A stretch of 32,926 bases of DNA, taken from positions 1 to 32,926 of the forward strand of contig JAFUPI010000044.1 in the NCBI GenBank assembly GCA_017481285.1, in the 5' to 3' direction. The DNA is from Agathobacter sp. (lineage in GTDB: Bacteria > Bacillota > Clostridia > Lachnospirales > Lachnospiraceae). A model generated the notes under the pieces. It did not search any database, was not told the DNA's origin, and saw only the letters and a program-made list of their open reading frames with translations. Made by a program: the position numbers and the translations under genes. How positions within the stretch are numbered: position 1 is the stretch's first letter; each line of letters begins with the position of its first letter. Positions 1 to 32,926 of the stretch are shown here, piece by piece.

Positions 1-20
1 AATCTCATTTCACAAATGAA

Positions 21-60
21 AAAAGCGTAGCAGATTTTTATCTGCTACGCTTTTATTTTT
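21..60. terminator. Rho-independent terminator, bidirectional
   Basis: Two perfect 14-base arms (21-34 and 41-54) enclose a 6-base loop. A T-rich run follows on the plus strand and an A/T-rich run follows on the minus strand. It lies just downstream of the minus-strand symporter gene and most probably ends that transcript; it could also end a gene entering from the left. Confidence 0.85.
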
Positions 61-81
61 GATTATGCTAAGGAATAAATA

Positions 82-1521
82 TTATTCTGCATCAGCAGCT
101 TCTGCATTTTTTGCAGCTCTTTCTTCTTTCCAAGCAGCAACTTTTGCACGTTTTTCATCATTGATATCCCAAATGAATGTGAATGATGCCCATGATCCCA
201 TAGCGATGATAGCTGGAATAAGGATACACATTGCTTTGATACCAAAGATTGCTGAAGCAGGCTGTGCTGTACCAGCGCCTGCCTGGTAACCGAACCATGT
301 TAACATAAGTACTGCTAATGAACCAGACAATGTCTGACCGATACGACGTGTAAGTGAGAATGTACCGTAAATAGCACCTTCAGAACGTTTTCCTGTAAGG
401 TATTCGTTGTAGTCGATCGCTTCACCAACAAGACCCCACTGTAACTGTACAGATAATGTAATTAAACCAGTACCAAGTCCAGACCAAATGATGTAAAGCA
501 TTGGAATCATTGTTTCAACTGACATAGCATATACGAAACATCCAGCAAGTAAGATACATCCTACTAAGATGAAAGTACGAATGATAGCAACGAAGTCAAA
601 CTTCTTAGCCAAGATAGGAGCGATAATCAAACCGCCAAACATAACTGGCATAGAAATTAATGAACCCATAGCCTGTAAACCAAGGTTTCCTAATACGTCA
701 CCATACATATATGCGATAGCACCATTTGCAATACCCTGTACGAAACAGATACAAATAGAGTGAACACAAAGAGCTAAGTAAGGACGGTTAACTTTAAATA
801 CATTAAGGATGTCTGTAACTTTAACTTTTTCTGCTTCTTTTTCAGCTTCTGTCTTAACTGTATTCTGAGCAGCTACGTTACGTTCAACCGTAAATGTGTA
901 GTGGATGAATACAAGAATACATCCTAATACTGCTGCTGCGATACCAGTTGCAGCATAACCAGCTGGTGTTTCCCCTAATGCATTTAAAACGATAGGAAGT
1001 GCCATAGAACCAATCATACCACCTACTGTAGAACCAAATCCACGAGCAGAAGATAATGAAGCACGTTCTGCGTCATTAGTAGCCATTACACCAAGTAATG
1101 AGCCCATACCGATGTTCATAACTGTATATCCAAGCTCGAATACGATCTTAGAAAGGAACAGAACAACGATACATAACATACCATCAAATAATGTTGGCAG
1201 TGTAAATAATGAAATCATACCAACTGCTAAGATTGGAATAGAACGAAGAATCCATGGACGGAATTTGTTCTTTTTGTTTTTTGCTTTTGTGAACATTACG
1301 TCCATGAAAGTACCAACGAGTGGATCGTTGATTGCATCCCAAACGTTCCATACGATTAAGATGGCAGCATAGATAGTTGTATCAATACCTAAAACGTTAC
1401 GTGAGAAACGTTCTAAGTATCCGATCATAACAAGCATTACTACACCACCGGCATCAGCTGCGCCATATCCAATGTGGTGCATTGTGTTCAGTTTTGTAAC
1501 TGGACCTTTGTTTTTTCCCAT
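82..1521 (-). CDS. GPH-family (melibiose-type) glycoside:cation symporter
   Basis: A 479-residue integral membrane protein of the glycoside-pentoside-hexuronide:cation symporter family (MFS_2 fold, about 12 membrane segments). It is expected to import a sugar or glycoside with Na+ or H+. Near the N-terminus the sequence has the family's acidic segment, seen here as NDPLVGTFMD at about residues 64-73, preceded by a GxGD-like GYGAADAGG stretch. A charged linker rich in K/E at about residues 220-235 separates the two six-helix halves. The start codon is fixed by a strong AGGAGG site about 8 bases upstream. It is divergent from the TetR-type gene at 1710, which may regulate it. No glycosidase lies beside it, so the substrate cannot be read from context. 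The C-terminal tail is Ala/Glu/Lys rich. The family call is firm; the substrate is unknown. Confidence 0.88.
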   Translation of the reverse strand: MGKNKGPVTKLNTMHHIGYGAADAGGVVMLVMIGYLERFSRNVLGIDTTIYAAILIVWNVWDAINDPLVGTFMDVMFTKAKNKKNKFRPWILRSIPILAVGMISLFTLPTLFDGMLCIVVLFLSKIVFELGYTVMNIGMGSLLGVMATNDAERASLSSARGFGSTVGGMIGSMALPIVLNALGETPAGYAATGIAAAVLGCILVFIHYTFTVERNVAAQNTVKTEAEKEAEKVKVTDILNVFKVNRPYLALCVHSICICFVQGIANGAIAYMYGDVLGNLGLQAMGSLISMPVMFGGLIIAPILAKKFDFVAIIRTFILVGCILLAGCFVYAMSVETMIPMLYIIWSGLGTGLITLSVQLQWGLVGEAIDYNEYLTGKRSEGAIYGTFSLTRRIGQTLSGSLAVLMLTWFGYQAGAGTAQPASAIFGIKAMCILIPAIIAMGSWASFTFIWDINDEKRAKVAAWKEERAAKNAEAADAE

Positions 1522-1649
1522 TTTAAAACTCCTCCTAAAATTAATTATAATATATTTTAAGTATACTAAAACATTAATTCACTCACTAGCAACAAATATG
1601 CACTTTCGTTTCTTTTCGCAAAAAACGTGCTCAATAAAATTGGATAAAT

Positions 1650-1678
1650 TGACAAATTTTGTCTATTTTTGTAAGATA
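1650..1678 (+). promoter_or_regulatory. Promoter of the TetR gene with palindromic operator
   Basis: TTGACA (1650-1655), a 17-base spacer and TAAGAT (1673-1678) form a good sigma-A promoter reading toward the TetR gene. A perfect 13-base palindrome, GACAAATTTTGTC (1652-1664), overlaps the -35 box and spacer. That position suits an autoregulatory TetR operator; binding by the neighbour is inferred. Confidence 0.6.
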
Positions 1679-1709
1679 ATATATATATAATTTTAGGAGA
1701 ATCTTATTT

Positions 1710-2279
1710 ATGTATCGCCAATGCACTACTGAAAAAACTGCTACACAGCAAAAAATATTTCAAGACGCTCTACTCGATGCATTACAAGACCATATGTATC
1801 ATGAAATCACCATTATCGATTTATGTAATCAAACCGGTCTCAGCCGCAACATCTTTTATCGTCTCTTTGAATGCAAGGATGATGTTCTACATGCAATCAT
1901 TGACCATTGCTACTTAGCATGTAGTAAGGAAATATGTTTAGATAATGCCAAAGATAATTTATTTGCATTCTTCACTTTTTGGAAGAAGCAAAAAACTTTA
2001 TTGAGAGTTTTAGATAAAAATCACTTAGATGATCTTCTCGTCACAAGATCCATTCTTCTTTGCTACCGATTAGACTTCAACATGCCAAAATTCATTGACT
2101 CAAATTGGAGTAGTTTTGATGACGAAATTCTCGTATTTTATATCACTGGTTTTATTGGCCTGCTGTTAAACTGGTATCGTAGCGATTTTGCCCGTAGCGA
2201 ACAAGAAATGACCGATATCGCATATCAAATTCTAGGTCAGCCACCCATTCTAATACATGGCTCATCACAAACGCTATAA
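1710..2279 (+). CDS. TetR/AcrR-family transcriptional regulator
   Basis: A 189-residue one-domain regulator. Residues about 12-60 form the TetR DNA-binding domain: the segment ITIIDLCNQTGLSRNIFYRLF is the typical helix-turn-helix with the conserved FYRLF end of the recognition helix. The remaining all-helical part is the variable ligand-binding and dimerisation region, which gives no ligand. An AGGAG site lies about 10 bases before the ATG. The gene faces away from the GPH symporter across a 188-base gap, with a palindrome over its own -35 box, so control of itself and of the symporter is a reasonable inference. The family is clear; the inducer is unknown. Confidence 0.85.
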   Translation: MYRQCTTEKTATQQKIFQDALLDALQDHMYHEITIIDLCNQTGLSRNIFYRLFECKDDVLHAIIDHCYLACSKEICLDNAKDNLFAFFTFWKKQKTLLRVLDKNHLDDLLVTRSILLCYRLDFNMPKFIDSNWSSFDDEILVFYITGFIGLLLNWYRSDFARSEQEMTDIAYQILGQPPILIHGSSQTL

Positions 2280-2287
2280 AAAAAACA

Positions 2288-2320
2288 AACCGGCACTGCA
2301 ATTTTACTTGCGTGCCGGTT
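2288..2320. terminator. Terminator between convergent genes
   Basis: Nine-base arms AACCGGCAC (2288-2296) and GTGCCGGTT (2312-2320) form a hairpin. On the minus strand it is followed by a T-rich run, so it mainly ends the chemotaxis gene. On the plus strand the tail is weaker but it may also end the TetR transcript. Confidence 0.8.
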
Positions 2321-2339
2321 ATTTCATTCATATGATTTA

Positions 2340-4094
2340 TTAAATATTCTTAAATCTGCTAACTTCACCCTGAAGGTTCTGTGAAATATCTAAGTTAATA
2401 TCTGCTTCGCCCTTAATAGAAACCAATGCTTCTACTAATGCACCGGTACTCTGTGCAGCTACGGTTACACCCTGAGCACTTTCGTCTACCGCGATATTGA
2501 TACCGTCGATACCTTCTGCCATCTGAGCCATTGTATTACGAAGTCTTTCAGCACTTGCATAGAAGTTCTGTAAGATTTCGTCCATATGGTCAGCATCATC
2601 GTGATATGTATTTGCCATGCCTACAAACTTATCGTAGTCAGTAAGTACTGTTTCATCAATAAATGCGATCATGTCATTTGCATTCTTCGCCAAATCTTCT
2701 ACTGCACCAGTAACCATACCACTGATTGCCTGAATATTGTTTGCAGTATCTTTCGAACGTTCTGCCAAGTCACGGATTTCATCAGCAACTACAGCAAAAC
2801 CACGTCCAGCTTCACCAGCTCTTGCTGCTTCAATAGAAGCATTCAAAGCTAAAAGGTTCGTCTGGCTGGAAATACCAAGAATATCATTGGTAAGTGCATT
2901 AATCTGTTCTACGCTACGACTGTTTTCAATTGCTACTTCTAAGAGATCACGAATACCAGAAAGCATTTCTGTTGTAGTAGATTTACTTGTCTCAGCTTCG
3001 CTACGAACATTAATTGCACGGTCTTTGATTCCGCCCACATATTCTTTGCCAGTTTCTGCCATATCACTCATTTCGTTTGCAGAATTCAGAATATCCTGTG
3101 AACCAGTTGTAATTTCATCCAATGTAGCTGCTACTTCTTCCATACTAGCTGAAAGTTCCTGCATTGTAGCAGAAATACTGCTTGCGTTTTCATTGGAATC
3201 ATTGATACCATTTGTAATGTTATTTACAAGTTCATTCATATGGGTAGACTCATCACGAATCTTAACCATAATTCCCTGAAGCTGTTCAATAAATCCATTT
3301 ACACCTGTAACGAGCTGACCAACCTCGTCCTTTGTCTTAACCTGAATACGTTCGGTAAGGTCACCTTCATTATTATCAATCTTTTCGATAATCTGATGTA
3401 AATGTCCGCTTGCATTCTTTGCAGGATTTGCAACCGTTCTATTGATATAGAAAATCATAAGTGCTGCTGCACCCAAGAACACGAAGAACATTGTATCTGA
3501 GATGCTTGAATATCCGGCAACTGTTTCCTGTCTTTGTTTAATTAAATTATCTGATGCTGTCGTAACCAATTCCATAAATGCTGTCTCTGCATTTGTCATA
3601 GCTTCAATATTTTGGGTCGCACCATTGTTAGCTGCCGCAGAAGCCTCTGGATCTCCAGCCAAGTATAACTCTGCCACCTTTGCTGCCTGTGCCTGAGATA
3701 CCGCTGTGGTTTCTTCATACAAAGTTAAGGCATCCTTCACGTCTGCTTTTGAAACGCCTACAAGATCCCCGTCTTCCAAAGAATCTACAATTGCATGCAT
3801 TTCCTTAAACATCTGCTGTGTATTTTCAATCAAAGCAGGTACACCTTCTGACAAAGCCTGCTGAACTGCTGGCATCTTATAGTGAACAATCATATTCGCA
3901 TAGAACTTACAATCATCAGAAGCCTTGACCAGCTTTGTTTCATAGCGTTCTAACTGAACCCACTTATTATATACACGGTTTAATCCACCCAACGCCTGTT
4001 CCTGAGCAAAACCACTGGCAAACGATGTGATTAAATACATAATAGCCATAATGACCATCATTACTGTTATCTTGGTTCCAATTTTCTTTCCCAT
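2340..4094 (-). CDS. Methyl-accepting chemotaxis protein
   Basis: A 584-residue transmembrane chemoreceptor. The first membrane segment is at about residues 8-28 and the second at about 199-218. The helical extracytoplasmic region between them suits a four-helix-bundle sensor. A HAMP linker follows (about 218-275), then a long cytoplasmic signalling coiled coil. The conserved hairpin tip that contacts CheA and CheW is visible at about residues 410-435 (core [16 protein letters not shown]). An AGGAGG site lies about 6 bases before the ATG. It is a single-gene unit with its own promoter and terminator, and no che genes are nearby. The ligand cannot be predicted. The protein implies that the host is motile or had a motile ancestor. 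Confidence 0.93.
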
Positions 4095-4174
4095 ATTTTC
4101 CTCCTAACTCCTTAGCATTTTGCACAATTCAATTTTGCAAAGCACTGTTTTCTCCGTACAAATTATATAAATTA

Positions 4175-4203
4175 ATATTACTCTCATTTTCTAGGAAAGT
4201 CAA
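4175..4203 (-). promoter_or_regulatory. Promoter of the chemotaxis gene
   Basis: Read on the minus strand: TTGACT (4198-4203), a 17-base spacer and TAATAT (4175-4180). It leaves an untranslated leader of about 75 bases before the ATG at 4094. It looks like a sigma-A promoter, not a flagellar sigma-28 site. Confidence 0.5.
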
Positions 4204-4242
4204 CGGACCTCGCCATTTTTCCAAACATTTTTGACTTTAACA

Positions 4243-4273
4243 ATAAAAAAAGAAGCCCTTTTCGGACTTCTTT
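4243..4273 (-). terminator. Terminator of tRNA-Leu
   Basis: On the minus strand, arms around AAAGAAG and CTTCTTT with a GAAAA loop are followed by a run of seven T. It sits 14 bases past the 3' end of the tRNA. Confidence 0.8.
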
Positions 4274-4286
4274 ACTAATTCTTTAA

Positions 4287-4367
4287 TGCGGGTGACAGGA
4301 CTTGAACCTGCACGTCGGGGACACCAGAACCTAAATCTGGCGCGTCTGCCAATTCCGCCACACCCGC
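4287..4367 (-). tRNA. tRNA-Leu (anticodon UAG)
   Basis: The 81-base gene folds with acceptor arms GCGGGTG and CACCCGC, a long variable arm as expected for tRNA-Leu, and the anticodon loop TTTAGGT (anticodon TAG, reading CUA). CCA is not encoded. This gene is the integration site of the element to its right: bases 4328-4367 and the following A are repeated at 9485-9525. Its 3' half is therefore chromosomal, while its present 5' upstream DNA belongs to the element. Confidence 0.95.
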
Positions 4368-4368
4368 A
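4328..4368. repeat. Left attachment site copy (41-bp direct repeat)
   Basis: This stretch is identical to 9485-9525. It covers the tRNA-Leu anticodon arm, D-arm and 5' acceptor strand plus one base. The base on each side differs between the two copies (4327 G against 9484 C, and 4369 A against 9526 C). This is the signature of an att core duplicated by site-specific integration. Confidence 0.9.
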
Positions 4369-4399
4369 AATCACTAGTATTTATGCGGCTTTCCAAGAG

Positions 4400-4436
4400 C
4401 CGCGCAAGATTATTTGTTGTCACTCCGCGCAAGATT
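4400..4436. repeat. Two 12-bp direct repeats, putative integrase arm sites
   Basis: CCGCGCAAGATT occurs at 4400-4411 and again at 4425-4436, 25 bases apart. Eleven bases of it recur in inverse orientation at the other end of the element (9403-9413). Their position just inside both ends suits arm-type binding sites of a tyrosine integrase; binding is inferred. Confidence 0.55.
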
Positions 4437-4474
4437 CCTTTATTTGGCGAATCTGGCGCGGTTGCGACCTAATT

Positions 4475-4503
4475 AAGATACCATTTTAGGGGTTATTTGT
4501 CAA
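4475..4503 (-). promoter_or_regulatory. Candidate element-borne promoter for tRNA-Leu
   Basis: On the minus strand: TTGACA (4498-4503), a 17-base spacer and TATCTT (4475-4480), about 100 bases upstream of the tRNA 5' end. If real, the element supplies the promoter for the tRNA gene it interrupts. A short partial copy of the att sequence (AATCTGGCGCG, 4450-4460) lies in the leader. Confidence 0.4.
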
Positions 4504-4506
4504 CCT

Positions 4507-5067
4507 TTATAACCCCATTTCTTTTACTCTTCGATAGAAAGTATTTGGCTTTAAATTCAACTCTTTCATGGCGGCGGTTGCAGTTATTTCTCCTGCGCGC
4601 CATTTGCCACATAACACTTTAAATTCTTCCTCATTTATGTCTACTGGCTTGCGTCCTTTATACTTGCCCTCACTCTTTGCAATCTCAATTCCCTCGCGTT
4701 GGCGTTCTAAAATATTTTCTCTTTCTAATTCAGCAAGCGCACCAAATACTGTCAACATAAATCTTCCTTGTGGAGTAGTAGTATCAATGTTTTCTTTTAA
4801 CGATACAAACTCAACACTTTTTTCTGTCAGTTCGGAAACGATTGATAATAAGTCTCTTGTGTTTCTTGCAATTCTTGAAATGCTTTCTACGATTACAATA
4901 TCTCCTGCACGAACAAAAGACATCATTTCTTTGAACGCGGCGCGGTCTGTGTTTTTTCCACTTGCTTTATCAGTAAATACTTTTTCTGCGTTTTGTTCTT
5001 CCATCATTTTTAATTGTCTCGCTTCGTTCTGCTCAATAGTAGAGCAACGCACATAACCAACTCTCAT
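4507..5067 (-). CDS. Small serine recombinase (resolvase/invertase family)
   Basis: A 186-residue protein of the Tn3-resolvase/DNA-invertase type. The N-terminal catalytic domain starts MRVGYVRCS, placing the nucleophilic serine at residue 9. Other family blocks are DKASGKNTDRAAF (about 33-45), the arginine-containing VESISRIARNTRDLL (about 60-74) and the dimer helix around FGALAELEREN (about 108-118). The basic arm KGRKP leads to a short C-terminal helix-turn-helix (about 140-183), giving the normal length for the family. It lies inside the left end of the element, with its promoter -35 box overlapping one copy of a 13-bp inverted repeat. It could resolve, invert or excise, or act as an accessory to the integrase. 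No invertible segment is evident. Confidence 0.9.
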   Translation of the reverse strand: MRVGYVRCSTIEQNEARQLKMMEEQNAEKVFTDKASGKNTDRAAFKEMMSFVRAGDIVIVESISRIARNTRDLLSIVSELTEKSVEFVSLKENIDTTTPQGRFMLTVFGALAELERENILERQREGIEIAKSEGKYKGRKPVDINEEEFKVLCGKWRAGEITATAAMKELNLKPNTFYRRVKEMGL

Positions 5068-5099
5068 TTTGTTGTTTCCTCTCTTGTTTTGTTGTATTT

Positions 5100-5128
5100 A
5101 TATTACCACAAAACCAAAAGTATGTCAA
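5100..5128 (-). promoter_or_regulatory. Promoter of the serine recombinase
   Basis: On the minus strand: TTGACA (5123-5128), a 17-base spacer and TAATAT (5100-5105), about 30 bases before the start codon. The -35 box overlaps the repeat TCAATAGGGTATA at 5125-5137, which suggests repression or autoregulation. Confidence 0.65.
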
Positions 5129-5231
5129 TAGGGTATATTTGTATTTTGCAATATTTCAAATACACAAAACCAATTCTAATGACATATAAATACACTCTAT
5201 TTCATTCTGTCATTGGGGTATACCCTATTGA
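5125..5231. repeat. 13-bp inverted repeat over divergent -35 boxes
   Basis: TCAATAGGGTATA (5125-5137) is repeated in inverse orientation at 5219-5231. Each copy overlaps a -35-like hexamer reading outward: TTGACA on the minus strand and TTGAAA (5228-5233) on the plus strand. The pair could be an operator pair or recombinase subsites. The rest of the 375-base gap (5068-5442) shows AT-rich sequence and no gene. Confidence 0.6.
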
Positions 5232-5353
5232 AACAATAAAATAAGTCATATTTACATAAATTCCAAGATATTCTATCGTATTTTGTGTTATGCTACGCTG
5301 ATTTCAATAGAATCCAATAAAATCTTTCGTATTATGTTAGATTATGCCTATTT

Positions 5354-5384
5354 TTGCGAATTGCAACGGAATTTCCGTTATAAT
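5354..5384 (+). promoter_or_regulatory. Promoter with operator O1 (AACGGA-ATT-TCCGTT)
   Basis: TATAAT (5379-5384) with a possible TTGCGA -35 (5354-5359, 19-base spacer) reads toward the gene at 5443. The palindrome AACGGA ATT TCCGTT (5365-5379) lies between the boxes. The same palindrome with the same flank (AATTCAA) is found at 6728-6756, so the two sites probably share one repressor. Confidence 0.6.
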
Positions 5385-5442
5385 TCAACATTTTCTTACT
5401 AAATATTGTAAAATTAAGAAAAAAACAAAGGAGAATATATCC

Positions 5443-5670
5443 ATGAGAATTACAATTGACACAGACAAAGGTATTTTCATTGTACCTAACACATTTAACG
5501 CTAATCTTGCTAAACAAAACGATGTATTAAAAAAAGCCGGTGTAGATAAAGAAATCACACCTAAACAGTTTATTGAGGACGCAATCAAGGACGCTTTCAA
5601 ACGCCCAATCCTAACCCAAGAGCAAGCCAAGGAATGGAATCCTGATTTAGAAAGTCAGATGGCTAAATAA
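5443..5670 (+). CDS. Small element protein of unknown function (75 aa)
   Basis: The start is the ATG at 5443, because AAAGGAG lies about 10 bases upstream; a longer in-frame reading to 5344 crosses the promoter and operator and is not credible. The 75-residue soluble protein begins MRITIDTDKGIF and is rich in charged and short helical segments (ITPKQFIEDAIKDAFKR). I recognise no domain. Its stop overlaps the start of the next gene (TAATG), so the two are probably translationally coupled. The promoter is covered by operator O1, which places it in the regulated lytic/excision-type side of the element. A role in excision control is possible but not shown. Confidence 0.7.
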   Translation: MRITIDTDKGIFIVPNTFNANLAKQNDVLKKAGVDKEITPKQFIEDAIKDAFKRPILTQEQAKEWNPDLESQMAK

Positions 5671-5864
5671 TGGCTACGCGTAAAACTAGACTCCCCAAGA
5701 AAGGTAGTCCAATATCAAGAGCCGAAGCAGAACGTTTTGTAGAATTATACAACAAAATAGGTTGTTATGAAGAGGTTGCAAAAATAACTGGTCGTTGTGC
5801 GAGTTCCGTTAGTAAATGGGTTAAAATCTTACAAGCCGAACAAACTATACGTTTACAAATCTAA
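5670..5864 (+). CDS. Small helix-turn-helix protein (64 aa)
   Basis: A 64-residue basic protein whose central part (about 14-55) reads as a homeodomain-like helix-turn-helix: RAEAERFVELYNKIGCYEEV, then ITGRCASSVSKWVKIL. It starts within the stop codon of the 75-residue gene, so it is in the same transcript and coupled. A strong terminator follows at 5866. Size, basic N-terminus and position next to regulated recombination genes would fit an excisionase or small regulator, but no family assignment can be made from sequence alone. Confidence 0.7.
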   Translation: MATRKTRLPKKGSPISRAEAERFVELYNKIGCYEEVAKITGRCASSVSKWVKILQAEQTIRLQI

Positions 5865-5865
5865 T

Positions 5866-5910
5866 AAAAATAGAGACAGCACTTTCAAACGCTCGGCTGT
5901 CTCTATTTTT
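5866..5910. terminator. Bidirectional terminator
   Basis: Fifteen-base arms (5866-5880 and 5896-5910) are perfectly complementary and carry A and T ends, so the hairpin works in both directions. It separates the convergent HTH gene and the minus-strand membrane protein gene. Confidence 0.88.
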
Positions 5911-5934
5911 TAATTATGCTACAACACCTAAATG

Positions 5935-6684
5935 TTAACTATTCATTAACTTATTAAGACTCTCTACAAGTTTCTTTGCCTCATTACCCTTTGGCTTAAA
6001 ATAATCAACCTGCTTATTATCTTCATAACAGTACAATCTATCTATTTCCACTTTCATATTTTGAGTTTCTATAGCCAAACCAACTGTCTTACGTTTTTCC
6101 GATACATCAAGTCCTCCATTAGCATTTATCTCCACTGCTTTGGCTGCTGAATATGCACCTGCACCAATCCCGCCTAATGCATTACCTAACATAGCCGCTC
6201 TTCCAACATCCATCTGCTCTTTACCATGTACGGTGTATTCTTTTTTATATGTTTTAAATTCAATTTTTCCACCATATGGCGAAGATACATATTCAACCAA
6301 TTCTCCTAGATGGTTTATTAGTACGCAACACTTTTTCGAAATGGCACCATAAATAATAGACGTTGTATAATTACCGCCACTTCCCTTAAACACCAAAAAG
6401 ATACCATCCTCCAAAACTGGCTGAACATCTTTACTATCTTTATAATTAGAAAGATATTGTGTCATCTTTTGCACATTTTCTTGATTTTCTTTTGATACCT
6501 GTTCGTTAATTCTTTTTTTCGCCTTACTCTCCAAATTTGATGCAATTAACCAAAACGGAACCATTAAAACCACCCACATTAGCATTATCGCTAAAATAGA
6601 ACCATCAAAAAACATATAACCAATAGCAAATGCTATCATAAGCGGAATCACCATTACCCACGTTGTATTATTCTTCTGTTGCAT
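5935..6684 (-). CDS. Two-TM protein of unknown function, element cargo
   Basis: A 249-residue protein with two hydrophobic segments near the N-terminus (about residues 9-26 and 28-47). A charged helical stretch (about 50-85) and a probably cytoplasmic domain follow. That domain contains a short Gly-rich segment (GNALGGIGAGAYSAA, about 168-182) resembling a glycine zipper, and a beta-rich C-terminus. I do not recognise the family. It is the only large gene in the element that is neither recombination nor regulation, so it is the likely cargo or immunity function; superinfection exclusion or phage defence are possibilities without direct evidence. Its promoter (TTGAAT, 17 bases, TAAAAT) has operator O2 filling the spacer, so it is probably repressed by the divergent XRE gene. 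Confidence 0.75.
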   Translation of the reverse strand: MQQKNNTTWVMVIPLMIAFAIGYMFFDGSILAIMLMWVVLMVPFWLIASNLESKAKKRINEQVSKENQENVQKMTQYLSNYKDSKDVQPVLEDGIFLVFKGSGGNYTTSIIYGAISKKCCVLINHLGELVEYVSSPYGGKIEFKTYKKEYTVHGKEQMDVGRAAMLGNALGGIGAGAYSAAKAVEINANGGLDVSEKRKTVGLAIETQNMKVEIDRLYCYEDNKQVDYFKPKGNEAKKLVESLNKLMNS

Positions 6685-6726
6685 AATTTACCCTCGTTTC
6701 TTTTCTTTTTTGTTCTCAACACGATT

Positions 6727-6756
6727 ATTTTAACGGATATTCCGTTAAAATTCAAT
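6727..6756 (-). promoter_or_regulatory. Promoter with operator O2 between XRE and membrane-protein genes
   Basis: On the minus strand: TTGAAT (6751-6756), 17 bases and TAAAAT (approximately 6728-6733). A perfect palindrome with ten-base arms, TTTTAACGGA (6728-6737) and TCCGTTAAAA (6741-6750), around TAT fills the spacer. It repeats the AACGGA-N3-TCCGTT core of O1. Confidence 0.7.
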
Positions 6757-6800
6757 GTTTGATATCAAATTATGTAATATTGTGGCAGAGGTGGATAAAT

Positions 6801-7025
6801 ATGGAATATACCCAAAGAATACGTAATTTGAGAGAAGATAATGACTACAATCAAACTTTTGTTGCAAAGGCAATCCATGTGGCACAAACAACCTATTCAG
6901 ATTATGAAAAAGGCAAGGTACGAATGCCGATTGAAAGCGCTATTGCATTAGCAAAATTTTATAATGTGGACTTGAATTTCTTAATGGGAATAAGTGATAT
7001 TAGAAATGAGTTTCCTAAAAAATAA
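6801..7025 (+). CDS. XRE-family (Cro/cI-type) repressor, 74 aa
   Basis: The start chosen is the ATG at 6801, preceded by AGAGGTGG; a longer in-frame reading from 6759 lacks a ribosome site. The 74 residues are almost all one XRE helix-turn-helix domain: residues about 5-60, with NQTFVAKAIHVAQTTYSDYEKG as the HTH core and the characteristic DLNFLMGISD end. There is no protease or dimerisation domain. It is divergent from the two-TM protein with operator O2 between them, and a strong terminator follows. It is the natural candidate for binding O1 and O2 and holding the element's genes off; this is inferred from position. Confidence 0.88.
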   Translation: MEYTQRIRNLREDNDYNQTFVAKAIHVAQTTYSDYEKGKVRMPIESAIALAKFYNVDLNFLMGISDIRNEFPKK

Positions 7026-7062
7026 AGCGGAAGTAATACGATATTATTGCTTTCGCTTTTTT
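7024..7062 (+). terminator. Terminator of the XRE gene
   Basis: A 15-base-pair stem with two G-T pairs (7024-7038 with 7042-7058) starts in the stop codon and is followed by a run of T. From here to 7323 there is no credible gene. A minus-strand 30-codon reading (7083-7175) with a GGGGG site was considered and set aside. Confidence 0.8.
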
Positions 7063-7257
7063 GTGTAATAATAATTGTTTCTTTACGATAACGATGACGA
7101 AGAAACAAAATACAACTTAGTAGGAATACGAGCCACGCATACTTCAAAAACTATTACCACTTTTCTTTTTCCCATAATATACCCCCGTCCTTTTCATTTA
7201 TGTTATCCGTGGTCTACGAGAGCCGTCCTTTAATTGGTTTTTATTAAAAAATTTTTG

Positions 7258-7263
7258 TATAAT
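7258..7263 (+). promoter_or_regulatory. Candidate -10 box of the 7324-8308 operon
   Basis: TATAAT at 7258-7263, after TTTTTG, lies about 60 bases before the first gene. The -35 (TTGGTT at 7234-7239, 18-base spacer) is poor. Confidence 0.4.
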
Positions 7264-7323
7264 ATATTTATGGAAAGTAAATAAGAAATTTTTCAAACAA
7301 CAATAGAAAGGGGGCAACCAAAA

Positions 7324-7572
7324 GTGAATGATTACAGAATTTATGATATTCTAGCGCAACTGGCAAATGAACAAGGTAACTATGGTTTAGCACTTCAATG
7401 CAACCACGAAAAAATGATTTCCATGTACGACCAAGAGAATGAAAAACAAAAACTCATAAACGAAATCACAAACGAGGTTCTAAAGCGAATTTCTGTATCA
7501 ACTGATACAAATAACGCTATAAAGCAAATAGACGGCTTAAATGCGGCTCTAAAGCGTTTAGGCGTACAATAA
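7324..7572 (+). CDS. Small helical element protein (82 aa), unknown
   Basis: Starts with GTG, supported by AGGGGG about 9 bases upstream. The 82-residue protein is predicted to be mostly helical: DILAQLANEQGNYGLALQ, then a charged segment EKQKLINEITNEVLKRI. It has no membrane segment and no motif that I recognise. It is the first gene of a three-gene plus-strand unit (7324-8308) that lies between the repressor and the integrase, the usual place for replication or mobilisation functions in small elements. Function unknown. Confidence 0.65.
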   Translation: MNDYRIYDILAQLANEQGNYGLALQCNHEKMISMYDQENEKQKLINEITNEVLKRISVSTDTNNAIKQIDGLNAALKRLGVQ

Positions 7573-7591
7573 AGAGAAAAAGGAGAAATAT

Positions 7592-8110
7592 ATGCCGAAT
7601 ACATCACCACATCAAAGAGTGGTACATATACACAGAGAACGCGTCTCGTCCGATTTCTTAGGTATTAAAAACGAGAACTGGAAAGCCGCGAGCCGTACAC
7701 TTGGAGCGCATGCATTAAGACTATATATGTATCTTGCGGCTAATGCGAACAACTTCGAACTTGCGCTCTCGCCTGCTGCCCTAGAGGCGGAAATAGGCAT
7801 GCCACGCTCTACTTATCAAGACCAGTTTAGAAAACTTATCAATTACGGCTATCTAGTACAAAAAAGCAAAAGCAAATTTGACTTTTATGAAACACCACAG
7901 AACGCCACGCGTATAAACCAAGCGAATACGACAGACGGCTATGACTTTGAAAATTATACGGCTATCGTACAAGAGCAAACGAATGTCGCTCTTGAAAAGC
8001 CGTCCGAGGATATAGAAATAAATATAATAAATAACATAAATACTACTATAAATAACGAGCATGAGAAACAAGTTTCTCATGCTCCGATAGTAGAAAAGTA
8101 TGTGTTTTAA
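7592..8110 (+). CDS. Putative winged-helix, replication-initiator-like protein (172 aa)
   Basis: An AAGGAG site precedes the ATG. Residues about 25-105 look like a winged helix: LGAHALRLYMYLAANANNF, then LSPAALEAEIGMPRSTYQDQFRKLINYGYL as helix-turn-helix, then a short wing (FDFYETP). The rest is a low-complexity, Asn/Ile-rich tail (INIINNINTTINNE, about 140-157) with no domain that I recognise. Winged-helix proteins of this outline occur in small mobile elements of Clostridia as presumed replication or regulatory proteins, but catalytic Rep motifs are absent. It is the second gene of the 7324-8308 unit. The DNA-binding call is moderate; the replication role is speculation. Confidence 0.7.
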   Translation: MPNTSPHQRVVHIHRERVSSDFLGIKNENWKAASRTLGAHALRLYMYLAANANNFELALSPAALEAEIGMPRSTYQDQFRKLINYGYLVQKSKSKFDFYETPQNATRINQANTTDGYDFENYTAIVQEQTNVALEKPSEDIEINIINNINTTINNEHEKQVSHAPIVEKYVF

Positions 8111-8122
8111 GGGGGATAATCA

Positions 8123-8308
8123 ATGAGTACACAAGATATGACTAATTTGATACAAGAAATACACGGACAAATTCTCTTTGACAGAGAACCTAAAGATTAT
8201 GGGGAACTCTTGGCGGCGATTGAGGAATTGCATTATTTCCTGCGTGAAGAACTACGCGTAGTTCCTATTGAGTTTGAGAGAACGCCGCAAGCAGACTTTG
8301 ACTTCTAA
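8123..8308 (+). CDS. Small acidic element protein (61 aa), unknown
   Basis: An AAGGGGG site lies about 7 bases before the ATG. The 61-residue acidic, helical protein (core DYGELLAAIEELHYFLREEL) has no recognised domain. It is the last gene of the three-gene unit, and a terminator follows 11 bases after its stop. The coding DNA contains a perfect 16-base palindrome at 8249-8264. Its translation is supported mainly by the ribosome site and operon position. Confidence 0.65.
   Translation: MSTQDMTNLIQEIHGQILFDREPKDYGELLAAIEELHYFLREELRVVPIEFERTPQADFDF
8249..8264. repeat. Perfect 16-base palindrome within a coding region
   Basis: GAACTACGCGTAGTTC reads the same on both strands. It lies in the 61-codon gene, so it must be compatible with coding. 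It could be a protein-binding site; I saw no second copy in the window. Confidence 0.5.
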
Positions 8309-8319
8309 ATAACTACTTT

Positions 8320-8349
8320 GAGCGAGAGCCGTGCTCTCGCTCATTATTT
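8320..8349 (+). terminator. Terminator of the 7324-8308 unit
   Basis: Ten-base perfect arms GAGCGAGAGC (8320-8329) and GCTCTCGCTC (8333-8342) around CGT are followed by ATTATTTATT. It separates these genes from the convergent integrase. Confidence 0.8.
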
Positions 8350-8402
8350 ATTATCCCTCTGCCGTGTGTCTCGAAATATACCGATATATGCCGTTGCGTA
8401 TT

Positions 8403-9365
8403 TTATGCTGAATAATTCACTATCTTTCTTTTGGTTGGTGTATAATTTTTTCTCTTAAAATTATCCAATGGGTTGAACATATCCAAGTCCGCCGCAATAT
8501 CTGTTCCGTAAAGATTTACATACTTCATTGTCATATCAATGGTTTTATGATTAAGCAAATGTTGTAGTTTAACTGGGTTGCCACCTGCGATAATATAATT
8601 CTTTGCAAAGGTGTGTCTAAACAAATGAATAGAAGTTTTTTCAACACCTCTTTTTCTATTGTATTCTGCAATAGAATCTTCTGCACTTCTTACTCTTAAT
8701 TTCTTCCCCTCATACTCTGGGAAAAGATAATCTTCATCATGCAACGCGGATATACTTATATATTCTTGCAAGATTTTAATAATGGCAGAAGATAACGGCA
8801 TATACTTTTGAATCTTATCTTTATTCCATACCAATTTAACTTTTGCGGATAATAAATCTAAATCTTTGACTTTGATATTCAAAACAGTGCTTAATCTCTG
8901 TCCAGTAGCAAAGAAGTAGTTTATCATGCACCAATTCCGCAACTCTACCCAATTATCACTCTTGGGTTTTTCTAACAACAGTTTCATTTCTTCATCACTA
9001 TAAGGTTCTTTGAGTTCTGTTTCAAATTTCGGTATGGTTATCTCTAACTGTTCCATATAACCGCGTGAGTTGCAGAACTTAAAGAATCTTCTCAAATGCA
9101 CCATAATAGTCGCAACTGATACCGCCTTATTTCCTCTATCTTCACAATACAACATATATTTATCCATTGTACGGAGAGTAATATCACTCAATATAGTTTC
9201 TTCTCCAACCCATTTAATAAAAGCATTTACATAGTCTTGATAACCTTTTTGTGTTGCTTTTGCTAAACCTTTGACGCGGTTATTCTCAAAAAATTCTTCT
9301 GCGGCGTCTCTAATTGTGCGCTCCTCAATTTCAACAGTTTTAATAATTTTTCTTCCTCTTGGCAT
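8403..9365 (-). CDS. Tyrosine recombinase / integrase
   Basis: A 320-residue phage-type integrase. The start is taken as the ATG at 9365, which has AAGGAAC just upstream, not the TTG at 9386. The SAM-like core-binding domain spans about 20-110 and the catalytic domain about 120-300. Visible catalytic residues are the arginine in ATGQRLSTVLNIKVKDL, the lysine region WNKDKIQKYMPLS, the HLFRHTF box, the following H in LLNHKTIDMT, and the nucleophilic tyrosine in KYVNLY. It is the last gene before the right end, close to attR, as usual for the enzyme that integrates an element into a tRNA gene. Its upstream DNA contains an inverted-repeat pair and a putative arm site (9403-9413), so the integrase may repress its own gene. 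Confidence 0.93.
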   Translation of the reverse strand: MPRGRKIIKTVEIEERTIRDAAEEFFENNRVKGLAKATQKGYQDYVNAFIKWVGEETILSDITLRTMDKYMLYCEDRGNKAVSVATIMVHLRRFFKFCNSRGYMEQLEITIPKFETELKEPYSDEEMKLLLEKPKSDNWVELRNWCMINYFFATGQRLSTVLNIKVKDLDLLSAKVKLVWNKDKIQKYMPLSSAIIKILQEYISISALHDEDYLFPEYEGKKLRVRSAEDSIAEYNRKRGVEKTSIHLFRHTFAKNYIIAGGNPVKLQHLLNHKTIDMTMKYVNLYGTDIAADLDMFNPLDNFKRKNYTPTKRKIVNYSA

Positions 9366-9383
9366 AAAAAAGTTCCTTTCGTA

Positions 9384-9413
9384 CAAGATTATTTTTTCAA
9401 ATAATCTTGCGCG
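9384..9413. repeat. Inverted repeat and arm-like site upstream of integrase
   Basis: CAAGATTATT (9384-9393) and AATAATCTTG (9400-9409) form a perfect ten-base inverted repeat. Its right half continues into AATCTTGCGCG (9403-9413), the reverse complement of the two repeats near the left end. Confidence 0.6.
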
Positions 9414-9484
9414 TCAAGGAACAATAATAATTTCCAAAATATTAGTAATTTCAAGGGTTTGGACTGGATACGAAGTAGCCAGTC

Positions 9485-9525
9485 AACCTAAATCTGGCGC
9501 GTCTGCCAATTCCGCCACACCCGCA
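9485..9525. repeat. Right attachment site copy (tRNA-Leu 5' half remnant)
   Basis: Identical to 4328-4368. It is a severed tRNA-Leu half (anticodon arm to 5' end) left beside the original chromosomal upstream DNA. A TATAAT on the minus strand at 9547-9552 lies at the right distance to be the tRNA's original -10 box. Confidence 0.9.
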
Positions 9526-9546
9526 CATTTACTAGACTACATATTA

Positions 9547-9552
9547 ATTATA
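9547..9552 (-). promoter_or_regulatory. Probable orphaned -10 box of tRNA-Leu
   Basis: On the minus strand TATAAT lies about 22 bases upstream of the severed 5' end of the tRNA copy at 9524. The -35 is not clear. It supports the view that the right flank is the ancestral upstream DNA. Confidence 0.4.
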
Positions 9553-9666
9553 TGCATCAGCAAGTGATATATTACCATTTTCACTCCTTAAAATCAAGAC
9601 ACTTTTCCCAATTTATTGAAAAGAAAATTTACATATCTAACAATTTCCTTTTTCCTCCAAATCGTG

Positions 9667-9672
9667 TATAAT
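9667..9672 (+). promoter_or_regulatory. -10 box of the MFS/GDPD unit
   Basis: TATAAT preceded by TG lies about 40 bases before the transporter start. No good -35 is seen, so recognition may depend on the TG motif. Confidence 0.4.
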
Positions 9673-9710
9673 GATTTTATATTATAACTAACTTTAAGGA
9701 GAAGTAAAAA

Positions 9711-11003
9711 ATGAAACTGAATTACAAGAGAACGATACTCATTGGTCTTGCATTCATGTCGATTAGTGCTTTCTGGCAGATGTATGACAACGTAGTACCT
9801 TTGATTCTGAAAAACACCTTTGGGTTGGGTGAAACCATTACAGGTGCAATCATGGCAGCGGACAATGTATTGGCATTATTCCTGCTTCCTATCTTTGGCT
9901 CTTTTTCTGATAAGGTAAATACCAAAATCGGTAAACGTATGCCATTTATTTTAATCGGTACAGCTCTTGCTTGTACACTTTTGGTTATTCTTCCAATTGC
10001 AGACAATACGGTGAATATGGCTTTATTCGTTGGTGGATTATTCTTCGTACTTATCAGTATGGGAACTTATCGCTCGCCTGCAGTAGCTTTGATGCCTGAT
10101 TTGACTCCAAAGCCACTTCGTAGTAAAGCAAATGCTGTTATCAACTTAATGGGAGCTGTTGGTGGTGTTTATACACTTATCATGATTAAAGTTCTCGTAG
10201 CAAAAGGAGACAAGCCAAACTACTTCCCATTATTCATGGCAGTTGGTGTTGTTATGGCTATCAGTGTTATCATTCTTTTCATTACTATTAAGGAAAACAA
10301 ACTTCGTAAAGAAAGAGAAGAATTAGAAATCGCTGAAGGACTTGTAGAAGAAGAGGAAGAACCAGCAAATGTAAATGCAGGTCAGAAGCTTCCAAAAGAT
10401 GTATTCCGAAGCCTCTGCTTCATTCTCGCATCTGTAGCCTTCTGGTTCATCGCATATAATGCAGTTACCACAGCATTCTCACGTTATGCAGTACAGGTTT
10501 GGGGCTTAGAAGGTGGCGGATATGCGGACTGCTTATTAGTAGCAACTGTTGCAGCTATCATCAGTTACATTCCTATTGGTTCTATCGCAAGTAATATCGG
10601 TCGTAAGAAGACAATTATTATCGGTGTTGCATTATTAGGCTTATGTTTCTTTGCAGCCGGCTTATTCAATGAATACCATCCAGTTATGGTAGTATTCTTC
10701 TGTATCATCGGTTTTGCATGGGCTGCCATCGGTGTAAACTCTTACCCAATGGTTGTAGAAATCGCCTCCGCTGGTGACGTAGGAAAATATACAGGTTTAT
10801 ACTATACATTCTCTATGACAGCTCAGGTTATTACACCTATCCTTTCTGGATGGTTGTTAGAAAACATAGGTTACAGAACTTTATTCCCATATTCCGTAAT
10901 ATTCTGTATCCTTGCTATTATTACAATGTCACAGGTTAAACATGGTGATTCAAAACCAGCGAAAAAGAAAAGTGCTTTAGAAAACTTAGATGTTGACGAC
11001 TAA
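9711..11003 (+). CDS. MFS transporter (SLC45/GPH-like)
   Basis: A 430-residue, roughly 12-segment major facilitator. Helix 1 includes SISAFWQMYDNVVPLIL, and the loop between helices 2 and 3 carries GSFSDKVNTKIGKRMPF, the conserved G-x-x-x-D-(K/R)-x-G-(K/R)-(K/R) motif. A long acidic cytoplasmic loop (about residues 200-225, EIAEGLVEEEEEPAN) separates the halves. An AAGGAG site lies about 7 bases before the ATG. The general outline is that of the SLC45/sucrose-transporter-like branch. The glycerophosphodiesterase gene follows after 32 bases, so uptake of a glycerophosphodiester or a sugar phosphodiester product is a reasonable guess. The substrate is unproven. Confidence 0.85.
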   Translation: MKLNYKRTILIGLAFMSISAFWQMYDNVVPLILKNTFGLGETITGAIMAADNVLALFLLPIFGSFSDKVNTKIGKRMPFILIGTALACTLLVILPIADNTVNMALFVGGLFFVLISMGTYRSPAVALMPDLTPKPLRSKANAVINLMGAVGGVYTLIMIKVLVAKGDKPNYFPLFMAVGVVMAISVIILFITIKENKLRKEREELEIAEGLVEEEEEPANVNAGQKLPKDVFRSLCFILASVAFWFIAYNAVTTAFSRYAVQVWGLEGGGYADCLLVATVAAIISYIPIGSIASNIGRKKTIIIGVALLGLCFFAAGLFNEYHPVMVVFFCIIGFAWAAIGVNSYPMVVEIASAGDVGKYTGLYYTFSMTAQVITPILSGWLLENIGYRTLFPYSVIFCILAIITMSQVKHGDSKPAKKKSALENLDVDD

Positions 11004-11035
11004 GATAAAACAACATAAAAAATGAGGGACACCTT

Positions 11036-11854
11036 ATGGAAGTGATTGTAAATATACTTATTACATTGCTGGTGCTTGTATTAATATATATTTTCATGGT
11101 AGCACCACGTATGATAAACAGAGTCGATCGTACTCCGTTTTATAATAGGCATTATGCACACAGAGGATTGTTTGACAACAACTCTGATGCACCTGAAAAT
11201 TCATTGGCGGCTTTCAAAAAAGCCGTCGATGCAGGATATGGCATCGAATTAGATGTACAGTTGAGCAAAGATGATAAATTGGTTGTTTTCCACGATGCTA
11301 CCTTAAAAAGAATGTGTGGCAGAGAAGGCAAGGTTTGGGATTATACCTTAGAAGAACTCCAGCAGATGAAACTGGCCAATTCGAAGGAAACGATTCCTAC
11401 ATTTGAACAGTTCTTAGAAGTGGTAGATGGAAAGGTTCCATTTATTTTAGAATTCAAATTAGACCGTGCCCAGACTCGTGTATGCGAGCTTGCAAACGAA
11501 GTTTTAAAGGATTATACAGGCGTTTATTGTATCGAAAGCTTTCATCCGCTTGCACTGCTCTGGTATCGCAAAAATAGACCGGACGTGTTACGTGGACAGT
11601 TGTGCGAAGAATTCTTCCGCAACCCTACTTACAAAGGCAAATTGCTTTATATGATTCTTCCATATATGCCTTTCAACTTCTTAACCAGACCTGATTTCAT
11701 CGCTTATAACCACGAGCATGCAAATAACATTTCCCGTCGTATCTGCAAAGCACTTGGCGGTTTATCTGTATGCTACACGATTAAGAGCGTAGAAGAATAC
11801 AACCGCGGAAAAGGAAAATTCGAACTATTCATATTCGATAGCTGCATCCTATAA
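11036..11854 (+). CDS. Glycerophosphodiester phosphodiesterase, membrane-anchored
   Basis: A 272-residue GDPD-family enzyme that hydrolyses glycerophosphodiesters to glycerol-3-phosphate and an alcohol. The N-terminal hydrophobic segment (about 5-23) is a likely signal anchor. The TIM-barrel catalytic domain has HRG at about residues 43-45, the acidic metal ligands in GIELDVQLSKD, and the second histidine in VVFHDATL. Later family blocks EFKLD and SFHPLALLW are present. A GAGGGA site lies about 6 bases before the ATG. It is in a unit with the upstream transporter. Transcription ends at a long perfect hairpin at 11884. Confidence 0.92.
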   Translation: MEVIVNILITLLVLVLIYIFMVAPRMINRVDRTPFYNRHYAHRGLFDNNSDAPENSLAAFKKAVDAGYGIELDVQLSKDDKLVVFHDATLKRMCGREGKVWDYTLEELQQMKLANSKETIPTFEQFLEVVDGKVPFILEFKLDRAQTRVCELANEVLKDYTGVYCIESFHPLALLWYRKNRPDVLRGQLCEEFFRNPTYKGKLLYMILPYMPFNFLTRPDFIAYNHEHANNISRRICKALGGLSVCYTIKSVEEYNRGKGKFELFIFDSCIL

Positions 11855-11883
11855 AGGCATTAAAATTTTGAATAATTTAAATC

Positions 11884-11966
11884 AAAAGAGCCCCATGTCA
11901 TAGATACAATTTGGAGGCCTTGCGCTAGAACAGCGACAAATTGTATCTATGACATGGGGCTCTTTT
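11884..11966. terminator. Exceptionally long hairpin terminator between convergent genes
   Basis: Perfect 29-base arms (11884-11912 and 11938-11966) enclose a 25-base loop that itself contains CGCT/AGCG. Each arm starts or ends in A/T runs, so it can terminate both the GDPD transcript and the permease operon. The stem is about twice the length of other terminators in this window. Confidence 0.8.
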
Positions 11967-11978
11967 TGTTACTTTAAA

Positions 11979-14900
11979 TTACTCGATAGATTTTAATGCC
12001 TCTACAGGATCAATCTTATCCAGCGACTTATCTGTAATCTTATTTACGATAAATGCAAATATAATGGCAATTACCGCAGCATACAAATAGCTAATTGGTG
12101 CTAAGTAATCCGCAAAGTAAATGGATGGCATCTTCAGAATCGCCATCAACCAGATTCCAAATCCTTTTCCAAGTGGCATACCGAGCAAAATACCTAACCC
12201 AGTTAAAATCAAGGTCTCTTTATTTACATAGAGATGAACCTCTCGATCAAAGAAGCCTAATACCTTGATGGTTGCCAGTTCACGCTCACGTTCCGAAATG
12301 TTCGTTGTAGACAAGGTAAATAATACTACAAATGCAAGTGCTGCTGCCAAAGTAATGACGATGGTTACTACCAGGTTAATAATACGGAATACATTATCAA
12401 AGTTAGATAAGAATCCTTCGATTGAAATGGCAGATAAAATACCATCTTTTTCCGCCATTGCCTCTGCATATTCCTCATGGCTGCCAACGCCTTTATTCAG
12501 CATAACATAAGCACCATTCGCTTCATAATCATCAAAGAAGTCTTCATATGTATTTTGTGTCATATAAATCGTGTTTCCAAGATAATTCATTACGATGCGT
12601 GTAATTTCCACTTCCGCATTTTCCAAATTCATGCTTTGAAGCGTTATGGTATCACCTTCATCATATCCCTGCACCTCTGCCACATTAATCGTGCTAAGCA
12701 CCATACCATCTTCTAACAACACCTTATTCCCTTCACGGTCAACTAAATTAATATAACCGCGTAAGGATTCCTCATTTGGGACTACCACAAGCTGTACGCT
12801 TTCTTCTCGACCATCCTCATTGATTACCTTCACATTTGTAATCATTGGATTTAAATAAGCACGTACACGATTATCATCCAGATATTCCAGCAATTGCTCG
12901 TTGTCATCCGAAACAATCATTACATCGAAGTTATAAGTTACTTCGTACTGCATCGGCATCAAACGGGTTACTGTATCCTTAATGGTAAATCCAGCCAACA
13001 AAATCGATGTGCAACCTGCAATACCAAACAAAGTCATAAACAATCGTTTCTTATAGCGGAACAGGTTACGCGCGGTTACCTTATTCAAGAAAGAGAAACG
13101 ACTCCATACAGGCGTCACTCGTTCTAACAAGACACGTGAACCATTTTTTGGTGCCTTTGGTCGCATCAACATTGCTGGCATGTGGGAAAGCTCTGTACTA
13201 CACGAAATAACCGCCGAGCCCACAATCGCAATCATAAACAATACGATACCGCCCATACCATAGAGCCAGTTAAACGCCAAACTATAATTCTGGAACTGGT
13301 ACATAACACCAAATACCGTAAATATAATTTCCGGCAATACGATAAATCCTAAGAATAATCCTAACAAACCGCCTACGACACACGCCAACAAGGCATATAC
13401 CACATATTTACGGCGAATCTCTTTGTCTGTAAATCCAAGTGCCTTATATGTACCAATTAAACCTCTATCCTCTTCTACCATTCTGGAAATGGTAGTCAAA
13501 CTAATCAGGATAGCTACTGTTAAAAACAGAATTGGGAATGCATTTCCAATAGACTCAATACACTGCGCATCGGTTTTTACATTAGAATAACCACTAAGTG
13601 CTGTTCTAGTCGAAATATACCAGGAAGTCATTTTGAGATCCGCAATCTCCTGTCTTGCCTCTGCAATCTTGTCTAATGCTTCCTGTTTCCTATCTAAGAA
13701 CTCATTGACTCCGTCTTCGTACTTCTGCTTGCCATCCTCAAACTCAGCTTCGCCTTTTTCTAAATCGTTTTTGCCATCAGCTATTTTTTGATAAGCCTCC
13801 TCCAGCTCATCCCAGCCATCTTCTAATTCATCCCAGCCGTCATCCACATCTTTTCTCGACTGGTCAAACTCTGCCTGTGCATCTTCTAACTCTTTACGTC
13901 CTTCTGCTAAATCAGCCTTATTCTTTTCCAATTCAGCCCTATTGTCAGCAATCTCCTGACGTCCTTCCGCGATTTCCGCACGTCCATCTGCAATTTCCTG
14001 ATAAGCGTCTTCTTCCTGCTGATTCAAATCGTCAAGGGTATCATTATAAACATCTAACTGTTCATTTAAATTGTCCAATTCCTGTTTGCGAAGATCCAGC
14101 GTAGTCTCTTTTTCAGTCAAATTCGCACGAACTTCCAAAAGTCGAATTGCCTCAACGGCATTAATCGTTCCAGCTTCTTCCTTCGCTTCTAATTCGGCCT
14201 GTTCTTCCTTTAACTTAGCAATTTCTGTTTCTAACTTTGATATCTCATTTTCCGTCTCTGCGATATCTATCTTTATCGAATTTATCTGAGAATTGATTAA
14301 CCGTCTACTTGTATCAAACTGGTCTGGCAATTCTGCCTCTGCTTCATTTAAAGACGCTTCTGACTCATCCAAGGTGGTTTCTGCCTCATCTAATGCAGCT
14401 TCCCCCTCTTCAACCATAGTCTCTCCTGCCTCCAACTCGTCCCAGGCAGCTTCTAGCTCTTCTTCCGCCTTAGCCAACTCACGTTCTGCTTTTTCCAGCT
14501 CTCTCTGAGCCTTAAGAAGCTTTCGTTCCGCTTCCGCCAAATCATTTTCACCATCTAAGAGCTCATTCTTACCATCCAAAAGCTCTGACCAGCCATCTTC
14601 TATCTCAACCTTAGCATCCAGGATATCCTTTTCTGCATCAGCCAGCTTATCGTTTACTTCTGCTTCCGCATCATCCACTTTTTCCAGGGCCTCACCTGTT
14701 ACCTCATCATAACGTGCCTGCTCACGGTCCGCCTTTATTTCCTCTTCCAAAATGGAAACAATCTCATCTACCTTTGTCTCATATTCTTCCGAATAGCAAC
14801 GCAATTCATCGGTTCCATTTAGTGTAATGTAAACCGCAGTGAAAATATCACTGGAAACCGCCTCTGGAAGCACAAAGAAAGTATAGTCTGTGGTGTTATT

Positions 14901-15617
14901 TGCACGGAATGCAACTGCCCCTTCCTGGCTGTTGATATCTGTTACATCAATAACAACACCCACGATGGTATACTCAGTCACCAGGAAATTCGGTTCTTCT
15001 TCCTCTTCTTCTACTTCAACCTCTAAATCTTCCTCTTCCGATTCCTCTTCCTCGAATTCGTACTCTTTTTCCAAATCAAGATCAAAGCGGTTGTCTTCTT
15101 CCTCGGTGTCCTCCTCAACGTCCTCGTCCGAATCCTCCTCGTCGTCTTCCTCGTCCATATCTTCTTCTATAACGAGTTTATCCCCCAGTTGCTTTCCTGA
15201 CTCATTCATAAACTTCTGGGTAACAACGATTTCATCAGAACGCAAAGGCATCTCGCCCTCTATCACGTATGGCACATTGATATCTTTCTGGCTCAGCACA
15301 TTGACCGTCGCCTGTTTGGTCTGTCCATTTACCTGGGTATACACCGTCTCGCTATACGCACCTTCTACATCCTCAATGCCCTCTATCTTGGCAAGAACCT
15401 CCACATCATCTTCCGTAAGACCCATGGTGGAAACCACCATTATGTCAAAAAGATTCTGCTGATCATAAAAATCATCTGCGGTAAGACGCAAATCATCACA
15501 CGATGCCTTAAGCCCTGACATCATACAAACACCTAGTGCCGCAATAATCGCCAGTGCCATGAACCTCTTCATGCCTTTTACAATTGTCTTAATAATATCC
15601 TTTGTATAGGCCTTCAT
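11979..15617 (-). CDS. FtsX-like ABC transporter permease with coiled-coil and acidic insert
   Basis: A 1212-residue MacB/FtsX-type permease. The first membrane segment is at about 17-37. An extracytoplasmic region follows, interrupted by an extremely acidic block at about 151-208 (roughly 42 of 58 residues are D or E). A long Ala/Glu/Leu-rich coiled coil spans about 270-660 with repeats such as ELEKAERELAKAEEELEAAW. The first FtsX domain has segments at about 690, 740 and 800. A second unit starts at about 855-875 and ends with three segments at about 1075, 1140 and 1180. It is far longer than standard FtsX permeases (about 400-850) because of the coiled coil. The start lies 11 bases after the ATPase gene. 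Substrate unknown; export or envelope remodelling is likely. Confidence 0.87.
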   Translation of the reverse strand: MKAYTKDIIKTIVKGMKRFMALAIIAALGVCMMSGLKASCDDLRLTADDFYDQQNLFDIMVVSTMGLTEDDVEVLAKIEGIEDVEGAYSETVYTQVNGQTKQATVNVLSQKDINVPYVIEGEMPLRSDEIVVTQKFMNESGKQLGDKLVIEEDMDEEDDEEDSDEDVEEDTEEEDNRFDLDLEKEYEFEEEESEEEDLEVEVEEEEEEPNFLVTEYTIVGVVIDVTDINSQEGAVAFRANNTTDYTFFVLPEAVSSDIFTAVYITLNGTDELRCYSEEYETKVDEIVSILEEEIKADREQARYDEVTGEALEKVDDAEAEVNDKLADAEKDILDAKVEIEDGWSELLDGKNELLDGENDLAEAERKLLKAQRELEKAERELAKAEEELEAAWDELEAGETMVEEGEAALDEAETTLDESEASLNEAEAELPDQFDTSRRLINSQINSIKIDIAETENEISKLETEIAKLKEEQAELEAKEEAGTINAVEAIRLLEVRANLTEKETTLDLRKQELDNLNEQLDVYNDTLDDLNQQEEDAYQEIADGRAEIAEGRQEIADNRAELEKNKADLAEGRKELEDAQAEFDQSRKDVDDGWDELEDGWDELEEAYQKIADGKNDLEKGEAEFEDGKQKYEDGVNEFLDRKQEALDKIAEARQEIADLKMTSWYISTRTALSGYSNVKTDAQCIESIGNAFPILFLTVAILISLTTISRMVEEDRGLIGTYKALGFTDKEIRRKYVVYALLACVVGGLLGLFLGFIVLPEIIFTVFGVMYQFQNYSLAFNWLYGMGGIVLFMIAIVGSAVISCSTELSHMPAMLMRPKAPKNGSRVLLERVTPVWSRFSFLNKVTARNLFRYKKRLFMTLFGIAGCTSILLAGFTIKDTVTRLMPMQYEVTYNFDVMIVSDDNEQLLEYLDDNRVRAYLNPMITNVKVINEDGREESVQLVVVPNEESLRGYINLVDREGNKVLLEDGMVLSTINVAEVQGYDEGDTITLQSMNLENAEVEITRIVMNYLGNTIYMTQNTYEDFFDDYEANGAYVMLNKGVGSHEEYAEAMAEKDGILSAISIEGFLSNFDNVFRIINLVVTIVITLAAALAFVVLFTLSTTNISERERELATIKVLGFFDREVHLYVNKETLILTGLGILLGMPLGKGFGIWLMAILKMPSIYFADYLAPISYLYAAVIAIIFAFIVNKITDKSLDKIDPVEALKSIE

Positions 15618-15628
15618 TTATTTCCTCA

Positions 15629-16330
15629 CTACCATTCAATATTTGTAATTGAAATTGGATGTTCATTTACTGTCATTTCAATTACTTTTCCGCTCTTAAA
15701 ACGAATCAAACGATCCGCCATCGGAGCAATCGCGGAGTTGTGTGTAATCAACACAACTGTTATTCCTTCTTTACGGCAGGTATCCTGCAGAAGCTGCAAA
15801 ATCTGCTTGCCTGTGTTGTAATCCAATGCACCTGTTGGTTCATCACAAAGCAGAAGCTTTGGATTTTTCGCAAGTGCTCTGGCAATGGACACTCTCTGCT
15901 GTTCACCACCAGATAACTGTGCAGGGAAATTGTCTTTTCTTTCCCCTAAACCAACTTTATCCAAGGTTTCAGACGCATCCAACGCATCTTTACAAACCTG
16001 CACTGCCAGTTCTACATTTTCCAAAGCCGTCAGGTTCGGAACCAGATTATAAAACTGGAATACGAAACCAATATCCGTTCTACGATATCCAACGAGCTGA
16101 TGCTTGTTGTATTTGGTAACATCATTGCCGTCTACCACTACCTGACCCGATGTGGCAGTATCCATGCCACCTAAAATATTAAGTGCCGTTGTCTTACCCG
16201 CACCCGATGTTCCAAGTACCACTGCCAGTTCTCCCTTTTCTACGAAAAAGGAAGCATCATCCAATGCCTTGATGGTATTTTCACCCGTCGTATATTCTTT
16301 TGTAATATGATTAAATTCAATATATGCCAT
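15629..16330 (-). CDS. ABC transporter ATP-binding protein (MacB/LolD type)
   Basis: A 233-residue ATPase that powers the FtsX-like permease encoded next. Walker A is GTSGAGKTT (about 40-48), the Q-loop is around FVFQFYNLVPNLTALEN, the signature is LSGGEQQRVSIARAL, Walker B is LLLCDEPTGALD, and the switch histidine is in LITHNS. Its ATG overlaps the stop of the flavoprotein gene (TAATG), with an AGGAG inside the upstream gene, so the pair is translationally coupled. The MacB/LolD subtype is clear from length and motifs. Confidence 0.94.
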   Translation of the reverse strand: MAYIEFNHITKEYTTGENTIKALDDASFFVEKGELAVVLGTSGAGKTTALNILGGMDTATSGQVVVDGNDVTKYNKHQLVGYRRTDIGFVFQFYNLVPNLTALENVELAVQVCKDALDASETLDKVGLGERKDNFPAQLSGGEQQRVSIARALAKNPKLLLCDEPTGALDYNTGKQILQLLQDTCRKEGITVVLITHNSAIAPMADRLIRFKSGKVIEMTVNEHPISITNIEW

Positions 16331-17184
16331 TATCTTTCTCCTAAGTATTCAATCACACTATGTGCTGCCACATTACCTTCTCCAACTGCTTTCGCATACT
16401 GGTATGGCTTTCCTGTACAGTCACCTGCGGCAAATACACCCTTCAAATTGGTTTCCATCTTGCGGTTTACTTCAATATGTCCGTCCACCACTTCTAACTT
16501 GTTCAAAAGTGTAGTTGGAGCGATAGCATTTCTCATAATAAAAATACCATCCACCATCAATTCTGTTCCATCTCCCAGTAATAGCTGCTCTGCTCGAAAA
16601 CCACCTTTTACTTCCTTGATTGGTTTCTTTATGAACTCCACATTTTCTCTTTCCATTTTGCAGTCCTTATAATAAGGGAACAGATATACCTTTTCTGCCA
16701 AATCAGCCAAAAATTCAACTTCATGCTCAAAGCGTTCTGAAGTCGAAACTACAGCAATATTTTTACCCTTATATAACGCACCATCACAGGTCGCACAATA
16801 GCTCACGCCTCTGCCTACAAATTCCGTCTCACCCTGATACTGATTTGCCGGAACAACACCCATTGCTAAAACAATCGTGTCTGTTTCATAAAACTGATTT
16901 TCCGCCATTACATTGTAATAGCCACCCATATCATAAATGCTGCTTACAATTTTATCGATAATCTCAAGACCCTGATGTTCCTTATGCTCCACAAAAGCTG
17001 CAGCAAGCTCCTGTCCTGTAATCTCAGGCATACCTGGATAATTCACTACCTTTTCTGCCTTCTGTACCTTCTCACTCAACTGGGCATTTCCAAACCATAA
17101 AAAGTTTTTTTGATATGTTTTTAAATTAATCGCAGCCGACAAACCGGCTGGGCCGCTTCCAATAATTATACAATCGTATCGCAT
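16330..17184 (-). CDS. Thioredoxin-reductase-like flavoprotein without NADPH motifs
   Basis: A 284-residue class II pyridine-nucleotide-disulfide-reductase fold. The FAD motif GSGPAG is at about residues 9-14, the redox-active YCATCDG at about 128-134, and the C-terminal FAD block FAAGDCTGKPYQYAKAVGEG. The place where thioredoxin reductase has its NADPH motif (normally GGGDSA and HRRDxxRA) reads VVSTSERFEHEVEF and LFPYYKD, so neither is kept. This recalls the ferredoxin-linked flavin thioredoxin reductases known in Clostridia, and the electron donor is probably not NADPH. The first gene of an operon with an ABC ATPase and a giant permease, it has a GGAGA site and its own promoter. Confidence 0.88.
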   Translation of the reverse strand: MRYDCIIIGSGPAGLSAAINLKTYQKNFLWFGNAQLSEKVQKAEKVVNYPGMPEITGQELAAAFVEHKEHQGLEIIDKIVSSIYDMGGYYNVMAENQFYETDTIVLAMGVVPANQYQGETEFVGRGVSYCATCDGALYKGKNIAVVSTSERFEHEVEFLADLAEKVYLFPYYKDCKMERENVEFIKKPIKEVKGGFRAEQLLLGDGTELMVDGIFIMRNAIAPTTLLNKLEVVDGHIEVNRKMETNLKGVFAAGDCTGKPYQYAKAVGEGNVAAHSVIEYLGER

Positions 17185-17213
17185 ACTTTCTCCAATTTTA
17201 ATAAGATATTTTT

Positions 17214-17241
17214 ATTATAAATCATATGACATTACGGTCAA
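17214..17241 (-). promoter_or_regulatory. Promoter of the flavoprotein-ABC operon
   Basis: On the minus strand: TTGACC (17236-17241), a 16-base spacer and TATAAT (17214-17219), about 30 bases before the start codon. Confidence 0.65.
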
Positions 17242-17274
17242 GTTAATTTTTTCTAAAATGCATCGGAAAAACAG

Positions 17275-17303
17275 TTGTCGGAACCCTATAAAAAGATTAT
17301 AAT
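17275..17303 (+). promoter_or_regulatory. Promoter of the YitT-family gene
   Basis: TTGTCG (17275-17280), a 17-base spacer and TATAAT (17298-17303), about 43 bases before the ATG at 17346. Confidence 0.6.
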
Positions 17304-17345
17304 CCAAATTAGAAGTACTAAATATTTCATACCGAGGATAACTAT

Positions 17346-18206
17346 ATGAAACAGTCTATGAAAAAAGAAGCCGTTCGCATTTTAACCATTTGCGTTGCAG
17401 CTCTTATTATGGCTACTAATATCAAAACATTCGTTCAAACTGGAGCACTGGTTCCTGGGGGTGCTACAGGTCTTACTATTTTGATTCAAAGGGCATTGGA
17501 AACCTTTTTCCAACTGAAAATCCCATATACCGTTTTAAATATTATAATTAACTGTATTCCTATTTATATAGGATTCCGATACATTGGAAAAAAATTCACA
17601 CTGTATTCTTGTCTGATGATTTTCCTTACCGGTATCTTTACCGACTTGATTCCAAGCATCGTAGTAACCTATGATATTTTGCTTATCAGTATCTTCGGCG
17701 GAATCATCAATGGCTTCGCAATCAGCCAATGTCTGCGTGTAGATGCAACTACCGGTGGAACGGATTTTATTTCTATTTATATTTCACAAAAAACCGGTAC
17801 CGATTCCTTCAACATCGTTCTTGGCATCAATACTGTGATTGTCGGACTCGGCGATCTGCTGTTTGGATGGGACATTGCCCTATACTCCATCATTTTCCAA
17901 TATGCATCGACACAGGTACTGCATATGCTCTACAAACAGTATCAACAGCAAACGCTGTTTATTGTAACAAACAAAGCTAGCGAAGTATGCGAAGCAATCT
18001 CTAATATTTCGCACCACGGAGCTACCATTATGCAGGGCGAAGGCTCCTACAAAGGCGATGCGCGCAGTGTGGTATATTCTGTGGTGTCCACCCACGAAAG
18101 TGGTCGCGTAATTTCTGCCATCAAAGAAGTGGATGAAAAGGCATTTATTAATACGATAAAAACAGAACAGGTAAAAGGGCGCTTTTATCATAAACCAAAG
18201 GATTAA
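17346..18206 (+). CDS. YitT family membrane protein
   Basis: A 286-residue protein with about five or six hydrophobic segments in the first 200 residues (YitT/DUF161 region), including the typical NIKTFVQTGALVPGGATGLTI and a later GGTDFISIYIS segment. A cytoplasmic C-terminal DUF2179 domain follows (about 205-285), ending in ITNAS-like, AT-rich-binding style strands such as HGATIMQGEGSYKGDARSVV. The family is widespread in Firmicutes, with no settled biochemical function. A GAGG site precedes the start. The phosphatase-like gene follows after 21 bases and is probably co-transcribed. Confidence 0.93.
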   Translation: MKQSMKKEAVRILTICVAALIMATNIKTFVQTGALVPGGATGLTILIQRALETFFQLKIPYTVLNIIINCIPIYIGFRYIGKKFTLYSCLMIFLTGIFTDLIPSIVVTYDILLISIFGGIINGFAISQCLRVDATTGGTDFISIYISQKTGTDSFNIVLGINTVIVGLGDLLFGWDIALYSIIFQYASTQVLHMLYKQYQQQTLFIVTNKASEVCEAISNISHHGATIMQGEGSYKGDARSVVYSVVSTHESGRVISAIKEVDEKAFINTIKTEQVKGRFYHKPKD

Positions 18207-18227
18207 ATTACTGGAATGGAGAATCTT

Positions 18228-19136
18228 ATGAAAATACTAAAAAAAATTTTAGCTACAATCGGAATTTTACTTCTTACCATTTTGCTTGGATGGGCAATTC
18301 TTATGTTCTGGTATTTCCCACACTATCTTAGCAATAAAGAAGAAATTTCTATCGAAACTACAAATGAAACCAACGAAATCCGAATCATGAACTACAACGT
18401 CCGTTGCTTAAGCCCTTTGGACCTGGGCAAGAAAAACTGGTTCTATCGAGCAGATTTGCTCATGAACAGCATCGAAACTGCTGCACCAAATATTATCGGT
18501 TTTCAGGAAGTTACTAGCTGGCAGTATGATTATCTCGTAGAAACCATGCCTGATTTTGATTCTATCATTACCTATCGTGAGGATACCATCAATGCAGAGG
18601 GCTGTCCTATCTTCTATAACACAAACCTTTACACCTTAATCGACAAGGGTTCCTTCTGGTTATCAGAAACGCCAGCAGTTATGAGTAAGGACTGGGGGGC
18701 AGCTCACTACCGTATTTGCTCTTATGTTATTTTGAAAGAAAAGGCTACAGAAAAAGAATTTGTCGTATTCAATACACATTTGGATCACGTCAGCGATGAA
18801 GCCCGTATCAAGGGCATTCAGGTGGTATTAGATAAGATCAAAGAGTTCGGCGGACTTCCAGCCGTGCTAATGGGAGATTTGAATGCAGAGGAGTCTTCTG
18901 AAACTTATAAGAGTGCACGAAAATCCTTCCTCGATGCAAAATACGAAACCGAGAACACAATGACAAGCTGTACCTATCAAAATTGGGGTGAAGCACTGGA
19001 TAGGGAATGTATTGACTATGTAATGATTTCACCGGATAGCTTTGAAGTAGCATCTTATGAAGTAATTCAAGCGGTATATGATGGTGTATATACCAGTGAT
19101 CATTTTCCGCTGTTCGTAAGATTGAAATTTGAATAA
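18228..19136 (+). CDS. Membrane-anchored endonuclease/exonuclease/phosphatase protein
   Basis: The start is taken at 18228 because GGAG (18218-18221) lies at the right distance; an upstream in-frame ATG at 18216 would remove it. The 302-residue protein has an N-terminal membrane segment (about 8-28) and an EEP (DNase I-like) domain. Family blocks are NYNVRCLSP with the metal/phosphate-binding asparagine, IIGFQEV (metal glutamate), FNTHLDH, LMGDLNAE and SDHFPLFV (catalytic aspartate and histidine). The substrate could be DNA, RNA, a sphingolipid-type lipid or an inositol phosphate. It is probably displayed outside the membrane. The family is certain; the substrate is not. Confidence 0.9.
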   Translation: MKILKKILATIGILLLTILLGWAILMFWYFPHYLSNKEEISIETTNETNEIRIMNYNVRCLSPLDLGKKNWFYRADLLMNSIETAAPNIIGFQEVTSWQYDYLVETMPDFDSIITYREDTINAEGCPIFYNTNLYTLIDKGSFWLSETPAVMSKDWGAAHYRICSYVILKEKATEKEFVVFNTHLDHVSDEARIKGIQVVLDKIKEFGGLPAVLMGDLNAEESSETYKSARKSFLDAKYETENTMTSCTYQNWGEALDRECIDYVMISPDSFEVASYEVIQAVYDGVYTSDHFPLFVRLKFE

Positions 19137-19140
19137 AATC

Positions 19141-19176
19141 AAAAGGAGGTTTCACTGTGATGTGATACCTCCTTTT
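19141..19176. terminator. Bidirectional terminator
   Basis: AAAAGGAGGT (19141-19150) and ACCTCCTTTT (19167-19176) form a perfect ten-base stem, with A and T runs on either side. It separates the EEP gene from the convergent remnant gene. Confidence 0.85.
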
Positions 19177-19186
19177 TCATCGTTAT

Positions 19187-19648
19187 TTATGCATTTTGCA
19201 TTGCTAATTTCGATTCAAGTTCTTCTTTACGCTCACGAGCAAGACGCTCCCCATTCACCTCTAAGTAAATTCTTTCTAATGCTTCGCACATACCAGTTAC
19301 CTCCCTAAATCTTTCTGCATTTGCATTCGTGATGATATTCATAACTGAAGAGTACAGTTTTTCTTGACTGTGTCCTTGATACTCCACAAGTAGTCTTTCA
19401 ATTACTTCTTTTTCCTGAATATCATTATCTAAATTGTGCAACCACAAGTTTTCTTCATCGGATAACGCTTTCGTTAATACAATCTGTATCGGAAAGAAAT
19501 CTCCCGTTACATAGCATATTCCTTTTTCCACATACTCAATCTGATAATTACGAACACACTTCAAATGATTCATTAAATCTCGAGGATAATGAGAACATAC
19601 ACATGTAATCGTAATATCCTCTGCCGATATCTCATTTACATGATTCAT
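19187..19648 (-). pseudogene. C-terminal part of an Rpn-family nuclease/transposase
   Basis: The 153-residue reading frame resembles the C-terminal half of Rpn/PD-(D/E)XK family transposase-like nucleases: the stretches GDFFPIQIVLTKALSDEENLWL, LLVEYQGHSQEKLYSSVMNIITNAN and MCEALERIYLE are typical of that family's tail. The N-terminal nuclease catalytic part is absent, and full members are about 280-320 residues, so this is most likely a decayed remnant. It could still be expressed: TTGTGA (19684-19689), 18 bases and TATAAT (19660-19665) sit just upstream on the minus strand, leaving a very short leader and an AAGG site. Confidence 0.65.
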
Positions 19649-20372
19649 ACCTTGATTTTATTATAGTTACTGACCTTGGTATTTCACAAGTAAAATGACA
19701 AAAATGAATAAAATCTCGTGAAAGCTATCCAAAAATCACCCCTAGTAATTTAGGGAGTTTTTACAAATTATTTTTAATTTTCTGAAAACAAGAATGTGCC
19801 TCTCACATCCCCTCATGAACAAAGTGCATTTATTTTATCTGGTAATAATTCTACCTCTGTCCCAAGCAAATCAACATAATCTTGTTGTCGCCGGATTATC
19901 TGTGGGATTACAGAATCCCTGAAGAGACATCGGGGATTCGTTCTTCGCTCTTCGTTCCACTACGGTCGGTGCAAAACCAAGGTCCACTGGACCTCTATAG
20001 AAAAACCTCTTTAAAACACCCCACCTAATTTGAAAAAACGGGGGCTTTTAACATAATAATTTTATAGAAGTCCCAATATTCTTTTTTAACAACTAATTTG
20101 ATAGAAAATGGGACCTTATGTAATAATTTTTACACATAGGCCCCAACACAACAAAAGAATTATTAATTTATATCATAGCAAATAATATTAGCTACGAGCA
20201 TCTACTCGGAAAGCTTCGCTTTCCTCGTTGGACGGCTGTCGCCGCATGTCCATCCAAACAGAGTCCATCGTTCATGCAAGCATAACTCCTGACTCTGCTT
20301 GTCTGTCCACCCTGCTCGTAGCTTAACCAGGTTCGAACCCACAGGGTTCTCACGAAGACACAATGGTTTAGT
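19649..20372. other. Structured, gene-free region with decayed tRNA and repeat fragments
   Basis: No gene is supported here. Seventeen bases at 19924-19940 are identical to the 3' end of tRNA-Lys (20419-20435). AGGTCCA/TGGACCT is a palindrome at 19980-19994. Two similar AT-rich units start CTAATTTGA at 20025 and 20093. An 11-base inverted repeat (20190-20200 and 20313-20323) encloses nested hairpins, including GGAAAGC-TTC-GCTTTCC at 20208-20224 and CAGAGTC/GACTCTG. A tRNA T-arm-like GGTTCGAACCC is at 20331-20341. A weak plus-strand hairpin with a T run is at 19741-19763. Confidence 0.55.
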
Positions 20373-20415
20373 GAAAAGAAAAAAGGTATCGCATACGCGA
20401 TACCTTTTTCTTTTC
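20373..20415 (-). terminator. Terminator of the first tRNA array
   Basis: GGTATCGC (20385-20392) and GCGATACC (20397-20404) form a perfect stem with A/T tails on both sides. On the minus strand it follows tRNA-Lys directly. Confidence 0.85.
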
Positions 20416-20417
20416 AA

Positions 20418-20490
20418 TGAGACATCGGGGATTCGAACCCCGGACAACTTGATTAAAAGTCAAGTGCTCTACCAACTGAGCTAATATCCC
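20418..20490 (-). tRNA. tRNA-Lys (anticodon UUU)
   Basis: Anticodon loop CTTTTAA between stems CTTGA and TCAAG. Acceptor GGGATAT pairs with ATGTCTC through two G-T pairs. CCA is not encoded. It is the last gene of the array in the direction of transcription. Confidence 0.95.
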
Positions 20491-20519
20491 ATATTTATCT
20501 TTTGCGGTCCCACAAATAG

Positions 20520-20591
20520 CTGGGCTAGCTGGATTCGAACCAGCGAATGCAGGGATCAAAACCCTGTGCCTTACCGCTTGGCGATAGCCCA
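20520..20591 (-). tRNA. tRNA-Gln (anticodon UUG)
   Basis: Anticodon loop TTTTGAT between CAGGG and CCCTG. The acceptor starts TGGGCTA, with T at position 1 pairing with A, as usual for tRNA-Gln. G is the discriminator and CCA is not encoded. Confidence 0.95.
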
Positions 20592-20614
20592 ACATTATGT
20601 TGCTACCGCAACAG

Positions 20615-20689
20615 GGTGGATAATGGGATTCGAACCCATGGCCTCCAGAGCCACAATCTGGCGCGCTAACCAACTGCGCTATACCCACC
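20615..20689 (-). tRNA. tRNA-His (anticodon GUG)
   Basis: Anticodon loop TTGTGGC between CCAGA and TCTGG. An extra G at position -1 faces C73, the identity feature of tRNA-His. CCA is not encoded. Confidence 0.95.
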
Positions 20690-20711
20690 ATATTATCCTT
20701 TTTCAAGGAAA

Positions 20712-20785
<74 letters not shown>

Positions 20786-20808
20786 ATATGATATTTTTGC
20801 AATATCAA

Positions 20809-20879
20809 AGCGGGTGATGGGAATCGAACCCACGTATCTAGCTTGGAAGGCTAGTGTTCTACCATTGAACTACACCCGC
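20809..20879 (-). tRNA. tRNA-Gly (anticodon UCC)
   Basis: Anticodon loop CTTCCAA between CTAGC and GCTAG, reading GGA. Acceptor GCGGGTG pairs with CACCCGC, and T is the discriminator. CCA is not encoded. Confidence 0.95.
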
Positions 20880-20886
20880 ATAAAAG

Positions 20887-20961
20887 TCGGGGTGACAGGA
20901 TTCGAACCTGCGACCTCTTGTTCCCAAAACAAGCGCTCTAGCCAAGCTGAGCCACACCCCG
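20887..20961 (-). tRNA. tRNA-Pro (anticodon UGG)
   Basis: Anticodon loop TTTGGGA between CTTGT and ACAAG. Acceptor CGGGGTG pairs with CACCCCG. It is the first gene of the array, and CCA is not encoded. Confidence 0.95.
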
Positions 20962-20970
20962 TAGGTATTT

Positions 20971-21030
20971 AATTTCACGTCATTTCCCTGACGCGAAATT
21001 TATAATATCATAGCAGTCACCTATTGTCAA
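20971..21030 (-). promoter_or_regulatory. Promoter and leader hairpin of the tRNA array
   Basis: On the minus strand: TTGACA (21025-21030), 17 bases and TATTAT (21002-21007), a strong promoter. The leader between start site and tRNA-Pro contains a 12-base stem (20971-20982 with 20989-21000) interrupted by one G-T pair. It may be a processing or stabilising structure. Confidence 0.75.
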
Positions 21031-21060
21031 CAAAAAAATTAAAATTTTTTCAACTTTTTT

Positions 21061-21096
21061 AAAAAAGTCTCGGAACCCTTGATTTTACAGGGCTCC
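21061..21096 (-). terminator. Terminator of rdgB
   Basis: On the minus strand, the arms GGAGCCCT and AGGGTTCC (one mismatch) are followed by a run of T. The stem starts in the last codons of rdgB (stop at 21085-21087), so coding and terminator overlap. Confidence 0.75.
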
Positions 21097-21684
21097 GCGT
21101 TCTAATAAAATGTCTTTCATAGCTCTTAATGCTTTTCCACGATGGCTGATTTCGTTCTTTTGCTCACGTGAAAGTGCTGCAGAAGAACACCCAAATTCAT
21201 CCAGGAAGAAAATTGGGTCATATCCAAAACCATTTTCTCCCTCCGCCTGATATCCGATGTACCCTTCCATGGTTTCTCGCACCACCAAGGTCTCTTTATT
21301 TGGCAAAACGGCACCAATCGCACATACAAATCGTGCCGTACGCTTTTCCTTAGGTACACCCTCTAATTTGTCGATTAAAGCCTGATTTTTGATGTCATAG
21401 GAGGTATCTTCTCCCATAAACCGTGCGGAATATACGCCTGGTGCCTTATCCAAATAATCGATTTCCAATCCTGAGTCATCTGCCAAAACAATAGCATCTG
21501 TATGCTCTGCAATCGCTTTTGCCTTAATCAATGAATTTTCTTCAAAGGTTGTCCCATCTTCTACGACATCCACTACGATGCCAGCTTCCTTCATAGAAAG
21601 CACTTCGACATCCACATCCGCCATAATCTCGCGGATTTCTCTCAATTTGTCTTTATTTCCTGTTGCAAAAATGATCTGTTTCAT
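21085..21684 (-). CDS. rdgB: Non-canonical purine NTP pyrophosphatase (RdgB/HAM1)
   Basis: A 199-residue house-cleaning enzyme that hydrolyses dITP, dXTP and ITP to monophosphate and pyrophosphate, protecting DNA from deaminated purines. Family blocks in order: FATGNKDKLREI (about 5-16), ADDSGLEIDYLDKAPGVYSARF (about 67-88), GENGFGYDPIFF (about 148-159) and ISHRGKALRAM near the C-terminus, with the catalytic aspartate in DDSG. Length is normal. It lies 3 bases after the amidase stop and is the last gene of a four-gene operon. Confidence 0.95.
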   Translation of the reverse strand: MKQIIFATGNKDKLREIREIMADVDVEVLSMKEAGIVVDVVEDGTTFEENSLIKAKAIAEHTDAIVLADDSGLEIDYLDKAPGVYSARFMGEDTSYDIKNQALIDKLEGVPKEKRTARFVCAIGAVLPNKETLVVRETMEGYIGYQAEGENGFGYDPIFFLDEFGCSSAALSREQKNEISHRGKALRAMKDILLERGAL

Positions 21685-21687
21685 TTA

Positions 21688-22722
21688 TTAGAATCCTTCC
21701 TCAAACGCCTGCATAATTGCGTTATAAATACCTTGTGCAACCTTTTCCTGATACTCTGGAGTACAAAGGTTGTCCAATTCTGTTGTATTGGTCATATAAC
21801 CTACTTCTATCAATGCCACTGGCACTTCACTGGTTCTTACGATATAAATATTATCTGCCTTTACAAGTCCAAGATTTTTACTTCCTGTACTTGCATTTAC
21901 ATTTTCCAGACAAATCTGTGCCAGACGTTCACTGGAATCATCATTTTCATCTGGACTATATAAAACCATCGTACCATTCAAACTACTGAATTTTCCATCG
22001 CCTGACGCATTGTTATGTACACTGATAAACAAATTTGCATCCAGCTGATTTGCCATATAAGCACGATCCATCAAAGATGGGTTACTATCATCTAATCTGG
22101 TGTAGAACACTTTAAGTTTTTTCTCATCCACTTCATCCAACAACTCTTTTAATTTCAGGACGATATCCAGATTTAAATGTTTTTCATAAACCTCTCTCTT
22201 TACCGCACCTGGCTGTGAACCGCCATGACCTGCATCGACAACTATGATTTTTTCATAAATATCGTGCAAATCCTTAAATTCCATACAAAGAAAACCATCT
22301 TTATAGGAATAGAAATGCTCACACGCCTTATCCAGCTTGATTTCCAGCACTCCTTGTCCGCTTTCCTTATAGTAAGAAATATTCGCAATATGATCACTGC
22401 TGCCCTGGACAATGTAATTCTCCGAATAATTGTCTATCGCCTTTGGAAAACGCACACAAACCGTATGATTGATATAATCATTCGTAATCTGGACCTCTGG
22501 ACCCTGTATGCCTTCTGGTAATTCAATATTCAGTTTGTCATCCTGTAAAACTACGCTCTCTTCAATTTCAACTGGTGCTTCCTGAAATTCAAAATCTGGT
22601 ATTTCCCATATTGCCGCTGTAAAACCTTCTTTGAAAGCCGGCATAAAATACAGCCCAGTACACATCACTACCGTCAGCATTCCAAAACACCAAGTTGTCC
22701 ACTTAAGTATCTTTCTTTCCAT
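21688..22722 (-). CDS. N-acetylmuramoyl-L-alanine amidase (Amidase_3)
   Basis: A 344-residue protein that cleaves the bond between N-acetylmuramic acid and the peptide stem of peptidoglycan. One N-terminal membrane anchor (about 10-28) precedes a beta-rich, acidic stretch of about 100 residues of AMIN-like character. The zinc-dependent catalytic domain starts at about 157: DAGHGG with H166 as zinc ligand, E180 in VYEKHLN, H in FISVHNN, and the catalytic glutamate in VALIEVGYMTN. Its start lies 2 bases after the stop of the peptidase gene, so the two are coupled. The AMIN-like assignment is tentative. Confidence 0.92.
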   Translation of the reverse strand: MERKILKWTTWCFGMLTVVMCTGLYFMPAFKEGFTAAIWEIPDFEFQEAPVEIEESVVLQDDKLNIELPEGIQGPEVQITNDYINHTVCVRFPKAIDNYSENYIVQGSSDHIANISYYKESGQGVLEIKLDKACEHFYSYKDGFLCMEFKDLHDIYEKIIVVDAGHGGSQPGAVKREVYEKHLNLDIVLKLKELLDEVDEKKLKVFYTRLDDSNPSLMDRAYMANQLDANLFISVHNNASGDGKFSSLNGTMVLYSPDENDDSSERLAQICLENVNASTGSKNLGLVKADNIYIVRTSEVPVALIEVGYMTNTTELDNLCTPEYQEKVAQGIYNAIMQAFEEGF

Positions 22723-22724
22723 AT

Positions 22725-24434
22725 TTACCTATCGTTTGTAAATGCCTTAATACAAAGATTACAATCCTGTTTTTCCTTTACATCTATAAATTGATTTCCG
22801 GTATAACTAATGTATCCCTCACCATCATCTAAAATGATGTTGTCCAGGAATTTATCTCCTGAATCATATTCTATCGCCATAGGATGCGTCGCACCTGGTG
22901 TATATACATATACTACGACTGCATACTTCTGGCCTTTTTTTACCGCAATTTCTTTCTCAAAATCTATCGTGTAATACCCTGCATCTTCCAAAACACCCTC
23001 TGCTACCAGAATTTTATTGTCAAAAGATGTTTCATTTGTAAACTTATCTACCACATATACTTTATATTCTGTGTCTGGTGCAGTCGCATAAAAAGCCGCA
23101 GCTACCACATTTTCATCTTTTTCTGCAGTAAACACATTTGCACCATACATGGATTCCTTATCGTATCCCATCTTTCCAACCCAGCCACACAAATCGCTTT
23201 GATAAATATTATCATAATTATCTACACCATCGATTCGTGTATAAACTACGTTGTGGGAACCAATATTGGTATCATAGTAAGATACATAAAACACACCGCC
23301 CTCGCCGAAGTTTTCTCCCCAGCTATTCTGACAGATAAATGCACCATCACCATCTAATGGAATTGAGAAATTTTCCTTGGAATAATTATCGTCCCAACCA
23401 ATAATAACCACTTCATGATTTGGTTTTTCTGTACCAATATAACAGTACGAATTCGTACCGCGATTATAATATCTCGAAGTACTGGTTGCACTTCTTAAGC
23501 TACTGTAAAGAGACGTCTGTACGCCGCCATATTTAAACACTGCTTCTTTAATCGCGGCAATGTCCTTAGACGCAATAATTCGCATTTCCTGCACGTGTTT
23601 TACCGCTTTTAATTCACTATTGGTCTCTCCGTCCCCATATGGGTCATCTGACTCATATACTGGTCCCTGCCATGCTGCGAGATATGCCATACCCATGGTA
23701 TACTCTCCACCGTCATACTGTGTTACATTAAAGGAATTACTCATGCTCATGTGGTCTACCGAGAACTTAAACGAAGCCTCTGGAAGCAAAGCAGATTCCA
23801 TTGCCGTCAAAGCTCCAAATGCCCAACAGGTGCCATATTTCCCCTGATTACGAATCGCAGAAATACGATATCGATCCCGTAAATCATAGCTGGCCGGAAG
23901 TGCACTGACATTTTCAGACGTATCTGCCGTAGTAAATGTATTATCCGCAAAACTGAATGAACATTTATATCCCAGCATTTCAGACAAATCTGTCAGACTA
24001 ACATAATACGCTCCTTCAATTTCCACCAATGGAGAAGATACCATAAAGGATTCACCTGTACTAATCGCCTCGTGCTTATCCACAGTAAGAATTGCATTCA
24101 AATTATGTTTTTCCACCAATAATGTGCTATTTTCATATAGATGAGCACTGCAATCCATTGCATCACGCAAAATTGCAACTGGCACCATAATATTACGATT
24201 ATCGTCCATATAAAAATCATACTTCACACTACTGTAAGATTTATTGTCAATAATCAAAGTCAATTCCTTGCCGTTTACGTCATTGGCAACCAAAGGATAC
24301 CATACTTCCTCCTTTAACTCGCCGCCACGGAACATGCCTACTTCTGCATCGTCCAACTCTAAAATATGAAATTTAAACAAAAAGACCATAAATAAAATTA
24401 TGGAAATAACAATATATCTTTTTGAGTATCTCAT
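22725..24434 (-). CDS. C1 (papain-like) cysteine peptidase, membrane-anchored, with stalk domain
   Basis: A 569-residue protein. It has an N-terminal anchor (about 8-22) and, at about 45-170, a segment with the look of a copper-amine-oxidase N-terminal-like domain (VPVAILRDAMDCS and YYVSLTDLSEMLGYKC), probably a cell-wall stalk. The papain-fold peptidase follows: the oxyanion Q197 and catalytic C203 in NQGKYGTCWAFG, H340 in NHEVVIIGW and N370 in NSWGE. The C-terminal 120 residues are beta-rich and lectin-like. It should act outside the cell or in the envelope. The operon with an amidase suggests a role in surface protein or wall processing, not nutrition. Confidence 0.9.
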   Translation of the reverse strand: MRYSKRYIVISIILFMVFLFKFHILELDDAEVGMFRGGELKEEVWYPLVANDVNGKELTLIIDNKSYSSVKYDFYMDDNRNIMVPVAILRDAMDCSAHLYENSTLLVEKHNLNAILTVDKHEAISTGESFMVSSPLVEIEGAYYVSLTDLSEMLGYKCSFSFADNTFTTADTSENVSALPASYDLRDRYRISAIRNQGKYGTCWAFGALTAMESALLPEASFKFSVDHMSMSNSFNVTQYDGGEYTMGMAYLAAWQGPVYESDDPYGDGETNSELKAVKHVQEMRIIASKDIAAIKEAVFKYGGVQTSLYSSLRSATSTSRYYNRGTNSYCYIGTEKPNHEVVIIGWDDNYSKENFSIPLDGDGAFICQNSWGENFGEGGVFYVSYYDTNIGSHNVVYTRIDGVDNYDNIYQSDLCGWVGKMGYDKESMYGANVFTAEKDENVVAAAFYATAPDTEYKVYVVDKFTNETSFDNKILVAEGVLEDAGYYTIDFEKEIAVKKGQKYAVVVYVYTPGATHPMAIEYDSGDKFLDNIILDDGEGYISYTGNQFIDVKEKQDCNLCIKAFTNDR

Positions 24435-24460
24435 CCTGTTTCCTATCCCTCATCCATGAC

Positions 24461-25609
24461 TTATTTATCCTTCTTTGGTGGTTTTGGTCCCATAAACTGA
24501 TAAAAATAAGTCTTAATCATACCATTATAAATCTTGCGGTTCTTATCCGCCTTTTTACCCACATAACGCTCTGCATCCTCATAGCTGGTAATCATATACA
24601 TAGACCAAGAATCCAGATTTTTGTATACATCGCCAATGGTGGTATAGAGTTCTGGCAAGTCTGCCTTTTCCTCTAATCGCTCGCCATAAGGTGGGTTTGT
24701 AATAATAAAGCCATATTTCTTCGGATGGCTAAGTTTTGCTACATCTCGCTGCTGGAAATGAATCAAATGGTCTACACCTGCACGTTTTGCATTTTCTCTG
24801 GCAGCCTTTACCACTTCTCCGTCCAAATCATAGCCTTGAATATCCACTTCTATATCTGTATCGACCATATCCTGTGCTTCCTGAACCGTGTCATACCAAA
24901 GCTGTCTTGGAATAATATTTGTCCAAGCCTCTGCTGTGAACTCACGATTCATACCTGGTGCAATATTAGCCGCCATCATAGCTGCTTCAATTGGAAACGT
25001 TCCGCTACCGCAGAATGGGTCTACTAAAATTCTATCTTTTCTCCAAGGAGTCAGCATAATTAGTGCTGCTGCTAAGGTCTCTGTAATAGGTGCCTTGCTG
25101 GTCTGCAAACGATAACCTCTCTTGTGAAGAGAATCTCCAGAGGTATCCAAAGCCACCATAACCTCATCCTTTAACAAAAAGATACGGATTGGATAAGCTG
25201 CACCATCTTCTTTAAACCAATCGGTTTTATATACGCCTTTCAAACGTTCCACCATAGCTTTTTTCGCAATGGACTGAATATCCGAAGGGCTAAATAATTT
25301 GCTCTTAATTGAAGAAGCCTTCTTCACCCAGAACTTGCCATCCTGCGGAATATATTCTTCCCATGGAAGGGCTTTAATCCCCTGAAAGAGCTCTTCAAAT
25401 GTGGTAGCCTTAAATCTTCCCACCAAGAGCAACACTCGCTCTGCAGAACGCAAAAAAACATTCGCACGGCAGATTGCCTCCGCATCCCCTTCAAAAGTGA
25501 TACGTCCATCCTCTACCCTTGTAATTTCATATCCTAAATCATAAATTTCTCGTTTGGTTACTGCCTCCATTCCAAAGTGACAAGGTACAACCAATTCATA
25601 TGTCTTCAT
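24461..25609 (-). CDS. THUMP-domain class I RNA methyltransferase (RlmL/YpsC-type)
   Basis: The start is the ATG at 25609, with GGAG about 8 bases upstream; a longer in-frame reading from 25645 lacks a site. The 382-residue protein begins with a THUMP/ferredoxin-like RNA-binding region (about 1-155). A Rossmann methyltransferase follows: FCGSGTFPIEAAM for SAM binding, GYDLDGEVVKAARENAKRAG, and the N6-adenine/N2-guanine type motif NPPYGER. The family N2-methylates guanosine in 23S rRNA. The site cannot be given from sequence. First gene of a four-gene operon. Confidence 0.92.
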   Translation of the reverse strand: MKTYELVVPCHFGMEAVTKREIYDLGYEITRVEDGRITFEGDAEAICRANVFLRSAERVLLLVGRFKATTFEELFQGIKALPWEEYIPQDGKFWVKKASSIKSKLFSPSDIQSIAKKAMVERLKGVYKTDWFKEDGAAYPIRIFLLKDEVMVALDTSGDSLHKRGYRLQTSKAPITETLAAALIMLTPWRKDRILVDPFCGSGTFPIEAAMMAANIAPGMNREFTAEAWTNIIPRQLWYDTVQEAQDMVDTDIEVDIQGYDLDGEVVKAARENAKRAGVDHLIHFQQRDVAKLSHPKKYGFIITNPPYGERLEEKADLPELYTTIGDVYKNLDSWSMYMITSYEDAERYVGKKADKNRKIYNGMIKTYFYQFMGPKPPKKDK

Positions 25610-25649
25610 ATAGATATCTCCATCTAAATATAGTTTGTGCATCATAACT

Positions 25650-25679
25650 ACTATACCCTATTTAGTGGTTATTTTTCAA
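25650..25679 (-). promoter_or_regulatory. Promoter of the methyltransferase-rdgB operon
   Basis: On the minus strand: TTGAAA (25674-25679), 18 bases and TATAGT (25650-25655), about 40 bases before the start codon. Confidence 0.5.
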
Positions 25680-25715
25680 TGGCTGATGTGTATTTTCTTG
25701 TGTATTTTTGCAAAT

Positions 25716-26024
25716 TCACTTCTTAGGTTCCTTGTACTTTCGCATAGCTTCATAACCACCCACTACAGTTCCTACGTCATAACCACTTCTTCCAAGTGTT
25801 CTTGCCAGTTGCATACTAGAACCGCCATGCTGACAATACAGGATAATCGGACGTCGTTTCTGCAGCACCTTTCGATAATCCTCCACTTCTGCTTCTGGAT
25901 AATTAATCGCACCTTCCCAGTGTCCCTCCCGATAAGCATCACGCGGTCTTATATCTATCAGTATTGCTCTTTTCTCTATTCTTAAACGTTCAATATCCTT
26001 TGGATATACAATCCCAAACGTCAT
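25716..26024 (-). CDS. Rhodanese-like domain protein
   Basis: A 102-residue single-domain rhodanese. The N-terminal strand AILIDIRPRDAYREGHWEGAINYP is the CH2A-type segment, and the active loop YCQHGGSS contains the persulfide cysteine (about residue 64). This size is typical of stand-alone sulfur-transfer proteins. The ribosome site is poor (GGT only), so the exact start is uncertain. The gene is between an ABC operon terminator and the methyltransferase operon promoter, so it is probably transcribed alone. The sulfur acceptor is unknown. Confidence 0.87.
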   Translation of the reverse strand: MTFGIVYPKDIERLRIEKRAILIDIRPRDAYREGHWEGAINYPEAEVEDYRKVLQKRRPIILYCQHGGSSMQLARTLGRSGYDVGTVVGGYEAMRKYKEPKK

Positions 26025-26063
26025 AACATTTTACCATTTTATTCTTCTTATTCTATTTTATGC

Positions 26064-26094
26064 AAAAAACCGTCCCCTGTTCAGGGAACGGTTT
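26064..26094 (-). terminator. Terminator of the YtrA-like ABC operon
   Basis: On the minus strand the arms AACCGT and ACGGTT extend through CCCTG/CAGGG and are followed by a run of T. It lies 6 bases after the last gene of the ABC operon. Confidence 0.85.
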
Positions 26095-26099
26095 ATCAG

Positions 26100-26768
26100 C
26101 TACTTCGCACGTTTTAACTGCATATCGAAGGTCGGCTTGGAATATTCTCTCTTGTAAGTTACATAAAAAATCAAATATGTAATTCCACAACCTAACAGAA
26201 TGATTCCATAGCTCAGAATAACCGCCAGCCATGCCGGCATAATCATATAGGTAATTCTGTCTGCATTATTTGAAAACCACATGAAACTACCTATAAAAAT
26301 AATTGATCCAAGCCAAAAACATTTCATCGACAAAGCTGTATATAAAGTAATAAAAACTAAAAGCAACGCCGTAAAAAGCATTCCTGTTTCATACTCACCT
26401 GGTGCATAGATGATAATGAAATCTGGATTTGTATTATTCAGTGCTTTTTCATATGAAATCCATCGTAAAATCAAACATAGTGTATGTGCAATCAAAAGAT
26501 ATACACCGCTAACCAGCGTTGGTATCACAGTCTGTAGTCTCTTCTTATATGGAGATGACTGTACCATAGTGGAAATCGTAATAGAATGAATCTGTTGTAT
26601 CAAAATCATCGATCCCATTCCAAGAAAAAGGTTACTAAAACCACCCACAAACCATAGTAAATCCATGATAACCCCCAGTATGATGCAAATGCCCATTGGG
26701 ATTATACTACTCTTTGCATTCAACCCATATTTCAATAGGCGAAAACCTAATTTTATATCACGAATCAT
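26100..26768 (-). CDS. ABC-type permease-like membrane protein (222 aa)
   Basis: A 222-residue hydrophobic protein with about six membrane segments and no soluble domain. It overlaps the start of the 211-residue membrane gene by 11 bases and is the last gene of the operon, so the two are probably one heterodimeric membrane unit for the ATPase encoded upstream. No sequence motif gives a substrate. In the related YtrA-type operons of Firmicutes, such permeases serve in response to cell-wall-active peptides, which is the best analogy. Confidence 0.8.
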   Translation of the reverse strand: MIRDIKLGFRLLKYGLNAKSSIIPMGICIILGVIMDLLWFVGGFSNLFLGMGSMILIQQIHSITISTMVQSSPYKKRLQTVIPTLVSGVYLLIAHTLCLILRWISYEKALNNTNPDFIIIYAPGEYETGMLFTALLLVFITLYTALSMKCFWLGSIIFIGSFMWFSNNADRITYMIMPAWLAVILSYGIILLGCGITYLIFYVTYKREYSKPTFDMQLKRAK

Positions 26769-27393
26769 AATAACTCTCCCTCACTTTTTTATTGGTGTAC
26801 CAAACCGTTACCATACTCATAACCAAGATAAGTACGATCAAGACCAGATTAGTAATTACCGGCGACCCTGAACCTACGATGATAATCAATAGAAAACAAA
26901 ACATCAACACCATATAACCTGCTACAATACACGCATACATCTGACTCCATACTACAAAATGTCTCGCCACAAAAACTACCAATTGTGCAATCAATATAGC
27001 AAGCCATGGCCAAAATGCATTCCCTTTACACCACTGAAGTTTCTCCGCACTATCAGCCGCCCCGATTAACTCCACTACAAAAGGAATCTGATAAACGAGC
27101 ACTCTCCTTACAATATCAATAATCGTAATTTCCTTTACAAATCTTGCGAACTTTGGTGAGCTCTGCAAAAATTCCAACGAGCTGTTACTTTTTCGATAAA
27201 AGCCATTCATAAAGAAAAGGTCCGATACCGTATCTATAAAATATAGAGCAAACAAGGTTAGCAAACCATCGCCGTGTCCACGTGCCACTAAATATATATT
27301 TGTCGCAATCAGTGCAACTGGCACCACTACCAGCATCATTAATTTGTACAAGTCATTGGTAAAAGCCCAATAACTTCTCCACGCTTTTAACAT
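26758..27393 (-). CDS. ABC-type permease-like membrane protein (211 aa)
   Basis: A 211-residue protein with about five or six hydrophobic segments, for example YRKSNSSLEFLQSSPKF as a charged cytoplasmic loop (about 67-83) and the C-terminal LVLIVLILVMSMVTVWYTN. A GGCGGTGAG ribosome site lies close to the ATG, and the ATPase gene ends 11 bases upstream. It is most probably the partner of the 222-residue permease. The substrate is unknown. Confidence 0.8.
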   Translation of the reverse strand: MLKAWRSYWAFTNDLYKLMMLVVVPVALIATNIYLVARGHGDGLLTLFALYFIDTVSDLFFMNGFYRKSNSSLEFLQSSPKFARFVKEITIIDIVRRVLVYQIPFVVELIGAADSAEKLQWCKGNAFWPWLAILIAQLVVFVARHFVVWSQMYACIVAGYMVLMFCFLLIIIVGSGSPVITNLVLIVLILVMSMVTVWYTNKKVRESYYDS

Positions 27394-27404
27394 AGTCTCA
27401 CCGC

Positions 27405-28307
27405 CTATCTTCCCATCATGGAGTTTGCTTTCATCACTGCAACACTAATCTGATACAAACTTGGAATCTCTTTTGTGATATTCATTCCGGCTAATTTATC
27501 CAAATTTTCTGCCAGACAGATTCCTTCAAAACCATAATTATTTGCAGTCATGGTATAAAGTACTTCTTTCGCCTTTGCTTTATCCTCAGCATCACCTTTT
27601 ACGAGGATGTATTTTTCTTTCAAATCTACGACAAAGCCTTCTTCTACGATTTTTCCATGCTCCATAATAATGGCGTAATCTGTGATATTTTCCATATCAG
27701 ATACATTATGTGTAGAGAAAAATACGCTACGTTCTCCATTACCTTCTTCAATGTAGGACTGTATCATTTCACAAAGCTTTTCTCGCATTAATGGGTCTAG
27801 AGGCGATGCTGGTTCATCTAAAATTAAAGCCTCTGTATCTCTTGCTAATACGTTTGCAAGCATCAGCTTCATCTTGGTTCCATCGGAGAAAGAAGAGACC
27901 TTTTTCGCCTTATCAAATCCACCAGTTCCATATACAGCCAGTTCCTGACATAAGCTTTCAAATTTATCCTTGTGAAATCCTTCAAACATAATCCCACTTA
28001 CTTCTTCTACCTGCTTCACCGTCCAATGTGGCAGATAATAATGTCCGGGACCTACATAACCGATTCGTTCCTTCTGATTGGCATTTTCTCTTTCCACCTG
28101 GTCATATTCATCAAAATAGCGAATCGTTCCTTTGGCATCCAAACGAATCCCTGCAAGGATATTCATAAGTGTACTTTTTCCTGCTCCATTTTCGCCAATC
28201 AATGCAGTAGCAAATCCCTTCGGAATCTTAAACTCTGGAATAGCCAATGTAAATCCTTTAAATTTTTTCTCAATATTTTCGCCTTTGATTACATATTCTA
28301 AACTCAT
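27405..28307 (-). CDS. ABC transporter ATP-binding protein (YtrB-like)
   Basis: A 300-residue ATPase. Walker A is GENGAGKST (about 38-46), the region ILDEPASPLD is Walker B with the catalytic glutamate, and the switch histidine is in STHNVSD. The signature reads VSSFSDGTKMKL, not LSGGQ, a relaxed form seen in this exporter branch. A C-terminal extension (about 220-300) is present. AGGGAGG precedes the ATG, and the GntR gene ends 11 bases upstream. The GntR-ATPase-permease-permease order is that of YtrA-type bacitracin/wall-stress operons; the inducer is not shown here. Confidence 0.92.
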   Translation of the reverse strand: MSLEYVIKGENIEKKFKGFTLAIPEFKIPKGFATALIGENGAGKSTLMNILAGIRLDAKGTIRYFDEYDQVERENANQKERIGYVGPGHYYLPHWTVKQVEEVSGIMFEGFHKDKFESLCQELAVYGTGGFDKAKKVSSFSDGTKMKLMLANVLARDTEALILDEPASPLDPLMREKLCEMIQSYIEEGNGERSVFFSTHNVSDMENITDYAIIMEHGKIVEEGFVVDLKEKYILVKGDAEDKAKAKEVLYTMTANNYGFEGICLAENLDKLAGMNITKEIPSLYQISVAVMKANSMMGR

Positions 28308-28318
28308 AAATTTCCTCC

Positions 28319-28690
28319 CTACTCTTCCATGCTAAGAAGTGCCTCTAATGTCTGTTTGAGCTCCGCTTCCGAAATACCAGCAATCTTGGCAGCCGCAATT
28401 GCCTCCTGCAAAGCGTCTTCCACCTTACGCAAATGCTGTTCTCGAAGCATCTCACTATCCTGTGCGTTTACATAAAAGCCCTTTCCCTGAGCGGCTGTTA
28501 CCAACCCCTCTGCTTCCAACAACTCATATGCTTTCATGGTGGTAATGACACTAATCTTTAACTCCTTTGCCAGACTACGAATGGATGGAAGATAGTCACC
28601 CTGTTTCATTTTCCCTGCCAGAATATCCGCTTTCATCTGCTCCGCAATCTGCTGATAAATTGGCACGCCTGAATTTTGTAAGATTCTCAT
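28319..28690 (-). CDS. GntR-family regulator, YtrA subfamily
   Basis: A 123-residue regulator. The winged helix-turn-helix (about 8-75) has IYQQIAEQMKADILAGKMKQGDYLPSIRSLAKELKIS and TTMKAYELLEAEGLV, the standard GntR blocks. Only a short helical C-terminus follows (about 85-123), as in the YtrA subfamily, with no ligand domain. A GAGG site precedes the start. It is the first gene of an ABC operon, and a long imperfect palindrome covers its promoter (28722-28776), so autorepression is likely. Confidence 0.92.
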   Translation of the reverse strand: MRILQNSGVPIYQQIAEQMKADILAGKMKQGDYLPSIRSLAKELKISVITTMKAYELLEAEGLVTAAQGKGFYVNAQDSEMLREQHLRKVEDALQEAIAAAKIAGISEAELKQTLEALLSMEE

Positions 28691-28721
28691 ATTTCAACCT
28701 CATTTTCTTTTGCACAAAAAA

Positions 28722-28787
28722 GGTGCATTAGTGTTATATATAACTGTTTATATGTTATATATACACCTAATACACCTATCTTGTCAA
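28722..28787 (-). promoter_or_regulatory. Promoter and long palindromic operator of the GntR/ABC operon
   Basis: On the minus strand: TTGACA (28782-28787), 18 bases and TATATA (28758-28763). Imperfect 21-base arms at 28722-28742 and 28756-28776, matching at about 17 of 21 positions, are separated by 13 bases. They cover the -10 box and the start site. This suits the two-fold binding of a YtrA-type repressor. Confidence 0.7.
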
Positions 28788-28795
28788 TACATTTA

Positions 28796-29917
28796 TTATT
28801 GATGTCTGCGCACACGATTCAAATGTTGCTCAAAATGCCCTCTTTCTATAAATTCTGCCAATACATACTGATCCAGCACGGGCACCGTGCAGGAGAAATC
28901 TCCCATCGTTTCTTTATACTTTTCCAAATATTTCTCTGGCAAAATCATATATCCAATACGAATGGAGGGCGAAAGACTTTTCGAAAATGTATTGATATAA
29001 ATCACGCTTTGATTGTCATCTGACATGTACAGTGTGTCAATCGGTTTTCCTGGCATAAAAAATTCGCTATCAAAATCATCTTCTATGATAATTCGCTCGC
29101 TCTTTTTGCTATCACTCTTTGGAGAAGTACCCGTAGTCTGCTTCGCCCATTCCAGATACTCATGACGTTTTCGCACAGAAGCGGTCACACCGGATGGATA
29201 ACTGTGAAAAGGCGTCACATGGAGAATATCTGCATTGGTTCTTTCCAGTTCTGTGGATAAAATTCCTTCTTCACCCATTTGCAAAAGCTCACATTGTGCA
29301 CCCATGCCTTCATACACCATTCGAATCTGCTTGTAAGACGGATTCTCTATACCATACACTTTCTCCTGCCCAAACAATCTCACCACCGTGCTATAAAGAT
29401 GCTCCGCACCAGAACCGATGATTATCTGCTCTGGCTGCGCAAAAATGCCTCTATAACGCAATAAATACTTCGCAATGGCATTTCGAAGTATGGCACAACC
29501 TTCATTTGGAGACTTCTCCAAAAGCTCGCTGCCATATTCGGTCAGCACACTTCGAACAGTCTTGAAATACACCGACTCTGGAAACATTGTCTCTTTTGTC
29601 TCCGCTCTATTTCCTGCATCACCCACTTCCAGTAAATCCAATTTCTTTTTCTCTTTTGGATTCCTTCTCATCGGAATAATCTCTGCAACAAAATATCCGC
29701 TTCGTTCCCTTGACTCAATATAGCCTTCGTCCTTTAGCATTTGATACGCATTCTCCACGGTAATCAAACTAATGCCCAAATGCTCCGCCAAAGAACGTTT
29801 CGAAGGCAGCTTCTCATTCTGCTTCAAATTTCCAGATAAAATATCTTCTTTTATCGCCGAATATAAATAATAATATTTCGATTTCTCATCTCTTTGATTC
29901 ATCGAATAGGTCAGCAT
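28796..29917 (-). CDS. MocR/PdxR-type GntR-aminotransferase regulator, C-terminally truncated
   Basis: A 373-residue fusion of an N-terminal winged helix (about 14-82; SGNLKQNEKLPSKRSLAEHLGIS and VENAYQMLKDEGYIESRERSGYFV) and a fold-type I aminotransferase-like domain. The PLP lysine lies in NTFSKSLSPSIRIGYM (about residue 312). Family members are usually 450-500 residues, but this one stops at HLNRVRRHQ, where the others continue with about 80-100 more residues of the small domain. The stop runs straight into the promoter of the next operon, so a deletion is likely. The product may be non-functional, or regulate by DNA binding only. Last gene of a five-gene operon, with a GAGG site. Confidence 0.8.
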   Translation of the reverse strand: MLTYSMNQRDEKSKYYYLYSAIKEDILSGNLKQNEKLPSKRSLAEHLGISLITVENAYQMLKDEGYIESRERSGYFVAEIIPMRRNPKEKKKLDLLEVGDAGNRAETKETMFPESVYFKTVRSVLTEYGSELLEKSPNEGCAILRNAIAKYLLRYRGIFAQPEQIIIGSGAEHLYSTVVRLFGQEKVYGIENPSYKQIRMVYEGMGAQCELLQMGEEGILSTELERTNADILHVTPFHSYPSGVTASVRKRHEYLEWAKQTTGTSPKSDSKKSERIIIEDDFDSEFFMPGKPIDTLYMSDDNQSVIYINTFSKSLSPSIRIGYMILPEKYLEKYKETMGDFSCTVPVLDQYVLAEFIERGHFEQHLNRVRRHQ

Positions 29918-29932
29918 TTCTTTACCTCACCA

Positions 29933-30103
29933 TTACATCATTTCATACTGCATAAGCTCATACTTCAACTTGCTTCCCACCATAATTTCCGCAGGCAACA
30001 AAGCTCTCGCCACTAGTTTCAAATCATCCAACTCAATATCTGTTCTCTTCAAATTCGCATAATCTCCATCAATGCTCACTACTTCGTAATACCATGTTTC
30101 CAT
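29933..30103 (-). CDS. Small conserved-looking protein (56 aa), unknown
   Basis: This 57-codon frame runs from the ATG at 30103 to the TAA at 29933-29935. The product starts METWYYEVVSIDGDYANLKR and continues with an Ala/Leu segment (DDLKLVARALLPAEIMVG). A GGAG site lies about 10 bases upstream. The gene is 3 bases after the stop of the upstream gene and 15 bases before the MocR gene, so it is in the same transcript. The tight spacing and sensible codon use favour a real gene. I recognise no domain. Confidence 0.72.
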   Translation of the reverse strand: METWYYEVVSIDGDYANLKRTDIELDDLKLVARALLPAEIMVGSKLKYELMQYEMM

Positions 30104-30106
30104 ATC

Positions 30107-30565
30107 TCATACACTCCATTCTTTTGCTAATATCAAATACACTCCGCCTGTCGTCTGTTGCTCAAACAAACGATATTCACCTATATTTTCTCTAATTTCA
30201 TCAATTGATTCTCTATAATTAAGGATATCGGCCTCTTCCTCTGGATCGTAATCATAATCCTCGTGAAAGAGAAAACTCTCTCTTCTAAAATCAAAGTTTC
30301 TCTCTAGCATCGCTTCTTTTTCTTCTTGTACAAATATTTCATAAAAACCGCAACACTCTGCACCAATTGGATTATCAAAATAATTCATTCGAAACTCAAT
30401 TGCCACAACATCTTCAAACGTCATAACCTTATTCACTTTTTGTTGCAATTCTTCATCATACATCGTAAGCTTATAGCTCACTTTAGTATGCATACATTTT
30501 GGTTTCACCTTTAGTTCTGATAAACAAGCATCATCTGTTCGCATTAATTGTTTTGATTTTTCCAT
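30107..30565 (-). CDS. Hypothetical protein (152 aa)
   Basis: A 152-residue soluble, acidic protein without membrane segments. The middle has a beta-rich part (KVSYKLTMYDEEL, TFEDVVAIEFRMNYF), and an Asp/Glu/Tyr-rich stretch follows (FHEDYDYDPEEEADI, about 99-113). I recognise no family. A GGAGA site lies about 8 bases before the ATG. It is the third gene of a five-gene operon, after a DNA glycosylase and before the 56-residue protein, with gaps of only 16 and 3 bases. Function unknown. Confidence 0.75.
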   Translation of the reverse strand: MEKSKQLMRTDDACLSELKVKPKCMHTKVSYKLTMYDEELQQKVNKVMTFEDVVAIEFRMNYFDNPIGAECCGFYEIFVQEEKEAMLERNFDFRRESFLFHEDYDYDPEEEADILNYRESIDEIRENIGEYRLFEQQTTGGVYLILAKEWSV

Positions 30566-30581
30566 AAGTGTTCTCCATTTT

Positions 30582-31073
30582 CTAATCTACAATTCTTTTC
30601 CACTCATCACATAATCTTTCTACACTCCACGCTGCATTCGCTGGACTCGTCGATGGTAGCTTTATTGCTGGAATCCCTGTCTGTTTCTCCGCATATTTAT
30701 GGTATAACTCATATGCTTTTCCACCATTTACATAAATCGTTTCAATCGAACTATTCTCTAATACTTTAGAAAAGTCATTTACTACCACGTCCTTGATAGA
30801 AGAATCACTAGACCCAATAATTGTACAGCTTTCTATCACATCCCAGACTGCGATATGATGCTCTAGCAAAAACGCTTTCTTTTCTTCTATTGTCTGTGGC
30901 ACTTCCGTTTCAAAAACCTGTGCCAGAACCTTCCAAAATCGATTCTGTGGATGTCCATAGTAAAAATTATTTTCCCGTGATTTCACCGATGGAAAACTTC
31001 CCAAAATGAGCCCCTTTGAATCCTTATCGAAAACTGGATCGAAGGTATGTGTTAAATGTTCATATTCCTGCAT
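30582..31073 (-). CDS. DNA-deoxyinosine glycosylase (uracil-DNA glycosylase superfamily)
   Basis: A 163-residue enzyme of the uracil-DNA glycosylase superfamily, closest in look to the deoxyinosine/hypoxanthine glycosylase branch. It removes a deaminated base from DNA and leaves an abasic site. Motif 1 is LILGSFPSVKSRENNFYYGHPQNRFW (about 23-48), and motif 2, LPSTSPANA, near the C-terminus carries the serine-rich minor-groove loop. Length is normal. An AGAGGAA site precedes the start. It is in an operon with a methyltransferase, 13 bases after its stop. Confidence 0.88.
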   Translation of the reverse strand: MQEYEHLTHTFDPVFDKDSKGLILGSFPSVKSRENNFYYGHPQNRFWKVLAQVFETEVPQTIEEKKAFLLEHHIAVWDVIESCTIIGSSDSSIKDVVVNDFSKVLENSSIETIYVNGGKAYELYHKYAEKQTGIPAIKLPSTSPANAAWSVERLCDEWKRIVD

Positions 31074-31086
31074 AATTTCCTCTCAC

Positions 31087-31695
31087 CTACATCATTTCAA
31101 AAATGACAATTCTTTCTCTAGGATTATCTCCCTCAAACAAGTCCTGACACTCAATTTCATCTACGAAACAAAGCTCTGGAACAGTCATCAAATAAGAAAT
31201 ATATTCATCACTTGGGTAATAGAAAAACAATTGCATATCTCGTGGATTCTCAAAATAGGATTTCTTTATTTTTCCAATCACAGATTGCAATATTTCTACT
31301 GAAAATGGATTAAAAAAGTAGAATGTATCCGCATCTTTGATTTCATACTTTTCTGCACTCTCGCTGATAAATGTTACTTTATCATTGTGCTTATCGCTTT
31401 GCAGATTGACGTTCTGAAGGTTTTTCTTTGCAATGTTACACATTCTCTCATCAAAGTCAATTCCAATCACTCTACAGCCAATTTGAGTATGCAAAAAACA
31501 ACCAACCCGACCCTTACCACAGCCATAATCAATAACAGCATTCTCTTTTGTAATATAACCACTTTCTACCAGTCTTTCTAAAACAGAATATGGCGTTGGC
31601 TCATAAGGATAATGGTAATCGTCCTCTTTACTTGCATCACGTCCTATAGTATCTATATTTAATTGCTTATCCCAATCTTTTTCTGTCATTCTCAT
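31087..31695 (-). CDS. Class I SAM-dependent methyltransferase
   Basis: A 202-residue methyltransferase. The SAM-binding glycine loop is DYGCGKGRVGCFL (about residues 56-68), with acidic motif II in VIGIDFDERMCNIAKKN and the post-II block DTFYFFNPFS (about 123-132). The substrate cannot be inferred. The promoter TTGTCT-17-TATATT ends so close that the transcript would start near the first ATG (31695), and no ribosome site is visible; leaderless translation from there or from the internal ATG at 31689 is possible. First gene of a five-gene operon. Confidence 0.87.
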   Translation of the reverse strand: MRMTEKDWDKQLNIDTIGRDASKEDDYHYPYEPTPYSVLERLVESGYITKENAVIDYGCGKGRVGCFLHTQIGCRVIGIDFDERMCNIAKKNLQNVNLQSDKHNDKVTFISESAEKYEIKDADTFYFFNPFSVEILQSVIGKIKKSYFENPRDMQLFFYYPSDEYISYLMTVPELCFVDEIECQDLFEGDNPRERIVIFEMM

Positions 31696-31701
31696 ATATC
31701 A

Positions 31702-31730
31702 AATATACAAGACTTCAGATATTTAGACAA
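31702..31730 (-). promoter_or_regulatory. Promoter of the methyltransferase-MocR operon
   Basis: On the minus strand: TTGTCT (31725-31730), 17 bases and TATATT (31702-31707). The expected start site is at about 31695, at or next to the start codon. Confidence 0.5.
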
Positions 31731-31748
31731 CTGAAAATATGCAACAAA

Positions 31749-31779
31749 AAAACCTCGAAAGATAAACTTTCGAGGTTTT
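31749..31779. terminator. Terminator of the rRNA-tRNA transcript
   Basis: AACCTCGAAAG (31751-31761) pairs with CTTTCGAGGTT (31767-31777), and A/T runs lie outside on both sides. It follows the last tRNA on the minus strand. Confidence 0.88.
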
Positions 31780-31782
31780 AAG

Positions 31783-31856
31783 CGTGAGTGAGAAGATTCG
31801 AACTCCCGACACCTTGGTCCGTAGCCAAGTGCTCTATCCAGCTGAGCTACACTCAC
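31783..31856 (-). tRNA. tRNA-Arg (anticodon ACG)
   Basis: Anticodon loop CTACGGA between CTTGG and CCAAG; the A at position 34 would be edited to inosine. Acceptor GTGAGTG pairs with CACTCAC, and G is the discriminator. CCA is not encoded. Confidence 0.95.
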
Positions 31857-31860
31857 ATAA

Positions 31861-31944
31861 TGCCGGCGACCGGAATCGAACCGGTACCGTATTGCTACGA
31901 CAGGATTTTAAGTCCTGCGCGTCTGCCAGTTCCGCCACGCCGGC
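31861..31944 (-). tRNA. tRNA-Leu (anticodon UAA)
   Basis: Anticodon loop CTTAAAA between CAGGA and TCCTG, reading UUA. A long variable arm is present (84 bases in all). Acceptor GCCGGCG pairs with CGCCGGC. CCA is not encoded. Confidence 0.95.
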
Positions 31945-32074
31945 AATTTGCTTTTCGCGCGAGCTCAAAGAGCTCTGTGCATCTTTGCGACAAAGTCGCA
32001 GTCACATATACGCGCGAACGCGAAGCGTTCTGTGCATCCGACGTAGTCGGCGTCACATTTTCGCTTTGCGAAAA
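31945..32074. repeat. Tandem tri-loop hairpin array between tRNA genes
   Basis: About 130 bases hold two similar units. The first has GAGCTC-AAA-GAGCTC, the spacer TGTGCATC, TGCGAC-AAA-GTCGCA, then AGTCACAT. The second has GAACGC-GAA-GCGTTC, TGTGCATC, CCGAC-GTA-GTCGG, then CGTCACAT. A closing TTTTCGC-TTT-GCGAAAA follows. The stem sequences differ but the spacers are kept, a sign of selected structure. Confidence 0.7.
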
Positions 32075-32147
32075 TGGGACCAACAGGGCTCGAACCTGTG
32101 ACCCCCTGCTTGTAAGGCAGGTGCTCTCCCAGCTGAGCTATGATCCC
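32075..32147 (-). tRNA. tRNA-Val (anticodon UAC)
   Basis: Anticodon loop CTTACAA between CCTGC and GCAGG. Acceptor GGGATCA pairs with TGGTCCC through one G-T pair. CCA is not encoded. Confidence 0.95.
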
Positions 32148-32168
32148 AGAAGTAACATTTGTGACTAA

Positions 32169-32242
32169 CGACCCCAGCGGGACTCGAACCCGCGACCTCC
32201 GCCGTGACAGGGCGGCGCTCTAACCAACTGAGCCATGAGGCC
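32169..32242 (-). tRNA. tRNA-Asp (anticodon GUC)
   Basis: Anticodon loop CTGTCAC between CCGCC and GGCGG. Acceptor GGCCTCA pairs with TGGGGTC, and G is the discriminator, as in tRNA-Asp. CCA is not encoded. Confidence 0.95.
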
Positions 32243-32262
32243 ATATATTTAATTTTAAAAAG

Positions 32263-32336
32263 TGGACCATCGGGGACTCGAACCCAGGACCGACCGGTTA
32301 TGAGCCGGTTGCTCTAACCAACTGAGCTAATGGTCC
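32263..32336 (-). tRNA. tRNA with CAU anticodon (probably Ile2, possibly Met)
   Basis: Anticodon loop CTCATAA between ACCGG and CCGGT. The acceptor begins GGACCAT and the anticodon-loop context CTCATAA resembles Firmicutes tRNA-Ile2, whose C34 is modified to lysidine. Elongator Met cannot be excluded by eye. It is not an initiator: the three G-C pairs at the base of the anticodon stem are lacking. Confidence 0.85.
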
Positions 32337-32343
32337 AAATAAA

Positions 32344-32416
32344 AGCCGATGATCGGACTCGAACCGATAACCTGCTGATTACAAATCAGCTGCTCTGCCA
32401 ATTGAGCCACATCGGC
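32344..32416 (-). tRNA. tRNA-Thr (anticodon UGU)
   Basis: Anticodon loop TTTGTAA between GCTGA and TCAGC. Acceptor GCCGATG pairs with CATCGGC, and T is the discriminator. CCA is not encoded. Confidence 0.95.
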
Positions 32417-32457
32417 ATATGTTACAAATATCTTTTGCACCATTGCTCATAGAGCAG

Positions 32458-32529
32458 TGACTCCTACGGGAATCGAACCCGTGTTACCGCCGTGAAAGGG
32501 CGATGTCTTAACCGCTTGACCAAGGAGCC
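32458..32529 (-). tRNA. tRNA-Glu (anticodon UUC)
   Basis: Anticodon loop CTTTCAC between TCGCC and GGCGG. Acceptor GGCTCCT pairs with AGGAGTC through one G-T pair. CCA is not encoded. Confidence 0.93.
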
Positions 32530-32552
32530 TCGTTACGAGCACTTTCGTGCAA

Positions 32553-32625
32553 CTCCCCAAGTAGGACTCGAACCTACGACACTTCGGTTAACAGCCGAAT
32601 GCTCTACCGACTGAGCTATTGAGGA
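32553..32625 (-). tRNA. tRNA-Asn (anticodon GUU)
   Basis: Anticodon loop CTGTTAA between TTCGG and CCGAA. Acceptor TCCTCAA pairs with TTGGGGA, and G is the discriminator. It is the first tRNA after the 23S gene, and CCA is not encoded. Confidence 0.95.
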
Positions 32626-32705
32626 ATAAAAGGTTCTCTCAAACCTTCAAAACCGAACACAGATATTTCTTCCACCAAGCGAGTCCGTCCACACTACTCC
32701 GTACC

Positions 32706-32926
32706 GGGATAAGCTTTCGACCTATTAGTAACCATCAGCTGACTGCATTACTGCACTTACACCTTGGCCCTATCGACCTCGTCGTCTACAAGGGATCTTA
32801 CTACCTGGATATCTCATCTTGAGGGGGGCTTCACGCTTAGATGCCTTCAGCGTTTAGCCCTGCCGGACTTGGCTACTCTGCCATGGGATTGGTTCCCAAC
32901 AGATACACCAGCGGTCCGTCCACCCC
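32706..32926 (-). rRNA. 23S rRNA, 3' end (partial)
   Basis: On the minus strand the sequence contains the conserved 3'-terminal part of bacterial 23S rRNA, including CTAATAGGTCGAAAGC near the end and, further inside, the GAGATATCCAGG / AAGCCCCCCTCAAG region. The gene runs off the right edge of the window. The exact 3' end is approximate (about 32705). The 80 bases between it and tRNA-Asn contain no 5S rRNA. Confidence 0.92.

Follow-up and report, generated by a model that had tools for sequence, protein, structure and literature searches.

A 5.2-kb integrative element in the 5′ half of a leucine tRNA gene of Agathobacter sp. that appears to provide the tRNA with a replacement promoter

A tRNA gene that receives an integrating element normally keeps its own promoter. 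Among small mobile elements, phage-inducible chromosomal islands (PICI) and similar phage satellites carry an integrase, a repressor and a phage-like replication module without capsid genes, and the packaging or capsid-interference genes of satellites are terS, cpm and ppi. Integration into the 5′ half of a tRNA gene is known but rare: the Islander table reports 159 bacterial islands that carry a tRNA 5′ fragment and 3760 that carry a 3′ fragment, and in the main text of that article the word "promoter" is absent and promoter replacement is not described (PMC4383910). In the sections of two articles dealing with archaeal pTN3-type elements, these use a 41-bp attP/attB that falls within the 5′ half of tRNA-Leu (PMC8371274, PMC5495485), while tRNA-dependent lysogeny phages, as outlined in their description, carry a whole tRNA gene (PMC10865867).

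We analysed a window of 32,926 nucleotides, that is, the whole stretch presented above. The sequence-only reading had proposed an integrative element in tRNA-Leu bounded by direct repeats. The repeats are real: they are 44 bp long, lie at 4328-4371 and 9485-9528, are identical at 43/44 positions and flank a 5.2-kb segment (4328-9528). The repeat corresponds to nt 1-41 of tRNA-Leu(TAG), annotated by ARAGORN at 4286-4368 on the minus strand, plus the three bases upstream, and is not due to chance. The locus shows two marks of an element with a 5′-half attP, namely a repeat equal to the tRNA 5′ half and an intact tRNA at the integrase-distal end. Its features are as follows.

4286-4368, minus: tRNA-Leu(TAG), regenerated from host 3′ half and element 5′ half (ARAGORN; empty site L042)
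4328-4371, minus: tRNA-side attachment repeat; the core TTTAGGT is the anticodon loop
4401-4460: three copies (4401+, 4426+, 4450-) of a core-like integrase motif, CGCGCMAGATT
4475-4503, minus: promoter-like sequence facing outward, TTGACA-17-TATCTT, 106 nt ahead of the tRNA (consensus match)
4507-5067, minus: serine recombinase of resolvase type, 186 aa (Pfam Resolvase, 9.9e-44)
5123-5137, plus: res-like half site TGTCAATAGGGTATA
5208-5233: res-like palindrome, core GGGTATACCC
5443-5670, plus: orfA, 75 aa, conserved in relatives
5670-5864, plus: orfB, 64 aa, with a helix-turn-helix resemblance that stays below the Pfam cut-off
5935-6684, minus: membrane protein in the variable (cargo) position
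6801-7025, plus: Cro/cI-type repressor (HTH_3)
7324-7572, plus: small ORF
7592-8110, plus: winged-helix protein similar to replication initiators of phages (PHROG DnaD-like/O-like, 6.5e-7)
8123-8308, plus: small ORF
8403-9365, minus: tyrosine integrase, 320 aa (Pfam Phage_integrase, 6.5e-27)
9372-9422, minus: integrase-leader hairpin whose 3′ arm holds the Shine-Dalgarno, followed by a U run and ATG
9461-9484, minus: short hairpin with a CUUCG loop, immediately following the half tRNA; 5 elements have it
9485-9528, minus: integrase-side attachment repeat, the displaced 5′ half of the host tRNA
9569-9597, minus: native promoter of the tRNA, TTGATT-17-TAATAT, now directed into the integrase leader (conserved in L042)

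An uninterrupted order of MFS gene, tRNA-Leu(TAG) and chemoreceptor gene was found at L042 (contig C31 of G014), whose genome has the closest counterpart of the flanking MFS gene (91%); DNA identity to the window flanks was 83.5% and 78.9% on the two sides. The earlier reading had tied its case to an empty site in a close relative and to further elements whose ends are of this kind, and both exist. A larger surrounding element was ruled out, host genes lying directly outside the repeats as in the empty site.

Since the insertion lies in the front half of the gene, the tRNA is severed from its own promoter: it is whole after insertion, but the element lies between it and the native promoter, whose boxes are identical in the empty site and which now points at the integrase. 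At the element end beside the tRNA, a sigma-70-like sequence, recognised by consensus match, is aimed outward at the tRNA. Of 12 genomes searched, 11 each had a single match of at least 85% to tRNA-Leu(TAG), and the remaining one (G048, 68% complete) had none. The gene is therefore apparently single-copy, with the source assembly, 71% complete, leaving room for a second, divergent copy. As the tRNA looks single-copy and its native promoter is lost, it must be transcribed in some other way.

Promoters were scored throughout as consensus matches. In a slot from -60 to -170 before the tRNA, adopted by widening a narrower slot (about -95 to -150) after its result was known, an outward promoter was present at 9/9 5′-half ends, some of them in phages and all chosen post hoc, after inspection; scores were 9.5-12.5 (mean 10.83) and the spacer was 17 bp in all nine. 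In comparison, 9000 random segments gave a mean of 8.45, and 0/100,000 resampled sets of nine attained the 5′-half mean. Eight 3′-half sites in the matching slot scored 5.5-9.5 (Mann-Whitney p=0.0004), the best of these controls (9.5) tying with the lowest 5′-half sites and some controls being GC-rich. In the narrower slot a score ≥10 was reached in only 3/5 sites (166/10,000 in the background), the sub-10 sites being L026 (9.5) and L083 (7.5). Two sites scored in that slot, L093 and L106, were excluded from the nine because their upstream side resembles host DNA. For L094, L101 and L127 the attP status was assumed from viral-contig context alone, and by eye the tRNA match of L101 extends beyond the anticodon.

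The claim of a tyrosine integrase at one end and a small serine recombinase at the other is borne out by Pfam. The integrase ORF is open, and the residues that we take to be catalytic are invariant across six aligned integrases; against named phages or plasmids there was no match at E 1e-30. The CGCGCMAGATT motif occurs with similar spacing at both element ends, and the spacing of its copies is similar in L026 and L027. The inner stem of the leader hairpin is in fact an inverted pair of these motifs. This hairpin is present in 6/6 elements (the window and five relatives), with z from -4.3 to -8.2 compared with -3.0 to +0.2 for the leaders of 16 other genes, and its outer-stem pairs vary in sequence among elements but still pair. 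Pairing of the Shine-Dalgarno is not specific to int, being 0.96 in the MFS leader and 0.95 in the L026 cI leader; it was low for the int of L027 (0.15, where the 62-nt window cuts the stem) and of L029 (0.50), and with longer leaders the hairpin folds over the Shine-Dalgarno in both. Among six distant integrase leaders, each folded once without shuffles, inspection by eye shows a hairpin of this sort in L063 and L066 and weaker ones in L061, L064 and L065, and the start of L058 is uncertain. A promoter inside the hairpin, seen by eye in the window and L025, was dropped as not conserved by eye. Production of the integrase would be a difficulty for a shielding role if the hairpin locked int in both states.

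The serine recombinase fits the resolvase plan (about 185 aa, catalytic domain at the N terminus and HTH at the C terminus), with a Resolvase domain over residues 3-136, an alignment to gamma-delta resolvase over 3-183 and a C-terminal HTH that is a weak Pfam match; PDB matches show resemblance to gamma-delta/Sin resolvases and to DNA invertases. A similar res-like site precedes a recombinase 89% identical to it in L073. No second full res-like site was found in the 32.9-kb window with up to 6 mismatches allowed, hence an inversion partner is absent there, and DNA inversion or cassette switching was rejected. As the single palindrome adjoins the recombinase gene, multimer resolution is its most likely role, with the integrase handling the tRNA site.

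Between the recombinases, the repression, cargo and winged-helix genes of the earlier reading were recovered as repressor, membrane protein and winged-helix protein. Its statement that no relaxase or capsid is recognised was likewise confirmed: in 9 proteins compared with Pfam, PHROGs and NCBIfam at E up to 1, no relaxase, coupling protein or other transfer family and no capsid family was recognised. Weak matches were a terminase small subunit for orfB (PHROG, E 0.042), a tail fibre family for the 7324 ORF (E 0.014), and a minor tail (E 0.15) and a holin family (E 0.085) for the membrane protein. orfB is a candidate directionality factor or regulator. The winged-helix gene had no match in 61 other genomes of the genus or in a viral pattern scan, and only chance-level matches among solved structures; one relative was found, in L057. 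Defence cargo was considered and rejected, 10 proteins giving two weak PADLOC matches (E 0.013 and 0.042). L029 carries an HSDR_N-domain protein.

Some relatives of the integrase, phage ones included, share the 5′-half layout; it recurs in L026 (tRNA-Leu), L027 (tRNA-His) and L025, whose far end is L171. Four relatives have a common backbone of integrase, repressor and serine recombinase with differing middle genes. In L027 the outward promoter precedes tRNA-His and tRNA-Gln, 42 bp apart, of a split tRNA run. The contig of L057, which also encodes terminase small and large subunits, shares integrase (61% identity), orfA (41%), orfB (45%) and winged-helix (30%) genes with the element; this sharing fits a phage-related, possibly satellite, lifestyle. 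Terminase and portal adjoin the L061 site, the L065/L083 prophage has portal, terminase and head protein, and an SR2-type recombinase separates TerS from TerL in L069 and L070 and follows TerS in L072.

We consider it probable, judging from these comparisons, that 5′-half insertion, promoter donation to the tRNA, a hairpin-shielded int, a resolvase and helper-dependent spread together describe the element. The outward promoter would keep tRNA-Leu(TAG) expressed after insertion and, in the excised circle, would face the integrase across attP. The leader hairpin, which takes in the Shine-Dalgarno and is followed by a U run ahead of the ATG, would shield the integrase from tRNA-level transcription, and the serine recombinase, as a resolvase, would keep the circular form monomeric. 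Spread would need a second element, for which a related phage is the likeliest candidate. This is the weakest step: helper mobilisation is plausible, and no helper was found for the element. The outward promoter could instead serve solely to transcribe the integrase in the circular form, tRNA expression being incidental or unneeded; Pcirc of ICEclc is reportedly a promoter of this kind. The position before attP would serve the circle too, and on the L061 phage contig the promoter, the half tRNA and int directly adjoin one another. We regard this as improbable, since a tRNA that looks single-copy and has lost its native promoter needs a transcription source, and the eight 3′-half relatives score lower overall in the slot.

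The proposal of a satellite stood in part. What is supported is a discrete integrated element with its own repressor, no recognised transfer genes and backbone-sharing relatives; two recombinases alone mark no satellite, multimer resolution being sufficient to account for the serine recombinase. That the element is an immobile, decayed prophage remnant seems unlikely: it is short, no structural genes are recognised in it and int, orfA, orfB and the winged-helix gene are common to the terminase-bearing L057, yet the integrase is open with putative catalytic residues invariant, the att repeats agree at 43/44 positions, and four relatives with the same backbone and differing middle genes resemble maintained elements, not random decay. 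Elements mobilisable by an oriT only are known, and use of an oriT by the relaxase of another element would agree with the lack of a recognised convincing packaging gene; such conjugative mobilisation is similarly doubtful, the gene relatives being phage genes (the TerS/TerL neighbourhoods and the terminase of L057).

Under promoter donation, a leucine tRNA gene that is apparently single-copy seems to have come under the transcriptional control of the element. If so, tRNA supply would depend on a mobile element, and the tolerance of hosts to 5′-half integration would be explained. The element would also offer a simple system for studying how an integrase can be shielded from a tRNA promoter or switched by it. 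More broadly, with the arguments about evenly balanced, an integrase clade of phages and small elements, in Lachnospiraceae and beyond, may have switched between tRNA 3′ and 5′ halves, the 5′ choice coming with a fixed solution: in the integrated state the outward promoter would run the tRNA and the captured native promoter would face the integrase behind a ribosome-site hairpin, and in the circle it is the outward promoter that would face the integrase. Such swapped promoters would wire host translation to element state.

As regards known systems, the element resembles PICI in being small, with an integrase, a repressor, a phage-like replication module and no capsid genes, and so shows part of what marks a PICI-like satellite (integrase and repressor present, no structural genes recognised); unlike PICI, it is about 5 kb and has no convincing candidate for a terminase small subunit, a primase or a capsid interference gene. 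The serine recombinase is like Tn3/gamma-delta and Sin resolvases in size, sequence family and a putative res-like site just upstream, although DNA invertases match its catalytic part too. The 5′-fragment islands of Islander, as tabulated, probably have the same integration polarity (PMC4383910). In tRNA-dependent lysogeny, as outlined, integration likewise puts an essential tRNA at risk, a loss that the element makes good (PMC10865867), whereas here the host tRNA is rebuilt and seems to be supplied with a promoter. A parallel in rebuilding a tRNA parted from its original promoter is the pTN3 type; as far as the sections on it go, that system is archaeal, its integrase gene is split upon integration and the promoter of that gene drives the tRNA, whereas the present element keeps int intact and faces the tRNA with a distinct promoter-like sequence at its other end.

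The repeats, earlier claimed as 41 bp long, were found to be identical at 43 of 44 positions, and the proposed location in a tRNA-Leu gene was confirmed, the features being as follows:

4286-4368, minus strand: tRNA-Leu(TAG)
4328-4371: left direct repeat, inside tRNA-Leu(TAG)
9485-9528: right direct repeat

The repeat comprises the first 41 nt of tRNA-Leu(TAG), up to and including the anticodon loop, and 3 bases upstream of the 5′ end. The GC content of the element is 35%, against 38 and 40% in the flanks. Its nine ORFs include recombinases of the two kinds named by the sequence-only reading (a serine recombinase and a tyrosine integrase), together with orfA, orfB (helix-turn-helix-like), a membrane protein, a Cro/cI-type repressor, two small ORFs and a winged-helix protein that resembles phage replication initiators. 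We consider the element real, mobile-looking and phage-related.

The suggested check for an empty site was run on contig L042 (genome G014), picked as the best match to the MFS gene flanking the element, in which an MFS gene is followed by one uninterrupted tRNA-Leu(TAG) and then by a chemoreceptor gene. Alignment of the window to L042 showed that insertion took place within the anticodon loop and that the native promoter, TTGATT-17-TAATAT (promoters being, throughout, consensus matches to sigma-70-like boxes), is kept in both. In L042 it precedes the tRNA, but in the window it precedes the half tRNA that was displaced, and the integrase; hence, the element separates the tRNA from its promoter. 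Matches to tRNA-Leu(TAG) with at least 85% identity numbered one per genome in 11 of the 12 genomes searched, and G048 (68% complete) had none at this threshold; the additional full-length matches, with 71-76% identity, presumably correspond to other leucine tRNAs. A second copy is possible in the window's genome, because its assembly is 71% complete.

At its tRNA-facing end the window carries TTGACA-17-TATCTT, 106 nt from the tRNA, and we propose that such outward promoter-like sequences would replace the native promoter. The corresponding distance is 106 nt in L026, 109 nt in L027 and 105 nt in L171 (the far end of L025), all related elements. In the more distantly related prophage L065/L083 (about 17 kb, genome G328), which has head protein, portal and terminase genes, TTGACA-17-TATAAT lies 88 nt before an intact tRNA-Leu; six more tRNA genes are located 1.15 kb beyond the latter, their joint transcription with it being uncertain because an opposite-strand ORF intervenes. 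On one side of this prophage (G328:C1) the tRNAs are Pro-Gly-Arg-His-Lys and on the other Leu, then Pro-Gly-Arg-His-Gln-Lys, as if the cluster had been duplicated. Phage contig L061 has terminase and portal genes and, after them, TTGACA-17-TATACT, a tRNA-Ser 5′ half (by eye) and int, an arrangement that would be as expected of a circular form.

Polarity was surveyed in 38 hand-listed viral loci (out of 80 kept and 219 found) with a library of halves from 48 tRNAs of 21 kinds; 16 loci matched a tRNA half and 22 matched none. Among the former, L093, L094, L101, L106 and L127 were read as 5′-half sites, and L089, L095, L100, L103, L112, L138, L143 and L156 as 3′-half sites, taken as controls; L117 was omitted, its match being only 15 nt, and L097 and L134 contain whole tRNAs. 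By eye, L061 (missed by the library) and L065 are 5′-half sites. L063, L064 and L066 each follow an intact tRNA.

In an earlier, narrower slot, a score ≥10 was obtained by 3 of 5 sites (L026 scored 9.5 and L083 7.5), versus 166 of 10,000 random segments; the slot was widened to -60 to -170 after this scoring. In the wider slot, the best scores of nine 5′-half sites, among which L094, L101 and L127 are assumed attP and from which L093 and L106 were omitted as host-side after being scored, had a mean of 10.83 (range 9.5-12.5), with a spacer of 17 at all nine, against a background mean of 8.45 over 9000 random segments. None of 100,000 resampled sets of nine reached this mean, and the reverse strands scored 7-9. 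The eight related 3′-half sites scored 5.5-9.5 (Mann-Whitney p=0.0004 versus the 5′-half sites), the score 9.5 being found in both groups.

Two of the 61 other genomes searched within the genus carried integrase relatives with 83-86% identity, and a sample of 396 other genomes of the family gave 3 more distant ones (E up to 1e-70). Integrase scans yielded 4 loci on genome contigs, two of them on contigs already found in the genus search, and one locus in the first scan of viral contigs. L025, L026, L027 and L029 have in common the order integrase, opposite-strand repressor, differing middle genes, orfA and serine recombinase, except that in L029 the differing gene sits between integrase and repressor, the place taken in the window by the winged-helix block; orfB is clear only in L027 and L029. 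The serine recombinases of the relatives are 90-98% like that of L025, and the window's is only about 30-36% identical. The L026 element lies in tRNA-Leu(TAG) with a 39-nt repeat and the L027 element in tRNA-His with an exact 44-nt repeat. The window's tRNA-His (20614-20688) shares with tRNA-Leu(TAG) the 11-bp core CGCGCCAGATT, at 20655-20665, and, given the site used by L027, is therefore a second potential site in this genome. L028 (integrase 69% identical, type I restriction-modification-like genes named by eye), viewed at its integrase-side end only, comes after an intact tRNA-Leu(CAG), so that its polarity is apparently ordinary.

Both element ends carry repeated copies of the motif CGCGCMAGATT, which also forms the left core half-site in the tRNA. 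Far-side steps are 67-68, 24-25 and 24 bp (window, L026 and L027), and integrase-side steps, in five elements, are 87-99 bp. The integrase leader of 6 of 6 elements forms a hairpin that contains the Shine-Dalgarno sequence, with 6-7 U and then the ATG after it. Folding z values were -4.3 to -8.2 for int leaders versus -3.0 to +0.2 for 16 other leaders; Shine-Dalgarno pairing on its own is not special to int, as values of 0.95-0.96 occur in two other leaders, and 0.15 (stem truncated) and 0.50 in two int leaders. Two integrase sites in inverted orientation can account for the inner stem; the outer stem, which includes the Shine-Dalgarno sequence, varies in sequence and keeps its pairing. The hairpin, also part of the circular form, would shield int from the captured tRNA promoter. 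A separate hairpin with a CUUCG loop (window 9461-9484) follows the displaced half tRNA in all five small 5′-half elements seen (window, L025, L026, L027 and L029), its stems differing in sequence yet pairing. The motif AAACCGCATAAA (window 4380-4391) recurs close to the core in the att regions of relatives, with copies on both sides and in both orientations. With at most 3 mismatches it has 17 matches in 16 att regions (shuffles: mean 2.8, maximum 8) and none on the window's integrase side; it is a possible directionality-factor site.

The proposal of a satellite stood in part. L057, which carries TerS and TerL, has four genes in common with the element, namely the integrase (61%), orfA, orfB and the winged-helix gene, and this ties the element to phages; packaging by a helper phage would be plausible. 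The serine recombinase would most simply serve multimer resolution. Its solved-structure matches are DNA invertases and the gamma-delta, Tn3 and Sin resolvases, and upstream of it lie a 26-bp near-palindrome (5208-5233), the only full res-like site within the window, and a half site (5123-5137). L073, with a recombinase 89% identical, has TGTCAATAGGGTATACCCAATTGACA upstream; L074, L077, L078 and L080 (57-60% identical) have none or one poor res-like match. SR2-type homologues (54-62%) are flanked by TerS and TerL in L069 and L070, and in L072 one comes after TerS, so this type circulates in phages too. After the recombinase, at L073:2800-3150, come an outward promoter-like sequence, an apparent tRNA-Ala 3′ half and then a 502-aa large serine recombinase-like ORF (all by eye). 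At L057:4063-8129 the terminase large subunit directly precedes a long, repetitive ORF that looks fibre-like by eye, and neither a portal nor a head gene intervenes.

The element represents a type of tRNA integration that is known but rarely encountered. In the Islander table (PMC4383910), 159 islands have a 5′ tRNA fragment and 3760 a 3′ one. Excerpts of other works describe int promoters overlapping attL (PMC2951348) and phages bringing a whole tRNA (PMC10865867). Our literature search, covering parts of the sources, met no bacterial 5′-half element with a described replacement promoter, which is not proof of absence. According to the relevant passages of PMC8371274, a rebuilt bacterial tRNA retains its original promoter with few exceptions, and the 5′ half is used by archaeal pTN3-type integrases, a situation seldom met in bacteria; in pTN3, as an extract of PMC5495485 reports, the tRNA-Leu is separated from its original promoter.
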